The notes beneath the pieces are model-generated. The model ran no database searches and was not told the DNA's origin. It saw nothing but the letters and a program-made list of their open reading frames with translations. 64,000 nucleotides of DNA from a virus, in IMG/VR virus record IMGVR_UViG_3300044731_000789, positions 1 to 64,000 of that record; one strand, written 5' to 3'. The position numbers and the translations under genes are program-made. The stretch's first letter is position 1. Each line of letters opens with the position of its first letter. Below are positions 1-64,000 of this stretch, piece by piece.

Positions 1-249
1 GATGTGCAACATACAATGTCCAAAACTATTAATCAAGTTGCTCAAGGAGCAACCATTATGATTAAACGTGGTGGAAAACCTGTTGCAAAATTGATGCCTG
101 CTGGTTCCAATGAATCGGTAATAAATGAATCTGTTCAAATCAGTAAAATAAATAATATTCAATATTTGCTAGAAACTATGAAAATAGATGAATCCATTTT
201 GTTAAATGATGTACAAACTAGCATAATCCTTAAAAAACTTGGTAATTAA
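1..249 (+). CDS. Phd/YefM antitoxin-like small protein, probably 5'-partial
   Basis: The frame is open from the first base, so the true start may lie upstream; an internal ATG at 16 would give 77 aa. The N-terminal stretch SKTINQVAQGATIMIKRGGK, followed by PVAKLMP, resembles the DNA-binding half of Phd/YefM antitoxins, where a short helix and a 'rrGkPvA.l.p' strand are typical. The last 45 or so residues are not recognisable. No toxin gene is adjacent: the next gene starts two bases after the stop and belongs to the head operon. It could instead be a small head-core gene, which is what T4 carries here, with chance similarity. Confidence 0.45.
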   Translation, partial: DVQHTMSKTINQVAQGATIMIKRGGKPVAKLMPAGSNESVINESVQISKINNIQYLLETMKIDESILLNDVQTSIILKKLGN

Positions 250-250
250 T

Positions 251-1432
251 ATGCAAAAAACTGTACATATTCAATTTGATAAAGAAAGTAAATATCTTGG
301 CAAAGTTGATCCAACAAAAGATATCAAAGATGGTCATTTCAACATTGAAGTCAGCCATGATGAACATGAAGATGTTGAAAAAAATAAAGATGAAGCAGAT
401 TTTGTTGCAAAGTTTTTAGGTGGAAAATCCAAAATTGATAATGAGAAAAGATTAGAAGGATTGGTTAAAGAAGAGTTGGAACATGAATCATTGGTATTAG
501 ATGAAACATCTGTACCAACAGAACAATCTTTGCTCGAACTTAGCAAAGAGACTTTGAAAAGTTATATGCGAGCAAATGTAGAAGACAGAATTTTAAGAGC
601 ATCTGGTGCAAGTTTCAAATCTGGAAAAGCTGGCGACGAATATAATAAAGCAGATGATACAGAAACCGACGAAAAACGTAAAAAGGGTATGGATAAAGCA
701 ATGGATAAATTAACAAAAGAATCTGAGCAATTGGATGAATTATCAAAAGAAGAGTTGATACAATATATTAATGAAGTTTGTATTTTACATGAAGAGGTAG
801 ATTACGCATCATATACAACAATTGCCCATGAAAAAAGCGAAAAAGCACTAAAAAGTAATTTATATGATGACCATAAACGAGCAATCGATGCACACAAAAC
901 TGCTAGGAAACATTGGTTAAATCTTAGCAAAAAAATTGAGAATGAAGATGGTCAAGGTAGAATATCGAAATCTATAGCAAAATATCATGATTCGCAAATT
1001 CAAAAACATGTAGAAGCAATTAAACCAAAAAAAATGAACGAATCATTTGGTGCAAATATTTTGGCATCTATTATCAATAATAAACCAATCGAGGCACAAG
1101 AACAATTTGGCGCAGCTATGTCAAGTATTTTAAAAACCAGAATTGACAATATGCGCCAAGATGTTGCATCCAGAATTTATAATAATGAAATGAATGAATC
1201 TGTGAACGAGCAATATGGTGTATATCACCAACGACCAGAAGATATTAAAACGGCAAAAGAATACCCAACAAAACCTACTACATTATATCATTTATCAACA
1301 CATTCAACTAAAAATTCTGCACAAAAAGAAGTAGATAATTTAAAAAATCGTGGATATACAGGGTTTTTATTTGCTAACAAAATTTCAGATGCAGAGAAAA
1401 TGCCACATAAAATAGTCAAGGATTTTAAATGA
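251..1432 (+). CDS. Prohead core-like protein, gp67-like C-terminal part
   Basis: About 393 aa, very acidic and lysine-rich, with long helices. Around residues 95-160 it has the 'LSKETLKSYMRAN' stretch and a lysine-rich segment common in head-core and accessory proteins of T4-type phages. Near residues 275-325 the pattern 'ANILASIINNKPIEAQEQF', then a helix with 'KTRIDNMRQDVA', resembles small prohead core proteins (gp67 type). It ends overlapping the gp21 start by 4 bases. The gene order (core protein, gp21, gp22, gp23) supports a role in the scaffold core. The start is taken at ATG 251; an in-frame TTG at 239 is possible. Confidence 0.55.
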   Translation: MQKTVHIQFDKESKYLGKVDPTKDIKDGHFNIEVSHDEHEDVEKNKDEADFVAKFLGGKSKIDNEKRLEGLVKEELEHESLVLDETSVPTEQSLLELSKETLKSYMRANVEDRILRASGASFKSGKAGDEYNKADDTETDEKRKKGMDKAMDKLTKESEQLDELSKEELIQYINEVCILHEEVDYASYTTIAHEKSEKALKSNLYDDHKRAIDAHKTARKHWLNLSKKIENEDGQGRISKSIAKYHDSQIQKHVEAIKPKKMNESFGANILASIINNKPIEAQEQFGAAMSSILKTRIDNMRQDVASRIYNNEMNESVNEQYGVYHQRPEDIKTAKEYPTKPTTLYHLSTHSTKNSAQKEVDNLKNRGYTGFLFANKISDAEKMPHKIVKDFK

Positions 1433-2082
1433 AACTAATAACAGAATTATATGATGATGTAGAAATGATTACAGAATCAACCGATTCTGGGAAAAAATAT
1501 ACAATCTCTGGAATATTTGCTCAAGCTGAGGTTGGTAACAGAAACGGAAGAATTTATCGTATGCCTGTTATGGAGCGAGAAATAAATTCATATGTGAAGA
1601 ATTTTGTTAATGAAAATAGAGCTTTAGCGGAAATGTGCCATCCTTTGCACTATCATGTTAATCCAGATAGAGTTTCCCACCGAATTACAGAATTAAAATT
1701 TGATGGGAATAATGTATATGGCAAAGCGAATATATTAAATACTCCGTGCGGAAATATTGTAAAGGCATTTATTGATGATGGTGTCAAATTTGGAGTTTCT
1801 ACACGAGGTATTGGCACATTAAAGAAAAATTCTTCTGGATTAAATGAAGTACAAGATGATTTCAAACTATCGTGTATAGATATTGTTACTGATCCTTCTG
1901 CACCAGATGCATTTGTACAAGGAATCCTAGAAAACAAGATTTTTGATATTGTAGATGGAGTTATTACAGAAAGTATTATTGATAACTATAAACAAGTTAT
2001 TAAAAAATCTTCTACAAAAGAATTAAACGAAATAAAATTTAAATTATTCCAAGATTTTATGAATAATTTAAAGAATAAATAA
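1429..2082 (+). CDS. 21: Prohead core maturation protease (gp21-like)
   Basis: 217 aa, the usual size for T4 gp21-type serine proteases that cleave scaffold and capsid proteins during head maturation. Residues 24-45 (YTISGIFAQAEVGNRNGRIY) and the LAEMCHP segment with His71 match the family pattern. The FGVSTRG segment gives Ser124 as the likely nucleophile. Its place directly before the scaffold and capsid genes is the T4 order. Start ATG 1429 overlaps the preceding stop codon (ATGA). Confidence 0.93.
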   Translation: MKLITELYDDVEMITESTDSGKKYTISGIFAQAEVGNRNGRIYRMPVMEREINSYVKNFVNENRALAEMCHPLHYHVNPDRVSHRITELKFDGNNVYGKANILNTPCGNIVKAFIDDGVKFGVSTRGIGTLKKNSSGLNEVQDDFKLSCIDIVTDPSAPDAFVQGILENKIFDIVDGVITESIIDNYKQVIKKSSTKELNEIKFKLFQDFMNNLKNK

Positions 2083-2083
2083 A

Positions 2084-2091
2084 TATAAATA
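2084..2091 (+). promoter_or_regulatory. Late promoter TATAAATA before gp22
   Basis: Exact match to the T4 late promoter -10 element TATAAATA, 27 bases before the gp22 start. A ribosome site (TTAGGAG) lies between. gp55 encoded at 17739 would recognise it. Confidence 0.75.
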
Positions 2092-2117
2092 ATATTATAA
2101 AACATTTAGGAGTAATC

Positions 2118-2825
2118 ATGTTACAAGAAAATTTCGGAAATCTGTTTGAAGGCCAAGAACTTTCAGACGAATTCAAAGAAAAGGCTACCCTTGTTTTTGA
2201 AGCTGCTGTCACAGAAAAAGCCAAAGAACAAGTTGAAGAAATTTCAAAGGAATTGCAAGAAAAATTCGATAAAGAATTAGAAACAATTCATGGTGAATTA
2301 GTGGAAAAAATTGATAGTGCCTTGAACTATTTTGTTGAAGGTTGGTTAGAAGAAAACAAATTGGCAGTTGAAACTGGTATCAGAACTGACATTGTTGAAA
2401 ACTTTATTACAAAATTGAAAGACCTTTTTACCGAATCTTATATCGATGTCCCAGAAGAAAAAGTTGAATATGTGTCGGAAATGGAACAGAAATTTGTAGC
2501 CATGGAAGAAAAATTGAACGAACAAGTTCAGAAAAATATTGATCTAAATGCAAAAATTGCAGGACTGGTTAAAGAATCTGTTTTTGCTCATGTTGCTAAG
2601 GATTTGGCAGAATCTGAAAGCGAAAAATTTAAAGGTTTGACTGAATCAGTTGATTTTGTATCAGAATCTGACTACAAAGAAAAATTGGAAACATTGAAAG
2701 AAAATTATTTTCCAAAATCTTCCGAAAAAACTGAACCAGTTGTTGAACAAACTTTGGACGAAAGCGTGGCTCCTGATATTTCTAAAGAAGCACAATATAT
2801 TTCAACCAAGTATGCAAACATTTAA
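2118..2825 (+). CDS. 22: Prohead scaffold protein (gp22-like)
   Basis: 235 aa, acidic and almost wholly helical or coiled coil, rich in E and K, as expected for the gp22 core scaffold that is digested by gp21 during maturation. It lies between the protease and major capsid genes, as in T4. A good ribosome site (AGGAG) precedes ATG 2118. Sequence similarity outside composition is weak, so the call rests mainly on order, size and composition. Confidence 0.85.
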   Translation: MLQENFGNLFEGQELSDEFKEKATLVFEAAVTEKAKEQVEEISKELQEKFDKELETIHGELVEKIDSALNYFVEGWLEENKLAVETGIRTDIVENFITKLKDLFTESYIDVPEEKVEYVSEMEQKFVAMEEKLNEQVQKNIDLNAKIAGLVKESVFAHVAKDLAESESEKFKGLTESVDFVSESDYKEKLETLKENYFPKSSEKTEPVVEQTLDESVAPDISKEAQYISTKYANI

Positions 2826-2849
2826 TAATATATAGACAAATATTTAACG

Positions 2850-3045
2850 ATATGTAAGTAGTGCGTAAGCACCCTAATTGGTTGGAATCTAATTTCCAAC
2901 GAGGACATCGATCCTAGCTCTTTTTGTGTACCCAGGGGAACTGGGGAATTAACGGACGTGGAGATTATTAGCTCTGGCTTCGCAACTTCGTTGCTTGGTG
3001 AAACTATGGTCAATGAACCGTCAATTTGTTAAATTGCGTATTTTA
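2850..3045 (+). ncRNA. Orphan TnpB omegaRNA-like sequence (transposon 3'-end remnant)
   Basis: This gap between gp22 and gp23 holds no gene. Bases 2929-3028 match the reverse complement of 31634-31733 (the 3' end of the tnpB element) without gaps at about 85 of 100 positions by eye. The match includes the last tnpB codons (YPGELGN, stop at about 2946) read in the same frame. Several hairpins are visible: GTGC/GCAC near 2857-2873, GTTGGAA/TTTCCAAC near 2881-2900, CCCAG/CTGGG near 2931-2946, GCAAC/GTTGC near 2981-2994. In TnpB systems this part of the element encodes the guide-RNA scaffold, with the guide just downstream. No nuclease gene is present here. Confidence 0.7.
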
Positions 3046-3078
3046 GTGAGCTAACAAACTTTCAATAATAAATAATAT

Positions 3079-3086
3079 TATAAATT
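3079..3086 (+). promoter_or_regulatory. Late promoter-like TATAAATT before gp23
   Basis: One mismatch from TATAAATA, 19 bases before the major capsid start, followed by an AAAGAGGA ribosome site. It lies just beyond the end of the omegaRNA-like sequence, so the capsid gene keeps its own promoter. Confidence 0.6.
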
Positions 3087-3104
3087 TAAACTAAAGAGGA
3101 TAAC

Positions 3105-4646
3105 ATGTATAAAATTCAGGAATCAGGTCTTGATCAAAAATGGGCAAGTGTTTTAGATAACGATAAATATTCGCCTATTAAAGACAAGCATAAACGTGAT
3201 GTTTTAACCACAGTTTTGGAAAACCAAGAAAAAGCTTTTGCAGAAAGTCGTGAAGCTATTTCAATGTTGCAAGAAGCGGCACCAGCTAACGCAGTTGGTA
3301 CATATGGTAATACTGATGGTATCGCTAAATGGGACAGCGTTTTAATTGGTATGCTTCGTCGTGCAATGCCGCAACTTATTGCATATGATGTATGCGATGT
3401 GCAACCAATGACAATGCCTGCTCAATTGATTTTTGCAATGAAATCAAGATATACATCACAAAGTGGTGCTGAAGCGTTGTTCAATGAATCAAATGCAGCA
3501 TTTTCTGGCACCAATTTGGTACAATATGGCACTAATCCGTCTTCTCCAGAAAATGTTAAAACATCTGGTGGGTCTGATGTAACTATGTCAGCTACTGGTG
3601 GTAGCGCGGCAGTTACATTGACTGGTGTACCTTACAAATCAGGTGCAAACGTAAGTTTGAAAGGTGTTACTATTTTTGACAGCAATGGTGTTGCGGTTGG
3701 TCGTGTATTAACCCATACCGCTGGTGGTACTGCTGTAACATTAGAAGCAAACGCTCCAGCAAGTGCATCAGGCGCAGTATATGCATACAGCTATAGCACT
3801 GGAATGACCACTCCAGAAGGTGAGGCATTAGGTACTCAAGGTGGCGGCACATTCCAAGAAATGGCATTCTCAATTGAGAAAACCACTGCAACTGTTGTAA
3901 CCAGAGCATTGAAAACAGAATATACATTAGAATTGGTACAAGATTTACGCGCAGTTCATGGTTTGGATGCAGAAAATGTATTGAGCAATATGTTGTCAAC
4001 AGAATTGTTGTCAGAAATGAACCGCGAAGTATTGCGTACAATCTACACAACTGCTCAATGGGGCGCTCGTGCTGGTTCTACCAACACTGCAGGCACTTTT
4101 GACTTAGACTTGGATTCAAATGGTCGTTGGTCTGTTGAAAAATTCAAAGGTTTAATGTTCCAAATTGAGCGCGATGCGAACGCAATTGGTCATTTGATCC
4201 GTAGAGGTCGTGGTAACTTCATTATCTGTTCTGCAGATGTTGCAAGTGCATTGGCCATGACTGGCAAATTGGATTATAACCCAGCATTGCAAAATAACTT
4301 GAATGTTGATGATTCAAACGCTACTTTTGCAGGTATTTTGAACAATAAATACAAAGTATATATTGATCCATATAGTGCAAACTTGAATGCTGCAGATCAA
4401 TTCTATGTAGTTGGTTACAAAGGTGAACAATTTAACTCTGGTTTGATTTATTCTCCTTACACCCCATTACAAATGGTTCGTGCAGTTGATCCAGGTAGCT
4501 TCCAACCTAAATTGGGCTTCAAATCTCGCTATGCGCTCACCGCAAACCCATACGCGTCAGGCACTGGTCAAATCATCACATCAGGTGTTGGTCCTGCTAA
4601 TAGCAATGTGTACTATTCTAAAGTAAAAGTACAAAATTTGATGTAA
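3105..4646 (+). CDS. 23: Major capsid protein (gp23-like)
   Basis: 513 aa, close to the T4 gp23 length of about 520 aa. The N-terminal 60 or so residues are charged and helical, like the part removed by gp21. The following core has family features such as 'KWDSVLIGMLRRAMPQLIAYDVCDVQPMT' (two adjoining blocks near residue 75), 'NREVLRTIY', and the C-terminal 'PGSFQPKLGFKSRYAL' and 'NPYASG' segments. It is followed directly by a strong terminator and a convergent homing endonuclease gene. Expression is expected to be late. Confidence 0.96.
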   Translation: MYKIQESGLDQKWASVLDNDKYSPIKDKHKRDVLTTVLENQEKAFAESREAISMLQEAAPANAVGTYGNTDGIAKWDSVLIGMLRRAMPQLIAYDVCDVQPMTMPAQLIFAMKSRYTSQSGAEALFNESNAAFSGTNLVQYGTNPSSPENVKTSGGSDVTMSATGGSAAVTLTGVPYKSGANVSLKGVTIFDSNGVAVGRVLTHTAGGTAVTLEANAPASASGAVYAYSYSTGMTTPEGEALGTQGGGTFQEMAFSIEKTTATVVTRALKTEYTLELVQDLRAVHGLDAENVLSNMLSTELLSEMNREVLRTIYTTAQWGARAGSTNTAGTFDLDLDSNGRWSVEKFKGLMFQIERDANAIGHLIRRGRGNFIICSADVASALAMTGKLDYNPALQNNLNVDDSNATFAGILNNKYKVYIDPYSANLNAADQFYVVGYKGEQFNSGLIYSPYTPLQMVRAVDPGSFQPKLGFKSRYALTANPYASGTGQIITSGVGPANSNVYYSKVKVQNLM

Positions 4647-4659
4647 AATATCAAATTAG

Positions 4660-4687
4660 AAAAAAGGGGGCTTCGGCCCCTTTTTTA
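4660..4687. terminator. Bidirectional intrinsic terminator
   Basis: A GGGGC/GCCCC stem with a TTCG loop, flanked by A6 on the left and T6 on the right, so it can work in both directions. It ends gp23 transcription (plus) and the endonuclease gene (minus). Confidence 0.9.
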
Positions 4688-6472
4688 TTTCTTTCGCCAT
4701 TCTAATTTTAATTTACCGCAATCATATATTCTATATATTCTGTTATAAATTGCTAATTCATGTTCTGTCATTGTTTCATCATATTTTAGTTTTGGATCAT
4801 TTTTAAATCTGTTTTTTCTAAATCCGAACTTATGTTTCCTTTCATCGTTATGGACATATGTATAATCGACAGGCAATCTATCAACAATATAGAAACCATT
4901 TTCTAAATAAGATTCTCCAGTAAACATTTGCAAATCAACAAATGTGTGGATTATATCTAATTTAGAATTTTTCACCAATTTGCTCAACCCACCAACCACT
5001 TTGCATGATGTGGTATACCTAGTTAAAATGTTGCCATTGAACAACATTGCTGCAACAATTTCTCCATTATACTCAAGACAAACATTATATGAATGTACCG
5101 CATACCCTTGGATATGGTATTTCACAAAGAACTTAGTCAAAAATTCTTTCCCAACATTATATAAAACGTTGCATTTCCTGGCAAAAATGCTTATATCATC
5201 ACATTTACCAATAGAATTTTTGATAAATCTTTTAACTATATCAAACCTATCAACAATATCATCTTCATATATATGAATCAATCTTATACCAAGATTTGAA
5301 CACATATCTGTTTTCATTTTGTGATATGTTGATAATTTGTATACTTCTGAATGCCAATATACACCATTTATTTCAAACGCAATATTTTTTTCTGGTATAA
5401 TAATATCTAATTCATATGGAGATATTATTTGTTTAGTGCTATATTCATATGTAACATCTAATGAATCTAAATAATCCCTAATTTTATATTCATATGTAGA
5501 AACTGTATTATCGATTCGTATTTCTATACCATGTCCAGTCAAATATCTGGAAACACATGAGTCAGTACATTTTAAAATAGCGCAAATATCATATGTGGAT
5601 AATTTATTTGTCACATATTGCTCATACATCCAGTCTCTATTATTTAATAAATCCCATGCAAATTTTCCAAGTCTTGTTTCAGAACCTGATCTAACTGGTA
5701 TATTATGTTTATTCAAATAATTTCTAACTGTTCTTTGTGAGCAACCTAGTTCCAAAGCAATTGCGTCCATAGATACCCAATTCACACAATATGCTTTATA
5801 CAACCACAAAAAACTTGATAATTTTTCAATAGCATTTTTGCTTAATTGGTTTTCGGTTCCATTTCTTAACGGAATACCATATTGTTTTATATATTTCAGA
5901 ACAATACCTGTACCACATCCACATATAGAACTTATATCAGATGATGAATATTGTTCCAAAATATATTTCTCATATAACCAATCATATTGTTCCAATGTAT
6001 TTGATAAATCAACTTGACAACAATTATATTGAATTTCTTTTATGCCATGTTTTGAAATCCATTTAGATATAGTTGGGTGAGAAACTCCTAATTCATTTGC
6101 TATATTTTCTTTGGATTTCTTATTTACAATCCTTTGGGTATATAACCAATCTTTATCTTTAAGTTTATCCATAATATTTTTGTTCAATCTTGGTGTAGAT
6201 TGTCTACACAAATCTGAACAAAATCTATTAAACCCAAGTTTGTTGTTTCTCGCGTTTACTGATGTATTACCACCACAATGTTCGCATTTTGGTATATCAT
6301 GAATATTATTTTTGACACAATATATTCTTAGTGAATAAGTTGGTGTTAAACTATTGAGAAATGATGTTTCATCCAACAATTTTGAAACAATTTCTTGTTT
6401 AGACTGTGATAGACTTATTGCAGATTTATTCTCACATAAGTCTATCACATATTGACTATATTTTTTATCCAT
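4685..6472 (-). CDS. Vsr-fold (EDxHD) homing endonuclease with repeated HTH motifs
   Basis: 595 aa. The N-terminus has a zinc-finger-like PKCEHCGG...FCSDLCRQ segment (residues 58-90). There follow four repeats of a 'W(L/M)Y..Y......S...I' helix-turn-helix unit (for example LGVSHPTISKWISKHGI), likely DNA recognition modules. The nuclease part near residues 340-410 contains 'ELDIIIPEKNIAFEINGVYWHSE', shown here in two blocks as ELDIIIPEKN and IAFEINGVYWHSE. This fits the Vsr-like EDxHD family to which I-Bth0305I belongs. It is free-standing, convergent with gp23 and ends inside the shared terminator. Capsid-adjacent sites are common homes for such genes. I infer cleavage of gp23-region DNA in phages lacking it. 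Confidence 0.85.
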   Translation of the reverse strand: MDKKYSQYVIDLCENKSAISLSQSKQEIVSKLLDETSFLNSLTPTYSLRIYCVKNNIHDIPKCEHCGGNTSVNARNNKLGFNRFCSDLCRQSTPRLNKNIMDKLKDKDWLYTQRIVNKKSKENIANELGVSHPTISKWISKHGIKEIQYNCCQVDLSNTLEQYDWLYEKYILEQYSSSDISSICGCGTGIVLKYIKQYGIPLRNGTENQLSKNAIEKLSSFLWLYKAYCVNWVSMDAIALELGCSQRTVRNYLNKHNIPVRSGSETRLGKFAWDLLNNRDWMYEQYVTNKLSTYDICAILKCTDSCVSRYLTGHGIEIRIDNTVSTYEYKIRDYLDSLDVTYEYSTKQIISPYELDIIIPEKNIAFEINGVYWHSEVYKLSTYHKMKTDMCSNLGIRLIHIYEDDIVDRFDIVKRFIKNSIGKCDDISIFARKCNVLYNVGKEFLTKFFVKYHIQGYAVHSYNVCLEYNGEIVAAMLFNGNILTRYTTSCKVVGGLSKLVKNSKLDIIHTFVDLQMFTGESYLENGFYIVDRLPVDYTYVHNDERKHKFGFRKNRFKNDPKLKYDETMTEHELAIYNRIYRIYDCGKLKLEWRKK

Positions 6473-6475
6473 CTA

Positions 6476-6913
6476 TTAAATCTTGCACCAACTGTGAACT
6501 TTCCTTTTCCCGTTATACGGGACAGCCATTTTTTGGGCAATCATTTGGTCAGAAACACTCTGACCATCTTGCCACACATCGCAATCAATTCTGGAGCCAT
6601 ATTTGTCCCATGTGCATGCGGTAAGGGTTACATATTTTCCATCTAACATATTGGTCAAATATTCTTTGGCAGAGACTGCCCAAATTTTTTCCCCAGTGCA
6701 TTTCCCATGAATTTCTGGAGAATCTATGCCAAGAATTCTAACAGATATATGGGACAAATTTTCTGGTAAACCAGACATGGTTATCATAAAAGTGTCTCCA
6801 TCATATACTCGATCAACTTTGGCAACAATTGGCACATCCTTTGCCAGAACATTGCCAATCATGGATGCCAATAGTAGCAACAAATAAATTATCCGCACAG
6901 CAATTGACTCCAT
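6476..6913 (-). CDS. Secreted thermonuclease (SNase-like)
   Basis: 145 aa with an N-terminal signal peptide (hydrophobic residues 8-23, cleavage likely after NVLA). The mature part has the staphylococcal-nuclease motifs KVDRVYDGDTF and RILGIDSPEIHGKC, plus a C-terminal 'YGSRIDCDVWQDG' region. The family cuts single- and double-stranded DNA or RNA with calcium. A signal peptide suggests activity in the periplasm or outside the cell, for example on incoming DNA or for nucleotide salvage. It overlaps the upstream gene start by 25 bases and is part of the minus-strand early operon. Confidence 0.85.
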   Translation of the reverse strand: MESIAVRIIYLLLLLASMIGNVLAKDVPIVAKVDRVYDGDTFMITMSGLPENLSHISVRILGIDSPEIHGKCTGEKIWAVSAKEYLTNMLDGKYVTLTACTWDKYGSRIDCDVWQDGQSVSDQMIAQKMAVPYNGKRKVHSWCKI

Positions 6914-7095
6914 GATTTAATATATCTTGCGCCATCTTCTGAAACATAATATTTTACATATATTCCTGTAGACAGTTGCACCATCTGACAAAGGGATTCA
7001 TCAATATTTTCGTTAAAATGGATTGCCCCAGAATAGCCACGAAATCGTGGTAATGTTGTAAATTCTTTTACCTCTGCTTCTGTTAATCTGTTCAT
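6889..7095 (-). CDS. Small protein of unknown function
   Basis: 68 aa, starting MNRLTEAEVKEFTTLPRFRG. Family not recognised. It lies in the minus-strand operon between the gene ending at 7097 and the thermonuclease, which it overlaps. Mixed alpha/beta composition, no membrane segment. Confidence 0.65.
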   Translation of the reverse strand: MNRLTEAEVKEFTTLPRFRGYSGAIHFNENIDESLCQMVQLSTGIYVKYYVSEDGARYIKSWSQLLCG

Positions 7096-7096
7096 A

Positions 7097-7549
7097 TTAG
7101 TAAACCAAATTTCTTAATGTTGTGTACATGGTATACAATTCTTTTGACCATTCTTTACCAGATTTTGTATTGTACCGATAGTGTAAATCTTTTACAACGT
7201 TTTCTGTTAATGGGATGGTTCGATCATATGTAATAGTTTGAATCAAATCATTTTGTGAAGAAGATTTATACAACCCATCAAAGCGTTGCTTTGCAATTTT
7301 GGCACCAAGTTTTCGGGAAAAATTGTCATCTGGATGACAAACTGCCCAAGTGTAGGTGAGAGTTTGTTGCAATTGATTGATATAGAAGTGGAATACAATT
7401 CCCCCTTTTGCGGTTGGAACAAATCGTTCGATATTATCATCCCATTCTGTTGGTCGTACAACTCGGTTCAATTCTACAAATTCTTTACGATCACCCATAT
7501 CTAGTTCTCCAAATGTTTCAAAAATATCTTGCTGTAATTGTTGTTTCAT
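7097..7549 (-). CDS. Conserved-looking protein of unknown function
   Basis: 150 aa, soluble, rich in aromatic residues; a central 'VFHFYINQLQQTLTYTWAVCHP' region is shown here only in part (TYTWAVCHPDDNFSRKLG). Its start overlaps the sigma factor stop by 4 bases (ATGA-type), so it is probably translated with the sigma factor. No motif allows a function to be assigned. Confidence 0.7.
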   Translation of the reverse strand: MKQQLQQDIFETFGELDMGDRKEFVELNRVVRPTEWDDNIERFVPTAKGGIVFHFYINQLQQTLTYTWAVCHPDDNFSRKLGAKIAKQRFDGLYKSSSQNDLIQTITYDRTIPLTENVVKDLHYRYNTKSGKEWSKELYTMYTTLRNLVY

Positions 7550-8322
7550 AATAACACATCCTTTAAATTTGTCAACTCATTTTTCATTTGTCTAAAAGCT
7601 TTTTTCTCAATTTGTTCAATTCTTGAACCACTGCATCCATATTTTTCACCAAGTTGTTTATATGTTTGTGGTGATTCTGTTAAATGTCTGGAAAGAATAA
7701 TGTCTTTCCATCTGTCATTAAAGTGTGTATTAATATATGTTAAAATTTCTTTGATATGTTCTTGGTATGAATCTAGTGTGAAATCATACTCTTCTACAAG
7801 AATATCATCATAGTGGTTATGAAAATCTGAAACATTGTATACTGCGTTATACAACATATTGGCATCAAATTTATCCACACCACATTCTTTTGCCATTTCG
7901 TGTATATTTTCTGATGAAAAGTCTGTTTGTATTTTTGATATCATTTTTCTAAATTTTTGAATTCCTTTTGTTACTGGAATTTTAATTATTGTGTCATTTG
8001 TAATTAATTTATTTACTTCTTGCTGAATCCATGGGGCAGCATATGTTGCCAAGGATACTGTATCAACATATTGCATATCATATTTTTCAATAGATTTTAT
8101 TAAACCAATATTTCCACATGAAATTACATCCATAAAATCAATTTTAAATGATCTATATTGTTTACACATATAAACAACAAATCTTAAATTATGTTGGATT
8201 AATTTTTCTCTACTTTGTTTGCAACCAGTTGTTTTATATTTTGTTAATAATTCTTTTTCTTCATCTCTGGTAAGTTGTTTGTGTTTCAATTGTTTGCGAT
8301 AGTATGTAAAACTTTCACTCAT
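7546..8322 (-). CDS. Sigma70-family RNA polymerase sigma factor (RpoH-like layout)
   Basis: 258 aa from ATG 8322, chosen because GGAGGATT lies just upstream; a longer form from 8358 is less likely. Region 2 is clear: LIQHNLRFVVYMCKQYRS (core binding), DVISCGNIGLIKSIEKYD and 'LATYAAPWIQQEVNK' (-10 recognition). A spacer or region 3 is followed by region 4, TYKQLGEKYGCSGSRIEQIE, a helix-turn-helix for -35 contact. Unlike gp55 it carries both region 2 and region 4, so it should read promoters on its own. It is transcribed from an early promoter at 8348-8376, implying action before the late phase. Targets are unknown. Confidence 0.9.
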   Translation of the reverse strand: MSESFTYYRKQLKHKQLTRDEEKELLTKYKTTGCKQSREKLIQHNLRFVVYMCKQYRSFKIDFMDVISCGNIGLIKSIEKYDMQYVDTVSLATYAAPWIQQEVNKLITNDTIIKIPVTKGIQKFRKMISKIQTDFSSENIHEMAKECGVDKFDANMLYNAVYNVSDFHNHYDDILVEEYDFTLDSYQEHIKEILTYINTHFNDRWKDIILSRHLTESPQTYKQLGEKYGCSGSRIEQIEKKAFRQMKNELTNLKDVLL

Positions 8323-8347
8323 AAATCCTCCAAATTTTTGTAGGTCT

Positions 8348-8376
8348 ATTGTACACAAGATGTTGTCCTATGTCAA
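8348..8376 (-). promoter_or_regulatory. Early sigma70 promoter for the minus-strand operon
   Basis: On the minus strand TTGACA (8371-8376) is separated by 17 bases from TACAAT (8348-8353). The predicted start lies about 15-20 bases before the sigma factor ATG at 8322. Confidence 0.8.
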
Positions 8377-8378
8377 GC

Positions 8379-8386
8379 ATAAATAA
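8379..8386 (+). promoter_or_regulatory. Late promoter-like CATAAATA
   Basis: One mismatch from TATAAATA, 46 bases before the first structural gene of the 8432-14917 block. It overlaps the divergent early promoter region, so early leftward and late rightward transcription share this gap. Confidence 0.6.
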
Positions 8387-8431
8387 TTGATTAATATCTA
8401 GTGGTATATATTATTTTAATATAGGTAAAAT

Positions 8432-8722
8432 ATGGCAAATACAGGAATAGCTACAATAGATTTTGGTTCGGCTCCTGGTAGCAATGAAACAAGCGTAACC
8501 ATAACTGGTCAAACTTTGATTACATCTTCTGGTAAGGTTGAAGCATATGTGATGGGTGATGATACTACTGCTGATCATACAGCCAATGATCACAGATATT
8601 TTTCTGCATTGGTTGGACTAACGTGTGGTACACCAACTGATGCAACAGGGTTTACAATTTATGCTCGATCACTAGAAAAGCTTACTGGCACATTTAAAGT
8701 GCGTTGGGTTTGGGTTAATTAA
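8432..8722 (+). CDS. Small virion-type protein of unknown function
   Basis: 96 aa, beta-rich and threonine/alanine-rich (for example SNETSVTITGQTLITSSGKV), ending FKVRWVWVN. The composition is that of head-decoration or tail-fibre accessory proteins. First gene of a late structural block, 14 bases before the next gene. Small phage proteins of this look often accompany fibre genes, but I cannot assign it further. Confidence 0.7.
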   Translation: MANTGIATIDFGSAPGSNETSVTITGQTLITSSGKVEAYVMGDDTTADHTANDHRYFSALVGLTCGTPTDATGFTIYARSLEKLTGTFKVRWVWVN

Positions 8723-8736
8723 TTTAGGAATTACAT

Positions 8737-10194
8737 ATGGCATTAGATGCAAATATAGTCAGCAATTTAGATGCTGGAAATAACTTAAAGGTTTCATTAC
8801 CGAATACACCAGCACAAGTTGGTAGTATAAGATTGATGTCTGAAAATGATGCAGGGTCTTTGACCGGAAACGCATATCTTCGACCACCAGAAACTTCCAC
8901 CGATTATAGATTACGGGTAGGTATTGACACAGTATTAATGTCAGAAACCTTTAACTTAACAAGTACTACCACAAATTATAACACATGGAAATATACAAAT
9001 AGTACCATGACAGCGGCTGGAACATCTGCAGGTAATATGTCGTTTGGCGTTGTCCAAGGTACTGCATCTGGCCATTATGCTGCCATTCAAAGTTATCAAT
9101 ATTTTCCAGTTATTGGAACTGCACCCCTTGCTGCGGAATTCACTGTTGGTTTGGCTACAGCAACTTTGATAGCAAATGAAGTTGTTTCATGTGGATTTGG
9201 TGTGCCTGGAGCTGGAGTTTTGCCTACTGATGGTGTCTATTTTCAGCTTACATCGGCAGGACTGATCGGTGTTGCAGCGTTTAATAGTTCTATAACACAA
9301 ACTGGCGTGTTGGCAGACATAACTGATTTTGATATTGGGACTTTATATCATTTAATGATTGTTGTAGGTGAACGAACAATAGAATTCTGGAAAGATTCCA
9401 TATTATTAGGGGAACTTAGTATACCAGCAGCAAATGGACAACCATTTATCCAAGGTTCTTTGCCAATATATTGCATGAAACATTGTACTGGTGTAGTTTC
9501 TAATACATGCACATTAAGATTTGCAGACCTTACTGTTTCATTATTAGATATAGCCTGGAATTTACCCTGTTCACATCAACAAGCTATTCAAGGTTTACAT
9601 GCATACCAACAGCAAAACGGTGTAGCAACTGCTGGTACTGTTACTACTAACCAATTTGTTGGTACTATTACAACAGGTTCTACTCCAAATTTACCAACTG
9701 CTGCTGCTGGATCAAATACTGCAGCCAATGCTGTTGGGTTGGGTGGCTGGGGGGCAATCAATGCTGCAGCGGGTGCTGCAACTGATTTTATTGCCACATC
9801 TTTTCAAAATCCAGTACCAACTATAAATTTAACTGGTAGAAATTTGCTGATTACAGGTGTCCATATTTCAGCTATCAATGGTGGTGCTGCTGTTGCAACA
9901 ACTCCTACTACATTGTTATGGTCACTCGCATTTGGCCATACTGCAGTATCGTTACAAACGGCTGAAGCAGCTACAACTCATGCACCAAGACGATACCAAC
10001 TTGGGTTTATGTCTGCCCCTATTGGTGCCGCCATCGGTCAACCTTATAACCAAGATTTACGAATTGACCTTGATGCTCCCCTATGCATTCGTCCAGGCGA
10101 ATTTATCGCCACAGTAATGAAAATCGTTGTTGGTACTGCTACTGCATCACAAACAATTATTTTTAACGTTCGGTTTACTGGTTATTATATCTAA
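8737..10194 (+). CDS. Large beta-rich virion structural protein
   Basis: 485 aa, threonine/alanine/glycine-rich with no charged clusters. After a short N-terminal 'NIVSNLDAGNNLKVSLPNTP' segment, residues 60-270 look like a jelly-roll or lectin-like domain (FWKDSILLGELSIPAANGQP). The C-terminal 200 residues form a second beta domain. A clear AGGAATT ribosome site precedes ATG 8737. Likely a fibre or decoration protein; the family is not recognised. Confidence 0.75.
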   Translation: MALDANIVSNLDAGNNLKVSLPNTPAQVGSIRLMSENDAGSLTGNAYLRPPETSTDYRLRVGIDTVLMSETFNLTSTTTNYNTWKYTNSTMTAAGTSAGNMSFGVVQGTASGHYAAIQSYQYFPVIGTAPLAAEFTVGLATATLIANEVVSCGFGVPGAGVLPTDGVYFQLTSAGLIGVAAFNSSITQTGVLADITDFDIGTLYHLMIVVGERTIEFWKDSILLGELSIPAANGQPFIQGSLPIYCMKHCTGVVSNTCTLRFADLTVSLLDIAWNLPCSHQQAIQGLHAYQQQNGVATAGTVTTNQFVGTITTGSTPNLPTAAAGSNTAANAVGLGGWGAINAAAGAATDFIATSFQNPVPTINLTGRNLLITGVHISAINGGAAVATTPTTLLWSLAFGHTAVSLQTAEAATTHAPRRYQLGFMSAPIGAAIGQPYNQDLRIDLDAPLCIRPGEFIATVMKIVVGTATASQTIIFNVRFTGYYI

Positions 10195-10201
10195 GTAACC
10201 G

Positions 10202-11512
10202 ATGTCATTATTATTGGCATTAGACACAGGTGCTGGTGTAACTGGCACCTTTGCTTCATCCGAAGCAGCCGATACAATACTTGTCAATGGAACAATTATT
10301 GTACATGGTACTTCTGCCATATCTGAAACTTCTCCTGACACAATCCTTGCCAATGGCAAAATCCTTGTCAAAGGTAATTCTACAATAATAGAACCATCTG
10401 TTGACACAATATCAACAAATGGCAAAGTTATTGTCACAGGGAATAGTTCTGTTTCCGAACAAAATGATTTCATAACATTAACAGGATTTGTTACAACAAA
10501 GGGTTCATTTGGTTTAACTGAATCTAGTTCAGATATATTTTCTGCTATTGGTGTTGGCAAACTTGTTTCATTAGGAACAATTTCTCTATCAGAAAATACC
10601 GATACAATATCATCAATTGGTAAAGTTTTTGTTTCTGGAGCTATCTCTCCAACAGAATCAAATGATATTGTTTCGATTAATGTAAAAAATATTATTTCTG
10701 GACAAATTGGGGCAACCGAGTTGCCAGATGTTGTTTACATTATTGCAAAATCTATTGTTACTGGATATACACAAATTGTTGAAAGTGTGGGTGATACTTG
10801 TTCTGCATCTGGTAATGCACCAATAATTGGTAATTTTTCTGTACAAGAATCCACCACTGATTCCATCAATATTATCGTAAGCAAACCAATTGTTGCAATA
10901 ATTGGTATACAGGAAACCAATGCGGATATTATTCAATTATATGGATATGGAGATTCTGGAAGAAAACAAACATTAGACAAATCATTAGATAGAATAAATA
11001 TAAACTTTTTATCTCCAATAGGATATGTATTTGAGATAGATAGATTACCAAACATTACATTTTTCGTACAAGAATGTGATATACCTGATAAGAGTTTATA
11101 TATAACAGAAATATCAACACCAATATTAGATTATCCAATTATTGGTAATAAATTATCATATCCACCTTTAAAGGTATCCTTTAAAATTGATGAAAAAATG
11201 ATTAATTATAAGGAAATTTTGGAGTGGATGTATGGTATAAATAATCCAGAATCATTGGATAACCATAGGTTATATGCATTGAGCAATATTAATAAATATT
11301 ATAATAAGCATATATCAGATTTTTTAAATTTATTTAGTGATGGTTGGTTGCATATACTGGATAACAATAACAACGAAAATGTTGTATTAAAATTTGTTGA
11401 TATGTTTCCAGTTGAAATATCCGAAATAAATTTTAGCACAAACAAAACAGATGTTAATTATATAACATGTAACATCACTTTTCAATATTCTTATATAGAA
11501 CAAATTAATTAA
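10202..11512 (+). CDS. Tandem-repeat virion protein with tail-tube-like C-terminal domain
   Basis: 436 aa in two parts. Residues 1-245 are about nine imperfect repeats of 25-27 aa on the pattern 'S..E...DTI..NGK.(I/V)V.G' (for example SPDTILANGKILVKGNSTII). Residues 250-436 resemble the gp19/tube-like virion proteins of T4-type phages: 'FEIDRLPNITFFVQECDIPD', 'PILDYPIIGNKLSYPPLKVSF', here given in part (PILDYPIIGNKLSY), then 'LHILDNNNNENV' and 'FVDMFPVEISEINFST'. The same two-part design recurs in the gene at 12836. I infer a virion protein whose tube-fold domain anchors an extended repeat arm. Confidence 0.75.
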   Translation: MSLLLALDTGAGVTGTFASSEAADTILVNGTIIVHGTSAISETSPDTILANGKILVKGNSTIIEPSVDTISTNGKVIVTGNSSVSEQNDFITLTGFVTTKGSFGLTESSSDIFSAIGVGKLVSLGTISLSENTDTISSIGKVFVSGAISPTESNDIVSINVKNIISGQIGATELPDVVYIIAKSIVTGYTQIVESVGDTCSASGNAPIIGNFSVQESTTDSINIIVSKPIVAIIGIQETNADIIQLYGYGDSGRKQTLDKSLDRININFLSPIGYVFEIDRLPNITFFVQECDIPDKSLYITEISTPILDYPIIGNKLSYPPLKVSFKIDEKMINYKEILEWMYGINNPESLDNHRLYALSNINKYYNKHISDFLNLFSDGWLHILDNNNNENVVLKFVDMFPVEISEINFSTNKTDVNYITCNITFQYSYIEQIN

Positions 11513-11527
11513 TAATAGGAAACAATT

Positions 11528-11917
11528 ATGGCATTAACATATTCAACATCATTAAAAACTGCTCGTATGAACGCAATTGTGACAGCAATTGGTGGTACAG
11601 GTGTATTAGAAATTGGTACAACTGGTATGGCATTAATTTTGGCAACAATTCCTTTGGCTGCAACTGCTGGCACCGTAACTGGTACAAATCCAGTTAAATT
11701 AACATTTACTCCTGGTGGGATGACAGATTCTTCTGCGGATGCTACTGGTACTGCCGCTGCAGCAAGAATTAGAACTGCTCCAACAGGTAGTGGTTCCGAT
11801 GTTATCACTGGCTTAACTGTTGGAACATCTAGTGCAGATATTATTCTTGATAATGTGTCCATCAATGCTGGCCAACAAGTAACCATTTCTTCTGCATTCA
11901 TTGATCATGCTGCATAA
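11528..11917 (+). CDS. Beta-rich virion accessory protein
   Basis: 129 aa. N-terminal MALTYSTSLKTARMNAIVTA, a central thr/ala-rich part containing 'AARIRTAPTGSGSDVITGL', and a C-terminal 'ISSAFIDHA'. The pattern is shared with small proteins next to tail-fibre genes in many large phages. AGGA ribosome site before ATG 11528. Function unknown; probably fibre-associated. Confidence 0.75.
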   Translation: MALTYSTSLKTARMNAIVTAIGGTGVLEIGTTGMALILATIPLAATAGTVTGTNPVKLTFTPGGMTDSSADATGTAAAARIRTAPTGSGSDVITGLTVGTSSADIILDNVSINAGQQVTISSAFIDHAA

Positions 11918-11930
11918 TATTAGGTGATAT

Positions 11931-12386
11931 ATGACAATTTTACAAACACTTGCAACAGAGTTAACCACTGGCCCATTGTCCCAAGAAATTGCGCCATATA
12001 TTGCCGATGGCAACGATGGCGCAATTTTGGAAATATTGTCAAGAAAAGATATTCAAAGATTGGGCAGAATTTCTGCCCATGATATCAAACAATATTTCTC
12101 ATTGATTGGTGTCAGAATTCCTATCAAAGATAGTCCTGCAGAATCTTGCAGAGTTGTGTCCCTTGCATTAGAAGATTTTCCAATATTTGATTTAAGAATT
12201 CCTGAAATTCAGGCAACTTTTATATCAATTTTGGACGCATTGGTGGCAGAAACTTTGATTCCAGATTTTACAGAAACACATAAACAAACAATTTTATATT
12301 TGGCAACAGAAACTGTTAGCAGATTGGAAGAAATTGGATTGAATATTTCTATCAACGATATTATACAAGTAAGAGGTTTATTATAA
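11931..12386 (+). CDS. Structural-block protein of unknown function
   Basis: 151 aa, mostly helical (for example DGAILEILSRKDIQRLGRIS), no membrane segment or enzyme motif. Similar small helical proteins accompany fibre genes in large phages, so an assembly role is possible. The stop overlaps the next ATG by one base. Confidence 0.7.
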   Translation: MTILQTLATELTTGPLSQEIAPYIADGNDGAILEILSRKDIQRLGRISAHDIKQYFSLIGVRIPIKDSPAESCRVVSLALEDFPIFDLRIPEIQATFISILDALVAETLIPDFTETHKQTILYLATETVSRLEEIGLNISINDIIQVRGLL

Positions 12387-12835
12387 TGTCAACCGGAAAA
12401 TTATTGCCAACAAGAAGTAGCAATGTATTAACAGCAGAATTTAATGGCATATTAAATGGATATTATGCGGTAAGCCCAGCTATTGATATTTCAGCAATTG
12501 ATCCAGTAGATTTGGTAATTGAACTTGCTATTACTCCAGGCACTGTATCTGGAGATAAGGCAGTATATGTTTATGCAAAAGTTGCGATGGATGGTACAAC
12601 ATATTCAACTGGACCAGAAGGATCAAATGCTACTACCGATGAAGCTAATTTGTTTTATGTTGGATATTTGCCATTAAATACCAATGCTACACTGCAACGA
12701 GGTTCATATAATCTTCGGCAGGCAATTGGATTCATTCCTCCAGCATTTAAAATTGTTATTAAAAACTCAACCGGAACCACTCTAGGCACAGGTAGCACTC
12801 TACATTACATCACGTATTTGGCGGATATTGCTTAA
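12386..12835 (+). CDS. Beta-rich virion-type protein
   Basis: 149 aa, threonine-rich with alternating hydrophobic strands (AVYVYAKVAMDGTTYSTGPE). Starts on the stop codon of the previous gene and ends one base before the next ATG, so these genes are tightly coupled. Probably a fibre or decoration component. Family not recognised. Confidence 0.7.
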   Translation: MSTGKLLPTRSSNVLTAEFNGILNGYYAVSPAIDISAIDPVDLVIELAITPGTVSGDKAVYVYAKVAMDGTTYSTGPEGSNATTDEANLFYVGYLPLNTNATLQRGSYNLRQAIGFIPPAFKIVIKNSTGTTLGTGSTLHYITYLADIA

Positions 12836-14917
12836 ATGTCATTGCTTATACTGCCTGAAAAGCATATTAGACAACCAGCAAAATATCAGATTAGCAAATC
12901 TGATATAACCAAAAAACTATACTTTGCTTTAGATGTACATAATTTATGTGATGCGGTTAGGGGACTAAAACCAACATATATTAATAGTTCAAAACGTGGA
13001 ACATCGCAGGGAATAGGCTTAAGCACTGTTACCGGCAACACTGGATTACAGTTTGCAACTGGCATCCCAACAAGTAACGGCAGTTATACCGGAGATTTTG
13101 CATTACATATCATTGCATACCCTGATACGGCGTTAGGGGCTTTGATACAAACAATTATACCAAATAACCCGTATTCACAAACTGGTATATATGTAAATGC
13201 TGCTGATTATAGTTACTTTTATAACCAGTTGGGTTTTGAAAGCTATAGTGGCGGTTCAGAACACGTGCAGGCGGCTGATGCTGTTGGAACGGGTATTAGG
13301 CATTATGTCGCCACTAGAATAGGCACAACATCATATTTGTATGCTAATGGTGTATTGGTTGCGTCAGGCACGATTAAACAAGAGATTTCGGGCAGCAATG
13401 CATCTTTAACAATAGGTGGGGGGTTATCAAGCGACAGCAGGTTTCCTTGTCGATTCCCGATCATTGCTGCAAACGTATGGAATCGAGGGCTAACGGCGGC
13501 TGAGGTAAAATCTTTATTTGTAAACCCTTGGCAGATTTTCGAGCCAGATAATTTAATAATACCTTTTTCATCCTCTTCAAATGGTACAATTTCAGGAACT
13601 TTTACATCAACAGAATCTGCAGACACCTTTGCATCGAATGGAACAATTCTTGTCAGAGGTTCCTCTGCAATATCTGAACCAGTATCAGATACAATTGTAT
13701 TTAATGGTAAAACTCTTGTAACAGGAACATTTGAACTACAAGAAACTAATGTTGATTCCATATCTGTAAATGGTAAGGTAAAAATTTCTGGCCAGATATC
13801 TGGCACAGATGTTACAGATACTATTACATCAAATGGTAAAGTTCTTGTCAATGGTTCATTTGGATTACAAGAACCAATTGGAGACACAGGATCGTTTAAT
13901 GCTGGTTCCAGTACAACTGGATCATTTATTGGCCAGGAAACTGGCCCAGATATTGTATCAGCAAATGGTAGAGTAAAAGTATCTGGGACATTTAACAAAC
14001 AGGAAAATTCTGATCCTATTTCTGTATTAGGAAATGTAAAAATTTCTGGTACAATGATTGGAACAGAAATTGGTTCAGACGTTGTATCTATTATTGGTGG
14101 AAGTACATTTGGTGGACATCTTGGTGCATCAGAATTGCCAGATGTTATATCCATATATGGTAATACCAAAATTAGTGGATATAGTCAGCTTGCAGAAGTT
14201 GGTGCAGATATTGCACATGCAACAGGGAATGTGAAAATTTCTGGTGTTATTAGTGCACCAGAAATTAACAAAGATTCTATTCATATCTATGGCTATAGTG
14301 CGCCAGTTACTGGCACAATTGGTGCCCAAGAAGAATCAGATAGTATTCAAGTGTATGGATACAATGGTTCCCAAAGGCAACAAAAATTAGACAAAGTATT
14401 TGACAGGTATGATTTAAACTTCTTGTCCCCAACAGGGTTTATTTTGGAGATAGACAAGATTCCTAACACTATGTTCTCATGTGTAGAGGTAAACCTGCCA
14501 AATTTGGCCTCTCCTGTCGCCACTGTGGCTACTCCAATGTTGAACTACCCGATACCAGGGTATAAGATCAACTATGGCACCATGGTAGCTAAATTTGTCG
14601 TATTTGAGGATATGTCAAATTACAAAGAATTGGTAAAATGGTTAGAGAGTATGGCAAACCCAATATCATTGTTCAATAATGATTCATTTGTTGAACAATA
14701 CAGAAGAATGATGGCACCATCGACAACCATTTCTAGCAATTATTCTGATGCAACATTGTCAATCTTGGATAACAACAATAATCCAAATAATCACATACGA
14801 ATTGTTGACCTGTTTCCAGTTAGTGTTGGTGACATAACATTGGCATCAAATTTAACCAATGTCAGTTACAACACATGCACAGCAACATTCGAACTTTCCT
14901 ACTTCAATTTTGTTTAA
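12836..14917 (+). CDS. LamG-like plus tandem repeats plus tail-tube-like domain, virion protein
   Basis: 693 aa with three parts. Residues 30-240 look like a LamG/concanavalin-type lectin domain (GTSYLYANGVLVASGTI-like strand; ending VWNRGLTAAEVKSLF, a typical LamG closing motif). Residues 245-500 are about ten repeats of 25-27 aa, 'S.TE..DT..(S/F)NG..(L/K)V.G', the same repeat as in the gene at 10202. Residues 505-693 are a paralogue of that gene's C-terminal tube-like domain ('DRYDLNFLSPTGFILEIDKI', 'SILDNNNNPNNHIRIVDLFP'). The lectin domain suggests receptor or surface-sugar binding at the end of a repeat arm. Confidence 0.78.
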   Translation: MSLLILPEKHIRQPAKYQISKSDITKKLYFALDVHNLCDAVRGLKPTYINSSKRGTSQGIGLSTVTGNTGLQFATGIPTSNGSYTGDFALHIIAYPDTALGALIQTIIPNNPYSQTGIYVNAADYSYFYNQLGFESYSGGSEHVQAADAVGTGIRHYVATRIGTTSYLYANGVLVASGTIKQEISGSNASLTIGGGLSSDSRFPCRFPIIAANVWNRGLTAAEVKSLFVNPWQIFEPDNLIIPFSSSSNGTISGTFTSTESADTFASNGTILVRGSSAISEPVSDTIVFNGKTLVTGTFELQETNVDSISVNGKVKISGQISGTDVTDTITSNGKVLVNGSFGLQEPIGDTGSFNAGSSTTGSFIGQETGPDIVSANGRVKVSGTFNKQENSDPISVLGNVKISGTMIGTEIGSDVVSIIGGSTFGGHLGASELPDVISIYGNTKISGYSQLAEVGADIAHATGNVKISGVISAPEINKDSIHIYGYSAPVTGTIGAQEESDSIQVYGYNGSQRQQKLDKVFDRYDLNFLSPTGFILEIDKIPNTMFSCVEVNLPNLASPVATVATPMLNYPIPGYKINYGTMVAKFVVFEDMSNYKELVKWLESMANPISLFNNDSFVEQYRRMMAPSTTISSNYSDATLSILDNNNNPNNHIRIVDLFPVSVGDITLASNLTNVSYNTCTATFELSYFNFV

Positions 14918-14935
14918 AAATTTTTAAAATAAAAC

Positions 14936-14964
14936 TTGACAGATTTCAAAAGTTGTGATACAAT
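14936..14964 (+). promoter_or_regulatory. Early sigma70 promoter P1
   Basis: TTGACA (14936-14941), 17-base spacer, TACAAT (14959-14964). It reads into a structured 150-base leader before a second promoter and uvsY. Confidence 0.75.
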
Positions 14965-14970
14965 ACCATT

Positions 14971-15118
14971 GTTGGTGCCGGATTGGTAACATATTGGTTA
15001 TACAATATGTATACATATGGAACCAATTGGTTAGGTTGACCTAACAAAATTTGGTTCTAAATGGATCAATACAAATGAAACATACATGCGTAGCATATCC
15101 CCTACGGGGATGTTTGTT
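14971..15118 (+). ncRNA. Structured leader or small RNA between two early promoters
   Basis: No gene is visible in this stretch. It holds a two-part hairpin: GAACCAA (15020-15026) pairs with TTGGTTC (15051-15057), and inside it GTTAGGT (15030-15036) pairs with ACCTAAC (15039-15045). A second hairpin, ATCCCC/GGGGAT with a TAC loop (15098-15111), is followed by TGTTTGTTAAA and could be a weak terminator. The transcript from P1 could be a small RNA of about 145 bases or an attenuating leader. Very short frames (10 aa or less) starting at 15008 and 15061 are not called as genes. Confidence 0.45.
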
Positions 15119-15127
15119 AAACAGTTG

Positions 15128-15156
15128 TTGACATGAGCAAACATTTTTGATATTAT
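15128..15156 (+). promoter_or_regulatory. Early sigma70 promoter P2 for uvsY
   Basis: TTGACA (15128-15133), 17-base spacer, TATTAT (15151-15156). The expected start point, about 15163, lies only a couple of bases before the uvsY ATG at 15165. Confidence 0.75.
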
Positions 15157-15164
15157 GGTTACAT

Positions 15165-15602
15165 ATGAAATTGACAGAGATTAGAACAGAGTGGGAAAAA
15201 GATAGTGTCATCGATGACCTAAAGATTGGTGACGAAGCAATCAAAAATTCCAAACTTCATTCTAAATATTTGGGAGAATTGATTGAATACAAAATGAAAT
15301 TGGCTCAACACAAATCTGATTACAAACTTTTGAGACAAGTAAAATTTCGGTACTATCGTGGCGAGTTAACTCGCGAAGAATTGGCACAATACGAATTGCC
15401 CCAATATCAAGGTCCAAAACATTTGAAAAATGAAATGGGTGAAATATTGGATGGTGACAAAGATTTGCTTGATATTTTGAAAAAAATCGAGTATTGTGAA
15501 ATAACTATCTCTACACTAGAATCAATTATTAAATCTATTTTTTCCAGAGGATTTGATATCAAAAATCATATAGACTTTGAAAAATTTAGAAGTGGATACT
15601 AA
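15165..15602 (+). CDS. uvsY: Recombination mediator protein UvsY
   Basis: 145 aa, close to T4 UvsY (137 aa). The N-terminal 'WEKDSVIDD' helix, the basic 'LRQVKFRYYRGELTREE' segment and the C-terminal 'IKSIFSRGFDIKNHIDFEKF' follow the family pattern. UvsY loads the recombinase UvsX onto single-stranded DNA coated with gp32. Start ATG 15165; no ribosome site is visible, and promoter P2 would give a nearly leaderless message. UvsY, a small protein and UvsW follow each other, a grouping also seen in T4. Confidence 0.88.
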   Translation: MKLTEIRTEWEKDSVIDDLKIGDEAIKNSKLHSKYLGELIEYKMKLAQHKSDYKLLRQVKFRYYRGELTREELAQYELPQYQGPKHLKNEMGEILDGDKDLLDILKKIEYCEITISTLESIIKSIFSRGFDIKNHIDFEKFRSGY

Positions 15603-15627
15603 TTTTTAACAACAACTCAGAAACATT

Positions 15628-15771
15628 ATGGCATTAAAAGAAAGTAACAAAAACCGAAAGAAAAAAGTGGAACCAACTGTTGAAGTATATGAACCAGTTA
15701 TTCAAACAGATTCAACCATTGGTTGGGTTTTTATTATTTGTTTAGTCTTGGCATTTTTTGCTGCAATGTAA
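15628..15771 (+). CDS. Small single-pass membrane protein
   Basis: 47 aa: a basic N-terminus (KESNKNRKKKVEP), then one membrane segment IGWVFIICLVLAFFAAM ending at the C-terminus. Lies between uvsY and uvsW. Function unknown. It has no clear ribosome site beyond AACTCAGA. Confidence 0.6.
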   Translation: MALKESNKNRKKKVEPTVEVYEPVIQTDSTIGWVFIICLVLAFFAAM

Positions 15772-15786
15772 TTATACAAATATGAT

Positions 15787-15794
15787 CATAAATA
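15787..15794 (+). promoter_or_regulatory. Late promoter-like CATAAATA before uvsW
   Basis: One mismatch from TATAAATA, 31 bases before the uvsW ATG. In T4, uvsW is also expressed from a late promoter, which fits. Confidence 0.6.
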
Positions 15795-15824
15795 GTTGGA
15801 ATATTCAGAAATGTTATTCCAACT

Positions 15825-17330
15825 ATGTCAAATTATTTTTCTGCAACAATCACAAAAATTAATGAAGTTTTTATCCAAGTAGATTGTGAGCCATCATTGG
15901 CTGCAGAACTATATCACCATTTCTCATTCAAAATTCCTGGTGCAGAATTTCATCCAAAAGTTAAGGCAAGGATTTGGGATGGGTTTCTACATTTGTTCAA
16001 TGTTCGTGAAAGAAAAATATATGCAGGACTTTTTCACCAACTTGTGCAGTACCTGCAAGAGAATGGATACACATATCGTGTACAAGATAATGGCTACTAT
16101 GGCCGAATAGATGAAGAAACCAATATTGATCTACAAGATTTCAAAAATTGGGTAAAAACTATTTCTCTACAATCCCATGGTAAAAAGATTGAGCCAAGAG
16201 ATTTTCAAATACTATCTGCATTTGAATCAATAAAATATAAAAGGTTGGTAAACGTTTCGCCAACATCATCTGGCAAAAGTTTAATTTTATATATAATTTT
16301 CATGTATCTTTTGGAACATGAGTTGTGTACAAAAATTTTATTAATATTTCCATCTACAGGATTGATACAACAGATGGCAAATGATTTTAGTGACTATTCT
16401 GGTGGAAAAATTTCTACAGATACTGTTATTCATTTGATATATTCTGGACAAGATAAAAAATCTTGTAAACCAATTCATTTTTCAACTTTTCAAAGTTTAT
16501 ATAAATTGCCTGGGTCATTTTATGACACATATGATTGTGTCGCAGGCGACGAAATTCATTTGGCCCAATCTTCATCTTATGTAAAAATTTTGGAAAATTG
16601 TAGAGATATTAAATACAGATTTGGATTTACTGGAACACTTTCGTCAAAAAATAAAACCCACAGATTGGTTGTCCAAGGTTTGCTTGGTCAAGCAAAACAG
16701 TTTACCACTACTGCAGAATTAATTGAAAGAAAAGAGGCATCAGATATTCAAATTACTTGTGTAATATTGGATTATTCAGATGAAACAAAATCAGCAAACA
16801 AGAAAACAAAATATGCGCAAGAATTTGCATTGATATGCAACCATGTGCGCAGAAATGCTTTTATCAAAAAATTGGCAATAGATTTGTCTGGAAATACTTT
16901 GATACTTTTTCAACATAAAGAACAGGGAAAATTGTTGTACAATATGATCAAAGAAGAGTATGACAAAGTTTTTTATATTGATGGAGACATACTGGCCACA
17001 GAAAGGGAGAAAATACGCCAATATTTGGAGACAGTGGATGACGCAATCATTTTGGCTAGTTATGGTACAACTTCTACTGGATGGAGCGTGAGGAACCTCC
17101 ACAACGGTATTTTTGCATCACCATACAAATCTGAAATAAAAGTGTTACAAAGTTTGGGAAGAGGTTTAAGGAAACATGATTCCAAAGAAGAGTTCAAATT
17201 ATATGACATAGTTGATGACCTATCTTGGAAAAATAGGGAAAATTATACATTGCAGCACTTTGCTGAAAGAGTTGGTTATTATGCCAAAGATTCTTTACCA
17301 TATAAAATAATTAGGGTAAAAATAGAATAA
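15825..17330 (+). CDS. uvsW: UvsW-type DNA/RNA helicase
   Basis: 501 aa, matching T4 UvsW (about 500 aa), an SF2 helicase that unwinds R-loops and branched recombination intermediates and switches replication from origin to recombination mode. Walker A is PTSSGKS near residue 145, the DExH box GDEIHLAQ near 243, motif III FTGTLSS near 270, and the motif V/VI region 'SLGRGLRKHD' near 445. A late promoter precedes it. Confidence 0.95.
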   Translation: MSNYFSATITKINEVFIQVDCEPSLAAELYHHFSFKIPGAEFHPKVKARIWDGFLHLFNVRERKIYAGLFHQLVQYLQENGYTYRVQDNGYYGRIDEETNIDLQDFKNWVKTISLQSHGKKIEPRDFQILSAFESIKYKRLVNVSPTSSGKSLILYIIFMYLLEHELCTKILLIFPSTGLIQQMANDFSDYSGGKISTDTVIHLIYSGQDKKSCKPIHFSTFQSLYKLPGSFYDTYDCVAGDEIHLAQSSSYVKILENCRDIKYRFGFTGTLSSKNKTHRLVVQGLLGQAKQFTTTAELIERKEASDIQITCVILDYSDETKSANKKTKYAQEFALICNHVRRNAFIKKLAIDLSGNTLILFQHKEQGKLLYNMIKEEYDKVFYIDGDILATEREKIRQYLETVDDAIILASYGTTSTGWSVRNLHNGIFASPYKSEIKVLQSLGRGLRKHDSKEEFKLYDIVDDLSWKNRENYTLQHFAERVGYYAKDSLPYKIIRVKIE

Positions 17331-17388
17331 CACCTTGAAATATGTTATTTCACTATTATAGTTACAGGAATAAACTAATTGGTGAAAT

Positions 17389-17742
17389 ATGGATAAGAAT
17401 GAAACAATTGTTTTAAATATTCATTTAAAAAATGGTGTTCAATTGATTGGAGAAATGGAATATTCTGATGAACATTCTACAGGAATTCTTAGACCAATTG
17501 AAATCAGAAAAAGACCGTCATTCGGTAAAAATGGTGTATATGAAGTAATTACAACTTCTCCATTTTTATTAATGTCTGATTCATTTTTGTGTTCTATTCC
17601 ATCTTCAGAAATATTGGTACGAGGATGGTTACATGAAGATTTGTATGAAATGTACACAAAGTTAGCTTCAAAATATTATATGGATGTTTCTGAAATTATG
17701 GAAACAGATTTGCCCGACGAAGATAAAGGAACAATGCATTGA
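17389..17742 (+). CDS. Sm-like-fold protein of unknown function
   Basis: 117 aa. Residues 5-35 (IVLNIHLKNGVQLIGEMEYS) resemble the strand-turn pattern of small Sm/LSm-like beta barrels found in several T4-type phages. The C-terminus is acidic. Its stop overlaps the TTG start of gp55, so the two are probably coupled. A role in RNA or transcription is only a guess from context. Confidence 0.7.
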   Translation: MDKNETIVLNIHLKNGVQLIGEMEYSDEHSTGILRPIEIRKRPSFGKNGVYEVITTSPFLLMSDSFLCSIPSSEILVRGWLHEDLYEMYTKLASKYYMDVSEIMETDLPDEDKGTMH

Positions 17743-18386
17743 TAGCAGAAATTCAAAATGCCAAAAAAGCCAAAGACATTTATGTAGACAATGAAAGATT
17801 TGCTGCAGAATATGATAAATGGATAACAGAAGTTCACCATGCTCGTGCAAATGGTCTAAAAGACCCAAGAATTACAGAATATCTTGGGGAATGTATTTTA
17901 AAAATTTGTACAAGATTAACCTATATGCCATCATTTTACAACTATAGTTGGAAAAATGAATTTATTACAAATGCTATAGAAAATTGTATTAAATATTTTG
18001 ATCGATATGATAAAAATGCCATTTCAAAAAGAACTGGTAAAAAAACTGCTGGACCGTTTTCATATTTTACAACTATTGCATATTGGGCGTTTGTTCGCAC
18101 AATTTTGATAGAGAAAAAAGAATTGAAGAAAAAGCAGAAATATATTTCTCAATTGTCTTCAGTGATTACAGAAATTAGAGAATATGATTCTGAAGAATTT
18201 GACAATGAATATATAAATTATTTGAAACGGATGTTGGATGAAGATTTTTCGGGTGACGAAAAAAATGGTGAAAAGTTGAAAAAAGATGTTGACAATTTGG
18301 AAGAAGATGATATACTGGATATCATTGAATTGGACAAAGATTTGGCACTGGAAGTGTTGGAATATGATGAAGATGAAATTTTTTAG
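17739..18386 (+). CDS. 55: Late-transcription sigma factor (gp55-like)
   Basis: 215 aa. The segment 'YSWKNEFITNAIENCIKYFD', with the following 'FSYFTTIAYWAFVRTILIEKK', matches the region-2-like core of T4 gp55, which binds host RNA polymerase and reads TATAAATA late promoters. As in gp55 there is no region 4. The acidic C-terminal tail ending LALEVLEYDEDEIF resembles the clamp-binding end of gp55. The start is TTG 17739, overlapping the previous stop with AAAGGA 8 bases upstream; no nearby ATG is in frame. Confidence 0.9.
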   Translation: MIAEIQNAKKAKDIYVDNERFAAEYDKWITEVHHARANGLKDPRITEYLGECILKICTRLTYMPSFYNYSWKNEFITNAIENCIKYFDRYDKNAISKRTGKKTAGPFSYFTTIAYWAFVRTILIEKKELKKKQKYISQLSSVITEIREYDSEEFDNEYINYLKRMLDEDFSGDEKNGEKLKKDVDNLEEDDILDIIELDKDLALEVLEYDEDEIF

Positions 18387-18412
18387 TATAATCTGTTATA
18401 CTAGTACAACCG

Positions 18413-18420
18413 TATAAATA
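18413..18420 (+). promoter_or_regulatory. Late promoter TATAAATA
   Basis: Exact TATAAATA. Transcription would start near 18426 and run straight into the structured region 18429-18602. Confidence 0.7.
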
Positions 18421-18428
18421 GATATAAA

Positions 18429-18602
18429 TTCCAGGTAGTGTTACCATGGGAGCCAAGCAATGGGTGGTCGCTCCACCCCGCAAACGTCAGCGTCAGGCGT
18501 GACATTGGGAGAGATACCAGACCAATTATTGCGGGGTAGTAGAAAAGTGCTATGCAAGGCTCATAACCTTGAGAACCGGAGCGTTACCGGCGACCGCTAC
18601 CA
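18429..18602 (+). ncRNA. GC-rich structured RNA with a tRNA(Met)-like 3' part
   Basis: About 175 non-coding bases, far richer in G+C than their surroundings, just after a late promoter. The 3' part, 18530-18602, copies a CAT-anticodon (fMet-like) tRNA: TGCGGGG acceptor strand, TA, a D-arm-like GTAG/CTAT stem, a perfect 5-bp anticodon stem CAAGG/CCTTG with loop CTCATAA, and a terminal CCA. The T arm is abnormal (CCGG/CCGG stem, loop AGCGTTA, no TTCRA) and the acceptor pairs only over four bases. Upstream ACCCCGC (18475-18481) can pair with GCGGGGT (18531-18537), which would compete with the tRNA fold. It could be a degraded tRNA, a tRNA-like regulator or an unrelated RNA. Confidence 0.5.
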
Positions 18603-18605
18603 AAT

Positions 18606-18806
18606 ATGGGATATATTATGACAATTAACGAACATGTATCAATAATTCGTGAAATTAATACTGAGTTGGCAATATTTAAACACAAATTAAATATTTTTGC
18701 CAGCATTGGAGCCAGTAAACATGTGTCTGACTGCGCCTTTTCAATAGGGTTGCGTTTAGACCGGCGCAAAAGACACGTTGCTGCAATTAATTGTTTCCAA
18801 ATTTAA
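18606..18806 (+). CDS. Small protein of unknown function
   Basis: 66 aa (62 if ATG 18618 is used). Helical N-terminal half (HVSIIREINTELAIFKHKLN), basic C-terminal half with GLRLDRRKRHVAA. It begins 4 bases after the tRNA-like CCA, so the structured RNA would be its 5' leader. Not recognised. Confidence 0.5.
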   Translation: MGYIMTINEHVSIIREINTELAIFKHKLNIFASIGASKHVSDCAFSIGLRLDRRKRHVAAINCFQI

Positions 18807-18807
18807 C

Positions 18808-18837
18808 TTGACAATCTGATATCAAATGTAGTATACT
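18808..18837 (+). promoter_or_regulatory. Early sigma70 promoter for gp47
   Basis: TTGACA (18808-18813), 18-base spacer, TATACT (18832-18837), about 30 bases before the gp47 start. The -10 lies inside the inverted repeat at 18817-18861. Confidence 0.7.
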
Positions 18838-18861
18838 CAAATTTTACTACATCTGATATCA
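18817..18861. repeat. 17-bp inverted repeat over the gp47 promoter
   Basis: Arms 18817-18833 and 18845-18861 are complementary at 16 of 17 positions, with an 11-base spacer that covers most of the -10 and the expected start site. Each arm contains the self-complementary GATATC. This looks like an operator for a dimeric repressor, or a cruciform or hairpin just ahead of the ATG. Confidence 0.65.
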
Positions 18862-18867
18862 ATCCTT

Positions 18868-19893
18868 ATGAAAATATGCCTATTAGGCGATTGCCATTTC
18901 TGTTACAAAAATTCATTTAATGAATATTACAAAAAGTTTTATTCACAAGTCTTTTTTCCCTATCTTGAAGCAAATAATATAAAAACAGTTGTTCAATTTG
19001 GTGACATTTTTGATAATCGTTCCAAATTGGATATTATTGGTTTAGAATTTGCTAATATGGAATTCTTTTCAAAATTCACCGATGCGATAAGATTGGTTAC
19101 ATTACTTGGTAATCATGATATTGTTAAGAAAAACACCTTGAAACATAATTCACCAAACGTTGCTATAGATAGCTCATATTGGGTGAATATTGTTTCCAAA
19201 CCATTTGGATTTGGAAACTGTCTTATTATACCATGGATATGTGAAGAAAATTCTGCAGAAATATTTTCGGCAATCGAAAAAACTAGCTGCAAATTTTTGT
19301 TTGCTCATTTGGAATTATCTGGATTTGAAATGAATAGGGGCTATATAATGGAAAATGGACATGATCCAAAACTCTTTTCGAAGTTCGAAAAAGTGTTTTC
19401 AGGCCATTATCATTGTCCAAGTTCTGGTGGAAATGTTGTGTACCTTGGTACACCATATGAACTGACTTTTTCGGATTGTGATGATCAAAAATATTTTTAC
19501 ATATTTGATACAGAAACTGGTGATTTGGAAGCAATACCAAATCCATACAAAATGTTTCACAAAATTGTCTACAATGAGGGATCGGATTACGATCTAAGTT
19601 CTGTAGAAAATTGTATTGTGAAAGTTATTGTTGAAGCAAAAACTGATCAAATGAAGTATGATATTTTCATGAAAACGTTGACAGAATGTAATCCAATGGA
19701 ATTAAAAGTTGTTGAAAACTTTGAGCAATTTGGTGATGAAAAAATAGATGTTGACAATATTGATATTTCTGATACACTATCTTTGTTATCAAAATATGTG
19801 GAAGAGACTTCCATGGATATTGATAAAGGATATATGAAAAATATATTGAATGATCTTTATAATGATGCGATAAAATTGGAATATGGTGAATAA
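18868..19893 (+). CDS. 47: Recombination endonuclease subunit gp47 (Mre11/SbcD-like)
   Basis: 341 aa, near the T4 gp47 length. Metallophosphoesterase motifs are in order: GDCHF (residues 7-11), FGDIFDNR, LGNHDIV, and a late GHYHCPS. It forms a complex with gp46 that resects DNA ends for recombination-dependent replication. It sits directly behind an early promoter with an inverted repeat. One small gene separates it from gp46. Confidence 0.93.
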   Translation: MKICLLGDCHFCYKNSFNEYYKKFYSQVFFPYLEANNIKTVVQFGDIFDNRSKLDIIGLEFANMEFFSKFTDAIRLVTLLGNHDIVKKNTLKHNSPNVAIDSSYWVNIVSKPFGFGNCLIIPWICEENSAEIFSAIEKTSCKFLFAHLELSGFEMNRGYIMENGHDPKLFSKFEKVFSGHYHCPSSGGNVVYLGTPYELTFSDCDDQKYFYIFDTETGDLEAIPNPYKMFHKIVYNEGSDYDLSSVENCIVKVIVEAKTDQMKYDIFMKTLTECNPMELKVVENFEQFGDEKIDVDNIDISDTLSLLSKYVEETSMDIDKGYMKNILNDLYNDAIKLEYGE

Positions 19894-19985
19894 CATCAAC
19901 TAATAGATGTATCAAATGGGTCAATAGAATCTGGATACATGTGTGTAAAATGTGGTGAATTATTTAAATCATACGGAAAATAGTT

Positions 19986-20153
19986 ATGTTATGTCCAATA
20001 TGTCACAATACAGTTTCATCTGGTAGATGTTACCATTCTTTACAAGAAAGAACTGTTGCAGCAAATTTTGCCAGTAGGGTAATCTATAATTACAATATGG
20101 GCAAAATAGATGTATCAGATTATGTAAAACAAATGAATTTGAAAAATAGATGA
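19986..20153 (+). CDS. Small putative zinc-binding protein
   Basis: 55 aa beginning MLCPICHNTVSSGRCYHS: a CxxC plus C/H pattern fit for one zinc ion, then a helical tail. Its stop overlaps the gp46 ATG (ATGA). A second very short CxxC peptide (14 codons from 19938) lies just upstream but is too short to call. Function unknown. Confidence 0.6.
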   Translation: MLCPICHNTVSSGRCYHSLQERTVAANFASRVIYNYNMGKIDVSDYVKQMNLKNR

Positions 20154-21871
20154 TAAAATTTACACGAGTATTTTATAAAAATTTCTTATCAAGTGGTTCC
20201 GGTGGAACAGAAATTTTTTTAGATAAAACATCTTCATCACTATTGGTTGGTCGGAATGGTTCAGGCAAAAGTTCCATGATTGACGCAATATGCTTTGCAT
20301 TATTCAACAAATCTTTCCGAAATTTATCAAAACCAAAAATTGTAAACTCTAAAAACAAAAAACAATGCCTCTGCGAAGTAAACTTCGAAATTGGTACAAA
20401 ACAGTATCTAGTAAAAAGAGGCATCAAACCAGATATTTTTGAAATTTGGATCGATAATGAAATGGTCGATCAATCTGCAAAAAAGTTTGATTACCAGGAA
20501 TATCTTGAACAACAAATTTTACAATTAAACTATAAATCTTTTACTCAGATTGTAATACTTGGTTCCAGGGCATATACACCATTTATGGAACTAAAGACTG
20601 GTCCAAGACGAGAAGTGATAGAAGATTTGTTGGATTTGACAATTTTTTCAAAAATGAATTTGGTATTAAAGGAACGTATCAAATCTTTGACAGATTCTGT
20701 CCAGAAGTTGGATACAAAAATTGATTCATTATATAATACAAAATCACTTAAAGAAAAATATGTTCAGCAAGCTGAAAAACAAAATCAATCAATTGAAGAA
20801 AGTATTATATCAAATATTGATACAACCAATACAAAATTATCACAAGTAGAACAAAATTTAGAAAAGAATAAACAAGAATTTGAAAGACTTCTTTCAGAAT
20901 TGGTTACAGATAGTAGACCATTAGAAAAGAAACTGAATAAATTTGTTGAAATACGTGGTGGTATTTTAAGTAATAAAACCAATCATACAAAGATTGTACA
21001 ATTTTATAGTAAATATGATTCTTGTCCAACATGTAACCAAGAAATTGATGAAGAATTCAAATCTGGCTTAATACTTGATTCCACATCAAAATTGGAATCA
21101 TATGAAGCAGGATTGGTCGATCTAAATGCAAAAATAGATTTGCATCAAAAACAGGTAAGAGAAATTAATAACAATGCAGCAATTCTTACCAATTTGCAAT
21201 CAACTATTAGAAATTTTGAACACCATAAGGAAACACTGTTATATCAATTGAAACAATATGAAAAACAGTTGACAGATGCACAAAATAGGAATACAATAGA
21301 TACCAATACCGAGAAAAACGAGATTGCTCAGTTACTGAGCCAAATTGAAGAATATACTGCAGAAAAGGATAGTTTGGAATATTCCAAAAAGTATTTGAAT
21401 ATGTCTGGAAAATTGTTGAAAGATGATGGCATCAAAACCATGATTATTTCACAATATTTGCCAGTTATAAACAAATTGATCAATCATTATCTTACAGTAA
21501 TGGATTTCTTTGTATCATTTAATTTTGATGAAAATTTTGACGAAATAATTAAATCCAGACATAGGGACAATTTTTCATACGCCAACCTATCAGAAGGCGA
21601 GAAGATGAGGGTGAATTTATCGATACTGTTTACATTTAGAAAGATTGCATCATTGAAAAATACTTGTAATACTAATTTGTTGATATTGGACGAAATTGCA
21701 GATTCAGTCTTGGACTCAGATGGAATAGAAATTTTGACCCAAATTTTGAAAGAGTTTGAAGACAATAATGTCTTTATGATTTCCCACAAAGATGAAATGA
21801 TGGATAAATTTGATAGAACATTGAAATTTTTTAAACAAAATGATTACTCAATTATGGAGGAAATTGGTTGA
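20150..21871 (+). CDS. 46: Recombination endonuclease subunit gp46 (Rad50/SbcC-like)
   Basis: 573 aa, near T4 gp46 (560 aa). Walker A is GRNGSGKSS (residues 34-42). Two coiled-coil arms flank a zinc-hook motif SCPTCNQE near residue 290. The C-terminal part has the ABC signature NLSEGEKMR and Walker B LLILDEIADSVLD. It is the ATPase partner of gp47. Confidence 0.94.
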   Translation: MIKFTRVFYKNFLSSGSGGTEIFLDKTSSSLLVGRNGSGKSSMIDAICFALFNKSFRNLSKPKIVNSKNKKQCLCEVNFEIGTKQYLVKRGIKPDIFEIWIDNEMVDQSAKKFDYQEYLEQQILQLNYKSFTQIVILGSRAYTPFMELKTGPRREVIEDLLDLTIFSKMNLVLKERIKSLTDSVQKLDTKIDSLYNTKSLKEKYVQQAEKQNQSIEESIISNIDTTNTKLSQVEQNLEKNKQEFERLLSELVTDSRPLEKKLNKFVEIRGGILSNKTNHTKIVQFYSKYDSCPTCNQEIDEEFKSGLILDSTSKLESYEAGLVDLNAKIDLHQKQVREINNNAAILTNLQSTIRNFEHHKETLLYQLKQYEKQLTDAQNRNTIDTNTEKNEIAQLLSQIEEYTAEKDSLEYSKKYLNMSGKLLKDDGIKTMIISQYLPVINKLINHYLTVMDFFVSFNFDENFDEIIKSRHRDNFSYANLSEGEKMRVNLSILFTFRKIASLKNTCNTNLLILDEIADSVLDSDGIEILTQILKEFEDNNVFMISHKDEMMDKFDRTLKFFKQNDYSIMEEIG

Positions 21872-22167
21872 AACTTGAAATAAATGATCCATTTGAACTA
21901 CTATATTCAACAAATGTGCAGGAACTGCAAAATGGTTGCATTTTAATTACGATTAATACAATGAATGGGTATGTATGCGAACATTTTCCGTTGACAGAAA
22001 TGTACCATTGTGATACAATGCATTTTTTTGATGAAGACACATCGTTCCAAACATGTTCAGTTAAACTGACGATATCTGGAAAGAATGTTAACACATTATA
22101 TAGAAGATTTTGTGAATATACTGGAAATTATGAATATCTTTTTGTACCTTATGAGCAATTTGAATGA
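21868..22167 (+). CDS. Small protein of unknown function
   Basis: 99 aa from TTG 21868, overlapping the gp46 stop (TTGA). Soluble and beta-rich, with three cysteines. GGAGG lies 10 bases upstream within gp46. Not recognised; tightly coupled to gp46 and to the next gene. Confidence 0.6.
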   Translation: MKLEINDPFELLYSTNVQELQNGCILITINTMNGYVCEHFPLTEMYHCDTMHFFDEDTSFQTCSVKLTISGKNVNTLYRRFCEYTGNYEYLFVPYEQFE

Positions 22168-22445
22168 AAACATTAAAATTTGATAGAAATTCTTGGCATT
22201 ACCATATGGTAACTACATACCATCAAGATATACCAAGCAGAAATTTATGTGAATATTTGCAGCAATTGGGTGTATCAATTATAGTATGTATGCTTATTTG
22301 GATATTACTTATATCCACTACATTCTTTTTGATTATCAACCCAATAGTATTTACAATTATTGCATATACATTTCATTATTTTGATCCAAGTGGTAATTCA
22401 TTATGGATTGAAGATGTAGCAATATTGGGATTTTTATTAATTTAG
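22164..22445 (+). CDS. Membrane protein, possibly read on by a -1 frameshift
   Basis: 93 aa with two hydrophobic segments (VSIIVCMLIWILLISTTFFL and IINPIVFTIIAYTFHYF). It ends abruptly within a third hydrophobic stretch (VAILGFLLI). The -1 frame is open without an ATG from 22412 to 22600 and continues the same hydrophobic segment. A T5 run lies at the junction (22431-22435). The real product may therefore be about 145 aa. The cause could be programmed frameshifting, a natural mutation or a sequence error. Confidence 0.6.
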   Translation: MKTLKFDRNSWHYHMVTTYHQDIPSRNLCEYLQQLGVSIIVCMLIWILLISTTFFLIINPIVFTIIAYTFHYFDPSGNSLWIEDVAILGFLLI

Positions 22446-22600
22446 TTGGCATACTTGGATATTGTTTATCCAAATTGGTTAACTTGCTTATACTAGCAAA
22501 AAATAACATTGAGATAGATAAATTTGCACCAAATGCATATAAAACGTTGAAAGAAAAATATTGTGCTAAAATTGAATTTGTAAGTGGAGAAAATAAATGA
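22446..22600 (+). other. In-frame (-1) continuation of the membrane gene
   Basis: Read in the -1 frame this stretch encodes NLVGILGYCLSKLVNLLILA, then a charged tail ending KIEFVSGENK, with stop TGA 22598-22600 overlapping the next ATG in the usual ATGA way. It has no start codon with a ribosome site of its own, so it is best seen as the 3' part of the gene at 22164. Confidence 0.5.
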
Positions 22601-22863
22601 GTAATGTAATTGTGCCAACTGTTGAAAAAGATCGGGCGGAAATCCGCCAATATTTGCAAACTGCATCAGATTCTTTGACCAGGATTGCTGGTGAAAGGGA
22701 TGCAATTAAAGAAATTGTGGAAGAAGTTTCAGAAAAATTTGAAATCCCAAAGAAGTATATTAAAAAGATGATTAATATTCATCATCAAATGAATTTGGAT
22801 ACATTGCGCCAAGAATACCAAGATGTAGAAGATTTGTATACAAGTATTGTGGGGATTGAATAA
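22597..22863 (+). CDS. dsbA: DsbA-like double-stranded DNA-binding protein
   Basis: 88 aa, helical. The layout 'IRQYLQTASDSLTRIAGERD', then 'FEIPKKYIKKMINIHHQMN' and a final acidic helix, follows T4 DsbA (89 aa), a double-stranded DNA-binding protein linked to late promoters. A helix-turn-helix is likely around residues 48-62. ATGA overlap with the frameshifted gene. Confidence 0.75.
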   Translation: MSNVIVPTVEKDRAEIRQYLQTASDSLTRIAGERDAIKEIVEEVSEKFEIPKKYIKKMINIHHQMNLDTLRQEYQDVEDLYTSIVGIE

Positions 22864-22864
22864 T

Positions 22865-23110
22865 ATGTCGTATATCGAACAGATGGTAGCAAATAAAATT
22901 ATTGATAGGGCGAATTTTGGGCTATCAAAATATGGGGTTGGAATGGACAGGACAGATATGTCTGTGTTACAATTCTTAAAAATGGCACAGGAAGAAAGTA
23001 TGGATTTTTGTGTATATTTGGAAAGATTAATTGTAGAAGAAGAATTGAGGGCACAAGACCAAAAGCAACAATCAAATATTGAACAAGATGATGGAGAAAC
23101 AACTGAATGA
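22865..23110 (+). CDS. Conserved T4-type phage protein of unknown function
   Basis: 81 aa. 'KYGVGMDRTDMSVLQFLKMA' and the following 'EESMDFCVYLERLI' resemble a short helical protein family common in T4-like phages, distantly like the helical bundle of MazG-type proteins. Start taken at ATG 22865. The stop overlaps the gp45 start by 4 bases. Confidence 0.65.
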   Translation: MSYIEQMVANKIIDRANFGLSKYGVGMDRTDMSVLQFLKMAQEESMDFCVYLERLIVEEELRAQDQKQQSNIEQDDGETTE

Positions 23111-23778
23111 AATTGTCAAAAGAAACTTTAGAAATATTGAAAAACTTTTCAACTATTAATGAAAACATCTGTATCAAGCCTGGAAACATTTTGACAACAA
23201 TTTCTGTTGGAAACAATATTATTGCAGAAGCGGTGATTGATGAATCATTTGACAAAGAATTTTGCATCTACAATTTAATTGAATGGTTAAATGTATATAA
23301 TGTTACAGATAATGGTGACATTTATATTATGGACAAATTCATGGACATTTCTTGGGGAAATAGTAAAATTAAGTATGGATTTGCAGACAAAGATTCAATT
23401 TATTATACCGAGAAGGTTCCAAAATTTCATCATAATGGTGGAAGTTTACCAGACCAAGTTATCGAAGTAGAAGTTGCATCCAGTACTATTAAAACTGCAT
23501 CTGTTTTAAAATCCCCCCATATGGGAATTGTATCCAATGGATCAAATGTAAAATTGAAAACATTTGATTATAATACACCATCATCAAATTCATATGAACT
23601 AGATTTGGATGTAAACCATGACAAGAAATTTGCAGCAATTTTGGACATCAATAGTTTGAAAATTCTCCCTGGAACATATAAGGTGAAAATTTCATCTGCT
23701 GGAATTACATGTTGGACAAATTTGGATAGACCTGTTACATATTATATCACATTGGATACAGTATCCAAATTTGAGTAA
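23107..23778 (+). CDS. 45: DNA polymerase sliding clamp gp45
   Basis: 223 aa (T4 gp45: 228 aa). N-terminal 'LSKETLEILKNFSTINENIC' and the repeated beta-strand/helix pattern match the trimeric clamp. It tethers gp43 and, with gp55 and gp33, activates late promoters. Gene order gp45-gp44-gp62-regA-gp43 follows T4, interrupted here by a tRNA-like sequence and a ferredoxin gene. Confidence 0.93.
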   Translation: MKLSKETLEILKNFSTINENICIKPGNILTTISVGNNIIAEAVIDESFDKEFCIYNLIEWLNVYNVTDNGDIYIMDKFMDISWGNSKIKYGFADKDSIYYTEKVPKFHHNGGSLPDQVIEVEVASSTIKTASVLKSPHMGIVSNGSNVKLKTFDYNTPSSNSYELDLDVNHDKKFAAILDINSLKILPGTYKVKISSAGITCWTNLDRPVTYYITLDTVSKFE

Positions 23779-23784
23779 ACCGTT

Positions 23785-23875
23785 TTGGGGTCGATAGTGT
23801 TTATCGGAAGCACGTTAGCTGCATGAGTTGATCGCCACAGTTAAAAGTTTTGGTTCGATTCCAAATTTGCCCCAA
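23785..23875 (+). ncRNA. tRNA-like sequence, degenerate
   Basis: A 91-base stretch between gp45 and gp44. TTGGGG (23785-23790) pairs with CCCCAA (23870-23875). Before the 3' strand lies a clear T arm, TTTGG-TTCGATT-CCAAA (23849-23865). A D-like stem GATA/TATC (23793-23805) is also present. Three or four bases separate the T stem from the acceptor strand and no canonical anticodon arm is seen, so it is not a normal tRNA. It may be a decayed tRNA or a tRNA-like control element in the gp45-gp44 message. Confidence 0.4.
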
Positions 23876-23899
23876 CTTATTAAATATTATGGGAATATT

Positions 23900-24847
23900 A
23901 TGAAGAATATTAATAATGATGAATTTTTATGGTTTAACAAGTATAGACCAACTACTGTACAAGAATGTATTCTACCAGCAGATATCAAACAAACCTTTCA
24001 GGATTTTGTTGACAAAAAAGAAATTCCTCATTTGATGTTGTTTGGAAAAGCTGGTATTGGTAAAACAACTATTGCACAATGTCTATGCAACGAAATTGGT
24101 GCTGATATGTTATACATTAATGCATCAAATGAATCAGGCATCGATACAATACGCACAAAAGTTGTTCAATATTGCTCTACAGTATCGTTCGAAGGAAACC
24201 TAAAGGTAATCCTATTGGATGAAGCTGACCGCTTATCACAAGCTGCTATGGAGGTTTTAAGACCAATAATGGAGCAATTCTCCAAAGGGTCAAGATTTAT
24301 TTTAACCGGAAATAACAAATCTGGTGTAAGCGAAGCACTTGAATCAAGATGTGCAACAATCGACTTCACAATTCCAAAAAAAGATACACCAAAATTGGCA
24401 TCACAATTTCTAAAGAGATTGAAATTCATTTTACAAAATGAAAATGTGTTGTATGACGACAAGGTTTTGGTAGAATTGATTATGAGATATTTTCCTAATC
24501 ATAGGAAAACAATCAATGAACTCCAAAAATTTGCCAGTTCTGGCACAATTGATATCGGGATTTTATCAAACTTTTCAAATGATTCATTTCAAAGTTTGAT
24601 TGCAATGATCAAAGATAAAAGGTTTACAGATGCCAGAGCATGGGTAAATGATAATTCAGATATTGAACCAGGATTTTTCTTTAAAACATTGTATGAAAAT
24701 TGTTCAAAGCAATTGGAACCAAGTAGTATTCCAGAAATGGTTCTAATTTTGGCAAAATATCAATATCAATCATCTTTCTCTATTGATCAAGAAATTAATA
24801 CAACTGCAGCAATTGTTGAACTAATGTCATCGGTACGTTTTAAATGA
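23900..24847 (+). CDS. 44: Clamp loader ATPase subunit gp44
   Basis: 315 aa (T4: 319 aa). AAA+ motifs: Walker A GKAGIGKTT (residues 49-57), DEAD box LLDEADR (105-111), sensor 1 ILTGNNKSG, arginine-finger region LESRCA. With gp62 it loads gp45 onto primer ends. Start ATG 23900 chosen because the family begins just before 'EFLWFNKYRPTTV'; in-frame upstream codons back to TTG 23828 lie in the tRNA-like sequence. Confidence 0.95.
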   Translation: MKNINNDEFLWFNKYRPTTVQECILPADIKQTFQDFVDKKEIPHLMLFGKAGIGKTTIAQCLCNEIGADMLYINASNESGIDTIRTKVVQYCSTVSFEGNLKVILLDEADRLSQAAMEVLRPIMEQFSKGSRFILTGNNKSGVSEALESRCATIDFTIPKKDTPKLASQFLKRLKFILQNENVLYDDKVLVELIMRYFPNHRKTINELQKFASSGTIDIGILSNFSNDSFQSLIAMIKDKRFTDARAWVNDNSDIEPGFFFKTLYENCSKQLEPSSIPEMVLILAKYQYQSSFSIDQEINTTAAIVELMSSVRFK

Positions 24848-24999
24848 TTGTTTGCGTTTGTAGAAATATTACAGAAAAGCAAATTATTGAACAAATTAAA
24901 TTGGGAAAATCTTTGGCGCAAATTATTAAGTATTATGACTTAACACATTGCGCCAAATGTGTTCCATATGTGAAGGAATTGTATGACAAATGTATTTGA
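24844..24999 (+). CDS. Bfd-like [2Fe-2S] ferredoxin
   Basis: 51 aa, starting MIVCVCRNITEKQI with a second pair at THCAKCVPYVKEL. The C-x-C ... C-x2-C spacing (Cys4, 6, 36, 39) is that of the BFD/NifU [2Fe-2S] fold, as in bacterioferritin-associated ferredoxin, which in bacteria helps release iron from bacterioferritin. Overlaps gp44 by 4 bases and gp62 by 17, so it is embedded in the clamp-loader operon. The iron-cluster role is inferred from the cysteines only. Confidence 0.75.
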   Translation: MIVCVCRNITEKQIIEQIKLGKSLAQIIKYYDLTHCAKCVPYVKELYDKCI

Positions 25000-25357
25000 T
25001 TATGTTAAAAATATTAACAAGAAAGATGACCAATTAGAGTTAACATCGGAATATGTTCCATACATTATAAACAAAGCATTTTCTACATATTATGATACAA
25101 TTTTTTATAGCAATGCTATAAATATATCTGGACCAATAGATCACCAATGGCAATATGATTTTTATTACCATGGTGTTCCAAAAAATGTAAAAAGATTTGC
25201 TAAATACCCTAAAAAGGTTTCAGATAAATATTTGTTAGTTATACAAGAATATTACAATTGTTCTTTACAAAAGGCAAAAGAGATTGTTCAAATTCTTGAT
25301 GAAAATACTTTACAAATAATTGAAATGAAATTGAATAAGGGTGGGAAAGATGGATGA
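24983..25357 (+). CDS. 62: Clamp loader small subunit gp62
   Basis: 124 aa, shorter than T4 gp62 (187 aa) but in the right place between gp44 and regA. It has the family-like pattern of an N-terminal 'FDYVKNIN' and a middle PKKVSDKYLLVIQEYYNCSL. It holds the gp44 subunits together. Starts inside the ferredoxin gene. Confidence 0.8.
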   Translation: MTNVFDYVKNINKKDDQLELTSEYVPYIINKAFSTYYDTIFYSNAINISGPIDHQWQYDFYYHGVPKNVKRFAKYPKKVSDKYLLVIQEYYNCSLQKAKEIVQILDENTLQIIEMKLNKGGKDG

Positions 25358-25766
25358 TGAGTTTTTGTGGTCAATGGATGAAATGCTGGAGGTAGAATTA
25401 ACTGAACCAGATGATTTTTTAAGAATTAAAGAGACATTGACCAGGATTGGTGTTGCTTCCAAGAAGGAAAAGACTTTGTTTCAAAGTTGTTTAATTTTGC
25501 ACAAACAAAGTAAATATTATATTATACACTTCAAAGAAATATTCAGATTGGATAAGAAATGGAGTGATATTTCTTATAATGATATGGAAAGACGTAATAC
25601 AATTGCATTGTTATTGGAACAATGGGGTTTGTGTAATATAATTTGGAAGAAAGACCAATACAAACAAAAAACACATTTATCCAATATTAAAATAATTTCT
25701 CATGCAGAGAAAAGAGATTGGAATTTGGTTACCAAAGCAGCTTTGGGCCAAGATAAGAAATATTGA
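25350..25766 (+). CDS. regA: Translational repressor RegA
   Basis: 138 aa. 'DFLRIKETLTRIGVASKKEK', then LFQSCLILHKQSKYYIIHFKE (in two blocks) and 'TIALLLEQWGL' align well with T4 RegA (122 aa), which binds early mRNA start regions and blocks translation, including those of clamp-loader genes. Start ATG 25350 overlaps the gp62 end. The N-terminal 15 or so residues (DDEFLWSMDEMLE) are extra compared with T4. Confidence 0.93.
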   Translation: MDDEFLWSMDEMLEVELTEPDDFLRIKETLTRIGVASKKEKTLFQSCLILHKQSKYYIIHFKEIFRLDKKWSDISYNDMERRNTIALLLEQWGLCNIIWKKDQYKQKTHLSNIKIISHAEKRDWNLVTKAALGQDKKY

Positions 25767-25853
25767 TACAGAATTGGGAAATTTATTTCCAATCCATTTG
25801 GTGCCGAATGGGCCAAATGTGTAATTATAACTTGCCTATAAAGGGAGAAACAT

Positions 25854-26285
25854 ATGTATTACGATTCAAGTAAAGTTGCACCAAAAAACTATACACCATA
25901 TTGGACAAATCTTGTTGGATTTGAAGAAATCTTATCCATTTTGGATGCAAATTCTCATACAAAAAAACAATCATATCCTCCACATAATATTGTAAAAATT
26001 GATGAAGAAAATTACAATATTGAACTGGCTGTTGCAGGATTTTCAAAAAAAGATATCAAGGTAACAGTTGAAGATAAGGAATTGATGATTGTTGGGGAAC
26101 AACTGGATAAGAAAAAAACAGAATATGTTCACCAAGGTATTTCCGAGAAAAAATTTACCAGCAAATTCAAATTGGCAGCAGATGTAAAAGTGGTTGGTGC
26201 CACATGTGTTGATGGTATTTTGATTGTGGAATTGAAACGTATTGTTCCAGAAGAATTGAAACCAAGAAACATTCCAATTTGGTAA
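25854..26285 (+). CDS. Small heat-shock protein Hsp20
   Basis: 143 aa. An alpha-crystallin domain spans residues 45-130: 'YNIELAVAGFSKKDIKVTVE', 'LMIVGEQ', a loop, and 'VDGILIVELKRIVPE'. The C-terminal PRNIPIW carries the I-x-I/V-type tail motif used for oligomer assembly. Hsp20 genes occur in many T4-like phages of aquatic bacteria. It is followed by a strong terminator, so it ends the gp45-regA transcription unit. Confidence 0.93.
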   Translation: MYYDSSKVAPKNYTPYWTNLVGFEEILSILDANSHTKKQSYPPHNIVKIDEENYNIELAVAGFSKKDIKVTVEDKELMIVGEQLDKKKTEYVHQGISEKKFTSKFKLAADVKVVGATCVDGILIVELKRIVPEELKPRNIPIW

Positions 26286-26304
26286 ACTAGTATCTAAGTA
26301 ACTT

Positions 26305-26341
26305 AAAAAGGCTGGTTCCAGAAATGGTTCCAGCCTTTTTT
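26305..26341 (+). terminator. Intrinsic terminator after hsp20
   Basis: AAAAAGGCTGG and CCAGCCTTTTTT form the outer stem and CCA-GAAA-TGG the tip, followed by T6. A promoter begins two bases later. Confidence 0.88.
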
Positions 26342-26342
26342 G

Positions 26343-26371
26343 TTGACAAACATTTATATCTATGATATCAT
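26343..26371 (+). promoter_or_regulatory. Early sigma70 promoter
   Basis: TTGACA (26343-26348), 17-base spacer, TATCAT (26366-26371); drives the unit that includes RNA ligase 2 and DNA polymerase. Confidence 0.7.
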
Positions 26372-26397
26372 ACTTTCAACAAATTATGGAGATTCAT

Positions 26398-26808
26398 ATG
26401 AATTCGGTGCCAATGATGTTAGATCGGATAAATTCCTCACTATTAAATACAAGCAACTTGATAAAAAATATTGGCTATTGTTTTGCCAGAACAGAAAAAC
26501 ATTTATTAGACAGAATTAATGATAGATCAATAGATAAAGTTGATGTGATTACAACTATTTCGTATTTAACTAATAAAAAATTGTGTGAATTTATATATAA
26601 CCTAGAACATAACGAATCTGAATTTGTTAGTTTTGGTATTCAATATGATCAAGATTTTGTTATAGTTGGAACATGTAGAAAAAATAATAATATTGGATAT
26701 AATATTATCAAATTTAATACGGTGGTCAAATATCCATGCAAAAGCGTATTACATCAAGGTGGGTTTATATTAAAAATTAATAAATTGATTAGAAAGGTGA
26801 ATATATGA
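26398..26808 (+). CDS. Protein of unknown function
   Basis: 136 aa from ATG 26398, which follows a GGAG ribosome site. The N-terminal half is helical (RTEKHLLDRINDRSIDKVDV), the C-terminal half strand-rich (FVSFGIQYDQDFVIVGTCRK). No recognisable family. First gene of its unit; overlaps the next ATG. Confidence 0.65.
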   Translation: MNSVPMMLDRINSSLLNTSNLIKNIGYCFARTEKHLLDRINDRSIDKVDVITTISYLTNKKLCEFIYNLEHNESEFVSFGIQYDQDFVIVGTCRKNNNIGYNIIKFNTVVKYPCKSVLHQGGFILKINKLIRKVNI

Positions 26809-26936
26809 AAGACTTGGTTCTATTAGCTCTGTATCTGAGCACATTTTTAACCCTATACACATATTTGAGTATGGATAAAGTGTTGCGAATATATGGTATG
26901 ATTATTTTGATTACATTGGTACAAGCATATGGTTGA
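26805..26936 (+). CDS. Very small membrane protein
   Basis: 43 aa, two hydrophobic stretches (LVLLALYLSTFLTLYTYL and YGMIILITLVQAYG). Starts on the previous stop (ATGA) and overlaps the next small membrane gene. Function unknown. Confidence 0.6.
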   Translation: MKDLVLLALYLSTFLTLYTYLSMDKVLRIYGMIILITLVQAYG

Positions 26937-27090
26937 ATTTTTATTTGCTCTATTGGCAATCACTTTTCCAGTTGCACTGGACAAATTTGGTAGACTAGAT
27001 AGGTTGACATATGGTATACTGTCAACAATATTTGGTTGGCTATCTGCAATATTTTTTATGATGTATATGTTAGGAGTTTATACAAAATGA
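26929..27090 (+). CDS. Very small membrane protein
   Basis: 53 aa, two hydrophobic segments (FLFALLAITFPVAL and TIFGWLSAIFFMMYMLGVY) separated by DKFGRLDRLTYG. It overlaps RNA ligase 2 by 4 bases. The pair of tiny membrane genes before the ligase is a conserved-looking unit of unknown purpose. Confidence 0.6.
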   Translation: MVEFLFALLAITFPVALDKFGRLDRLTYGILSTIFGWLSAIFFMMYMLGVYTK

Positions 27091-28070
27091 CTGCACAATT
27101 CAAAAAATTTCCACACATCGAACAATTCAAATCATGTATCAAACAGGTACGAGATTATTCAAAATGGAACAATGTTCCTTTACCAAAACTAACCTTTACA
27201 GGAACTGTAAAACTCCATGGTACAAATTCTGCCATTGGATTACATGTCCCAAGTGGTGAACAATTTTACCAAAGTAGAGAAAGATTGATTGATATTCAAT
27301 CAGACAATTATGGGTTTGCAATGTGGGCCAGTGGTTCGGCAGATGTATCAAATCTTTTGAAAATGATTGCCGCCATGTATGGGGCCAAAGAATATGTCCA
27401 TGTGTTCGGTGAAAACGCGGGGAAAGGTGTTCAGAAGAATGTTGGTATTTCCGAATTTGAAAAATCTTTTTACATTTTTGCAATCTCCGTTGATGATGAA
27501 TGGGTAGAATTGGACACTATTTCTAAAACATTTCTGGGCGAAAGAATTTTTTTCATCAATCAATTCCCAACATTTGAAATTGAAATTGACTTCAATGCAC
27601 CAGAATTGTCTCAAAATCAATTAGTAGAGTTAACCATTGCAGTAGAAAATGAGTGTCCAGTTTCAAAACAATTGGGTAAAGATGGCACGACTGGAGAAGG
27701 GATTGTGTTTTCCACCACATGGAATAACAAATATTTATTGTTTAAATGTAAAGGCCAAAAACACAGTTCAAGTCGTGTAAACTCTGTAAAACAAATTGCG
27801 CCAATTGATGTAGAAAAGATTGCCACGATTCGTGAATTTGTGTCTACATGTTTGGGCGAAAATAGATTGGAACAAGGAATTTTCAAGTTAGGTGAAATGG
27901 GGTTGGATGCAACAGATAATAAAAACACTGGTGCATATATCAAATGGTGTGTAGATGATGTATTTCGCGAAGAGCGTGATACAATTGTTGAGTCGCAATT
28001 GGATGTAAAAATATTGGGTAAAGAGTTATCAACTGTTGCCAGGAATTATTTCCTTAATAGACCAATTTAG
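27087..28070 (+). CDS. RNA ligase 2 (Rnl2 family)
   Basis: 327 aa (T4 Rnl2: 334 aa). The nucleotidyl-transfer motif I is KLHGTNSAIG with Lys42 as the adenylylated residue; motif III-like 'VHVFGENAGKG', motif IV 'GEGIVFST', motif V 'LLFKCKGQKH'. Seals nicks in double-stranded RNA with ATP. Start ATG 27087 overlaps the upstream membrane gene; an earlier in-frame start at 27036 would be inside that gene. Confidence 0.92.
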   Translation: MTAQFKKFPHIEQFKSCIKQVRDYSKWNNVPLPKLTFTGTVKLHGTNSAIGLHVPSGEQFYQSRERLIDIQSDNYGFAMWASGSADVSNLLKMIAAMYGAKEYVHVFGENAGKGVQKNVGISEFEKSFYIFAISVDDEWVELDTISKTFLGERIFFINQFPTFEIEIDFNAPELSQNQLVELTIAVENECPVSKQLGKDGTTGEGIVFSTTWNNKYLLFKCKGQKHSSSRVNSVKQIAPIDVEKIATIREFVSTCLGENRLEQGIFKLGEMGLDATDNKNTGAYIKWCVDDVFREERDTIVESQLDVKILGKELSTVARNYFLNRPI

Positions 28071-28078
28071 GGGGAGTA

Positions 28079-30565
28079 TTGGAGTTCTATACAAGTGTCA
28101 GAAAACTTGGTAAAAATATTCTATACAGGGGAATAGATGAATATGGTAATCGTGTATGTGAAAAAGTTGAATATTCCCCAACATTATATGTGGAAGATAA
28201 TGTTGGGGAATGTATTCATAAATCAATGCATAAACTCCCACTTAAACCCATTAAATTTTTGAACATACCAGATGCAAATGAATTTATATCATCATATGAT
28301 TCAATTGAAAATTTCTCAATATATGGGGAAAAACGGTATGAATATTCTTTTATTAGTGAATTATTTAAGGGAAACATCCACCCAGATTATTCAAAAGTTT
28401 TAATATACAAACTGGACATTGAAACCAAATTAGATTTGAATGAAGGATTCCCATATCCTGCACAGTGTAGAGAAGAAATTTCATTAATCACTATAACAAA
28501 TTCTATTACAAAAAGGGTTACAACATTTGGTACGTTTGTTTATGATAATAGGGATAATGTTAATTTCATATATTGCATCAATGAAACACAACTACTAAAA
28601 CACTTTTTACAATTTTGGGTAAGTTCTTACCCAGATATTATTACAGGATGGTTTTCAAAAGGATTTGATATACCGTATCTATACAGAAGAATGGTAAAAG
28701 TTCTGGGGGAAAAACATGCAAAGAGATTGTCACCATTTAATTGGGTCAATGAAAGTGTGTCAGTAACCGACAAAGGAATGGAAGAATTTGAATATGACAT
28801 ATATGGAATCGATCATATCGATTACAGGGATTTGTACAAAAAATCTATTCAAGACCCAAGAGAATCATACAAACTAGATGAAATCGCCTTTATTGAATTG
28901 GGCGAACGAAAAGTTGAAAATCCATATGATACATTCAAAGAATTTTATGTAAACGATCCCAGTTTGTTTGTGTCATATAACATTCAAGATACAGTATTAT
29001 TAGATAGATTAGAAGACAAACTTAGATTACTTGGTAACATAATGTTTGTTGCATATAAGTGTAAAATAAATTTTTCAGATGCAATGTCTCCGGTTAGAAC
29101 CTGGGAAATTCTTATATACAACCATTTGTTGTCAAAGAATATCATAACACCCTTGGGTAAGTCTGGAGCACCAGTGCTAGATTTTGCTGGGGGATATGTT
29201 AAACATCCTGTTATTGGTAAACATAATTGGGTGGTGACATGGGATGTCAATTCTATGCATCCTCATATTATTATGAATTATAATATATCGCCAGAAACAA
29301 TGTTGAATACACCAGTTAAAAAGTTTTCTATCGATGATTTATTATACAAGACAGTAAATTTGGACAATATTGATGGAATAATGTCAGCTAATGGTGTGCA
29401 ATATTCAAAAGAGTTTGAAGGTATTTTACCAGAACTAATGTCAACATTTTATGCAGAAAGGCAATCAATTCAAGCAGAATTGAAACCCATGAAGAAAATT
29501 GATAACCCATCATCTGACATATTGGATAAAATCCGTATGATGGATGTGGCCCAAAATGGTATAAAGATTGGTATTCTTAATTCTGGGTATGGTGCATTAG
29601 GCAATAAACATTTTAAATATTTTGACACCAGATTGGCGGAAGCTGTTACACTAGGTAGCCAAATTGCTATCCGTTGGGTTGGCACTGCCATCAATGAATA
29701 TTTGAATAAGGTTTGTAAAACTGTTGATGAAGAATATTTCATATATGCTGACACGGATAGCAATTTTTTGAAATTTGAAAAATTTGTTGAATTGTACTGC
29801 CAAGGAATGACTGATAGAGAAATATCTGACACATTGAGTAAGGTATCGGAAGACAAAATTATTCCATTGATTGAGAAAAAATTTAATGAATTGGCTCAAT
29901 ACATGAAATGTAATGAAAACAGATTAAAAATGTCAAGAGAAAATATTGCAAAATCTGTTTTTTTCAGGGGGGCAAGAAATTATGCAATGGCTGTTGTTGA
30001 CCAAGAAGGTAAAAAGTATGATCCCCCAAAAATGAAAATAGCTGGGTTAGAATGTGTTAAAAGTTCTACTCCAAAAATTGCAAGAGAATACCTTAAAAAA
30101 TGTGTTGAATTGATATTATTGGACTCAATTGAATCTGTAAGAGAATATGAACAATCTGCAAAACAAGATTTTTATTCAAAATCTGTTCAAGAAATTGCTT
30201 TACCTAGAAGTGTAAATGGTGTGGAAAAATATTCTGATCCAACAACTTTGTATAAATCACGATGCCCTATTGCCGTTAGGGGGGCAATATTGCATAATTA
30301 TTATGTTACAAAACATAATTTACAAAATAAATATCAAATGATAAATGATGGAGACAAAATAAAATTTGCCTATCTAAAGTTACCAAACCCAATTAGGGAA
30401 AATGTTATTTCATGGAATGGAAAAATTCCCCATGAAATAATTCTTGACAATATGTTTGATTATGATATAATGTATTCCAAAGCATTTATTGGACCGCTTG
30501 AATCAATGCTTGATTGTGTCGGATGGGATTTGAAACACAAATTTAATATTTTAGACTTTTTTTGA
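28079..30565 (+). CDS. 43: DNA polymerase gp43 (family B)
   Basis: 828 aa, slightly shorter than T4 gp43 (898 aa). Exonuclease motif I YKLDIETK near residue 110; polymerase motif A 'DVNSMHPHIIMNYNISPETM' near 390; motif C YADTDSNF near 557. Start is TTG 28079 (MEFYTSVRK), because family members begin with this '(K)EFY' sequence, a GGGGGAG ribosome site is right before it and no ATG fits. RegA would be expected to control its message, as in T4. Confidence 0.96.
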   Translation: MEFYTSVRKLGKNILYRGIDEYGNRVCEKVEYSPTLYVEDNVGECIHKSMHKLPLKPIKFLNIPDANEFISSYDSIENFSIYGEKRYEYSFISELFKGNIHPDYSKVLIYKLDIETKLDLNEGFPYPAQCREEISLITITNSITKRVTTFGTFVYDNRDNVNFIYCINETQLLKHFLQFWVSSYPDIITGWFSKGFDIPYLYRRMVKVLGEKHAKRLSPFNWVNESVSVTDKGMEEFEYDIYGIDHIDYRDLYKKSIQDPRESYKLDEIAFIELGERKVENPYDTFKEFYVNDPSLFVSYNIQDTVLLDRLEDKLRLLGNIMFVAYKCKINFSDAMSPVRTWEILIYNHLLSKNIITPLGKSGAPVLDFAGGYVKHPVIGKHNWVVTWDVNSMHPHIIMNYNISPETMLNTPVKKFSIDDLLYKTVNLDNIDGIMSANGVQYSKEFEGILPELMSTFYAERQSIQAELKPMKKIDNPSSDILDKIRMMDVAQNGIKIGILNSGYGALGNKHFKYFDTRLAEAVTLGSQIAIRWVGTAINEYLNKVCKTVDEEYFIYADTDSNFLKFEKFVELYCQGMTDREISDTLSKVSEDKIIPLIEKKFNELAQYMKCNENRLKMSRENIAKSVFFRGARNYAMAVVDQEGKKYDPPKMKIAGLECVKSSTPKIAREYLKKCVELILLDSIESVREYEQSAKQDFYSKSVQEIALPRSVNGVEKYSDPTTLYKSRCPIAVRGAILHNYYVTKHNLQNKYQMINDGDKIKFAYLKLPNPIRENVISWNGKIPHEIILDNMFDYDIMYSKAFIGPLESMLDCVGWDLKHKFNILDFF

Positions 30566-30572
30566 GGTTGGT

Positions 30573-30956
30573 ATGAGTGTAAAAATTTTCGATAACATGA
30601 TTGGTAAAATCGTAACGACCATTCATGGTAATATTGGCGATGAGGTTATAGAATTTGTTACAACAGATGGGTCAAAATTTATTTTTTCACATGAACCAGA
30701 TTGTTGTGAATCTGTTTACATTGAGGATATATGCGGCGATCTAATAGATTTAATTGGTTCGCCAATTACCATGGCGGAAGAGGTATCTAATATTGACGAA
30801 CCAAAATTACCATCGGACAATTATGCACAAGAATCATACACATGGACATTTTACAAATTTGGCACCAATCGTGGGACAGTAACTGTCCGATGGTTTGGGG
30901 AAAGCAATGGGTGCTATTGTGAAGAACCGCAATATAGAGAATTTTTAACACAGTGA
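30573..30956 (+). CDS. Conserved phage protein (DUF7448-like)
   Basis: 127 aa. Residues 15-65 ('GDEVIEFVTTDGSKFIFSHE', DCCESVYIEDICGDLIDLIG) match a small beta-rich family common in phages and known only as a domain of unknown function; the 'HEPDCCESV' centre is its hallmark. The C-terminal part resembles 'WTFYKFGTNRGTVTVRWFGE'. No function is known. Confidence 0.75.
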   Translation: MSVKIFDNMIGKIVTTIHGNIGDEVIEFVTTDGSKFIFSHEPDCCESVYIEDICGDLIDLIGSPITMAEEVSNIDEPKLPSDNYAQESYTWTFYKFGTNRGTVTVRWFGESNGCYCEEPQYREFLTQ

Positions 30957-30961
30957 GAAAA

Positions 30962-31414
30962 ATGATGGAATTTATTGAGAAAGTAAAGTTATTTAATGCA
31001 ATTGCCGGTCAACCGGAAGAATTTAACCCAAGAAAAATTGCATTATATGTTGGATTAATTTGTGAAGAATTTGCTGAAATTATTGATTCATTTGATTCTG
31101 GAGAATTGGCAGAATTAGCAGATACATTAGACGACTTTTCATTGCGGTTTAAGTCAGGTGCTTATGATAATTTGGCAGCAAAAGTGGATTGCGTAGAATT
31201 TTTGGATGGGTGTATAGATGTTGCCGTAGTAGCAACTGGTGCTGCAATCTGTGTTGGCGCAGATATTGTGCCAGCTTTTCATCATATTGCTGACAATAAT
31301 TTGTCAAAATATAATTTAGTCGATGGTGAATATGTAGTGCTTCGTGACGAAAACGGCAAAATTATGAAACCAAGTAATTACCAAAAACCAAACCTTGCGC
31401 CATTCTTTAAATAA
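30962..31414 (+). CDS. MazG-like nucleotide pyrophosphohydrolase
   Basis: 150 aa. Four helices with 'LICEEFAEIID', 'DCVEFLDGCIDVAVVATGAA' and the closing 'NNLSKYN' are typical of the PRA-PH/MazG-type all-alpha NTP pyrophosphohydrolases encoded by phages. Likely lowers unwanted nucleotides such as dUTP or (p)ppGpp; the substrate is not known. Start could be GTG 30953 or ATG 30962. Confidence 0.8.
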   Translation: MMEFIEKVKLFNAIAGQPEEFNPRKIALYVGLICEEFAEIIDSFDSGELAELADTLDDFSLRFKSGAYDNLAAKVDCVEFLDGCIDVAVVATGAAICVGADIVPAFHHIADNNLSKYNLVDGEYVVLRDENGKIMKPSNYQKPNLAPFFK

Positions 31415-31415
31415 T

Positions 31416-31616
31416 ATGTCAAATAAATTCACCTGTGCAGATTTGCATCTTGGGCACAAAAATATTATTGATTTTACTTATCCAAATTCGGATCAAAGAT
31501 TTCGCCCATTTGAATCTGTTCAAGAACATGATCAGATTCTGATAGATAATTGGAACAAGGTAGTTGGCCCATTGGAATTTCGCAGGGATTCTGAGTTAAC
31601 TCAACATCGTGATTGA
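31416..31616 (+). pseudogene. Phosphoesterase gene cut short by the TnpB element
   Basis: The first 50 residues (FTCADLHLGHKNIIDFTYPN, then 'HDQILIDNWNKVVG') are the N-terminus of a calcineurin-like phosphoesterase usually near 170-200 aa; DxH of the first metal motif is present. After about 31575 the reading continues for 15 unrelated codons (EFRRDSELTQHRD) into the right end of the tnpB element. The rest of the gene, with the GNH motif, is not found on the other side, so it is a deleted or replaced remnant. Confidence 0.7.
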
Positions 31617-31633
31617 GCTAACATGAACCATTG

Positions 31634-31733
31634 CAAATTGACATGTCATCCATACTGGTTTCACCAAGCAACGAAGTTGCGAAGCCAGAGCCAATTATGT
31701 CTATGTCCGTTAATTTCCCAGTTCCCCTGGGTA
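31634..31733 (-). ncRNA. omegaRNA scaffold region of the tnpB element
   Basis: Read on the minus strand, this overlaps the last eight tnpB codons and runs about 75 bases past the stop. In known TnpB systems the guide RNA is made from this end and its guide part is set by the DNA just beyond the element, here below about 31634. It agrees with 2929-3028 at about 85 of 100 positions, showing the conserved part. Confidence 0.65.
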
Positions 31734-32864
31734 TTTGTTCGGTATTCCTAGATCAGATAAGCCTCTGGCTAGAATATTTTTAGCAGCATTTAAGTCTCGG
31801 TCATGGAAAGTATTGCAGGAACTGCAAGTCCATTCCCGAATATGTAAAGACATTGGTGTTTCATGTCTATGACCACAAACATTGCAGTCTCTGCTAGTAT
31901 AATTGGGGTTGACCTTCAAGAATGTTCTTCCGTACCATTTGGATTTATATTCCAATAACCGGAAGAAATCAGACCATGAAGCATCAGCTATAGATCGAGA
32001 TAATCTTTTGTTTTTCAAAAGATTCTTGATTTTTAAGTCTTCTACGATAATAACATCGTTGGATTTTACTATCTTATAAGATAATTTGTGTAGAAAGTCC
32101 GAACGGGAGTTCGATACTTTCTGGTAGATCAGAGCAACTGCTTTACGTTTCTTTTCTCGTCTATTAGATTCTTTTTTGGAACGAGACAAAGCACGTTGGG
32201 AACGTTTAAGTGCTTTTAGTTTTTTCTTTAGAAATCGTGGATTCTCAACAGAATTTCCGTTGGAATCATAAAGAAAGACTTTTAAACCAGCATCAATACC
32301 AATAATATTATTGGTGGCTGGAAATAAATCTACTTGACATTCTACAGAAAACGATATATGATACTTACCAGTGGCATCCAATGAAACAGTTGCCATTTTG
32401 GGTATCCCAGGAAATTCATGGGATACTTTAATTTTAACAGCACCTAGTTTTGGTAGTTTAAGAACTCCGTCCTTAAGGACAATATCCTGCATACGCACGG
32501 ATTTCTTGTTATACTTAGATTTGAATGTTGGTAAACCGGCTTTATTGGAACCTTTTGGTTTCTTTAAATCCCTAAAGAAATTAGAATACGCACTATTTAG
32601 GTCTAATAGTGATTGCCGTAGGCAAGTGCTAGGAACGTCAGATAACCAGTTAAAGTCTTCTTGTTTCTTTAAGATCGTAAGATCAGCAGATAACTGGTTG
32701 TTTGTTAGAGTGATACCTTGTTCTTTATAGGTATCACGTTTTAGTTTAAGATAATGGTTATAGACAAACCTTGAGCAACCAAACATTTTGTTTAGTAGTA
32801 TCTTTTGTTGTTGGTTAGGATAAAACCTAACCTTGAAAGATTTGTTTATAGTATTTTTGTTCAT
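31710..32864 (-). CDS. tnpB: TnpB RNA-guided endonuclease
   Basis: 384 aa, normal length. RuvC-like active site intact: Asp in 'NIIGIDAGLKVFL', Glu in 'VIIVEDLKIKNLL', Asp in 'HDRDLNAAKNIL'. Zinc ribbon CNVCGHRH...CSSCNTF lies between the last two. N-terminal OrfB-type 'FKVRFYPNQQQKILLNKMFG' domain is present. TnpB cuts DNA matching the omegaRNA guide next to a short target motif. No frameshift is seen, so it is probably active. Confidence 0.93.
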   Translation of the reverse strand: MNKNTINKSFKVRFYPNQQQKILLNKMFGCSRFVYNHYLKLKRDTYKEQGITLTNNQLSADLTILKKQEDFNWLSDVPSTCLRQSLLDLNSAYSNFFRDLKKPKGSNKAGLPTFKSKYNKKSVRMQDIVLKDGVLKLPKLGAVKIKVSHEFPGIPKMATVSLDATGKYHISFSVECQVDLFPATNNIIGIDAGLKVFLYDSNGNSVENPRFLKKKLKALKRSQRALSRSKKESNRREKKRKAVALIYQKVSNSRSDFLHKLSYKIVKSNDVIIVEDLKIKNLLKNKRLSRSIADASWSDFFRLLEYKSKWYGRTFLKVNPNYTSRDCNVCGHRHETPMSLHIREWTCSSCNTFHDRDLNAAKNILARGLSDLGIPNKYPGELGN

Positions 32865-32891
32865 TACAATTATTTATCAAAAAAGGAATGT

Positions 32892-33209
32892 ATGCCAATA
32901 GAATATTGCAACCATGCTAATGATTTGATTGAGTGCCCAGGCGCTCACAACTACGCTTCGCTAAACACTACGCTGCGCGCTTCGCTGGGGGGTCGTCAGG
33001 CATCCCTGCCTTCCTTCGATGAAATTAATAGATTAAAAAATAAAAATGCTGCTCTTGTCGATGCATTGCTAGAATTGATGACTTACCATCCACGAGAATA
33101 TTGGGAAGGTGTTGGAGCGAACTTGTATAGAAAAACTGCTGGTTCTGCAATATCGAAAACACTGGATAAATGTGATGTGGCATTAAGCTATGGTGGTGAA
33201 GTAAAATGA
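32892..33209 (+). CDS. Protein of unknown function with a GC-rich insert
   Basis: 105 aa. The C-terminal 60 residues ('ALVDALLELMTYHPREYWEG', then GSAISKTLDKCD) are soluble and helical, like small phage accessory proteins. Residues 17-45 (AHNYASLNTTLRASLGGRQA) come from a GC-rich stretch, 32939-33010, unlike the rest of the window, and look inserted. The ribosome site AAAAGGAATG precedes ATG 32892. It follows the tnpB element, so its 5' end may have been remodelled. Confidence 0.55.
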   Translation: MPIEYCNHANDLIECPGAHNYASLNTTLRASLGGRQASLPSFDEINRLKNKNAALVDALLELMTYHPREYWEGVGANLYRKTAGSAISKTLDKCDVALSYGGEVK

Positions 33210-33237
33210 TGATTGATGAAGTGGAGATATGTGAATA

Positions 33238-33402
33238 ATGAGATTTAAAGCTATTTGGATTGCAATTACTAGACCACAATATGTAATAACATGTGATCAA
33301 GGGATGACTTTATTAAAAGAAATTTGGAATTGGACAACATATAAAAACACACCTTGGTACAAAAATACTGAACAAGTATTGAAACAATATTATGATAAGT
33401 AA
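33238..33402 (+). CDS. Small protein of unknown function
   Basis: 54 aa, tryptophan-rich (LLKEIWNWTTYKNTPWYKNT). Its stop overlaps the next gene by 11 bases. GGAGA lies about 15 bases upstream of the ATG. Not recognised. Confidence 0.5.
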   Translation: MRFKAIWIAITRPQYVITCDQGMTLLKEIWNWTTYKNTPWYKNTEQVLKQYYDK

Positions 33403-33949
33403 TCCATTCCATGATCTACCACATGTGATAGATTTCTTTAAAACAGAACAAGAAGCACATAATGAACGAATACAAAGGATACATAACTTAGTAAATGATT
33501 TTGTATCATTAGGTTCAGCATATCGAGTTAGAAAACAATATACTGTCTCAGACATGCTGAGAAAAGTATTGGAAAGTAATGATATAAAAGTTATTCAATC
33601 AAAAAATGGTATGAAAGATTTGGTTGAATTTGGCATATTGTTTAGTAAATGTATAAACAATATTGGGACAATATATCAAACATCCGATGTATTAAATTAT
33701 ATTAAATCCACAGATACATATATAACAACCATCAAAAAATACCATTATTCAATTATAACTGAATATATTTTATGTTATAGATATTTTTATAACATACAGC
33801 AAAAAGAAATCGCAGAAAATATTGAAACGGTTTTAGTAAATAATAATATTAAAATAATATATGGCACATGTATGTTTAATGGTTGGGATAATATTCCAAA
33901 AATATATAGGGGTGATTTTGGACACGACACTTTTGAGGTAATAAAATGA
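33392..33949 (+). CDS. Protein of unknown function
   Basis: 185 aa, helical N-terminal half (FFKTEQEAHNERIQRIHNLV), aromatic-rich second half (YHYSIITEYILCYRYFYN). No motif recognised. Overlaps the next ATG (ATGA). Confidence 0.65.
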   Translation: MISNPFHDLPHVIDFFKTEQEAHNERIQRIHNLVNDFVSLGSAYRVRKQYTVSDMLRKVLESNDIKVIQSKNGMKDLVEFGILFSKCINNIGTIYQTSDVLNYIKSTDTYITTIKKYHYSIITEYILCYRYFYNIQQKEIAENIETVLVNNNIKIIYGTCMFNGWDNIPKIYRGDFGHDTFEVIK

Positions 33950-34362
33950 AAACAATTACAAGAACAAGCGAAATTTATGTTGCCGATGACGGCAAAATTT
34001 TTGATGACAGCAATCTATGCTGGAATTATGATGTAACACTAAAAACCTATTGGTTTCGTTTAACGAAACCAGATTGGACAACAGATTTGTATAAAATTGT
34101 TGGAACAGAAAAATTTGTTGATAGTAATATTTCACAATTTTTACGAAAAAAATATGGCCCGATGTTCGGGGCAGAGAATGGGCAAATTGTGCAAAAATAT
34201 AGTATAGATATGTTGCACCAACTTACTTTCCAGGCTATCCTGGACAATGACGAGTATATGGACTTTTATACGCTCCGCGTATCAGATTTGGGGCTAGGAT
34301 TTGAACTAAATACCACATGTGAATTGTTCGATCAATCGAACCAGAATTTGGAGAATTTGTGA
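33946..34362 (+). CDS. Protein of unknown function
   Basis: 138 aa, beta-rich start (YVADDGKIFDDSNLCWNYD). The 'ADDGKIFDD' opening is seen in small phage proteins of unknown role. The stop overlaps the uvsX GTG start, so it is coupled to uvsX. Confidence 0.65.
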   Translation: MKTITRTSEIYVADDGKIFDDSNLCWNYDVTLKTYWFRLTKPDWTTDLYKIVGTEKFVDSNISQFLRKKYGPMFGAENGQIVQKYSIDMLHQLTFQAILDNDEYMDFYTLRVSDLGLGFELNTTCELFDQSNQNLENL

Positions 34363-35465
34363 GCTTATTAGACAAGATTAAGAAAAATAGTACAATTAAA
34401 GAAGTAGAAATACTGGCAACCAGTAAGTATTTTACAAATAAGGATATGGTACAGATTCCTGTGCCAGCACTTAATATTGCATTAAGTGGTAGTTTAAGTG
34501 GTGGATTGACTCCAGGGTTAACACAGATAGTTGGAGAATCAAAACATTTTAAATCTACAATTATGCTTATTATGGCCAAAGCATACTTGGATAAGTATAA
34601 AGATGCAGTGATTTTGTTTTATAATAACGAATTTGGCGCTGGTCCAGCAATGTTTGAATCATTAGGTATTGATACAAATAGAGTTGTACACGTACCATTT
34701 ATGGATTTGGAGCAATTTACACTAGATGTTATGTCCCAATTAGATGGGATAGAACGTGGAGACAAAGTAATTATAATTGTTGACTCATTGGGTCAAGCTG
34801 CTTCAAAAAAAGAGGCACAAGATGCTTTGGATGGAAAATCTAAAGAAGATATGAGTCGGCCAAAAAAAATGAAAGGAATGAGTAGAATGATTACTCCATA
34901 CTTGAACCTTAAAGATGTTCCAATGCTTGCAGTTAATCATGTATATTCAACACAAGATTTGTTTTCAAAAAAGGTTGTTAGTGGTGGACAGGGGTTATAT
35001 TTGGCTAGTGATAATATCATAATGATGGGAAGACAGCAAGAAAAAGAAGGAACAGATGTTGTTGGGTACAAATTTGTTATGAATATTGAGAAAGGTAGAT
35101 ATACAAAAGAAAAATCGAAAATCCCATTGACTGTATCATTTGATGGTGGAATTTCTACATGGTCTGGTTTGTTGGATATTGCACTGGAAAATGGTTTTGT
35201 TACAAAACCATCAAATGGCTGGTATACCAGACCAAAATTTGATTTAGATGGTAAAAAATATAGGGAAAGGGATACGGATACAAAGGATTTTTGGTTGCCA
35301 GTATTGATGGATAAAGCGTTTCAACAAGCAGTGGAGCAAAAATATAAACTATTTACTGGAGACAAAAAACTTTTGCATGATGATAATATGTATGAAACAT
35401 ATGCAGATATGAATATTGAAATTGATTATGAAACTGGAGAAATCCTTGGAGAAACTGATGAGTAA
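34359..35465 (+). CDS. uvsX: RecA-like recombinase UvsX
   Basis: 368 aa (T4 UvsX: 391 aa). Walker A GESKHFKST (residues 59-67), Walker B VIIIVDSLGQ near 140, L2-like region 'HVYSTQDLFSKKVVSGGQGL'. Forms filaments on single-stranded DNA and starts strand invasion for recombination-dependent replication, helped by UvsY. Start is GTG 34359 with GGAG 9 bases upstream. Confidence 0.95.
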   Translation: MSLLDKIKKNSTIKEVEILATSKYFTNKDMVQIPVPALNIALSGSLSGGLTPGLTQIVGESKHFKSTIMLIMAKAYLDKYKDAVILFYNNEFGAGPAMFESLGIDTNRVVHVPFMDLEQFTLDVMSQLDGIERGDKVIIIVDSLGQAASKKEAQDALDGKSKEDMSRPKKMKGMSRMITPYLNLKDVPMLAVNHVYSTQDLFSKKVVSGGQGLYLASDNIIMMGRQQEKEGTDVVGYKFVMNIEKGRYTKEKSKIPLTVSFDGGISTWSGLLDIALENGFVTKPSNGWYTRPKFDLDGKKYRERDTDTKDFWLPVLMDKAFQQAVEQKYKLFTGDKKLLHDDNMYETYADMNIEIDYETGEILGETDE

Positions 35466-35730
35466 CCAATATGAATACAAAGTTGCCGGATTAGATGAAA
35501 CCGGCAAAATTATTGTATTAGTAGATGATACAAAATATGGTGGATATTCTTTGTTAATTGATGTTGGCCAAATGGGGCCAGATGGTAAAATTGAAATTGA
35601 TTATGATTTTGTTAGTGATAATGTTGTGCCAATTTCTTTACAAGAAAAGGTTGTAGAGGAAGTAGTACAAAACATTTTTGCCGAAATTCAAAAAGAAATT
35701 GACAATGAGAAACGAAGAATTAATTCTTAA
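35458..35730 (+). CDS. Small protein of unknown function
   Basis: 90 aa: N-terminal beta part (YKVAGLDETGKIIVLVDDTK), C-terminal helix ending EIQKEIDNEKRRINS. Overlaps uvsX by 8 bases and gp41 by 25. Such a place between recombinase and helicase suggests replication, but no family is recognised. Confidence 0.65.
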   Translation: MSNQYEYKVAGLDETGKIIVLVDDTKYGGYSLLIDVGQMGPDGKIEIDYDFVSDNVVPISLQEKVVEEVVQNIFAEIQKEIDNEKRRINS

Positions 35731-37069
35731 AAATTTATTATATAATGAAGAGTATCTCAGAAAAGTTATTCCATTCCTTCAACCAGAATATTTTGTAGAA
35801 AAATCTGATAAAATTGTTTTCAATATCATAAATGAACATTTTGAAAAATATAATGCTGTACCAACTATTGCAGCATTATCTATCATTTTAAACAATGAAA
35901 AGGGTATTGCTGAATATGATCACAAAGATTGCACCAAATTGGTGCAAGAATTGGGGAACGGATATGAACCCCAGAATATAGATTGGTTACTAACTTTTTC
36001 CGAGAAGTTTTGTAAAGATAAGGCAGTATTTAATGCCATCATGGCATCCATTAATATTATTGATGGAAACGATAAACAATTTTCACAAGATCATATTCCA
36101 GAGTTATTGAACAAAGCTTTGGCAATATCTTTTGACCAAGATATTGGACATGATTATTATGAAAATGCTGAAGATAGGTATGATTTTTATCATACCTTGG
36201 AAGAAAAAGTTCCGTTTGATTTAGATATATTTAATAAGATTACCAAAGGTGGATTACCTGGAAAAAGTTTATCTGTAATTTTGGCAAGCACTGGGGCAGG
36301 TAAATCTCTGTTTATGTGTCATTTGGCATCATATCATTCAAAGATTGGAAAAAATGTGTTATACATTTCTTTGGAAATGGCTGAGGAAAGGATTGGTGAA
36401 AGACTAGATTGTAATATATTGGATATAACTTTTGATGAATTGGACAGAATGGATAAAGAAACGTTTTTAACCAAAATAAATAAAGCAAAAAAGAGAAGTC
36501 CTGGTAGGTTAGTATTAAAAGAGTATCCAACAAGTTCGGCAAGTGCTGCACATTTCAGAGCATTACTCGAAGAGCTAAAAGTTAAGAAAAATTTTAAACC
36601 GGATATAATATTCATAGATTATTTGGGAATTTGTGCAAGTGCCCGGTACAAAAATTCTGGTAATGTTAATAGTTACAACTATTCAAAATCTGTTGCAGAA
36701 GAGCTACGTGGGCTAGGTATGGCATACAATGTACCAGTGGTAACAGCGGTGCAAGTAAATCGATCTGGTACAAATAATAGCGATCCAGAATGGGAAAATG
36801 TTGCGGAATCCCATGGTATTGCTATGACTGCAGATTTATTCTTTGCATTGTATGCTAGTGAGGAAATGCAACAACTGAACCAAATCATGGTAAAATTGAT
36901 GAAAAATAGATGGAATTCATTGGATTTTTACAGAAGATTTTTAATAGGGGTTGACAAATCAAAAATGAAACTGTATAATCTTGAACAACCAAATGGGAAC
37001 ATAAGTATGCCAGATTCTAAAACAGAAATGGCATCAAAACCTTCCCTATCATTCGACAATTGGAGTTAA
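35706..37069 (+). CDS. 41: Replicative DNA helicase gp41 (DnaB-like)
   Basis: 454 aa (T4: 475 aa). N-terminal helical domain, then a RecA-type ATPase: Walker A LASTGAGKS (193-201), 'LYISLEMAEERIGERLD', Walker B IIFIDYLG, and 'VPVVTAVQVNRSG'. Hexameric 5'-3' helicase that works with primase gp61. Start ATG 35706 lies inside the upstream gene. Unlike some relatives it carries no intein. Confidence 0.95.
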
Positions 37070-37071
37070 TT

Positions 37072-37317
37072 ATGAAAATAGCACCTGTGCAAAATATTGA
37101 TAAAAAATTTGAACCATTCATTTTGCCAATATTGGTTGAATCTGTAGACGATGCAGCAAAGTTACATGCATTGTTTAATCAGTGTTCTATTCTTTCATAT
37201 TTAGGAATACCAACTGGTGACTCTTTTAGAGATTTTATCACACAAAATTCTTCCGTGCCACATAATAAATGTGTAGAAGAATTCAACAGAATTTATAAAT
37301 TGTTCAATGGAAGATAA
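37072..37317 (+). CDS. Small protein of unknown function
   Basis: 81 aa, helical (VESVDDAAKLHALFNQCSIL). Starts 2 bases after gp41 and overlaps the next gene by 11 bases. Not recognised. Confidence 0.6.
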   Translation: MKIAPVQNIDKKFEPFILPILVESVDDAAKLHALFNQCSILSYLGIPTGDSFRDFITQNSSVPHNKCVEEFNRIYKLFNGR

Positions 37318-37486
37318 TATAGGAATTGATGACAAATTTTCAATCAGATTGATACCAGAATCAGATTGGAATAGAGATAGATGTGGCACATGTTTTGCCT
37401 TTATTGGCAATCAATGTGCCAAGTCTGGTATCAATGTTGATGAATATTCACAAATTTGTGAGTATTACGACCCGGAGAATGGATGA
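37307..37486 (+). CDS. Small four-cysteine protein
   Basis: 59 aa with CGTC (25-28), Cys37 and Cys51, a spacing that could hold one zinc or an iron-sulphur cluster; ends CEYYDPENG. ATGA overlap with the gp33-like gene. Function unknown. Confidence 0.55.
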   Translation: MEDNIGIDDKFSIRLIPESDWNRDRCGTCFAFIGNQCAKSGINVDEYSQICEYYDPENG

Positions 37487-37728
37487 ATATAGAATCATTG
37501 TTAAAAAATCCTTCAGAATTTTCAATGTATATTGAAAGAGAAGCAAAAAAATCTAATACAACATTGTTTGATATGTTGCTTAGTTCATGTGAAAAATATA
37601 ATATTGAAATAGATTCTGTTAAAAAATTGATATCAAAATCATTGGAAGAAAAGATGTACCAAGAAGCATTAACAATGAATTTGTTAACAGAGAAAAAAGT
37701 TGTTTCCCCATTAATGAAATTTTTATAG
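37483..37728 (+). CDS. 33: Late transcription co-activator (gp33-like)
   Basis: 81 aa, all helical. 'FSMYIEREAKKSNTTLFDML' followed by 'SCEKYNIEIDSVKKLI' and a hydrophobic end, VVSPLMKFL, matches the layout of gp33 proteins in T4-type phages: a helical body that binds RNA polymerase and a C-terminal clamp-binding tail. It would join gp55 and gp45 in late transcription. Identity is low, so the call rests on layout and on gp55 being present. Confidence 0.65.
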   Translation: MNIESLLKNPSEFSMYIEREAKKSNTTLFDMLLSSCEKYNIEIDSVKKLISKSLEEKMYQEALTMNLLTEKKVVSPLMKFL

Positions 37729-37736
37729 GATCAAGA

Positions 37737-37925
37737 ATGTACCAACAAGAATATCCCGTTTTTAAAGATGAAGACCAATTTTTTTACAGTGATGGAATTG
37801 TGGCAGATAATGGTATTCATTGTGAAATTCATTTAGATAATGGTGGTACGAAATGGGCTAATGTTATGCCGATGGATTTGTGTACTATTGCTTGTTCAAG
37901 AGTTGGTTACATTTTGGCGGAATAA
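37737..37925 (+). CDS. Small protein of unknown function
   Basis: 62 aa, acidic (YPVFKDEDQFFYSDGIVADN). AGGA before ATG 37737; its stop overlaps the next ATG. Not recognised. Confidence 0.5.
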   Translation: MYQQEYPVFKDEDQFFYSDGIVADNGIHCEIHLDNGGTKWANVMPMDLCTIACSRVGYILAE

Positions 37926-38152
37926 TGGTATATTATATTAATCCAAGAATTGTTGAATTAAAACGTTTAATCGAAAAACATACCAAAATGATTGAAAGAA
38001 TTCAGTCAAAATGCGATCATAATAATTATCCAAAAAGATATAAACATGTATATCCAGAATATGTTACGGTAACATATGGTGCAAATTTGGATCAATATTG
38101 GATAAATTGCCATTGTGCAAAATGTGACGCAAAATTTACAGTTTTTATGTGA
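37925..38152 (+). CDS. Small putative zinc-ribbon protein
   Basis: 75 aa. Helical start, then CDHNNYPK and near the end 'NCHCAKCDAKF': Cys/His residues fit a single metal site. Function unknown; similar short zinc-ribbon proteins are frequent in T4-like phages. Confidence 0.55.
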   Translation: MVYYINPRIVELKRLIEKHTKMIERIQSKCDHNNYPKRYKHVYPEYVTVTYGANLDQYWINCHCAKCDAKFTVFM

Positions 38153-38158
38153 GAAAAT

Positions 38159-38437
38159 ATGCTATCAAAACCTAGAATAGTGTGTGCAGCAAATTTGTAC
38201 CAAGATGGAACCATTATTGTTGGAGCAAGACATTTTGATTCCATTATGAGGAAAACCATTGAGGCAATTAATGCAGATTGGAACCATTGGCGACATATGA
38301 CCCATGAGCAAGGTTTCATTGACCAACATGGTAAATTTTATTCAAGAGAGGATGCATGGGATATTGCCAAAGAAAATGGACAAATTTTTAGAGATTGTGA
38401 TGTAGATGGTACACTATTTTCGGAGAATCTGTACTAA
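38159..38437 (+). CDS. Conserved phage protein of unknown function
   Basis: 92 aa. 'KPRIVCAANLYQDGTIIVGA' and 'HEQGFIDQHGKFYSREDAWD' resemble a small family found in many unrelated phages, with no known role. The stop overlaps the next gene. Confidence 0.65.
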   Translation: MLSKPRIVCAANLYQDGTIIVGARHFDSIMRKTIEAINADWNHWRHMTHEQGFIDQHGKFYSREDAWDIAKENGQIFRDCDVDGTLFSENLY

Positions 38438-38538
38438 TGATTAAAAAACAATTTTTGCAACATGGTATGTATTATTCCGGTATTTGCCGGAACGCAAATG
38501 TTGCCGATGAATTTGTACCACTGGATAATATATTATGA
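38437..38538 (+). CDS. Very small protein of unknown function
   Basis: 33 aa (KKQFLQHGMYYSGICRN). Joined by one-base and four-base overlaps to both neighbours, which supports it being translated. Confidence 0.4.
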   Translation: MIKKQFLQHGMYYSGICRNANVADEFVPLDNIL

Positions 38539-38756
38539 AAATAAATGAACACTTGGCAGAATCTGCCCGACATTTGGAACTAGCTATTGCAAAAATGGGA
38601 AAATTGCGTGACCCTAAAGGTGGCCGGTATCCGGCAAGGTTTATTCCAAATAGGACATTTATATGGGTAGGAAAAATTGGAGATTATAAAAATCTTGTAA
38701 AATGTTTATTAAAATTGAGAGATGCATCAAAGAAAATTGAGCACTTAGATATTTGA
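38535..38756 (+). CDS. Small protein of unknown function
   Basis: 73 aa, basic and helical, with a central 'KGGRYPARFIPNRTFIWVGK'. Not recognised. Last gene before a hairpin-led structural gene. Confidence 0.5.
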   Translation: MKINEHLAESARHLELAIAKMGKLRDPKGGRYPARFIPNRTFIWVGKIGDYKNLVKCLLKLRDASKKIEHLDI

Positions 38757-38768
38757 ACAACAATAAAT

Positions 38769-38797
38769 AATACTATCAAATTCCTTGGGATAGTATT
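38769..38797 (+). promoter_or_regulatory. Hairpin directly abutting the start codon of the next gene
   Basis: AATACTATC (38769-38777) pairs perfectly with GATAGTATT (38789-38797), and ATG follows at once at 38798. The likely ribosome site GGGA (38787-38790) lies in the loop and arm. An AATAAATAA late-promoter-like sequence lies just upstream (38762-38770). Confidence 0.5.
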
Positions 38798-39190
38798 ATG
38801 AAAACATTCAAACAATTATTGACAGAAGGTAGAGGCGACAATCATTTGGCAACAGAATTGTTTCATAAATGTCGCCAAGCTGCTACCTTTTCTCATTATC
38901 AACACTTGATGACAGAAAGTTATGCCCAACATATGGCATTGGGCGCATTCTATGATGGAATTATCCCGCTTTTAGACAGTTTCCTGGAAACATATATTGG
39001 TTTATTTGGTAAACTAGAAACTATACAAGAAAATATTCAAGTACCTTTTAAAGTATCTGTATACGAGTTGAAAGAATGGATTGAAACCAATCGTCAACAA
39101 ATTTCTGATTCTACAACCCTTCAAAATATATTGGATACAATAGTTGAATTGTGTTCATCTACTATATACAAATTGGAAAATTTGAAATAA
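38798..39190 (+). CDS. Ferritin-like helical phage protein (DUF5856-like)
   Basis: 130 aa. It starts MKTFKQLLTEG, an opening common to T4-type virion and late proteins. The rest is a helical bundle with 'ESYAQHMALGAFYDGIIPLL', which matches a phage family of unknown function thought to have a ferritin-like fold (His and Glu/Asp spaced along helices). A hairpin covers its ribosome site. Overlaps the next gene by one base. Confidence 0.7.
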   Translation: MKTFKQLLTEGRGDNHLATELFHKCRQAATFSHYQHLMTESYAQHMALGAFYDGIIPLLDSFLETYIGLFGKLETIQENIQVPFKVSVYELKEWIETNRQQISDSTTLQNILDTIVELCSSTIYKLENLK

Positions 39191-39690
39191 TGGTTAAGTC
39201 TCTAGTAGATATTCAAATTGGTCAAGTATTGGATAAAATTGAATCCAATTTGGATGCATTTATTTCGCAATTGAATATTACATCTTTGGAAGATTTGTTA
39301 CATATATATGATGATTCAGAACTTTGTATAATGGATTCTGATGGAAATTATGTACAAGATATTCCAATGAATGAAGAAGTGGATAGAATGGAAAGAATTA
39401 TGCGATCAATTAGGATGAAATCCCATAGTTATGATATCCATTTGCATAGAAAATTGGCAGTAAAGTTTCCAAGTTCTATACAAAAAATATCTCACAGAGC
39501 AAGGGCAGCAACTTTGTATTATGTGAAACATCATATTGACAAGAATTATAATAAATTGGCACCAATGGAACGTGCCCAAATTGATAGAATTGTTAAAGGT
39601 AGGAAGGGATTGGTGTCATCTATGACAACAAAAATGTACAACCATATTAGAGATATCGAACACACGCGATTGGCGCATCACAAACCATGA
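39190..39690 (+). CDS. Conserved phage protein of unknown function
   Basis: 166 aa from ATG 39190. The second half is basic and helical (RAATLYYVKHHIDKNYNKLA, then 'RAQIDRIVKGRKG'), suggesting nucleic acid or head contact. No family recognised. ATGA overlap with the following gene. Confidence 0.6.
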   Translation: MVKSLVDIQIGQVLDKIESNLDAFISQLNITSLEDLLHIYDDSELCIMDSDGNYVQDIPMNEEVDRMERIMRSIRMKSHSYDIHLHRKLAVKFPSSIQKISHRARAATLYYVKHHIDKNYNKLAPMERAQIDRIVKGRKGLVSSMTTKMYNHIRDIEHTRLAHHKP

Positions 39691-39839
39691 TTACAGAAGA
39701 ACTAACACCAGAACAGCAAGCAAAGGCAGAAGAGATTGTACAAGCCTTGAAATCGCACCAAGAAGAATTTAAAAAGAGATATGGGCCACGGTGGCGTGAA
39801 ATTTTGTACGCATTGGCAAACAAACAATCTAAAAAATAA
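39687..39839 (+). CDS. Very small helical protein
   Basis: 50 aa, one long charged helix (LTPEQQAKAEEIVQALKSHQ) and a basic end. Ends one base before the convergent endonuclease gene. Function unknown. Confidence 0.55.
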   Translation: MITEELTPEQQAKAEEIVQALKSHQEEFKKRYGPRWREILYALANKQSKK

Positions 39840-39840
39840 C

Positions 39841-40731
39841 TCAATCTAATCTTTTGCATTTCCATTTTTCATGGTGCAGTGATCTACCACATGCAACATT
39901 ACTCATACTACGCTGTGACAACCCATTTCCTTTACAAAACTGAGTTAAGTTTTTAATCACAAAAACCTCCCCATCAGGGGCTGTAATTTCCCAGGTTTTT
40001 GCTTTTGAATTAGCTATTTTATTGCGTATTTCTTTTGATAGGTTTTTACCAAAATTATGATTGAGATCACCCATTTTGGATTCTGACATTTTTCGTTTCG
40101 CTTCATCTGTATGCTTAACGCCATACATAGAGGATAATTCCCCACATTTTCCATACATTGGATTATTTTCCCCCGTATTAAGTTGACTTAATAATTGTTT
40201 TGTTTGGTCACTATGCTTGAATGTAGTCATGAAAATTTTTATTTTTTCTACATGTTCATCGGATAATTTCCTACCGTAATTGGGTGATAATTCCCCACGT
40301 TTTCCATACATTGGATTATTTTCCCCTATTCTTGATAGACTATATGATTTTCTCCGATCTTCCGAAAATAATGATTTCAATCGATCCTTTTCTTCATCGG
40401 TGTAAACCTTTCCGATCATGTTAAATTGTTTTATAGAATTTTTGTGGTAAGACTTATTAAGTTTTAACGCATTGTCCCAATTTTCAAATATCAATTCTTG
40501 TTCAAAATTGTAACACTCGATTGGGTCAACAAACATTGCAACAATATGCCAATCAAATTCATCAAAAATTGGTTTTACAATTTTGGAACTTGTTCTGTAT
40601 TTAATCAAATCTTGTTCTGGGGGAAGTTTTATAGATTTTGCGGTTCTGGAACCAATATAAAATTGTCCAGTTTCACGATGGATGCCCATATAGACATATG
40701 GCAATACTTTGGTTGACCGATAAATAGTCAT
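39841..40731 (-). CDS. GIY-YIG homing endonuclease with NUMOD3 repeats
   Basis: 296 aa from ATG 40731, supported by AGGAGAAT just upstream on the minus strand. The N-terminal nuclease part has 'PYVYMGIHRETGQFYIGSRT' in place of GIY...YIG. The middle has three NUMOD3-type DNA-binding repeats (GENNPMYGKRGELSPNYGRK type) and the end an NUMOD1-like helix-turn-helix (LTQFCKGNGLSQRSMSN). Free-standing, Seg-like; it sits convergent to small genes and upstream of a late structural gene. Confidence 0.88.
   Translation of the reverse strand: MTIYRSTKVLPYVYMGIHRETGQFYIGSRTAKSIKLPPEQDLIKYRTSSKIVKPIFDEFDWHIVAMFVDPIECYNFEQELIFENWDNALKLNKSYHKNSIKQFNMIGKVYTDEEKDRLKSLFSEDRRKSYSLSRIGENNPMYGKRGELSPNYGRKLSDEHVEKIKIFMTTFKHSDQTKQLLSQLNTGENNPMYGKCGELSSMYGVKHTDEAKRKMSESKMGDLNHNFGKNLSKEIRNKIANSKAKTWEITAPDGEVFVIKNLTQFCKGNGLSQRSMSNVACGRSLHHEKWKCKRLD
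40133..40326. repeat. Two 41-base direct repeats within the GIY-YIG gene
   Basis: Bases 40133-40173 and 40286-40326 differ at about one position. They encode two NUMOD3 copies (GENNPMYGK...GELS). Near identity at DNA level suggests a recent duplication. Confidence 0.7.
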
Positions 40732-40819
40732 GCTGATTCTCCTTGGAAGAGTTAGAGCTTGTGGATGGTGGGACATCGTGACAAGCATCAATTTAAACAT
40801 TTATTACAAGTATTATTTA

Positions 40820-40827
40820 TATAAATA
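40820..40827 (+). promoter_or_regulatory. Late promoter TATAAATA
   Basis: Exact match, 32 bases before the structural gene at 40859, followed by a GGGGAAAA ribosome site. Confidence 0.75.
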
Positions 40828-40858
40828 ATATAAACAGAATTTTAATTAGGGGAAAATT

Positions 40859-41656
40859 ATGAGTTTATGGTCAAAGGATTCAGCGAATCCTATTCCAAAA
40901 TATTTGTCAAAAAGTGATTTGGCAACATATCGCGCCCAGGATTGTTACATTGGGGCAGCAGGCTATTATTATGTGCCAGAAAAATTTAACAAAATTGGCG
41001 CAGGTACTATTACCACATCAACTAGTTCTACCGCAGTTACCGGAACTGGTTCAAAATTTTTGAGTGAAGCAAAAGTTGGGCAATGGTTAGTCAGCACACC
41101 TGACAATAGTGCCACTGGCAGTTGGGATGCTAAATCCATTGTTGGGAAGATTGTTGCCATTGCGTCTGATACTGGTTTAACATTAGATAAAAATGCTCCA
41201 GCAACTGGCACTGGAAAATATAGTATTATACAAAAAGTTCAACCAGAATTGTTGGTTGCATTGAATCCATCATCCACAAGCCAAATTCCTGACAGACTTG
41301 GTGCAACAGAAATTGTGTCATTGGAATGGAAAGATAAGAAAACATTGGTTGCGGGTGCAACATCTACTATTATTGTACACTTCTCTGAGCCAGTTAAGGT
41401 TACAGGTGCGCCAACATTGGGATTAAGTGGTGCAGTAACTGCAACATATTCATCCATGGATGCAACTGGCACTAAAGCAGCGTTTACATTTACTGCTCCG
41501 GTTGCCGGAACAAGTGTTACAATTTCTAACCAAAATTTGGGCGGCACTGGCAACATTGTTGATTTGTTGGGGGCATCTCCTGCAACAACTGCGGTGACAT
41601 CTGTTGCAATTTCTGCAGCAGTTGCTGGAAAATTGCGATCTATTGTGTCTGCATAA
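40859..41656 (+). CDS. Virion structural protein with Ig-like C-terminal domain
   Basis: 265 aa. The N-terminal 45 residues (SLWSKDSANPIPKYLS, then 'RAQDCYIGAAGYYYVPE') are like a T4-type structural family. Residues 50-130 are a beta repeat region with TGTGSKFLSEAKVGQWL. The C-terminal 100 residues ('GATSTIIVHFSEPVKVTGAP') look like a bacterial Ig-like or SwmB-type fold. Possibly a head decoration protein. Has an exact late promoter and a terminator. Confidence 0.75.
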   Translation: MSLWSKDSANPIPKYLSKSDLATYRAQDCYIGAAGYYYVPEKFNKIGAGTITTSTSSTAVTGTGSKFLSEAKVGQWLVSTPDNSATGSWDAKSIVGKIVAIASDTGLTLDKNAPATGTGKYSIIQKVQPELLVALNPSSTSQIPDRLGATEIVSLEWKDKKTLVAGATSTIIVHFSEPVKVTGAPTLGLSGAVTATYSSMDATGTKAAFTFTAPVAGTSVTISNQNLGGTGNIVDLLGASPATTAVTSVAISAAVAGKLRSIVSA

Positions 41657-41680
41657 TAATATATAATATTGTAAATAAAT

Positions 41681-41716
41681 AATGGGAACATATGTAAAAG
41701 TATGTTCCCATTTTTT
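41681..41716 (+). terminator. Intrinsic terminator
   Basis: AATGGGAACATA pairs with TATGTTCCCATT across an 8-base loop, followed by T6. It separates two structural genes; the next gene starts 18 bases on and may use read-through. Confidence 0.8.
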
Positions 41717-41734
41717 ATTGGAGTAAACAAACTC

Positions 41735-42166
41735 ATGACAGATTTAAAAATTTCTCAGCAACCATTGGCAACTACTGTTGAACTAACTGATAACTTTGTT
41801 GTTGCCAGAAATGGAACAAATGTTAGAATACCGGCATCAACCTTGTATACAAAGGCTCCCACATATATTGCCACAAATCAGGTAACAGAACAGGTTACAG
41901 CAAGTGGAGCACTAGATATATCAAAATCTTTGTCCGAAGTTGTCACCACAAATAGTCAAATTAATTTGACATTATCTGGTGGAACCCATGGACAAGAGAA
42001 AGTTATCCTATTTAGAAACAAAGGTACTGCAGATGTGGTTATTACACCAAATTTGTTAATAGGTGGCACAACTATCACATTGAATGCAACTGGACAAACC
42101 GTGACATTAAGATTTGTCACAAATGCATGGGCAATTGTCGCAATTTATGGCGGAATTGTTGCATAA
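41735..42166 (+). CDS. Beta-rich virion-type protein
   Basis: 143 aa from ATG 41735 (TTGGAG upstream). Threonine-rich strands, for example VITPNLLIGGTTITLNATGQ, ending FVTNAWAIVAIYGGIVA. It resembles small fibre or decoration proteins that end in a conserved 'W..v...g' strand. Function unknown. Confidence 0.7.
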   Translation: MTDLKISQQPLATTVELTDNFVVARNGTNVRIPASTLYTKAPTYIATNQVTEQVTASGALDISKSLSEVVTTNSQINLTLSGGTHGQEKVILFRNKGTADVVITPNLLIGGTTITLNATGQTVTLRFVTNAWAIVAIYGGIVA

Positions 42167-42507
42167 TGGTTTTAACGGAAGAAAATTTTAAATTAGCTTG
42201 TGCCAAATATTATGATTCAATTGACATATATTCTTTTAACGAGGATATTGCAAGAATACATATGGTAAGAAAATTGATTAGAAAATTTATATCAACTGGT
42301 GATATAAATGAAAAATTAATTTTAAATCACATCATAATATTATATAATGGGTTTGGAGAGTTTACTCTCAATATATTATATTTTATATTTACAAAAGAGG
42401 AATACAAATATATAAATTCCTTTTTAATATTTTTAAATAGATTACCAGATGACAGATTTGTATATGGTATTGATATAACACTTTCAAAAAAATTGGAACA
42501 GATATGA
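42166..42507 (+). CDS. Conserved T4-type protein of unknown function
   Basis: 113 aa. 'ARIHMVRKLIRKFISTGDIN' followed by 'KLILNHIIILYNGFGEFT' matches a short helical family widespread in T4-like phages, position often near structural genes. Role unknown. ATGA-type junctions on both sides. Confidence 0.7.
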   Translation: MVLTEENFKLACAKYYDSIDIYSFNEDIARIHMVRKLIRKFISTGDINEKLILNHIIILYNGFGEFTLNILYFIFTKEEYKYINSFLIFLNRLPDDRFVYGIDITLSKKLEQI

Positions 42508-42671
42508 AATCATTCAAACAAATTATGGAAGATATTGCCAATGTTACTGGGTCACCCAGTACAGATACTGGTGGAATATCCACCCCAGCTACAGCAAAAC
42601 CTGATCAAAAGAAAAGGGTAATGTTATTAAAAAATGTTGTAAAAAGAAAAGAGGATTCGCCAAATGGCTAA
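42504..42671 (+). CDS. Small late protein with MKxFKQ start
   Basis: 55 aa beginning MKSFKQIMEDIANVTG, then a Ser/Thr/Pro-rich part and a basic end KKRVMLLKNVVKRK. The opening resembles that of the gene at 38798. Such openings recur in T4-type virion proteins. Overlaps the next gene by 8 bases. Confidence 0.55.
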   Translation: MKSFKQIMEDIANVTGSPSTDTGGISTPATAKPDQKKRVMLLKNVVKRKEDSPNG

Positions 42672-43056
42672 CCAATTTGATCACCATGATGCACCCAATA
42701 ATGTAAAATTATACACGGAAATTGAGTTATTAAAACGGGACAATTTGCAGTTGAAAGAAATTCTTTCAAAATTGGATGTATCCGTGGAAAAAATTGCAGA
42801 TGCCGCCACAAACATTTCCAAAATTTTGGCTCTTCATGAGCAAAGAGTAGGAATGCTGTCTGAAGATATTGCATATTTCAGCAAAAATCATACCGAAATA
42901 TTGGCTGATATAAAATCTACAAAAGATACTATTGCAAAAGATAACAAAGAACGTGATGAAAGAATCACCAAATTGGAACAATATCGTTGGTATCTACTTG
43001 GGGCAGCAACTGCCATAGGATTTGTAATAAACAAATTGCCAGATTTGTTAAAATAG
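42664..43056 (+). CDS. Coiled-coil protein with C-terminal membrane segment
   Basis: 130 aa. Residues 15-105 form a long amphipathic coiled coil (LKRDNLQLKEILSKLDVSVE); residues 108-125 (YLLGAATAIGFVINKLP) form one membrane segment. This tail-anchored layout occurs in phage lysis or membrane-associated proteins, but the family is not certain. Confidence 0.65.
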   Translation: MANQFDHHDAPNNVKLYTEIELLKRDNLQLKEILSKLDVSVEKIADAATNISKILALHEQRVGMLSEDIAYFSKNHTEILADIKSTKDTIAKDNKERDERITKLEQYRWYLLGAATAIGFVINKLPDLLK

Positions 43057-43059
43057 TTG

Positions 43060-43087
43060 TTGACAAATTGGTTTTTTGTGATATTAT
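43060..43087 (+). promoter_or_regulatory. Early sigma70 promoter
   Basis: TTGACA (43060-43065), 16-base spacer, TATTAT (43082-43087). The flanking GTTGTTGACA is the same as at the uvsY P2 and 61407 promoters. Starts a long early unit that includes primase, thyX and nrd genes. Confidence 0.72.
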
Positions 43088-43093
43088 GTGCCC

Positions 43094-43225
43094 ATGAAAA
43101 AGAAAACACAAAAACCAACATCAAGAAATTTTGTTGCCAAACATTGTTCTACTTATTGTAAACCAAAAGTAGAACAATCTAAAAAGGTATACAAACGGTC
43201 AAAAAATCTGTCACAATATATGTAA
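43094..43225 (+). CDS. Very small basic protein
   Basis: 43 aa, lysine-rich, with HCSTYC (18-23) in the middle. Starts 7 bases after the -10, so its message would be leaderless or the real start lies elsewhere. Function unknown; a further 20-codon hydrophobic frame from ATG 43255 is too short to call. Confidence 0.4.
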   Translation: MKKKTQKPTSRNFVAKHCSTYCKPKVEQSKKVYKRSKNLSQYM

Positions 43226-43318
43226 CAGATTTCTAATACATTATGGGAAATACTATGAACAAAACATATCAATGGTTATTAATTTTTGGATGTATATTAA
43301 AATTCTATGATCAATAAC

Positions 43319-43522
43319 ATGAAATTTACAATTAATGATAAAGTAATTGCTACCAGAGATATCAGTAATTCTTTTGGTACACTATTGGCAACAAAAGGTG
43401 ACATATTGGAAGTTGTTGGATTAGAATCCGGTGTATGTGATTATCCATATGTTGTGTGGAATGGTTCCAATAGTAAAGAATTTTGTGTAGAAGAATACGA
43501 AATAAATTTGGATCAAGTATGA
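43319..43522 (+). CDS. Small SH3-like barrel protein
   Basis: 67 aa. 'FTINDKVIATRDISNSFGTL' with 'KGDILEVVG' and 'YPYVVWNG' strands is the pattern of small SH3/KOW-like beta barrels common in phages. Overlaps the kinase start by 4 bases. Confidence 0.6.
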   Translation: MKFTINDKVIATRDISNSFGTLLATKGDILEVVGLESGVCDYPYVVWNGSNSKEFCVEEYEINLDQV

Positions 43523-43920
43523 AAGAAATGATTATTTTGAGAGGGTTACCATCATCTGGTAAAAGTTCTTTAGCCAAAATTTTGGCAGGAGCCTGCCCAA
43601 GTTCTGTAATATGTTCTGCAGATAATTATTTTGTTGACAGTTATGGAAATTATGTGTATAATCCTTCCCATATTAGATTCGCACATCAAGATTGCCAGAG
43701 GCTGGCCAGATTGGCGGCAATTCAGGCAAGTGGATTGATTATTATTGATAATACCAATACAACAGAACAAGAGTACCAATATTATATTGACTTAGGCAAT
43801 CAATATGGGTACAATATTAGATCAATTGTTGTAGAAACAACCCATAGCAACAAAAATGATCATAATGTACCAGAAAAAACTATAACCAAAATGAGAAATA
43901 GGTTTAAAGTAAATTTATGA
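43519..43920 (+). CDS. P-loop kinase (polynucleotide kinase-like)
   Basis: 133 aa. Walker A GLPSSGKSS (residues 8-16), 'VICSADNYFVD' and 'LIIIDNTNTTEQEYQYYIDL' match the AAA-type kinase family that includes the kinase half of T4 Pnkp and 2H-associated kinases. No phosphatase domain. It may end-label or repair RNA with the two RNA ligases in this window; substrate not shown. Confidence 0.8.
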   Translation: MKEMIILRGLPSSGKSSLAKILAGACPSSVICSADNYFVDSYGNYVYNPSHIRFAHQDCQRLARLAAIQASGLIIIDNTNTTEQEYQYYIDLGNQYGYNIRSIVVETTHSNKNDHNVPEKTITKMRNRFKVNL

Positions 43921-44480
43921 ATATTATACATTATGATTCAGATGAAGCAGCAAAATATGTTACCAATATTTCTGGTTGGGTTTCATCAAAAGGGCATTTT
44001 TATGGAGCAAAAGAAGATTTGGCAAGATATGATGGGTGTACCCATCGAGCATGTGCCAAATGTGGTGCCCTAACTGAAAAATTGTATACAGTGTGTCCAC
44101 TATGCAGGACACAAAATGAAATAGAAAGATATACAAAATTGGAACCATTATATGCTTTCCAATGCATGGAAAAATTTGGTGTAAATGAATTAGTGTTATA
44201 TTCTGACGCATTGGATGAATATTTTTTTGATATTTCATTTGAAGAAATATTGGAACAATATGATTATACATCTGTTGAAGAATTGCGACTGGTTTGGTGC
44301 GAACCACAATATTTACCAATGATTGATCCATATGATTATTTTACAGATAAGTTACCAGAAGATGGGGAAGTCCCTTCCGAGATAATGGATGCATTTGATG
44401 AATTAAACGAAATTATTAAAAATTATAACAAGAATAATATAACAAGTTGGTATCCAAGTAAATATAGAGTTATTGTATAA
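43917..44480 (+). CDS. Zinc-ribbon protein of unknown function
   Basis: 187 aa. Zinc ribbon: 'RACAKCGALTEKLYTVCPLC' (CxxC ... CxxC). The remaining C-terminal 110 residues are acidic and helical. The pattern of a zinc ribbon followed by an acidic tail is found in a phage-specific family without known role. ATGA overlap with the kinase. Confidence 0.65.
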   Translation: MNIIHYDSDEAAKYVTNISGWVSSKGHFYGAKEDLARYDGCTHRACAKCGALTEKLYTVCPLCRTQNEIERYTKLEPLYAFQCMEKFGVNELVLYSDALDEYFFDISFEEILEQYDYTSVEELRLVWCEPQYLPMIDPYDYFTDKLPEDGEVPSEIMDAFDELNEIIKNYNKNNITSWYPSKYRVIV

Positions 44481-44506
44481 ATATTACATTTCAAATAATT
44501 CTACAT

Positions 44507-44770
44507 ATGAGCGAAGCAAAGTATAACAAAAGAACTTGGTTAAATGAGAATGATTCCCATTATACTGGATCAATTACATGTGCCCATTTTACCGATCTGG
44601 TAAATAGGGGCAAATATATGGAAGAATATATGTTTGTAGAATTTGCAGCATGTGAGTCAAAATCTAGGATACACAAGGATAATAATCATAGTACTCAAGA
44701 TTTTATCAGTAAGTTGAAATTAATTCAATCAGAATTGCAAGGTTTCATTGACCATTTAGAAAAAATTTGA
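44507..44770 (+). CDS. Small protein of unknown function
   Basis: 87 aa. 'SHYTGSITCAHFTDLVNRGK' then 'YMFVEFAACESKSRIHKDN', ending in a helix. Not recognised. No strong ribosome site. Confidence 0.55.
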   Translation: MSEAKYNKRTWLNENDSHYTGSITCAHFTDLVNRGKYMEEYMFVEFAACESKSRIHKDNNHSTQDFISKLKLIQSELQGFIDHLEKI

Positions 44771-44771
44771 T

Positions 44772-44981
44772 ATGAGAATTGATAGCACATTAATAGATTG
44801 GATTAATTGGAATCCCGAAACAACTGTTATATATATTGAGTTTCTCGATTCCACATCTTTTCCAATCTATTCTGATGATTATATGGAATGTGATAAAAAA
44901 TATATGAAACTACTTGAAGCATTTTATACCAAACGAAGAATCTTGGTAGACGATCAAACACATGCGATAACAATATTATGA
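44772..44981 (+). CDS. Small protein of unknown function
   Basis: 69 aa, acidic, with 'LIDWINWNPETTVIYIEF'. Overlaps the macro-domain gene by 4 bases. Not recognised. Confidence 0.5.
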   Translation: MRIDSTLIDWINWNPETTVIYIEFLDSTSFPIYSDDYMECDKKYMKLLEAFYTKRRILVDDQTHAITIL

Positions 44982-45436
44982 TAAAATTTGTAAAGGGTGA
45001 TTTAATACAATTAATCAAAGATGGATGTTTTGATGTTGCTGTACATGGTTGCAATTGTTTCAACACCATGAATTCTGGAATTGCGAAACAACTTCGAGAA
45101 ACTTGGCCACAAATTTATACTGCAGATTGTAAAACCATTAAAGGCGATGAAAGAAAATTGGGAAGTTGGTCAAAAGTATATTTGACAGAAGAAGATTGTT
45201 TTATCCTTAATATGTATACTCAATATAGATATGGATACAATGGTCGATTATATGCAAATTATGATGCCATACGCTCAGGTATGAGAAAATTGGCATCAGA
45301 GATTGGTGAATATAAAATTGGTATGCCAAAGATTGGCTCCGGTAAAGCCGGAGGAAATTGGGATATAATTTTATCAATTATTGAGGCAGAATTGGGACAC
45401 TGTGATGCCACAATTGTAGAATGGGATAAATCATGA
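44978..45436 (+). CDS. Macro-domain ADP-ribose processing protein
   Basis: 152 aa, the size of a single macro domain. Motifs in order: 'FVKGDLIQL' , 'VAVHGCNCFNTMNSGIAKQL', and 'MPKIGSGKAGGNWDIILSII' (GxGxAGG-like phosphate loop). Closest in layout to ADP-ribose-1''-phosphate phosphatases (Poa1-like), which clear a tRNA-ligation by-product. It could alternatively remove ADP-ribose from DNA or protein. Coupled to both neighbours by 4-base overlaps. Confidence 0.87.
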   Translation: MIKFVKGDLIQLIKDGCFDVAVHGCNCFNTMNSGIAKQLRETWPQIYTADCKTIKGDERKLGSWSKVYLTEEDCFILNMYTQYRYGYNGRLYANYDAIRSGMRKLASEIGEYKIGMPKIGSGKAGGNWDIILSIIEAELGHCDATIVEWDKS

Positions 45437-45672
45437 ATAAACAAATTGTAGATTATATTACAAGCATATCAAAAACTATGGAAACCAGATATAATAGTAC
45501 AACTGGGATGAGTGAATATGGTCCATATTGGATTTTCTTTGGTGATGGTCAAGGGGACTTTGAAGTATTGGCTAATGACGCATCTGCCGACACATTGGTT
45601 CAATATATAGAATATTGTAATAGACAAATAGAATTGGCAAAAGAGTATTTGACAAAGGAAGCGTACAAATGA
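45433..45672 (+). CDS. Small protein of unknown function
   Basis: 79 aa. 'YNSTTGMSEYGPYWIFFGDG' then a helical end with 'YCNRQIELAKEYL'. Not recognised. Part of the tightly overlapping run before primase. Confidence 0.5.
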   Translation: MNKQIVDYITSISKTMETRYNSTTGMSEYGPYWIFFGDGQGDFEVLANDASADTLVQYIEYCNRQIELAKEYLTKEAYK

Positions 45673-45851
45673 GAAATTCTGATAGCAAATCATTGGTGCC
45701 TCTTTGGCGATATTGCACAACAATTGTCGCGGTATGGTCCCGCGAAGAATGTGTGCAGATTTTGAAACAGAATACTAATTACCATATTGTTGCAGAAGAT
45801 ATAAAAAGATTAAAAAATTGTGCTGCAGATAGGGAACCAGGAATAATTTGA
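45669..45851 (+). CDS. Small protein of unknown function
   Basis: 60 aa, basic (VWSREECVQILKQNTNYHIV, then 'DIKRLKNCAADREPG'). ATGA overlap upstream; primase starts 4 bases after. Not recognised. Confidence 0.5.
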   Translation: MRNSDSKSLVPLWRYCTTIVAVWSREECVQILKQNTNYHIVAEDIKRLKNCAADREPGII

Positions 45852-45855
45852 ACAA

Positions 45856-46845
45856 ATGAGTTATGCAATTGATCATGAATACATCAATCGTATAAACTAT
45901 AGGCTAGAAAATTTTAAATGGAAATCCCCAAATCTAGCGAATTTTCGATGTCCAATATGTGGAGATTCTTCGAAGAAGAAAAACAAGTCTAGGGGATATT
46001 TTTACATAAAAGGAAATCATTTTAGCTTTTTATGTCATAATTGTGGATACTCATCCACATTTCAAACATTTTTAAAAGATTTTGACCAAGATGTTTATAC
46101 CCAATATATTATTGATAAACTAAAAGATGAACAAAATGTAACAAAAAAAACCACCATAAATAAAAAACCAAAACCAGAAACCATTTTTGGAAACAAGTAT
46201 GGGTTAATACATGTTTCCGAATTGGAATACACGCATCCAGCCAGGATGTATCTAAGAAGTAGACAAATTCCATCAAATGATGCCTATTATGTGGACAATT
46301 TCTTTGCCTGGGGGGCAAAAAACTTTCCCCAAAAATTCAAAGAAACTATAAAAGATCATTGCAGAATAATTTTTCCTGCATATGATCAAAATAGAAACAT
46401 AATTGGATACAGTTGTAGATCGATCAATGGGGAAGAACCAAAATATTATACACTAAAACTGGTAGAAGATTTTGTATTTGGTTTAAATAGAATTGATAAA
46501 TCCAAACCTGTATACATTGTTGAAGGTGGCATAGACAGTCTATTTCTACCAAATTGTGTAGCAGCATGTACTAGTAGTTTACATAGGGTAAAAGGATTAG
46601 ATGATTGTAAAAAAATATTGGTGCCAGATAATCAAAACAGAAACAAAGAAATTGTAAAACTGATTGGTAAATTTATTGATGAAGATTTTATGGTAGTTCT
46701 TTGGCCAGAACATGTAAAAGAAAAGGATATCAATGATATGATCCTAGCAGGATACAGTAGGGATAAAATATTGGAAATAATAAATAGCAATACCTTTCAA
46801 GGATTGGAAGCAAAAATTCGTTTTAATAATTGGAGAAAAGTGTGA
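45856..46845 (+). CDS. 61: DNA primase gp61
   Basis: 329 aa (T4 gp61: 342 aa). N-terminal zinc motif CPICGDSS...CHNCGYSS (residues 33-62). TOPRIM domain: 'PVYIVEGGIDSLFLPNCVAA', with later 'KILVPDNQNRNKE'. Makes RNA primers for lagging-strand synthesis with gp41 helicase. The stop overlaps the thyX GTG. Confidence 0.94.
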   Translation: MSYAIDHEYINRINYRLENFKWKSPNLANFRCPICGDSSKKKNKSRGYFYIKGNHFSFLCHNCGYSSTFQTFLKDFDQDVYTQYIIDKLKDEQNVTKKTTINKKPKPETIFGNKYGLIHVSELEYTHPARMYLRSRQIPSNDAYYVDNFFAWGAKNFPQKFKETIKDHCRIIFPAYDQNRNIIGYSCRSINGEEPKYYTLKLVEDFVFGLNRIDKSKPVYIVEGGIDSLFLPNCVAACTSSLHRVKGLDDCKKILVPDNQNRNKEIVKLIGKFIDEDFMVVLWPEHVKEKDINDMILAGYSRDKILEIINSNTFQGLEAKIRFNNWRKV

Positions 46846-47525
46846 CAGCAAGACTTATTTCGTATACGAAACCAGTAGCAACAGATTTACTGGAAAATGA
46901 TATTACAACTATTTTAGATTTGGTTGCATATGTTGCCAGAGTATCAAATCCAGGGAATCAATATAATTCAGAAACATCTGAAAAATTGATTCAATATTTG
47001 ATTAAACATAAACATTGGTCGCCATTGTCTATGGTAGATGCAACAATTGAAATTGAAACAACCAGAGATATTGGTAGACAAATTTTGCGACATTGGAGTT
47101 TTGATTTTCAAGAATTTTCACAACGATATGCATCTGTATCAGATTTGGGACAAATGTTTGAACTATCTGAATGTCGATTACAGGACACAAAAAATAGGCA
47201 AAATAGTATTGTGCCAAGAAAATCTATTTCATATTGGTTCAAATCTACTTTTTGGAATATTTCCCAACATTTGTTGATTGCATTTGTTAAATTGATATAC
47301 ATTTTGGCGCTAAAGGTTGGCATTGCCAAAGAGGTTGCGCGAAAGATTTTGCCAGAAGGGTTAACTATTACCAGAATGTATATGAAAGGTAGTATCAGAG
47401 ATTGGATTCATTATTTGGCATTGCGTACAGATAATGGCACACAAAAAGAGCATATACATATTGCCAGAGAAATTGCCAAAGTTTTGGAAGAAATCTTCCC
47501 AATTGGGCAATATATTACAAAATAA
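46842..47525 (+). CDS. thyX: Flavin-dependent thymidylate synthase ThyX
   Basis: 227 aa. The signature region reads RQILRHWSFDFQEFSQRY, a variant of RHRxxSxNExSxRY in which the third residue is Trp. 'KHWSPLSMVD' and 'MYMKGSIRDWIHYLALR' are also family-like. Makes dTMP from dUMP using FAD and methylene-tetrahydrofolate. The start is GTG 46842, overlapping the primase stop, with GGAGAA 5 bases before. Confidence 0.93.
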   Translation: MTARLISYTKPVATDLLENDITTILDLVAYVARVSNPGNQYNSETSEKLIQYLIKHKHWSPLSMVDATIEIETTRDIGRQILRHWSFDFQEFSQRYASVSDLGQMFELSECRLQDTKNRQNSIVPRKSISYWFKSTFWNISQHLLIAFVKLIYILALKVGIAKEVARKILPEGLTITRMYMKGSIRDWIHYLALRTDNGTQKEHIHIAREIAKVLEEIFPIGQYITK

Positions 47526-47537
47526 TTGGAGAAATGA

Positions 47538-48542
47538 ATGGAAGAATTGCCAAGATTATTACAACCACAAGATACATATGTTGTGGAATATCCACAAGCA
47601 GTAGAGGCAGCATTAGAACAATTTCATATAATTTGGAGTCCAGATGAACCAGATGTGGAAAAGGATTTGCATCAAATAAAAACTGATTTTACTGAGGCAG
47701 AATATCATGGAGTAGTTTCTACTCTAAAGTTGTTTACATTATATGAGAGAAAGGTTGGCGAAGATTATTGGGCAGGATTTGTATCTAAAATTTTCAAACG
47801 TCCTGATATTATAAGAATGGCACAAACTTATGCATTTATAGAAACAGCCATTCATGCACCATTTTATAACAGACTTAATGAAGTACTTGGTTTAGATAAT
47901 GAAGAATTTTATTCAAGTTATTTGGATGATCCAATTTTGAAAAATAGAATGGATTGGATTGGAAGAAAAACTATTGTTCCTGACCCATCAAATGTTATAA
48001 AAATATTAGAATCCTTGGCAGTATTTTCTATGATAGAAGGGGCAATTTTATATTCAAATTTTGCATTTCTAAAACATTTTCAAGCAGATGGAAAAAATAA
48101 GTTAACAAATGTTTGTGCTGGGATTGATTTTTCATTAAAGGACGAAAACATACATTCTCAGGCTGGGGCATGGCTATATAGAACATTGAAAGATGAATAC
48201 TTGACTCTATACCCAGAAAAAATTAATTTAATACGCTCATTAGAAAATGATATAACAGAAACTGGTAAAGTTGTTGTAGAGCATGAAACCATAATTATCC
48301 ATAAAATATTTGAAAAGGGTAAAATTTCAGGTATAACTGATACAAAAATGATAAATTTTGTGCAATCTAGGGTAGATATGTGCTTAGATAATTTGGACAT
48401 TTCTCCAATATTTAAACCTAGTTATAACCCAATTGCTAAAACATTTTATAACAATATCAATGGATCAAAGATGCACGATTTCTTTGCACGACAAGGGAAC
48501 GAATACAATAGAAAATGGGTTAAATCTAAATTTATTTGGTAA
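47538..48542 (+). CDS. nrdB: Ribonucleotide reductase small subunit NrdB
   Basis: 334 aa. Di-iron site residues occur in 'KTDFTEAEYHGVVSTLKLFT', 'YAFIETAIHAPFYN', 'FSMIEGAILY' and 'SLKDENIHSQAGAW'. Generates the radical for NrdA in making deoxyribonucleotides. Lies before nrdA, the reverse of the common nrdA-nrdB order; a GGAGAAATG ribosome site precedes it. Confidence 0.94.
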   Translation: MEELPRLLQPQDTYVVEYPQAVEAALEQFHIIWSPDEPDVEKDLHQIKTDFTEAEYHGVVSTLKLFTLYERKVGEDYWAGFVSKIFKRPDIIRMAQTYAFIETAIHAPFYNRLNEVLGLDNEEFYSSYLDDPILKNRMDWIGRKTIVPDPSNVIKILESLAVFSMIEGAILYSNFAFLKHFQADGKNKLTNVCAGIDFSLKDENIHSQAGAWLYRTLKDEYLTLYPEKINLIRSLENDITETGKVVVEHETIIIHKIFEKGKISGITDTKMINFVQSRVDMCLDNLDISPIFKPSYNPIAKTFYNNINGSKMHDFFARQGNEYNRKWVKSKFIW

Positions 48543-48547
48543 AATAT

Positions 48548-49666
48548 ATGTCAGACATTTACGAAGAATTAAGCAAAGAAAGAAAAAATTTACAAGAACA
48601 AGGGAAATTACCAGATTGGGTAACAACTATATCATGGCAAATGTTAAAGGAAAAATATCTGCGACCAGAATGGCCAGATTTATTGTCAACATATATCAGA
48701 ATTTCTACCCATGCTTCAACCTATACAGATAACCCATCATATTGGCAACCAAAATTTTTTGATGTTATGTGGAATGGTTGGCTGTCATTATCGACACCAG
48801 TATTAGCAAATATGGGTACTGGAACTAATTGCCCAGTAAGTTGTTCTGGTGGAGTGATTGGTGATTCTGTATACGATTTTTATGATATGCAAGTTGAAAC
48901 CGCACTTTTATCAAAAAATGGATTCGGTACATCTGCATATTTGGGCGATATTAGACCAAGGGGGGCACCTATAAATGGATTGAAAGGTGGTGCTAGTGGT
49001 GTATTACCAGTATTCAAAGATTATATACAGTTATCAAAAGATATATCACAAGGCAATAGTCGAAAAGGAGCCTGGGCGGGATATATTGAAATCGACCATC
49101 CAGATTTTTATGAGCTAGTTCAATATATCAAAAAATTTCCAGATGATGCTAATATTGGTTGGATAATAACAAATAAATTTATAGATAGATTGGATAATGC
49201 TGATTCCGATGCTATTGATAGATATCAGGAAGCATTGTTATTAAAAATGTTGACTGGTAAAGGATATTTCTTGTTTATTGATAGGGTTAATGACGTTAAT
49301 CCAAAAATGTATAAAGATAAAGGATATTCCGTTAAAGCTTCAAATTTGTGTGTGTCTGGTGATACAGTGGTTGAAATTAGATATGACGATATTGAGCTAA
49401 AAGTCATGATAAAGGAAATTGGTAATATACTTAAAAATTATGATAATATAGAAGTTAAATCATTTAATGAAAATACACAACAAGTAGAGTGGAAACCAAT
49501 TACAGATTTCAATTTAACAAAGAAAAAAGCAAGGGTGTTGAAAATAATTGATGAAAAATCTGGGAGATATATTAAGTGTACACCATGTCATTTAATATAC
49601 ACTACCAACAGAGGATATGTTAGAGCAGATCAGTTAAATGAACTCGATACGTTAAATATTATATAA
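48548..49666 (+). CDS. nrdA: NrdA N-terminal part fused to N-intein
   Basis: 372 aa. Residues 1-267 are the N-terminal part of class I ribonucleotide reductase large subunit (LSTPVLANMGTGTNCPVSCS; 'KNGFGTSAYLGDIRPRGAPI'). It lacks the ATP-cone of E. coli NrdA. At 49349 the sequence SNL is followed by Cys and 105 residues of N-intein: block A CVSGDTVVEI, block B 'KCTPCHLIYTTNRGYVRADQ'. The stop at 49664 ends the intein early. The rest is supplied by the gene at 50681, so splicing must be in trans. Confidence 0.93.
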   Translation: MSDIYEELSKERKNLQEQGKLPDWVTTISWQMLKEKYLRPEWPDLLSTYIRISTHASTYTDNPSYWQPKFFDVMWNGWLSLSTPVLANMGTGTNCPVSCSGGVIGDSVYDFYDMQVETALLSKNGFGTSAYLGDIRPRGAPINGLKGGASGVLPVFKDYIQLSKDISQGNSRKGAWAGYIEIDHPDFYELVQYIKKFPDDANIGWIITNKFIDRLDNADSDAIDRYQEALLLKMLTGKGYFLFIDRVNDVNPKMYKDKGYSVKASNLCVSGDTVVEIRYDDIELKVMIKEIGNILKNYDNIEVKSFNENTQQVEWKPITDFNLTKKKARVLKIIDEKSGRYIKCTPCHLIYTTNRGYVRADQLNELDTLNII

Positions 49667-49672
49667 TTCTTT

Positions 49673-49728
49673 GTGGTGAAGTTATGTTAAATATAAATAG
49701 TAATGTATTTAACATAACTGGAACCACT
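49673..49728 (+). promoter_or_regulatory. Hairpin that hides the endonuclease ribosome site
   Basis: A 14-bp perfect stem (49680-49693 with 49706-49719), plus an outer GTGGT/ACCAC (49673-49677 with 49723-49727), closes right before ATG 49729. The putative ribosome site GGA (49720-49722) lies in the stem bulge. The loop and left arm hold a late promoter. Long early transcripts would fold and block translation; late transcripts, starting near 49706, lack the left arm. Confidence 0.75.
49692..49699 (+). promoter_or_regulatory. Late promoter TATAAATA inside the hairpin
   Basis: Exact late promoter element spanning the end of the left arm and the loop of the hairpin at 49673-49728. Predicted start near 49706, the first base of the right arm. 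Confidence 0.75.
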
Positions 49729-50694
49729 ATGAATTACTGCAAAATATACACCAATTTTATGGAATATGTAACAAACACTTCTCCATTTGAGAGAATGGTT
49801 GGACGGAATAAAAATGATTTTAGAAAAGATTATGACAAATTATACACAGAAAGCCATCACATATTACCAAAATCCCTTGGTGGTACAGATGATCCAACAA
49901 ATTTAGTGGTGTTGTTGCCAGAGGAACATCTATTCATCCATGCATTGAGATATAAAGCATTTAATACCCCTCAAGATTTTATTGCAGTTAGATTAATAAT
50001 CAATGGTATGAATACAAATTCTAGGTTTGGAGTGGTGCCTGACAATGTTAATAAGAAAATATTGTCAACATATGCCTGGATGAAACAAAATTCTGCCACT
50101 TTCAGATATGAACATGGATGGCAGACTGAGGATGGTCGAAGAAGAATATCTGAGGCCAGAAAGAATACAATGCCTGTTAAATGTGCAATAACTGGGGAGA
50201 TGGTTGGAACTGTACCTACTAACCACCCAAAGGTTATTTCTGGAGATTGGGTTCACCATTCTAAAGGGAAACATACATATAAACATATTTTAACTGGCGA
50301 GAAAATATATTGCAACACCAATGATGATAGATTGAATAGTGGAGATTGGACATCTACGTGGATCGATGTGGCTGGGGAATTAAACCCACGATTTAGCGGT
50401 GTGTCAGATGATGACATATTGGAATTTTATAGGAAATTAATTAGAGTCATCATAACATTATATGATGCAAAGCATGTACCAGGAATAGCATACACAAGAA
50501 AAATATGGAATGCCATATATGATAAAAAACTACCACATCTTTCTGGCGGTATTAGAAGCGGATTCAGGTTCAATGGAGACATATATGAAAACCTGTACAA
50601 AAAAATGGAATCCGAATTCAATGTCGCATATAGTATGTATAATAAAGAGACTAAAAAATTTAATATAACAGAGGTAATCAATGCTATTAATTGA
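49729..50694 (+). CDS. HNH homing endonuclease inside the fractured nrdA
   Basis: 321 aa. HNH motif near residues 42-70: 'YTESHHILPKSLGGTDDPTN', then LVVLLPEEHLFIHALRY. The C-terminal half has repeated 'SGDW' type segments and a probable DNA-binding end. Start ATG 49729 follows the regulatory hairpin; an in-frame ATG at 49684 lies within it. Its end overlaps the C-intein ATG by 14 bases, so translation of the NrdA C-part may depend on it. I infer that it cuts intein-less nrdA and so spreads the insertion. Confidence 0.88.
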   Translation: MNYCKIYTNFMEYVTNTSPFERMVGRNKNDFRKDYDKLYTESHHILPKSLGGTDDPTNLVVLLPEEHLFIHALRYKAFNTPQDFIAVRLIINGMNTNSRFGVVPDNVNKKILSTYAWMKQNSATFRYEHGWQTEDGRRRISEARKNTMPVKCAITGEMVGTVPTNHPKVISGDWVHHSKGKHTYKHILTGEKIYCNTNDDRLNSGDWTSTWIDVAGELNPRFSGVSDDDILEFYRKLIRVIITLYDAKHVPGIAYTRKIWNAIYDKKLPHLSGGIRSGFRFNGDIYENLYKKMESEFNVAYSMYNKETKKFNITEVINAIN

Positions 50695-51676
50695 AGAATT
50701 AAACGAATTAGAAGATGTTTATGACATCACCGTAGAGGATAACCATAACTTTTATGCCAACGGAATCCTTGTGCATAATTGTAACGAAATAATGCTCTCT
50801 TCCAAAGAAGACGAGACATTCACATGTATACTTTCATCAATGAATCTATCAAAATTTGATGAATGGAAACATACCGATGCAGTATTTGTTTCAACCGTTT
50901 TCCTAGATTGCGTAAATAGCGATTTTATACAAATTGCTAAAAATATCAAAGGGTTAGAAAGAGCTGTTAGGTTTGCTGAAAGACATAGGGCATTAGGTCT
51001 TGGTGTATTAGGGTTTGCAACCTATTTACAAGATCATATGATGTCATTTTCAGGTTTGGATGCTCATTATACTAATATAGAAATGTTCACACATCTTAAT
51101 GACGAATCTTTGAGAGCATCTAAATGGATGGCAAAAAATTGGGGGGAACCTGATATGTGTAAAGGATATGGGGTTAGAAATACTCATAGAATGTCATGTC
51201 CACCAACAATGTCCACAAGTATTATAGTAGGTAGTATTTCACAGGGAATTGAGCCATTTTTTGAGAATGTATATACTCAAGGTAGTGCCGCTGGAGATAT
51301 GCATAGAATAAATCCATCGCTTTTACCCATAATGAAGAAAAGAAATGTATACAATAAAAAAACTGTTACTGACATTATTAATAATAATGGTTCAGTTCAA
51401 CACGTTACTTGGTTAGATGATAATGAGAAAGAAGTGTTTAGAACTGCGTTTGAAATTCCACAGGAGGCTATACTACGTTTAGCATCAACCAGACAACCAA
51501 AGATAGATCAAGGCCAAAGCGTTAACTTATATTTTGGCGCAGATGAAGACGAGGAATATATATCACAAATCCACAAAATTGCTTTTAAAGATAAAAATAT
51601 CAAAGGGTTATACTATATAAGGTCAAAATCTGGAGTAAAGGCATCAAAAGAATCTTGTGAAAATTGTCAAGGATAA
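50681..51676 (+). CDS. nrdA: C-intein fused to NrdA C-terminal part
   Basis: 331 aa. Residues 1-33 are the C-intein (block F/G: YDITVEDNHNFYANGILVHN); the next residue is Cys at 50780-50782, followed by NEI. In NrdA the motif is N-x-C-x-E, so the first residue of this C-extein is the thiyl-radical cysteine itself. Residues 34-331 carry 'VRFAERHRALGLGVLGFATY', the radical-transfer region and a C-terminal CENC pair for re-reduction. Joined to the 267-residue N-part it gives a 565-aa enzyme. Confidence 0.93.
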   Translation: MLLIEELNELEDVYDITVEDNHNFYANGILVHNCNEIMLSSKEDETFTCILSSMNLSKFDEWKHTDAVFVSTVFLDCVNSDFIQIAKNIKGLERAVRFAERHRALGLGVLGFATYLQDHMMSFSGLDAHYTNIEMFTHLNDESLRASKWMAKNWGEPDMCKGYGVRNTHRMSCPPTMSTSIIVGSISQGIEPFFENVYTQGSAAGDMHRINPSLLPIMKKRNVYNKKTVTDIINNNGSVQHVTWLDDNEKEVFRTAFEIPQEAILRLASTRQPKIDQGQSVNLYFGADEDEEYISQIHKIAFKDKNIKGLYYIRSKSGVKASKESCENCQG

Positions 51677-51679
51677 TGC

Positions 51680-51708
51680 TTGACAATCCTGCGCCAATCC
51701 TGTAATAT
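51680..51708 (+). promoter_or_regulatory. Early sigma70 promoter
   Basis: TTGACA (51680-51685), 17-base spacer ending in TG, TAATAT (51703-51708). It lies just after nrdA and starts the next unit. Confidence 0.72.
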
Positions 51709-51758
51709 ATTACACATGGGTGGCGCAGTAATTTATAAACAAAAGTGGAGAATATTTT

Positions 51759-52115
51759 ATGAATGATGTAGTATTATTTCTATATTTTGCAGATGTTATG
51801 CCTAGTATTGGCAGAATTTTTGCTCTTTTTGCTTGGGGCACTGCAATAACATATGTTATTGAATGGGTTGCATTTGTTGTATCAGAGGGAGAATGCTGTA
51901 AACAAAAACACCATTGTTTGGTATATTTTACATTAGCATTATCTTTGATATCTGCATTTGTTCCAGATAAACACACAATTTATTTAATTGGTGCAGCAAA
52001 AGCTTCTGCCGAATTCGGCCAAGCAGTTGGGAATAGTGATATAGCACAAAAAACTATGAAAGTATTAAACCAAGAATTGGATAAAATGCTTACTCCACCA
52101 GAGGGTAAAAAATAA
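51759..52115 (+). CDS. Membrane protein of unknown function
   Basis: 118 aa. Hydrophobic segments: VVLFLYFADVMPSIGRIFAL..., 'TAITYVIEWVAFVV' and 'CLVYFTLALSLISAFVP'. The C-terminal 45 residues are helical ('GAAKASAEFGQAVGNSDIAQ'). The layout is like phage inner-membrane proteins of unknown role; a holin is possible but not supported by context. AGTGGAG before the ATG. Confidence 0.65.
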   Translation: MNDVVLFLYFADVMPSIGRIFALFAWGTAITYVIEWVAFVVSEGECCKQKHHCLVYFTLALSLISAFVPDKHTIYLIGAAKASAEFGQAVGNSDIAQKTMKVLNQELDKMLTPPEGKK

Positions 52116-52513
52116 TGACAACCTGTACAATATCTGCCGATAATTTAAAACAACTTGTTACCCTATATATCAATCAGATTGAAGATCATAGGGAAAAATC
52201 ATGTGAAAATATTTTGGATCAATATATAGGAAAAACGTTTACAGTTGGACACCTTTGGTGGAAAAAATATATAAAGATTGAAACCTATCATGACGCAGTT
52301 GAATACATAGAAAAATATGATCCAGACCAATATTCAGAATATATATGGGCACAAAATTCATGTTATAATTTGTTTGATTTATTAAAATCATTAGATTCTG
52401 CCCTAAATACAAAAATTGATTTAATATCGGTTGATTTATCAATTGATGATATGGATAGAATATCAAGATGGGAAAAATTTTATTTAGAAACATATTGTGA
52501 AAACAATGGATGA
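52115..52513 (+). CDS. Protein of unknown function
   Basis: 132 aa, acidic, with 'NILDQYIGKTFTVGHLWWKK'. One-base overlap with the membrane protein gene; 8-base overlap with the next. Not recognised. Confidence 0.6.
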   Translation: MTTCTISADNLKQLVTLYINQIEDHREKSCENILDQYIGKTFTVGHLWWKKYIKIETYHDAVEYIEKYDPDQYSEYIWAQNSCYNLFDLLKSLDSALNTKIDLISVDLSIDDMDRISRWEKFYLETYCENNG

Positions 52514-52763
52514 ACAATTAATACAACTAATTGAAAAAGAAGAATCATTTTTGTGGGAAAACTATAGAAACTTTGAAAAAAGTTTTTGTAATGTAATGTG
52601 CCCAGAATTAATTAGCACATCATTTTCAACTAATTATGTAAAATTTGATTATTGTGATATGGATTCTGGACAACATTTTTCAGATTCTATTACAATATTA
52701 GAATATAATGCATGGAAAGAAATGGTAAAAATAAACGAACAAATTTATGGTGACCAACAATGA
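52506..52763 (+). CDS. Small protein of unknown function
   Basis: 85 aa, acidic (LIQLIEKEESFLWENYRNFE). ATGA overlap with the zinc-ribbon gene. Not recognised. Confidence 0.55.
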   Translation: MDEQLIQLIEKEESFLWENYRNFEKSFCNVMCPELISTSFSTNYVKFDYCDMDSGQHFSDSITILEYNAWKEMVKINEQIYGDQQ

Positions 52764-52978
52764 TTAGAAGTTATGACTACAAATGTGCCGATTGCGGCAC
52801 CATTGATGATTACATCATTCGGGGAAATACCTTAGAAGAAATTCTAAATATGTCCCCCAAATGTACAAATTGTGGGTCAGAAAATACCACAAGATTGATA
52901 TCTGCTCCAGGTGGATTGGTTACTAATGGTGCAGATAAACCAAAAACATTTACACAAAAAACAATGAAACATGTATGA
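52760..52978 (+). CDS. FmdB-like zinc-ribbon protein
   Basis: 72 aa. 'YDYKCADCGTIDDYIIRG' and 'SPKCTNCGSENTTRLISAPG' give the CxxC...CxxC of the FmdB/CxxC_CXXC_SSSS putative regulatory family, which usually begins Y-x-Y-x-C. Function in phages unknown. Overlaps pth2 by 4 bases. Confidence 0.8.
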   Translation: MIRSYDYKCADCGTIDDYIIRGNTLEEILNMSPKCTNCGSENTTRLISAPGGLVTNGADKPKTFTQKTMKHV

Positions 52979-53364
52979 GTAAAAAAATCAAACAGGTTTT
53001 AATTTGGAATAATGGTGTTCGTAACCATCTTGGGCAAAAGGTTCGCACAGGAAAGATTTGTGCGCAACTTGCCCATGCATCTATCAATTCATATATGGGG
53101 GCAATATCTTGGTCAAATCATTCCAGGCAAATTGCTGCAGATTGGATGGACAATGACTATACAAAAGTTGTATTAAAAGTTGAAACCACAAAAAATTTGA
53201 TGGACATTTACAACAAATGTATTGCATGGAAAATTCCATGCCATTTGGTAACAGATATTGGTGATACAGAATTTAATGGTATTCCAACTGTAACAGCATT
53301 GGGCATTGGTCCATATTTTTCAGAAGAGATTGATAGATTTACTAGGGGATTGAGTTTGTTATGA
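52975..53364 (+). CDS. pth2: Peptidyl-tRNA hydrolase, Pth2 type
   Basis: 129 aa, the length of the Pth2 family usual in archaea and eukaryotes. Motifs: 'KVRTGKICAQLAHASINS' (helix with catalytic-site lysine), 'YTKVVLKVETTKNLMDIYNK', 'TDIGDTEFNGIPTVTALGIG'. Releases stalled peptides from tRNA. Phage copies may protect the tRNA pool when translation is stressed. Confidence 0.92.
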   Translation: MSKKIKQVLIWNNGVRNHLGQKVRTGKICAQLAHASINSYMGAISWSNHSRQIAADWMDNDYTKVVLKVETTKNLMDIYNKCIAWKIPCHLVTDIGDTEFNGIPTVTALGIGPYFSEEIDRFTRGLSLL

Positions 53365-53564
53365 TTGCTAACATGAATATTGGAACAAGAATGTTGTTGT
53401 ATGTTGGTACAAATGATACCAGAATAAATGAGTACAATCTTTTGGAATTATCACCATCAAAAAAATATTTTAAATATACAATTGCTGGCATTTCACAACA
53501 GACCCCACTATGGGGAAAAATATCTGATTACACATTTGTAGAAAAACTGGTTGACAAATCATAG
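53361..53564 (+). CDS. Small protein of unknown function
   Basis: 67 aa (start ATG 53361, or ATG 53373). Beta-rich: 'RMLLYVGTNDTRINEYNLLE'. Its end overlaps the -35 of the next promoter. Not recognised. Confidence 0.5.
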   Translation: MIANMNIGTRMLLYVGTNDTRINEYNLLELSPSKKYFKYTIAGISQQTPLWGKISDYTFVEKLVDKS

Positions 53565-53578
53565 AAATATGGTATCAT
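53551..53578 (+). promoter_or_regulatory. Early sigma70 promoter
   Basis: TTGACA (53551-53556), 16-base spacer, TATCAT (53573-53578), 29 bases before the next ATG, with AAGTGGAA between. Confidence 0.7.
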
Positions 53579-53606
53579 AAACCAACTTTCAACAAGTGGA
53601 ACGAAT

Positions 53607-54014
53607 ATGACACCAAAAGAATTTTATACTATTATGAATGGGGAGTTTACTCCCATAGATGAAAAATATTTGGTAAAATTTAAAGATACCCAATATTATT
53701 TGAACGATAAATTAGCCAAATCTCGTAAAATATCTGATGAAACTTTGAAACAAATTGTTCATTGGCATAAAGCAAAATTGGCAATATTTGAACAAATGAG
53801 GGGCACAGATGATTCAGATGAACTGAAAAGATGTGCCAAATTGGTGCAAGAGTGTGAATATAATTTACAACAGTTATGGGGATTTCCATTGGATTCAAAT
53901 TATCACCATTTTTGGGAAGTTCCTGGCTGTAAATGTCCCAAATTAGATAATATTGAAAGATTGGGAAGTCCATATAAAGTAATTGTTTCAGATTGTCCAA
54001 TACATGGAGAATAA
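53607..54014 (+). CDS. Protein of unknown function
   Basis: 135 aa. Helical first part, then 'FWEVPGCKCPKLDNIERLGS' and a C-terminal 'SDCPIHGE': Cys/His residues at the end could bind metal. Resembles small phage proteins with a C-terminal 'C.C...D...CP.HG' pattern. Role unknown. Confidence 0.6.
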   Translation: MTPKEFYTIMNGEFTPIDEKYLVKFKDTQYYLNDKLAKSRKISDETLKQIVHWHKAKLAIFEQMRGTDDSDELKRCAKLVQECEYNLQQLWGFPLDSNYHHFWEVPGCKCPKLDNIERLGSPYKVIVSDCPIHGE

Positions 54015-54015
54015 T

Positions 54016-54252
54016 ATGAAACAAAGTTTAGCAGATTCCATTTTATATTTTCCAGAAAAAGTATTTTCTGCCTGTGGCAGCAAGGTATATTTCCATGTTG
54101 ATGGACCAGATGTTGTTGGACTTGTAGAAGTAATTTTACCAGATAAAACTCCATTTCATTTAAATATGGTATGGGATAGATATTCTGGGTTACCAAGAAA
54201 TTTGACCAAATATCCAACATACTATTATTATAGACTTGTTGTAAAGGATTAA
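54016..54252 (+). CDS. Small protein of unknown function
   Basis: 78 aa from ATG 54016. Beta-rich: 'GSKVYFHVDGPDVVGLVEVI' and 'TKYPTYYYYRLVVKD'. Not recognised. Confidence 0.5.
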   Translation: MKQSLADSILYFPEKVFSACGSKVYFHVDGPDVVGLVEVILPDKTPFHLNMVWDRYSGLPRNLTKYPTYYYYRLVVKD

Positions 54253-54254
54253 AA

Positions 54255-54437
54255 ATGAGCATTTCATATTATTGGGTACAAACGTTATTATTAAATGAGC
54301 CACCAGAAATAGTTCAGTGTCAAGAACGAAATGGTGAAGTATATTATTATTTTTTTGGTATGGATTGTCCACAAAACGAATATTGGTTCAACAAATATTA
54401 TACAATTATTGATCAGATATTTTTGGAGAAATCATGA
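54255..54437 (+). CDS. Small protein of unknown function
   Basis: 60 aa, aromatic-rich (VYYYFFGMDCPQNEYWFNKY). ATGA overlap with the next gene. Not recognised. Confidence 0.5.
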   Translation: MSISYYWVQTLLLNEPPEIVQCQERNGEVYYYFFGMDCPQNEYWFNKYYTIIDQIFLEKS

Positions 54438-54970
54438 AATTTAAATTTGGCCCATATTGCACATGGTTTGGTGTATACCAATTTGCAGAAATGTTTCGCC
54501 CAATTATAACAGAAGAACAATCTGATAAATTGGGCGAATATTTGTCTGACACATGGTTTGATAAATTCCTAACATGGATTCATTCAAAAAAGAAACAAAA
54601 AGTTGTAGTAAAAATAGATAAATGGGATTTGTGGAGTATGGATTACATGTTAGCACAAATAATTTATCCATTGATGGTGCAATTAAAGGCTAGAAAACAG
54701 GGTGTGTCATATGTTGATGACAATGATGTTCCAGAACATTTACGAGCTGGGGTAAGTAAGTTAGAAGAAACTTTTTCGGTTACCGAAAAGAAATGGGAAT
54801 ATGTTATGGATGAAATCATTTGGGCATTTGAACGATTGTCCAAAGATGATATAGATGACTTGTCATACATAGATGGGAAATATGACCCAAAGTTATCAAT
54901 AGAATTGAATGATAGGGTAAGGGGTGGCACCACTCTTTTTGGTCGTTATCTGACCTCGATGTGGGATTGA
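54434..54970 (+). CDS. Conserved T4-type phage protein of unknown function
   Basis: 178 aa. 'IDKWDLWSMDYMLAQIIYPL' followed by a 'DDNDVPEHLR' segment and 'WEYVMDEIIWAFERLS' matches a large family present in many T4-like and other phages, named only as hypothetical. Trp- and Asp-rich blocks suggest a structured soluble protein. Confidence 0.75.
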   Translation: MKFKFGPYCTWFGVYQFAEMFRPIITEEQSDKLGEYLSDTWFDKFLTWIHSKKKQKVVVKIDKWDLWSMDYMLAQIIYPLMVQLKARKQGVSYVDDNDVPEHLRAGVSKLEETFSVTEKKWEYVMDEIIWAFERLSKDDIDDLSYIDGKYDPKLSIELNDRVRGGTTLFGRYLTSMWD

Positions 54971-54971
54971 T

Positions 54972-55115
54972 ATGAATGATTTAATGTGGTTACCAATTAT
55001 TTCTCTGGCTGGTATAGCAATTTCCACTACAATGGAAATAAAAGATAGGATGATATGGGTGATAATCAATCTTATCACATGTTTAGTTTTGGTATATGGG
55101 GACAAAGTATGTTAG
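54972..55115 (+). CDS. Very small membrane protein
   Basis: 47 aa with two hydrophobic segments (LMWLPIISLAGIAIS and MIWVIINLITCLVLVYG). First of three consecutive membrane or envelope genes. Function unknown. Confidence 0.55.
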   Translation: MNDLMWLPIISLAGIAISTTMEIKDRMIWVIINLITCLVLVYGDKVC

Positions 55116-55216
55116 GTTGGTTTTGTTTGTTTACGGGTTTAATTTTTCACCTACCAGTACTCTGGTGGATTATTGGGTTTATAATTTTATTGGAAAGTGA
55201 TGAGGAAATGTTATGA
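55109..55216 (+). CDS. Very small membrane protein
   Basis: 35 aa, almost all hydrophobic (LFTGLIFHLPVLWWIIGFII) with an acidic end ESDEEML. Overlaps both neighbours by 4-7 bases; coupled to the lipoprotein gene. Confidence 0.55.
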   Translation: MLGWFCLFTGLIFHLPVLWWIIGFIILLESDEEML

Positions 55217-55863
55217 AAAAAATTGTATATTTATTTTTACTGGTTGGTTTAATTGGGTGCCAATCTGAAGAAGAAAAGATCAAAGAAAAACAAATTTTTG
55301 TTTGCAAAGAACAAATCCAATCTGGGCAGGAACCTACCCCATTTTGTTTAAATTTGTTGCCTGAATATCGAAAAGTTGTTTCACAGAATGTTCCACAGAA
55401 TGGATTACAACAATCTGGCGAATATGTTCCAGAAGTGGCACAACAGCCTTATGTGGAACAAATTGCGCCCAATGGTGGGCAACCTGTGCAACAGGTAGTA
55501 CAACAGCCCCAATATGTACCAGTGCCTGTACAATCGGCTCCAGTTGTCCAGAATGGGTCAAGTACTGCAGACACTATTAGAGACATGGCCATCGGTGGAA
55601 TGATTGGTTCATCTATTAGCAATAATAGTAACAACAATCGATCAAATTATAATGATTCATATCGGGATACATATAGGCAACCAACATACAGACAAAATAT
55701 TACAAAAAATGTAACCATTGTTAATAAACCTGTAGCACCAGTTGCTCCAATTGTTCCAAAGAAAAATTATATGGATACATCCAAATTAAGCAGTTATGGG
55801 GCAAGACCTTCGCCAAGACCTTTTACAAGAAGTGGTGGAACAAGTGCCCGATTAAGACGGTAA
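55213..55863 (+). CDS. Lipoprotein, low-complexity
   Basis: 216 aa. Signal peptide MKKIVYLFLLVGLIGC ends in a lipobox (LIGC), so Cys16 would be lipid-modified. After a short charged part the protein is rich in Q, P and V (residues 60-115), then a glycine-rich hydrophobic patch 'TIRDMAIGGMIGSSISN', Asn/Tyr/Arg-rich and basic parts. The GG-patch resembles glycine-zipper segments of outer-membrane lipoproteins. Possible roles: envelope modification, superinfection exclusion or lysis. Followed by a terminator. Confidence 0.75.
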   Translation: MKKIVYLFLLVGLIGCQSEEEKIKEKQIFVCKEQIQSGQEPTPFCLNLLPEYRKVVSQNVPQNGLQQSGEYVPEVAQQPYVEQIAPNGGQPVQQVVQQPQYVPVPVQSAPVVQNGSSTADTIRDMAIGGMIGSSISNNSNNNRSNYNDSYRDTYRQPTYRQNITKNVTIVNKPVAPVAPIVPKKNYMDTSKLSSYGARPSPRPFTRSGGTSARLRR

Positions 55864-55880
55864 AAATTTTGCGCTCTCTG

Positions 55881-55905
55881 TGCCCCTTAATTGGGGCATT
55901 TTTTT
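55881..55905 (+). terminator. Intrinsic terminator
   Basis: TGCCCC/GGGGCA stem with a 6-base loop and T7, directly after the lipoprotein gene. Confidence 0.88.
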
Positions 55906-55917
55906 GTTTAAAATTTG

Positions 55918-55945
55918 TTGACATTCGATTGGATACATGTATAAT
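55918..55945 (+). promoter_or_regulatory. Early sigma70 promoter
   Basis: TTGACA (55918-55923), 16-base spacer ending in TG, perfect TATAAT (55940-55945), 34 bases before the DUF932 gene. The strongest-looking promoter of the window. Confidence 0.82.
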
Positions 55946-55978
55946 GTGCCCATACTTTAAACAAACCGGAGAAATAAA

Positions 55979-56944
55979 ATGGCAGCAAATTTAGATATGA
56001 GCAACAACCGTGTAAATTTTGCTTACACTGGTGATACAACAAAAATTTGGCACGGTATGGGCAATGTAATTGCAGAAGATGCCCCATTGGATGAATGGAG
56101 AGTTGCAGCAGGGTTGGATTGGTTTGCAAAAGAATCACCAATTTTGTTTAATAATGGTGATGATATGCCAACAGTGTTTCCAGATAAAAAAGCATTGTTC
56201 CGTAGCGATACAAATGCTCCATTATCTATCATGAGCAATGATTATCGCATTGTTCAACCAAAAGAAGTTTTAGATTTTTTTCATGATTTGTTGGAAAATC
56301 ATGATATGAAAATGTCAACAGCAGGTTCCCTATTCGGTGGCAAAAGATTTTTCGCCACTGCAAAATTGGGTGAAGATTTTGAAGTCATTTCTGGCGACAA
56401 AATTTCAGGATTTTTGCTACTTACAACAAGCTTGGATGGAACTTTGGCAACAACCGCAAAGGCTACTAGTATTCGAACAGTTTGTTCTAACACCTTGACT
56501 ATGGCGCTAAATGAATCATCCAAAAACATGGTCAAAGTTACCCATTCAACCGATTTTGATGCAAGCAAAGCCAAATTGGAACTCGGATTGATTTCAGATA
56601 CACAACACAAATTTATCGAAAATATGAGAACATTGGCAACAGCAAAAATTGAAACAAAAGATGTTCGCAAATTTTTCCAAGATCAATTTTACAAAAAAGA
56701 TGTTGCAGTTGATGAACAACATGGCTCCATTGTAAATAAAGTAAATGATTTGATTACTTTGTACAATTTTGGTAAGGGTGCAGAATTTTCAAAAGGTACT
56801 TTGTATGGTGTGTTACAAGCTACTACAGATTACTTTGATCACAAAGTTAAACCGAGATCAGAATCAGCAGCATTTTGGAACAGTTTTTATACATCAGATA
56901 AAATCAAATTGGATATCCAATCCAAATTGTTAGAAATGGCCTAA
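55979..56944 (+). CDS. DUF932-family phage/plasmid-like protein
   Basis: 321 aa. 'KIWHGMGNVIAEDAPLDEWR', 'SNDYRIVQPKEVLDFFHDLL', 'TSIRTVCSNTLTMALNESSK' match the DUF932 (phage/plasmid-like) family, found in many phages and plasmids and of unproven role, possibly in recombination or DNA metabolism. It has a strong promoter and a good CGGAG ribosome site, suggesting high expression early in infection. Confidence 0.88.
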   Translation: MAANLDMSNNRVNFAYTGDTTKIWHGMGNVIAEDAPLDEWRVAAGLDWFAKESPILFNNGDDMPTVFPDKKALFRSDTNAPLSIMSNDYRIVQPKEVLDFFHDLLENHDMKMSTAGSLFGGKRFFATAKLGEDFEVISGDKISGFLLLTTSLDGTLATTAKATSIRTVCSNTLTMALNESSKNMVKVTHSTDFDASKAKLELGLISDTQHKFIENMRTLATAKIETKDVRKFFQDQFYKKDVAVDEQHGSIVNKVNDLITLYNFGKGAEFSKGTLYGVLQATTDYFDHKVKPRSESAAFWNSFYTSDKIKLDIQSKLLEMA

Positions 56945-57001
56945 TCCTTATATAAAATGTGCCAGGGACGGCAAATATTATATAAAATTTTGGAATAATA
57001 T

Positions 57002-57427
57002 ATGATTGATAATCCATCTTCAACATGGTATATAAAACATATTGACATATTTAAGAAATATGTTAGAATAGGCACACATCAACCAAATCGGGAAACTAAA
57101 ATGGAAACTAAAACAGATTTTAATAGATATACCCAAGGGTTCAAATATTTTGGACCATTGGAGCAATGTAATGATGGTGAATATATGTTGGTAAAAGACC
57201 ATGAAAAGATTGTTTCGCAAATGATTCTATTGGATAAGCATAATGAACTTATTGGCCTAAAAACAGACCTTATTGAGTATTACAAAAAATCTCGTAGTGA
57301 CTGGATGGATTTATATTACAGCACACAGAAAATGGCCAACTGGGTTCCGCCATTGTTAACATATTCAATATTTGGTACATTATTTGTAACATTAACAGTA
57401 TTAAAATTATTGTATGACAAAATTTGA
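57002..57427 (+). CDS. Protein with C-terminal membrane segment
   Basis: 141 aa. Soluble first 110 residues, then one membrane segment (YSIFGTLFVTLTVLKLLY) near the C-terminus. ATG 57002; an in-frame start further in is possible. Overlaps the next gene by 14 bases. Function unknown. Confidence 0.55.
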   Translation: MIDNPSSTWYIKHIDIFKKYVRIGTHQPNRETKMETKTDFNRYTQGFKYFGPLEQCNDGEYMLVKDHEKIVSQMILLDKHNELIGLKTDLIEYYKKSRSDWMDLYYSTQKMANWVPPLLTYSIFGTLFVTLTVLKLLYDKI

Positions 57428-57545
57428 AAAACTAATATTAGTACTAATCATTGGGTTTATAATATCGATATCATTATTTTCCCATCAAGATATTTTGGAA
57501 CAAATTGATATCATAAATTATGGGGAAGGGTATGACAGATATTAA
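57414..57545 (+). CDS. Very small membrane protein
   Basis: 43 aa with one membrane segment (LILVLIIGFIISISLFS) and an acidic C-terminal tail. Overlaps both neighbours. Function unknown. Confidence 0.5.
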   Translation: MTKFEKLILVLIIGFIISISLFSHQDILEQIDIINYGEGYDRY

Positions 57546-57720
57546 TAATATGATCAATGCAATCAGAGAATTTGAAAAACATGGGCTACCGGTTGATGAC
57601 CCACACAAAATTGCAGAAATTGCATTTAAAGAATCTTACAAATGTACTGATACATACCATGGATCACTAATGTATCTAATGGCTTTGGAACTAATGATGC
57701 AATACGATGATGGGAAATAA
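57532..57720 (+). CDS. Small protein of unknown function
   Basis: 62 aa from ATG 57532, chosen because GGGGAAGGG is directly upstream. Helical (MINAIREFEKHGLPVDDPHK). Not recognised. Confidence 0.55.
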   Translation: MTDINNMINAIREFEKHGLPVDDPHKIAEIAFKESYKCTDTYHGSLMYLMALELMMQYDDGK

Positions 57721-57722
57721 CT

Positions 57723-58067
57723 ATGGACAATAATATAGGTAAAATAAAAATAACATATGAAGTAGATTTTAATTTAAATTATTTGTTGGATAGAAAACCT
57801 GTTGCAGAAGGGTTAAATGATTTAACCACTGCCGTAGAAAAAATTGTTAATGATTATAACACAAAATATAAAACAGAATCACCAGAGGCAACATTTTATA
57901 TTTGTTCATGCGAATATTATACAGAGTCAACTATAATATTTACCAGATTTGAAACTGATTCTGAATACAATTTTCGGATCAATAGATCAGAATTTGAAGC
58001 AACCAGACAAAAAGAATTGCGAAAAAAACAATACCTGGAATTAAAAAAAGAATTTGAGGCAGAATAA
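57723..58067 (+). CDS. Protein of unknown function
   Basis: 114 aa; N-terminal strand 'KIKITYEVDFNLNYLL', C-terminal basic helix 'RQKELRKKQYLELKKEFEAE'. One-base overlap with the next gene. Not recognised. Confidence 0.55.
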   Translation: MDNNIGKIKITYEVDFNLNYLLDRKPVAEGLNDLTTAVEKIVNDYNTKYKTESPEATFYICSCEYYTESTIIFTRFETDSEYNFRINRSEFEATRQKELRKKQYLELKKEFEAE

Positions 58068-58261
58068 TGGAACCAATACTAAAAAGATGGTTGGCAATAA
58101 ATCACCCACATTTGGAACTAGAAGAATATTTTTTCTTGACAGAAACCAAGATTAGTGTAAAATGTTCGTACTTGGACAATTCTGATACCAAACATGGGCA
58201 CGGGTCGTGCAAGATTATTGATCAAACACTTTTAGTTAATATTTGGGACATTATGGAGTAA
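58067..58261 (+). CDS. Small protein of unknown function
   Basis: 64 aa. 'LEEYFFLTETKISVKCSYLD' then 'HGHGSCKIIDQTLLVNIW'. Directly precedes RNA ligase 1. Not recognised. Confidence 0.5.
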   Translation: MEPILKRWLAINHPHLELEEYFFLTETKISVKCSYLDNSDTKHGHGSCKIIDQTLLVNIWDIME

Positions 58262-58264
58262 ATT

Positions 58265-59350
58265 ATGACACCAATTCTACAAAATTATTATATCGATTAT
58301 GAAAATGGAATTTTAAAAGATAATATCAAGATCAAACAAGAAACTGTTGCAGGTAAGGTATTCAATATTGTTTCATATATCTACAACAATAATGATACAT
58401 TTAATGATCCATTATTATTAGAAAGTCGTGGTATAACATTTGATGAAGATGGCAAAATCGTGTCTCGACCATTCGAGAAATTTTTTAACCTTGATGGTTC
58501 CCAATGGACTCTTTCCAAAGATTTGGATTTCACTGATGCAGAATTTTATTTAAAAGTAGATGGTTCAATGATTACATTTGTTCCAATTGATGGGCAAATA
58601 TATGCAAAAACGAAAAAATCATTTTTTTCAGATGTTGCAATCTCTTGCCAGAATGATTTTGGGAATAATCCAGAGTTAATCAACTTGGTAACATCATATC
58701 CAATGATAACATTTATTTTTGAATATACTACACGAAAATATCCGATTGTAATTGATTATGGCTCAAAACCACAGTTAACATTATTGGCAGCAAGATTTAA
58801 TGGTGATGGTGAATATCTATATAGAGAACTATTGGGCCTTATGGCAACTTCCTGTTCATTAAACATTGTCAAAAAATATGACAATCTAACCATCTTTGAT
58901 GCTATTAATGAAACCCATAATGAAGACAGTGATATCGAAGGGTTTGTGGCAGTATTGAAAACTGGGCAACGAGTTAAACTCAAATGCGACCCATATTTGG
59001 CAAAACATCGAGTATTGGATGAATTCAATGCAAAAAACTTGGCAACACTGATTGCAAAAGATTTACATGATGATTTGAAACCAGTTCTGTCTCCAGAACG
59101 CAAGAACATTCTTGAAAATTTGGAGAAAATAATTTTAAAAGAGCTTGAAATTTATTCACAAGTTGTTTACAATTTGGTTTCAGAATGGGAAGGAAAAAGT
59201 TTGCGGGAGATTGGCACCAATTATGGTAAACATCCACAATTTAATCCAGCAATCAACATTTTTAAACAATTGGGGGATAATGATGATATAATTGTTCAAC
59301 ATTATCTTAAACACAGGGTTGAAAATTTTTCTACAAAACCTCTTTGGTAA
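58265..59350 (+). CDS. RNA ligase 1 (RnlA-like)
   Basis: 361 aa (T4 Rnl1: 374 aa). 'LLESRGITFDEDGKIVSRPF' and 'EKFFNL' precede the nucleotidyl motif KVDGS with Lys97; 'TFIFEYTTRKYPIVIDYG' and 'EGFVAVLKTGQRVKLKCDPY' are later motifs. In T4 Rnl1 repairs tRNA cut by the host anticodon nuclease, together with Pnkp. Followed after 4 bases by a nucleotidyltransferase-like gene. Confidence 0.93.
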   Translation: MTPILQNYYIDYENGILKDNIKIKQETVAGKVFNIVSYIYNNNDTFNDPLLLESRGITFDEDGKIVSRPFEKFFNLDGSQWTLSKDLDFTDAEFYLKVDGSMITFVPIDGQIYAKTKKSFFSDVAISCQNDFGNNPELINLVTSYPMITFIFEYTTRKYPIVIDYGSKPQLTLLAARFNGDGEYLYRELLGLMATSCSLNIVKKYDNLTIFDAINETHNEDSDIEGFVAVLKTGQRVKLKCDPYLAKHRVLDEFNAKNLATLIAKDLHDDLKPVLSPERKNILENLEKIILKELEIYSQVVYNLVSEWEGKSLREIGTNYGKHPQFNPAINIFKQLGDNDDIIVQHYLKHRVENFSTKPLW

Positions 59351-59354
59351 AATT

Positions 59355-60119
59355 ATGATAATCATTGGATCGACAGCATTAAAACATTTTGGTTTAAACA
59401 GACAAGAACCAAAAGATTTGGATATATTCATTTCAATTGGTGATAAAATTCCAGAAGAAAAATGTGATTATCATATTATTTCTAAAGATTTATATGCTAT
59501 GTTTAAATATGTAGAATCCAATGGATTACATTATGTTATACCAGATCATATTTACACATTAAAATGTTCACATTTCGCCTGGAACCAACATTGGGAAAAA
59601 ACTTTACAAGATATTTTATGGTTAAACCATAAAGGGTGTAAAATTGTTCCCGAATTGTATACAAAATTAAAACAATTTTGGGAAACAGTTCATGGTAGCA
59701 AAGATTTTTTATGTTTGGATAAAACAAAGAAAGATTTCTTTACAGATGGTGTAAAATACAAATATGATCACGATTGGTTGCATGAATTGGTTGCATATCC
59801 AAATCCACCAGTTTATACAAAATGTTTACGTCCTGGTGCAGATGTAATGATTAGTAAAAAATCATTTGACAAATTAACAAATGATGATAAAATACGCATG
59901 TTTCGGGAAGAAATAACTGTTATAGCAATTGAGCGATGGTTGGTTCAAGATGGTAACAAATTATCTTGGCTAAGAGCTTATCAATATGCATTGAAAAAAA
60001 CTATAACAAATTTAACCAAGAATTGGGCAAATGATTTTTTGATAATGAATTTAAAAGAATTTTGTAAGCCTGATTACCAGTATTTTAATCATGCATTGGC
60101 AACATTGGAGTTAATATGA
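59355..60119 (+). CDS. Nucleotidyltransferase-like protein
   Basis: 254 aa from ATG 59355. The opening 'IIIGSTALKHFG' and 'EPKDLDIFIS' resembles the G-S...D-x-D core of minimal or polymerase-beta-type nucleotidyltransferases. The later part is helical ('KKSFDKLTNDDKIRMFREEI'). The family is known from phages only as hypothetical. Being coupled to RNA ligase 1, it may act in RNA end repair; this is inference. Confidence 0.65.
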   Translation: MIIIGSTALKHFGLNRQEPKDLDIFISIGDKIPEEKCDYHIISKDLYAMFKYVESNGLHYVIPDHIYTLKCSHFAWNQHWEKTLQDILWLNHKGCKIVPELYTKLKQFWETVHGSKDFLCLDKTKKDFFTDGVKYKYDHDWLHELVAYPNPPVYTKCLRPGADVMISKKSFDKLTNDDKIRMFREEITVIAIERWLVQDGNKLSWLRAYQYALKKTITNLTKNWANDFLIMNLKEFCKPDYQYFNHALATLELI

Positions 60120-60433
60120 ATAAAATTGAAACAAAAGATCAATTATTTGATTTAATTTTTAAAACCATTGAGGAAAGACGATTGGTTTATGTATCTTTAC
60201 ACAGTGTATTAGTAATGATTCTACAAGGGTATGGGCATAGATATTTTTCTGATTATGAATTAATAAGCTCGAATATACCAGATAATAATGGTAACTTTAA
60301 GAGTATATTTAGAATATCCGACACCTATTTTTCAGGACTCCTGGAAGATTGTTCATATGGAATTCAATCATGTTTAATAGAATCAATAAAAGTAGTAACC
60401 ACTGTAACAAAAAACGTAACAACATACGAATAA
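60116..60433 (+). CDS. Protein of unknown function
   Basis: 105 aa; helical start (FDLIFKTIEERRLVYVSLHS), then mixed. ATGA overlap with the previous gene. Not recognised. Confidence 0.55.
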   Translation: MNKIETKDQLFDLIFKTIEERRLVYVSLHSVLVMILQGYGHRYFSDYELISSNIPDNNGNFKSIFRISDTYFSGLLEDCSYGIQSCLIESIKVVTTVTKNVTTYE

Positions 60434-60448
60434 CAATTGGAGAAAATT

Positions 60449-60793
60449 ATGAGTGATATTTTAACAACTTTGAAACAATTTCTGGATGAAGATTCTAATA
60501 TTGAGGGGCTGGTATATGATATGTCTACAGGATATATTGCCAACACATATGGTCCAGATTATGTAACCAAAGAAGTTGCAGAAAAAGTGTTGCAACATGA
60601 ATACCAATGGATTGAAGGGGAATTGGGTGGAGAAGGTTCTGGCGAATATTGTTATGGAGTTTTCAAATTTGATGGAAAATTTTATAAAACAGAATGGTCA
60701 TATTATTCATATGAAGGATGCAATTGGGATGATATTGAACACACATTGAAAGAAGTTAAACCAGTTGAAAAATTGGTTACTGTTTACGAGTAG
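60449..60793 (+). CDS. Protein of unknown function
   Basis: 114 aa from ATG 60449 (TTGGAG upstream). Acidic; 'QWIEGELGGEGSGEYCYGVF' followed by 'FDGKFYKTEWSYYSYEGCNW', an aromatic-rich beta pattern. Not recognised. Confidence 0.6.
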   Translation: MSDILTTLKQFLDEDSNIEGLVYDMSTGYIANTYGPDYVTKEVAEKVLQHEYQWIEGELGGEGSGEYCYGVFKFDGKFYKTEWSYYSYEGCNWDDIEHTLKEVKPVEKLVTVYE

Positions 60794-60858
60794 GTGTAAT
60801 ATATGATATTTTCAGAAGATTTTAAACCAAATGCTATTTGTATAAATTAGGAATAATA

Positions 60859-61086
60859 ATGTATCCACTAGATTTGTTAGAAAGATTGGATCAATATTGT
60901 GAAGATGGTGCAACTATTACAATGTTCAAACAATATGATGTCACAACATGGATTGTAGATTTAACTAAAACTCAACCAGATATTGTGTTAATAAAACATA
61001 TATCTGGTGCACCTCGTTGGAGCCTTTTAGGATTACATGATCGTGAAGTACATTTGGTTAAAAACAAATTGATGGAGTATTTTTGA
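60859..61086 (+). CDS. Small protein of unknown function
   Basis: 75 aa from ATG 60859 (AGGAATAAT upstream). 'LTKTQPDIVLIKHISGAPRW'. Convergent with the HNH-like gene, one base apart. A 15-codon frame at 60802 is too short to call. Confidence 0.5.
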   Translation: MYPLDLLERLDQYCEDGATITMFKQYDVTTWIVDLTKTQPDIVLIKHISGAPRWSLLGLHDREVHLVKNKLMEYF

Positions 61087-61087
61087 C

Positions 61088-61399
61088 TTATATTGTCAAA
61101 TTTCCTAATAATTTTAACTCATCCAAAGTGGCATTAGATTTCATTCTATTTGCTTTCCAAGAAATGACCCAAATATTGTCGGCAATATAGCCGCGATTTG
61201 GGTCAATCCTATCTACAGAAAAACTGTTATCCATTGCCTTGCCCCTATTATATACCAATGGTATAGAAAAAATGGGGCACGTAAGAGGCAACTCTAAATG
61301 TATAATATCTGATAAAGTTAATTGAAAATCTATGTCCCGTTTACGGGCAGATTGTTTCAATCGATTGTATATAATTTTTGGATCAGGTAAATATTGCAT
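61088..61399 (-). CDS. HNH-type (His-Me finger) endonuclease-like protein
   Basis: 103 aa. 'SFSVDRIDPNRGYIADNIWV' followed by 'ISWKANRMKSNATLDEL' matches small phage HNH-type nucleases, where D-R-I-D, the N-I and the K-N-R residues form the ends of the motif. CPIFSIPL may be half of a metal site. Probably homing or free nicking activity. It runs against the flanking genes. Confidence 0.75.
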   Translation of the reverse strand: MQYLPDPKIIYNRLKQSARKRDIDFQLTLSDIIHLELPLTCPIFSIPLVYNRGKAMDNSFSVDRIDPNRGYIADNIWVISWKANRMKSNATLDELKLLGNLTI

Positions 61400-61406
61400 A
61401 AAGTTG

Positions 61407-61434
61407 TTGACATGTTTGGTTAATTCTGTATAAT
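61407..61434 (+). promoter_or_regulatory. Early sigma70 promoter
   Basis: TTGACA (61407-61412), 16-base spacer ending in TG, perfect TATAAT (61429-61434), 28 bases before the next ATG with a GGGAGA ribosome site. Confidence 0.82.
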
Positions 61435-61461
61435 ACTTATCAACAAATCGGGAGACAAAAA

Positions 61462-61863
61462 ATGAGTCAAGATACCCAAAATATTACTGCAGAAGTAATC
61501 ATTTCTAGGACATCGAATGACATAATTCGAATGACTATAAAGGATGATGCATCAAGGGAACAATTTGTTGAAGTTAACTTCACATATGAACAATTTGCAA
61601 AATGTATAACCAATCTTCATCAAACAGATATTCCATGTATCGTTAAAGGATTGGACAAAGTTGGCAAGAAAAAAAGTGTTGAATCCAGACATGTAATATA
61701 TCCTGGGTCATTTTATGACACAAAAGAAAAAATGTCCCAATGGTTGCTTGACAATTGTCAAGAAGAGGGTTATTATATTAGCACATATCTTGGATCAAAG
61801 GGTAGTGTAACTACACAAGAAGATCAAACATGGCTTAATTATACGGTAAACAAATATGAATAA
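61462..61863 (+). CDS. Protein of unknown function
   Basis: 133 aa. 'REQFVEVNFTYEQFAKCITN' and 'LLDNCQEEGYYISTYLGSKG'. Resembles small early phage proteins of unknown role. Strong promoter suggests early, plentiful expression. Overlaps the next gene by 8 bases. Confidence 0.6.
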   Translation: MSQDTQNITAEVIISRTSNDIIRMTIKDDASREQFVEVNFTYEQFAKCITNLHQTDIPCIVKGLDKVGKKKSVESRHVIYPGSFYDTKEKMSQWLLDNCQEEGYYISTYLGSKGSVTTQEDQTWLNYTVNKYE

Positions 61864-62278
61864 AATTATTGAAAAATCGATTGCAGAAAATATTCAAAGT
61901 ATTGGACCATGTTGGGATTTAGAATCATTTACTAATGATTTGTATGACAATGAATACTTCGATAGTTGTAGTGCCGCATATAGTTTATTTTCTGCAAGGA
62001 TTCAACAACTTCCACTTAATACATGGATGTGTACAGACACAATGGTTGGATTGTATGCATACTTTTTTGATGGTGAATTTGTTGCAATATCTTGGCAACC
62101 ATATAGAAAAAGCCAAACTTCTATATTTTGGGAAACCCCAGAACATGCACACAAAGTTAAACAATTTATTGACACTCTTCGTCATATAAAGGACTATAAT
62201 ACACCACCAATGTTGATATCAAATATTGAGGATGATGTTGACGCATGTTTAACTCGATTATTAAATTGGAAAAATTAG
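61856..62278 (+). CDS. Protein of unknown function
   Basis: 140 aa, acidic; 'YDNEYFDSCSAAYSLFSARI' and 'TMVGLYAYFFDGEFVAISWQ'. Not recognised. Confidence 0.55.
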   Translation: MNKIIEKSIAENIQSIGPCWDLESFTNDLYDNEYFDSCSAAYSLFSARIQQLPLNTWMCTDTMVGLYAYFFDGEFVAISWQPYRKSQTSIFWETPEHAHKVKQFIDTLRHIKDYNTPPMLISNIEDDVDACLTRLLNWKN

Positions 62279-62288
62279 GGGACAAATC

Positions 62289-62459
62289 ATGGTAAAATAT
62301 CAAAAACGTAAACAAAATGAAAATTGGATGACAGTTCAACAATCTCAAAACCATTCTTCAACCATCATTTCCAGTGTACTGGACAGTTTGGAGCGATCTT
62401 ATAGAGATTGTCAAGTTCGTGCAATTGATGATAAAAACAACCTATTGGAACAAAGATAA
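62289..62459 (+). CDS. Small protein of unknown function
   Basis: 56 aa, basic start (VKYQKRKQNENWMTVQQSQN), helical end. GGGGACAAATC precedes ATG 62289. The stop overlaps the next ATG by one base. Confidence 0.5.
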   Translation: MVKYQKRKQNENWMTVQQSQNHSSTIISSVLDSLERSYRDCQVRAIDDKNNLLEQR

Positions 62460-62629
62460 TGCAAATACCTTTACAGTTATTTCATGATGACATGCAAAAG
62501 GCATTAAGGGGTTTCGAAGAACAATGGAAAGATAAAAACAAGTCTGATCCAGAATCCTATCCAATGGATTTGGATGATTCATTGTGGGACGAAATGTTTT
62601 TAATTTATTATACAACTGGGCAAATATGA
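62459..62629 (+). CDS. Small acidic protein of unknown function
   Basis: 56 aa (LFHDDMQKALRGFEEQWKDK; acidic end). Starts on the last base of the previous stop codon and overlaps the next gene by 4 bases. Confidence 0.5.
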   Translation: MQIPLQLFHDDMQKALRGFEEQWKDKNKSDPESYPMDLDDSLWDEMFLIYYTTGQI

Positions 62630-62805
62630 AAAAGTCATATTATGTAATTACAGCATTTATTATTTGGTTATGTGTATTAGTATTATCAGTATATAAAATT
62701 GCGGAAAAATTTCCGCAATTAGATAATAATTTCTTGTTTGGATTTATATATGGATATGTGGTAACAAAAGTATTCTTTTATACCTTGGATAAAATATATG
62801 AATAA
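62626..62805 (+). CDS. Small two-segment membrane protein
   Basis: 59 aa: membrane segments YYVITAFIIWLCVLVLSVYK and NFLFGFIYGYVVTKVFFYTL. Function unknown. A GCGGAAAAATTTCCGC perfect inverted repeat lies in its coding sequence (62700-62715). Confidence 0.55.
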   Translation: MKKSYYVITAFIIWLCVLVLSVYKIAEKFPQLDNNFLFGFIYGYVVTKVFFYTLDKIYE

Positions 62806-63253
62806 AATTTCTGTTTGGCTAGACCTTGAAGAAACATTAATAAAAAGTTGGCATGACCATATGCTTATTAACGATTTCTTCAAGGTCAAAAAATATGTAG
62901 AATCCTTGCAAGCAAATAAGGTAAACATTTTTTCATATGCAATATGGACAAATGAAGACAAATATGAATTTGAAAATGATTTAAAACCATGGTTAGAAGA
63001 TCATTTGGGATTTTTTATTGAAAAAAATCCAAGTGTTGCAGATATGGTTAATGCAACAAAACAATTTCAAGGAATTATTTACTTAGATCACATTGATTTT
63101 ATCAATTTGGTTCCAAAATGGTTGGGGTTTTATTATTATATTTCAAACTTGCAATCCAACAATACAACATATTATTTAATTGATGATTGTGTGCCAAATA
63201 TGGTAATTAATTCCAACAATACTATTCAATTTGTTAATGTAAAAGACTTATAA
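62798..63253 (+). CDS. HAD-like protein, degenerate active site
   Basis: 151 aa. 'ISVWLDLEETLIKSWHDH' has the place and shape of HAD motif I, but reads D-L-E-E-T instead of D-x-D-x-T. 'NIFSYAIWTNEDKYEF' is near motif II, and 'TYYLIDDCVPNMV' looks like motif IV. The altered motif I makes phosphatase activity doubtful. Similar proteins occur in T4-like phages without known role. Confidence 0.6.
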   Translation: MNKISVWLDLEETLIKSWHDHMLINDFFKVKKYVESLQANKVNIFSYAIWTNEDKYEFENDLKPWLEDHLGFFIEKNPSVADMVNATKQFQGIIYLDHIDFINLVPKWLGFYYYISNLQSNNTTYYLIDDCVPNMVINSNNTIQFVNVKDL

Positions 63254-63268
63254 ATTTTGCCACATATG

Positions 63269-63276
63269 ATATAAAT
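63269..63276 (+). promoter_or_regulatory. Late promoter TATAAATA
   Basis: Exact match, 30 bases before the gene at 63306. Confidence 0.72.
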
Positions 63277-63305
63277 AGTTATTTTAATAATAACTGGATA
63301 TCATT

Positions 63306-63584
63306 ATGTGGCAAAATATTTTAAATTCCGTAAAAACATTCATTTCAGCATTCTTTAAATCAGCATGGCAAAAAGAATTAAACATTTTGATGCCAATTGC
63401 GTTAGAAGTTGTTACATATGTGGAACATAACTATTCAGAGTTATTTGATCCTAGTAAACGCGATGCAGCATTTAAAATTATATTATCTAAACTTGATGAT
63501 GCACATAGAGAAATACCAAAATCTCTAATTAATTTAGCAATCGAATTGGCATGTCAGGAAATGATTGCATTGTCTCGCAATTAA
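63306..63584 (+). CDS. Late protein of unknown function
   Basis: 92 aa. Amphipathic start (WQNILNSVKTFISAFFKSAW), then 'ALEVVTYVEHNYSELFDPSK' and a helical end. The second half is loosely like the C-terminal region of LL-H-type phage holins, but no membrane segment is clear. Late promoter, so a structural or lysis role is possible. Confidence 0.6.
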   Translation: MWQNILNSVKTFISAFFKSAWQKELNILMPIALEVVTYVEHNYSELFDPSKRDAAFKIILSKLDDAHREIPKSLINLAIELACQEMIALSRN

Positions 63585-63585
63585 A

Positions 63586-64000
63586 TCATTCTACCTTTGT
63601 ACATATCCACCCCTTATGGTTTTCCATGGTCCCTTTGTTTACATGTAACATACACCCGTAGGATAATCCATAAGTCTTACAAAATTTAGATAAATTTCTT
63701 TGGAAAATAACTTCACCCTCTGGTGAAGTTATTTTCCAATTGTTTGAATTTATATCTGATGCCCTAGTTATAACACCCAGATACCAACCGTCCCCAGGAC
63801 ATTCCTTTTGAAATTTGCATATTGATCCATCTGTCCACCATTTACTATTTCTATTGTGTGATCTATTTCCCTTAGCTATTTCTGATTGTTTTCGTCTTGC
63901 TTCCATGGTATGCTTTTTTCCATACATGCTATTATTAACTCCAAACCTATTAATATCCCTATATACAAATACTTTATCAATATTAGTAACTGCTTGGTTC
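63586..64000 (-). CDS. Homing endonuclease C-terminal part, cut by window edge
   Basis: At least 137 residues; the frame stays open to the window end, so the start and the nuclease domain lie outside. Visible are a NUMOD3-like 'NSMYGKKHTMEARRKQSEIA' and a NUMOD1-like end 'LSKFCKTYGLSYGCMLHVNK'. This matches the C-terminal layout of the GIY-YIG gene at 39841, so a Seg- or HNH-type homing enzyme is likely. Confidence 0.75.
   Translation of the reverse strand, partial: NQAVTNIDKVFVYRDINRFGVNNSMYGKKHTMEARRKQSEIAKGNRSHNRNSKWWTDGSICKFQKECPGDGWYLGVITRASDINSNNWKITSPEGEVIFQRNLSKFCKTYGLSYGCMLHVNKGTMENHKGWICTKVE

What the first reader, a model, noticed from the sequence alone, without database searches (positions are those of the whole stretch)
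48548..51676. nrdA fractured by a split intein at its catalytic cysteine, with a free-standing HNH gene between the halves
Seen: the N-part ends SNL|CVSGDTVVEI... and stops at 49666; the C-part starts at ATG 50681 with 33 intein-like residues ending in HN, then Cys-Asn-Glu-Ile. Joining SNL to CNEI restores the NxCxE radical-site motif of NrdA. The +1 splicing residue is therefore the thiyl-radical cysteine, so no active enzyme exists without trans-splicing. Known: 'fractured genes' with split inteins flanking a separate endonuclease were described from environmental phage-like DNA. Inference: splicing is autocatalytic in trans and the HNH gene drives spread.
Basis: partly seen in the sequence, partly recalled or inferred. 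Interest (0 to 1): 0.85.

Follow-up and report, generated by a model that had tools for sequence, protein, structure and literature searches.

The report
Split-intein nrdA with nested homing endonuclease
In this phage the gene for an essential DNA-building-block enzyme is broken in two exactly at its catalytic residue, each half carries half of a self-splicing protein that should stitch the enzyme back together, and a selfish DNA-cutting gene sits in the gap; the arrangement is real and widespread in viruses, and in relatives the whole insert can be seen to move as one unit.

Summary
nrdA is split into 48548-49666 (267-aa extein + 105-aa N-intein) and 50681-51676 (33-aa C-intein + 298-aa extein), with an HNH gene between. 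Both intein halves pass NCBIfam cut-offs; the joined 565 aa match one NrdA profile end to end. This is a 'fractured gene', a kind published in 2009, so it is a new member of a known kind; cultured Yersinia phage TG1 carries the same layout. Three additions. (1) Related viruses show an empty site, fused inteins and split inteins at the same codon; the gap holds HNH, GIY-YIG or Vsr-like nucleases, or only a 3' remnant. (2) In relatives the intein+nuclease block moves as a unit: in one pair identity jumps to 98-100% at the intein borders while flanks stay at 71-89%. Alleles lacking the nuclease show no such signature. (3) The HNH gene starts behind a hairpin holding a T4-type late promoter (TATAAATA), and this phage encodes the matching late sigma factor and clamp. 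Best reading: both halves are made early and spliced in trans, the nuclease is held back until late, and the block homes into intein-free nrdA. Splicing, cleavage and timing are inferred, not shown.

The parts
48548..49348 (+). NrdA N-extein, 267 aa, ends ...KASNL
   Evidence: translation; TIGR02510 1-261; fold search top hit 6dqx, class Id RNR alpha, E 1.5e-13
49349..49666 (+). N-intein, 105 aa, starts CVSGDT, block B TPCH, then stop codon
   Evidence: TIGR01445 above cut-off; PF14890 E 3.5e-5; fused intein matches NrdJ-1 split intein 8ubs E 5e-22
49680..49719 (+). 14-bp perfect inverted repeat; RNA hairpin ahead of the HNH gene; the extended stem flanks the GGA ribosome-site candidate
   Evidence: fold -26.1 kcal/mol, z -7.65, 0 of 200 shuffles as stable
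49692..49699 (+). TATAAATA, T4-type late promoter motif at the hairpin loop
   Evidence: the same motif in the same place in 9 of 14 HNH-bearing split loci
49729..50694 (+). HNH homing endonuclease gene, 321 aa (ORF is open from ATG 49684)
   Evidence: phrog_655 homing endonuclease E 1e-27; H, N and H residues of the motif invariant in 8 homologues
50671..50674 (+). GAGG, ribosome-binding site candidate of the C-half, inside the HNH reading frame
   Evidence: SD-like tetramer at 22 of 31 C-half starts against 22% at random positions
50681..50779 (+). C-intein, 33 aa, ends ILVHN; its start overlaps the HNH stop by 14 nt
   Evidence: TIGR01443 44.9 bits, cut-off 15.6
50780..51676 (+). NrdA C-extein, 298 aa; +1 splice residue Cys is the radical-site Cys of SNLCNEI
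   Evidence: TIGR02510 259-559; aligned with ASNLC[TS]EI of 6dqx and 6dqw
47538..48542 (+). nrdB, small subunit, directly upstream
   Evidence: PF00268 E 5e-39
17739..18386 (+). T4 gp55-type late sigma factor, needed to read TATAAATA
   Evidence: phrog_234 E 6e-39
23107..23778 (+). gp45-type sliding clamp, late-transcription co-activator in T4
   Evidence: phrog_223 E 2e-52

Best explanation
A fractured nrdA. Early operon mRNA (nrdB - nrdA-N - HNH - nrdA-C) yields both NrdA halves, because the C-half has its own ribosome site inside the 3' end of the HNH gene, while a hairpin blocks the HNH start. The 105-aa and 33-aa intein halves associate, splice themselves out and join SNL to Cys, making the 565-aa NrdA with its thiyl-radical cysteine. 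Late in infection the gp55-type sigma starts transcription at TATAAATA inside the hairpin; this shorter RNA lacks the 5' arm, so the HNH nuclease is made. It cuts intein-free nrdA of a co-infecting phage near the insertion codon, and repair copies N-intein + HNH + C-intein as one block. Shown: the anatomy, intact splice motifs, the hairpin with its motif and the late sigma gene, and block-wise movement in close relatives. Inferred: splicing, timing, the cut site, and that this HNH is active.
For: Splice residues are intact (Cys1, TPCH, terminal HN, +1 Cys) and both halves score above curated cut-offs. The closest solved intein is split intein NrdJ-1, which splices in trans in vivo (PMC7090010). 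Empty, fused and split alleles exist at the same codon. Yersinia phage TG1 has the same layout with a 44%-identical HNH and the same 14-nt overlap. In 50 of 57 close pairs of split loci intein dS is below both exteins (median 0.64 against 1.68 and 1.63); L075 and L073 share 98-100% identity exactly from the intein start through the nuclease to Cys+1 while flanks are 71-89%. HEG-free alleles L115 and L076 have intein dS like their exteins. dN/dS of intein halves is 0.02-0.17 in the pairs with usable dS. The hairpin+TATAAATA design is shared by 9 of 14 HNH loci and the phage encodes gp55- and gp45-type proteins. The hairpin / late-promoter switch is described for I-TevI and Aeh1 mobE (PMC2988022).
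Against: No splicing, cleavage or transcript data. The recent block transfers are seen for GIY-YIG and Vsr-like units; no close pair carrying the window's HNH type was available (same-type pairs are identical contigs). The window's own hairpin has a weak ribosome site (GGA) placed in an internal bulge, not inside the perfect stem as in TG1. Five of 14 HNH loci lack an exact TATAAATA. Metagenome contigs can be chimaeric, though two breaks exactly at the intein borders would be needed. The dS pairs share loci and are not independent.
Confidence: 0.8

Rival explanations
1. Gene in pieces without ligation: the intein halves only cleave, or stay attached, and the two NrdA pieces assemble non-covalently, as in Aeromonas phage Aeh1 where mobE split nrdA.
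For: Aeh1 NrdA works as two chains after a mobE insertion without splicing (PMC3653736, PMC2988022). The same nuclease superfamily is involved here.
Against: Here complete intein halves are kept under purifying selection with all ligation residues, including the +1 Cys; fused intein versions exist at the same codon.
Confidence: 0.1
2. The nuclease merely landed in an already split, immobile intein gene and does not mobilise it; the intein is inherited vertically.
For: HEG types change at least 13 times on the NrdA tree among split alleles, so nuclease and intein are not a fixed pair. Split alleles without a nuclease persist.
Against: Block-wise low dS with breaks at the intein borders, and its absence in nuclease-free alleles. 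Distant pairs have extein 27% but intein 43% identity.
Confidence: 0.08
3. Decayed or mis-assembled gene: nrdA is a pseudogene, or the gap is an assembly error or an RNA intron.
For: Single metagenome record; phage nrdA genes are sometimes broken (Campylobacter phages in PMC3653736).
Against: Same split in many independent contigs and in a cultured phage; low dN/dS; Rfam finds no intron in 48400-51900.
Confidence: 0.02

Closest known systems
Fractured genes with split inteins (Dassa et al. 2009, doi 10.1093/nar/gkp095; paper itself not held, known from citing papers and own knowledge)
   Same: Conserved DNA-metabolism enzyme broken by a split intein with a free-standing endonuclease gene between the halves; phage-like; nrdA among the reported genes (7 nrdA, 2 nrdJ according to PMC3653736).
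   Different: From own knowledge, half of their loci carried a Vsr-like nuclease; here it is an HNH of the phrog_655 type. Turnover, remnants and block-wise movement are documented here for one insertion site.
Yersinia phage vB_YenM_TG1 nrdA / HNH / nrdA (KP202158, 133859-144533)
   Same: Same site, same order, 44% identical HNH, same 14-nt overlap of HNH stop and C-half start, TATAAATA in a hairpin.
   Different: T4-type NrdA, only about 22% identical to the window in the C-extein; its RBS AAGGAG lies inside the stem. The record annotates no intein.
Aeromonas phage Aeh1 mobE in nrdA
   Same: HNH nuclease splits nrdA in a functional region; hairpin plus late promoter ahead of the nuclease (PMC2988022).
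   Different: No intein there; the pieces work as two chains.
NrdJ-1 split intein (PDB 8ubs)
   Same: Closest solved intein, E 5e-22 over 120 residues; trans-splicing demonstrated (PMC7090010).
   Different: Sits in NrdJ; about 138 aa here against 151 residues in the solved chain.
T4 MobB and other Mob HNH endonucleases
   Same: Homologous HNH region, 32% identity over 46% of the protein.
   Different: In T4 they lie between genes, not inside a split intein.

Membership tests
Fractured gene with split intein | Two ORFs that together make one conserved enzyme, no residue lost | tested here: met
   Joined 565 aa match TIGR02510 1-559/560 in one stretch; colinear with 6dqx
Fractured gene with split intein | N-intein and C-intein at the break | tested here: met
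   TIGR01445 and TIGR01443 above cut-off
Fractured gene with split intein | Free-standing endonuclease gene between the halves | tested here: met
   phrog_655 E 1e-27; PF01844 E 0.001, below its cut-off
Fractured gene with split intein | Protein trans-splicing | not testable with these tools
   Residues intact; activity needs the bench
HNH homing endonuclease | Conserved H-N-H motif | tested here: met
   HHI.P ... N ... EEH invariant in 8 homologues; best fold hits are HNH nucleases, but none at E below 0.001
HNH homing endonuclease | Cuts the empty allele and is inherited in excess | not testable with these tools
   Empty alleles exist; cleavage not shown
Mobile intein + HEG unit | Unit younger than its flanks, breaks at unit borders | tested here: inconclusive
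   Met for GIY-YIG and Vsr-like relatives; for the window's HNH unit only tree disagreement
Class I NrdA, TIGR02510 | Score above curated cut-off 602 bits | tested here: not met
   571 bits over 559 of 560 positions: close relative, below the curated equivalog threshold; an uninterrupted-frame relative, L006, scores 577
Aeh1-type gene in pieces | No intein at the break | tested here: not met
   Intein halves present
T4-type late promoter with hairpin switch | TATAAATA inside a hairpin ahead of the gene, and a gp55-type sigma | tested here: met
   use in the cell not shown

The most novel reading that the evidence does not exclude
The split intein in nrdA is a stable landing platform on which unrelated homing nucleases (HNH, GIY-YIG, Vsr-like) replace one another. 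Any resident nuclease moves the whole two-gene block; when the nuclease is deleted its 3' end is kept because it carries the ribosome site of the second enzyme half, so the gene stays fractured and immobile. A late-promoter hairpin separates in time the making of the enzyme from the making of the nuclease.
Probability: 0.55. Interest if true: 0.65.

Novelty: new member of a known kind. Interest (0 to 1): 0.5.

Why it matters
Fractured genes were described from metagenomes, and how they spread or persist was left as a suggestion. The comparative set here gives a clear signature of recent block transfer of a two-part protein intron together with its nuclease, and of its arrest when the nuclease is gone. 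It explains why genes stay broken after the nuclease is lost, and points to a cultured phage (TG1) in which trans-splicing of an essential enzyme, homing and the late switch can be tested directly. It also supplies dozens of naturally split inteins for protein ligation work.

Tried and rejected
RNA intron: Rfam gives nothing credible in 48400-51900. Assembly or sequencing error: rejected by independent contigs and TG1. Direct search of the window HNH in viral contigs found nothing; an alignment with TG1 was needed. Genome-wide TATAAATA count is not above chance (9 against 12.5 expected), so the motif alone is no evidence; position is (5 of 9 sites fall outside predicted coding plus the one here, in a genome about 16% non-coding). 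Nucleotide conservation around the insertion codon is only slightly higher than nearby (0.66 against 0.59): no clear homing-site signal. The L004 gap fragment has no match in cultured phages but matches the L063 HNH C-terminus at E 7e-7. The HNH fold model (pLDDT 74) gives no confident match. In bacterial and archaeal genomes the search gave one nrdA with a fused intein on a short Flavobacterium MAG contig, probably viral, and otherwise unrelated inteins. The 2009 fractured-gene paper is not held, so which nuclease families it listed could not be checked.

Full report
Setting. The window is part of a 76,202-base IMG/VR virus record. The phage carries UvsX- and UvsY-like proteins, SbcCD-like gp46/47 relatives, a DnaB-type helicase, a gp45-type clamp and a gp55-type late sigma factor. 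The genes run primase - thyX - nrdB - nrdA-N - HNH - nrdA-C.

Observation. The N-part is 48548-49666: 267 aa of NrdA ending KASNL, then 105 aa starting CVSGDT and a stop. The C-part is 50681-51676: 33 aa ending ILVHN, then CNEI and 298 aa of NrdA in all. NCBIfam finds intein_Nterm from residue 268 and intein_Cterm at the start of the C-part, both above cut-off; the two exteins cover TIGR02510 positions 1-261 and 259-559. Joined, they give one stretch 1-559/560 at 571 bits, slightly under the curated 602, and align along nearly the whole length with solved class Id subunits 6dqx and 6dqw, where SNLCNEI falls on ASNLCTEI and ASNLCSEI. That this Cys is the radical cysteine follows from established knowledge of class I RNR (E. 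coli Cys439). The fused intein halves match the solved NrdJ-1 split intein best, E 5e-22.

Nuclease. The ORF 49684-50694 matches phrog_655 homing endonucleases, E 1e-27. The H, N and H of its motif are invariant in eight homologues, which start at MNY or MDY; the window's true start is probably 49729.

Relatives. Of the 39 viral contigs found with the C-part, about 30 carry nrdA without a break at the codon, the two exteins being contiguous to the base. A search with an alignment of C-inteins found 339 loci, of which 80 were fetched. At the same codon they show contiguous inteins of about 140-150 aa (L006, L058, L084, L103, L097), other contiguous inteins (L057; L056 with an embedded HNH-like stretch; L043/L087 of 342 aa), and split inteins whose gap holds HNH, GIY-YIG, a weakly PD-(D/E)XK/Vsr-like nuclease, or no nuclease gene. 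Yersinia phage TG1, a cultured T4-type phage, has nrdA / HNH / nrdA with complete intein halves, although its record annotates no intein; L130 and L131 are similar.

Turnover. On a tree of 63 C-exteins the states empty, fused and split need at least 12 changes, and nuclease types within split alleles at least 13. Nuclease-free alleles keep the 3' end of a nuclease gene: the L002-L005 gap matches the C-terminus of the L063 HNH (E 7e-7); the L101 gap matches the C-terminal tail of the GIY-YIG proteins (E 5e-5) and the L115 gap keeps similar short motifs; L116 keeps both ends with the middle deleted. These ends overlap the C-half start, and 22 of 31 C-half starts have an SD-like tetramer against 22% of random places. 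Inference: the remnant is kept because it holds the translation signal of the second enzyme half. L097 is a fused version inside a clade of split HNH alleles, so split and fused forms interconvert; the direction is not known.

Movement. Among 57 close pairs of split loci, intein dS is below both exteins in 50 (medians: N-extein 1.68, intein 0.64, C-extein 1.63). Between L100 and L108 identity rises at the intein start and falls at Cys+1. Between L075 and L073, both with the Vsr-like nuclease, identity is 98-100% from the intein start (3526) through the nuclease to Cys+1 (5064) and 71-89% outside. The nuclease-free L115 and L076 have intein dS close to their exteins (about 0.8-1.4 and 2.3), whereas L116 with a freshly truncated nuclease is still near its mobile kin (0.06-0.09 to L107, L112 and L113). 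Pairs share loci and are not independent. Across distant pairs the intein is more alike (43%) than the extein (27%). For the window itself, the intein pairs with L045 (98% support) while the NrdA tree places it with empty alleles such as L007 and L008: consistent with lateral gain, but weaker.

Switch. Ahead of the HNH start is a perfect 14-bp inverted repeat, 49680-49719, z -7.65, with TATAAATA at 49692-49699. Nine of 14 HNH-bearing split loci have TATAAATA in a hairpin at this place; chance for each is about 0.3-5% by shuffling. The 12-nt 5' arms average 54% pairwise identity while complementarity is kept. In T4 the same design delays I-TevI, and Aeh1 mobE has a similar one: early RNA hides the ribosome site, late RNA starting inside the hairpin frees it (PMC2988022). 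This phage encodes a gp55-type sigma (E 6e-39) and a gp45-type clamp (E 2e-52). In the window the ribosome site is a weak GGA in an internal bulge of the extended stem, so the repression step is less clear than in TG1.

Conclusion. A real, probably functional fractured nrdA; a new member of a known kind. What is added is the evidence for block-wise movement, nuclease turnover with remnants, and a timing switch backed by the phage's own late sigma. Trans-splicing, cleavage and timing remain to be shown at the bench.

Noticed in passing
31710-32864 (-): TnpB / IS605 OrfB (Cas12f-like) gene inside the phage genome (PF01385 E 3e-26, PF07282 E 7e-25); no TnpA looked for.
   Followed up: no
39841-40800 (-) and 40814-40827: Second homing endonuclease with NUMOD3 motifs (phrog_314), with two divergent TATAAATA motifs in the gap to the next gene.
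   Followed up: no
4685-6472 (-): 595-aa homing endonuclease-like protein with many HTH-like repeats (phrog_3339 E 1e-79) directly behind the major head protein gene.
   Followed up: no
2084, 18413, 40814, 40820, 49692, 63270: TATAAATA sites between genes, four of them 21-39 nt before a start codon: candidate T4-type late promoters in a phage with a gp55-type sigma.
   Followed up: partly
L056, 3294-6005: Long contiguous intein with an embedded HNH-like stretch at the same nrdA codon, a different intein type from the split ones.
   Followed up: partly
L085, 3870-4999: Split nrdA whose gap holds ORFs without any Pfam match (177-aa one scanned): possibly an unknown nuclease family.
   Followed up: no
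L051, 4808-5005: 65-aa ORF in the gap, alike to the L002-L005 remnant and weakly to the L063 HNH C-terminus (E 0.004): remnant or retained small gene.
   Followed up: partly
L009, L013-L015, about 190 nt after the nrdA end: HNH-like stretch directly after an uninterrupted nrdA; might be a free-standing nuclease beside an empty site.
   Followed up: no

What the first reader, a model, noticed from the sequence alone, without database searches (positions are those of the whole stretch)
49673..49731. Late promoter inside a translation-blocking hairpin controls the HNH gene
A 14-bp perfect stem plus a 5-bp outer stem ends one base before the ATG, and the TATAAATA late promoter overlaps its left arm and loop. 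A long early nrd transcript would carry the whole hairpin and hide the start; a late transcript starting near 49706 would lack the left arm. This is the same logic known for intron-encoded endonucleases of T4, here in an intein-type fracture. Because the C-intein ATG overlaps the HNH end, the hairpin might also affect NrdA C-part synthesis.
Basis: partly seen in the sequence, partly recalled or inferred. Interest (0 to 1): 0.75.

Follow-up and report, generated by a model that had tools for sequence, protein, structure and literature searches.

The report
Late-only switch on split-gene homing endonuclease
In a T4-like phage, a DNA-cutting "homing" gene lodged inside a split ribonucleotide reductase gene sits behind an RNA hairpin that should block its translation on early messages, and a late promoter buried in that hairpin should release it; the trick is already known from phage Aeh1 and T4, but it has been re-made with unrelated hairpin sequences in many split reductase genes.

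Summary
A 14-bp perfect hairpin (16 bp with ends) at 49680-49719, with outer stems reaching into the start codon, encloses the late-promoter motif TATAAATA (49692-49699) in front of an HNH gene (ATG 49729). The HNH gene lies between the two halves of an nrdA gene carrying a split intein. The contig encodes a T4-type late sigma factor (gp55), and the motif is enriched upstream of its genes, including head-protein and holin-like ones. Opening the translation start costs about 15-20 kcal/mol on a read-through transcript and about 2 on a transcript starting at the predicted +1 (49705). Three homologous loci (Yersinia phage TG1 and two IMG/VR types) carry 12-13 bp perfect hairpins of unrelated sequence with TATAAATA in the same place. 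More distant fractured nrdA loci carry a second version. One relative (L096/L097) lacks both. It missed the closest precedent, Aeh1 mobE: same PHROG family, also in nrdA, hairpin plus late promoter published as regulatory. The suggested effect on the NrdA C-half is not supported: that half has its own accessible ribosome site. Verdict: a new member of a known kind, in a split-intein setting. Transcripts and translation were not measured.

The parts
48548..49666 (+). NrdA N-terminal half fused to the intein N-half (intein part 49349-49663, starts at Cys of ..SNL|CVSGDTVVEI)
   Evidence: Pfam PF02867, PF00317 and Intein_splicing PF14890; alignment with TG1
49673..49677 (+). left side of outer 5-bp stem (GTGGT); part of a GTRGTGA block conserved just 5' of the hairpin in the close homologues
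   Evidence: leaders compared
49680..49693 (+). left arm of the 14-bp perfect stem (16 bp with 49694-49695)
49692..49699 (+). TATAAATA late-promoter motif; predicted +1 at 49705
   Evidence: position of +1 inferred from T4 late promoters
49706..49719 (+). right arm of the 14-bp stem
49719..49722 (+). Shine-Dalgarno-like TGGA, enclosed between inner and outer stems
   Evidence: sequence, fold
49723..49727 (+). right side of outer 5-bp stem (ACCAC), one base before ATG
49729..50694 (+). HNH homing endonuclease gene (321 aa), MobE-type family phrog_655; start set by homologues (MNY..)
50670..50675 (+). AGAGGT ribosome site of the C-half, inside the HNH gene
   Evidence: accessibility
50681..51676 (+). 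intein C-half (50681-50779, ends ..VHN) plus NrdA C-terminal half starting at Cys 50780-50782
   Evidence: spliced product aligns without a break to class I RNR alpha chains 6dqx and 6dqw
47538..48542 (+). nrdB-like small subunit, upstream in the same transcription direction
   Evidence: PF00268
17739..18386 (+). T4-type late sigma factor (gp55 family)
   Evidence: phrog_234, E 6e-39
23107..23778 (+). sliding clamp (gp45 family), co-activator of late transcription in T4
   Evidence: phrog_223, E 2e-52

Best explanation
The element is a transcript-selective translation switch for a homing endonuclease. Transcripts of the nrd operon that start upstream (early or middle) carry both arms, fold the hairpin over the ribosome site and ATG, and do not make the endonuclease. 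They still make both NrdA halves, which have their own start sites and are joined by the split intein. Late in infection, gp55-programmed RNA polymerase starts at the TATAAATA inside the hairpin, at about 49705. That RNA lacks the left arm, so the start is open and the endonuclease is made. Shown here: the hairpin, the motif, the gp55 gene, the accessibility difference, and the repeated arrangement in relatives. Inferred: the actual transcript ends, read-through from upstream, and the translation effect.
For: Hairpin far stronger than shuffles. Opening the start region (49713-49735) costs 14.8-19.3 kcal/mol for upstream 5' ends (49400-49620) and 1.8 for a 5' end at 49705. The change falls between 5' ends 49681 and 49690, that is, when the left arm is lost. 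Shuffling only the left arm drops the cost to 6.6 on average. gp55 family gene E 6e-39. TATAAATA occurs 5 times in gene upstreams against 0.53 expected; NATAAATA lies before the scaffold, major head protein, tail-fibre-like and holin-like genes. Homologous fractured nrdA loci have perfect 12-13 bp hairpins with TATAAATA at the same place and little shared arm sequence: TG1, L003/L004, L092-L095, and Aeh1 mobE (13 bp, TCTAAATA). Arm identities are 1-7 of 12-13. Accessibility difference is 10.9-18.2 kcal/mol in these five, against a median of 2.8 for 24 non-endonuclease late-promoter sites. A second group of fractured nrdA loci has hairpins of about 9-12 bp with NATAAATA overlapping the left arm, the ribosome site in the loop and ATG in the right arm, with two-sided changes at several pairs. 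The same arrangement is published as regulatory for I-TevI and Aeh1 mobE (PMC2988022, PMC3014915).
Against: No transcript ends, no translation data. The upstream early promoter and read-through across nrdA-N were not demonstrated; sigma-70-like sites are at shuffle level. TATAAATA is not enriched over the window as a whole, only upstream of genes. Three of the 24 control late sites also show large differences, so the arrangement is not confined to endonucleases. One relative (L096/L097) has the same gene layout but neither motif nor hairpin. Ribosomes ending nrdA-N at 49666 would melt the outer stems; the inner stem alone still costs about 10.5 kcal/mol (5' end 49678). The comparison loci are related and so not independent samples.
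Confidence: 0.87

Rival explanations
1. The palindrome is a protein-binding DNA operator (for example endonuclease autorepression, as for I-TevI), and RNA folding is incidental.
For: I-TevI binds an operator overlapping its late promoter that resembles its homing site (PMC2988022). A GTRGTGA block just upstream of the hairpin is conserved in the close homologues.
Against: Arm sequences share little between homologues while pairing is kept. No similarity of the leader to the reconstructed empty nrdA site above shuffles in the window, L003 and L093; weak (3 of 60 shuffles) in TG1.
Confidence: 0.07
2. The hairpin is a terminator or RNase processing site that separates nrdA-N from the downstream genes.
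For: [quoted passage not shown]
Against: Not called as a terminator-like site; no T-run after the stem. The downstream NrdA half is needed together with the N half. It does not explain why TATAAATA sits at the arm/loop junction in every close homologue that has the hairpin.
Confidence: 0.04
3. Chance: an AT-rich palindrome that happens to contain TATAAATA.
For: The genome is AT-rich (GC 0.325) and the window has other long hairpins.
Against: z = -6.3; it is the only one of the window's nine TATAAATA sites with an enclosing perfect stem; the arrangement recurs with unrelated sequences in homologues.
Confidence: 0.02

Closest known systems
mobE of Aeromonas phage Aeh1 (HNH gene splitting nrdA)
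   Same: Same PHROG family (phrog_655) with a homologous N-terminal region, inside nrdA, 13-bp hairpin ending at the ATG with a late-promoter-like TCTAAATA at the arm/loop junction; hairpin and late promoter published as regulatory (PMC2988022, PMC3014915).
   Different: In Aeh1 the two NrdA parts carry no intein and the break lies after NLCIEIALPTVPM; here a split intein sits exactly before the NLC cysteine.
I-TevI leader (td intron of T4), also I-TevII, I-TevIII, segB
   Same: Hairpin hides the ribosome site on upstream transcripts; a late promoter within the hairpin gives transcripts lacking the left arm (PMC2988022).
   Different: GIY-YIG or intron-encoded enzymes in most cases, not an HNH gene between split-intein halves.
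T4 genes e, soc, 49
   Same: Same RNA logic to delay a late protein (PMC3014915).
   Different: Native late genes, not mobile endonucleases.
Fractured genes with split inteins and an endonuclease between the halves (Dassa et al. 2009, cited in PMC3653736 and PMC10448857)
   Same: Gene broken by an endonuclease ORF flanked by split-intein halves (from general knowledge; PMC3653736 cites this work for nrdA genes interrupted by inteins).
   Different: The held papers do not describe a promoter-in-hairpin leader for such loci (search); the 2009 paper itself was not readable here.

Membership tests
Promoter-in-hairpin leader of T4-type homing endonuclease genes | Stable hairpin covering the ribosome site and/or start of the endonuclease gene | tested here: met
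   MFE -29.4, z -6.3; opening cost about 15-20 kcal/mol
Promoter-in-hairpin leader of T4-type homing endonuclease genes | Late promoter placed so that its transcript lacks the left arm | tested here: met
   TATAAATA 49692-49699; predicted +1 49705; opening cost then 1.8 kcal/mol. Motif position only; +1 not mapped
Promoter-in-hairpin leader of T4-type homing endonuclease genes | Phage has gp55-type late transcription | tested here: met
   phrog_234 E 6e-39, clamp phrog_223; motif upstream of late-type genes
Promoter-in-hairpin leader of T4-type homing endonuclease genes | Early/middle read-through transcript and mapped late 5' end | not testable with these tools
   needs RNA from infected cells
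Promoter-in-hairpin leader of T4-type homing endonuclease genes | Translation is repressed by the hairpin | not testable with these tools
   needs reporter or protein assays
Fractured gene with split intein | Two host-gene parts, each with one intein half, flanking an endonuclease ORF | tested here: met
Fractured gene with split intein | Removing the intein halves restores a continuous host protein | tested here: met
   spliced NrdA aligns unbroken across the junction to 6dqx and 6dqw
Fractured gene with split intein | Trans-splicing activity | not testable with these tools
   needs expression of both halves
MobE-type HNH homing endonuclease (phrog_655) | Sequence membership and HNH residues | tested here: met
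   phrog_655 E 6e-26; ESHHILPK..N..EEH motif aligned with MobE

The most novel reading that the evidence does not exclude
The promoter-in-hairpin switch is a standard, repeatedly rebuilt part of fractured split-intein nrdA elements in T4-like phages, in at least two architectures (hairpin before the ATG; or ribosome site in the loop with ATG in the right arm and an 11-15 nt late leader). It lets a gene that must work early carry an endonuclease made only late.
Probability: 0.65. Interest if true: 0.55.

Novelty: new member of a known kind. Interest (0 to 1): 0.42.

Why it matters
It ties two known things together: split-intein fractured genes, and delayed endonuclease expression through a late promoter inside a hairpin. 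Homologues with unrelated arms but the same geometry are strong comparative evidence that the RNA structure and the promoter position are both selected. The recurrence gives a ready set of natural variants for asking why homing endonucleases inside RNR genes must be late.

Tried and rejected
Endonuclease start at the in-frame upstream ATG 49684: rejected because close homologues start at MNY and lack the extension, and its start region is also folded away (20.8 kcal/mol). Operator resembling the homing site: not above shuffles except weakly in TG1. Terminator: not found. Hairpin affecting the NrdA C-half: not supported. TATAAATA enrichment over the whole window: none; only upstream regions show it. 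A search with the window protein alone found nothing in viral contigs; alignments were needed. Genome contigs gave only distant hits. gp55 in the contigs of L004, L092/L093 and L096/L097: not found, but these are partial contigs. The source papers on Aeh1 mobE and fractured genes were not held.

Full report
What is there. The window is part of a 76,202-base viral contig of a T4-like phage: gp43-type DNA polymerase, gp46/47, UvsX, clamp, major head protein and a gp55-type late sigma factor are present. Genes for a ThyX-like protein, NrdB, the NrdA N-half with intein N-half, an HNH gene, and the intein C-half with NrdA C-half follow each other on the + strand. The intein halves carry the usual ends (CVSGD... 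and ...VHN|C). Removing them gives a NrdA that aligns without interruption to class I alpha chains 6dqx and 6dqw, across ..ASNL|CNEI... From general knowledge, the NLC cysteine corresponds to the radical cysteine (E. coli Cys439); if so, NrdA cannot work without trans-splicing.

The hairpin. A 14-bp perfect stem (49680-49693/49706-49719) extends to 16 bp as RNA. With two outer helices it has MFE -29.4 kcal/mol against -11.9 +/- 2.8 for shuffles. TATAAATA occupies the arm/loop junction. The outer 5-bp stem ends one base before the ATG, and a third helix reaches past the ATG. A transcript starting at 49706 has no structure.

Is TATAAATA a promoter here? Over the whole window the motif is not more frequent than expected, but 5 of 10 contig copies lie in 60-nt gene upstreams against 0.53 expected. 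ATAAATA is among the most enriched 7-mers there, behind Shine-Dalgarno words. The genes behind NATAAATA include scaffold, major head protein, tail-fibre-like and holin-like genes. With gp55 present, reading it as the late promoter is well supported.

The switch. Cost of opening the start region is 14.8-19.3 kcal/mol for 5' ends at 49400-49620, 10.5 with the inner stem alone, and 1.4-2.9 for 5' ends from 49700 on. The typical cost for genes of this phage is 4.9. The C-half start (50681) costs 4.2 and has its own AGAGGT, so the hairpin need not affect NrdA.

Relatives. Three homologous fractured nrdA loci have the same gene order and insertion point and an HNH protein 39-48% identical to the window's: Yersinia phage TG1, L003/L004 and L092-L095. 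Each has a perfect 12-13 bp hairpin with TATAAATA at the arm/loop junction. The arms match the window's at only 2-5 positions. In these relatives the ribosome site is in the right arm; in the window it lies between the stems. L096/L097 carry the same kind of element without motif or hairpin. A second group of fractured nrdA loci (L009, L098, L100, L102-L125) has an HNH protein about 28% identical over part of its length (L106), NATAAATA running into the left arm, the ribosome site in the loop and the ATG in the right arm. Pairs change on both sides at several positions. Accessibility differences are 3.3-18.2 kcal/mol (median 8.2, 21 loci with a motif, including Aeh1) against a median of 2.8 at 24 other late-promoter sites (Mann-Whitney p 0.002). 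The loci are related, so the p value is only indicative. The 24 were obtained by removing endonuclease genes by hand from the 32.

Known precedents. PMC2988022 and PMC3014915 describe this logic for I-TevI, I-TevII, I-TevIII, segB, Aeh1 mobE and the native genes e, soc and 49. Aeh1 mobE is the closest: phrog_655, inside nrdA, 13-bp hairpin touching its ATG, but without an intein. The window element therefore belongs to a known kind. What I did not find described in the held literature is this switch in split-intein fractured genes; the two primary Aeh1 papers and the fractured-gene paper were not held.

Limits. No expression data; +1 is inferred from motif spacing; early read-through is assumed from gene order; folding energies ignore ribosomes and proteins.

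Noticed in passing
window 63236-63335: The holin-like gene (63306-63584, phrog_608) also has TATAAATA (63270-63277) inside a strong hairpin covering its ATG (-28.2 kcal/mol, z -6.7; opening 25.7 against 4.6 for a late transcript), as in T4 lysozyme gene e: a second copy of the same switch on a probable lysis gene.
   Followed up: partly
window 38767-38799: 11-bp hairpin reaching into the ATG of ORF 38798-39190 (phrog_858), with AATAAATA overlapping its left arm; weaker version of the same layout.
   Followed up: partly
window 49670-49680: GTRGTGA block just upstream of the hairpin is conserved in the window, L003, L093 and TG1 although the hairpin arms are not; function unknown.
   Followed up: partly
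window 28173-28211: 15-bp perfect hairpin inside the first 45 codons of the gp43-type DNA polymerase gene.
   Followed up: no
window 63700-63739: 18-bp perfect hairpin with a 4-base loop, the longest in the window, downstream of the holin-like gene.
   Followed up: no
window 4685-6472 and 39841-40800, - strand: Two further homing-endonuclease-like genes (phrog_3339, phrog_314); the second has TATAAATA 13 bases before its ATG.
   Followed up: no
window 31710-32864, - strand: IS-type transposase gene (phrog_506) in a T4-like phage.
   Followed up: no
L084 40817-40846 (TG1 gene 36 upstream): Late promoter enclosed by a 10-bp hairpin before the tail-fibre hinge gene; accessibility difference 10.5 kcal/mol.
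   Followed up: no
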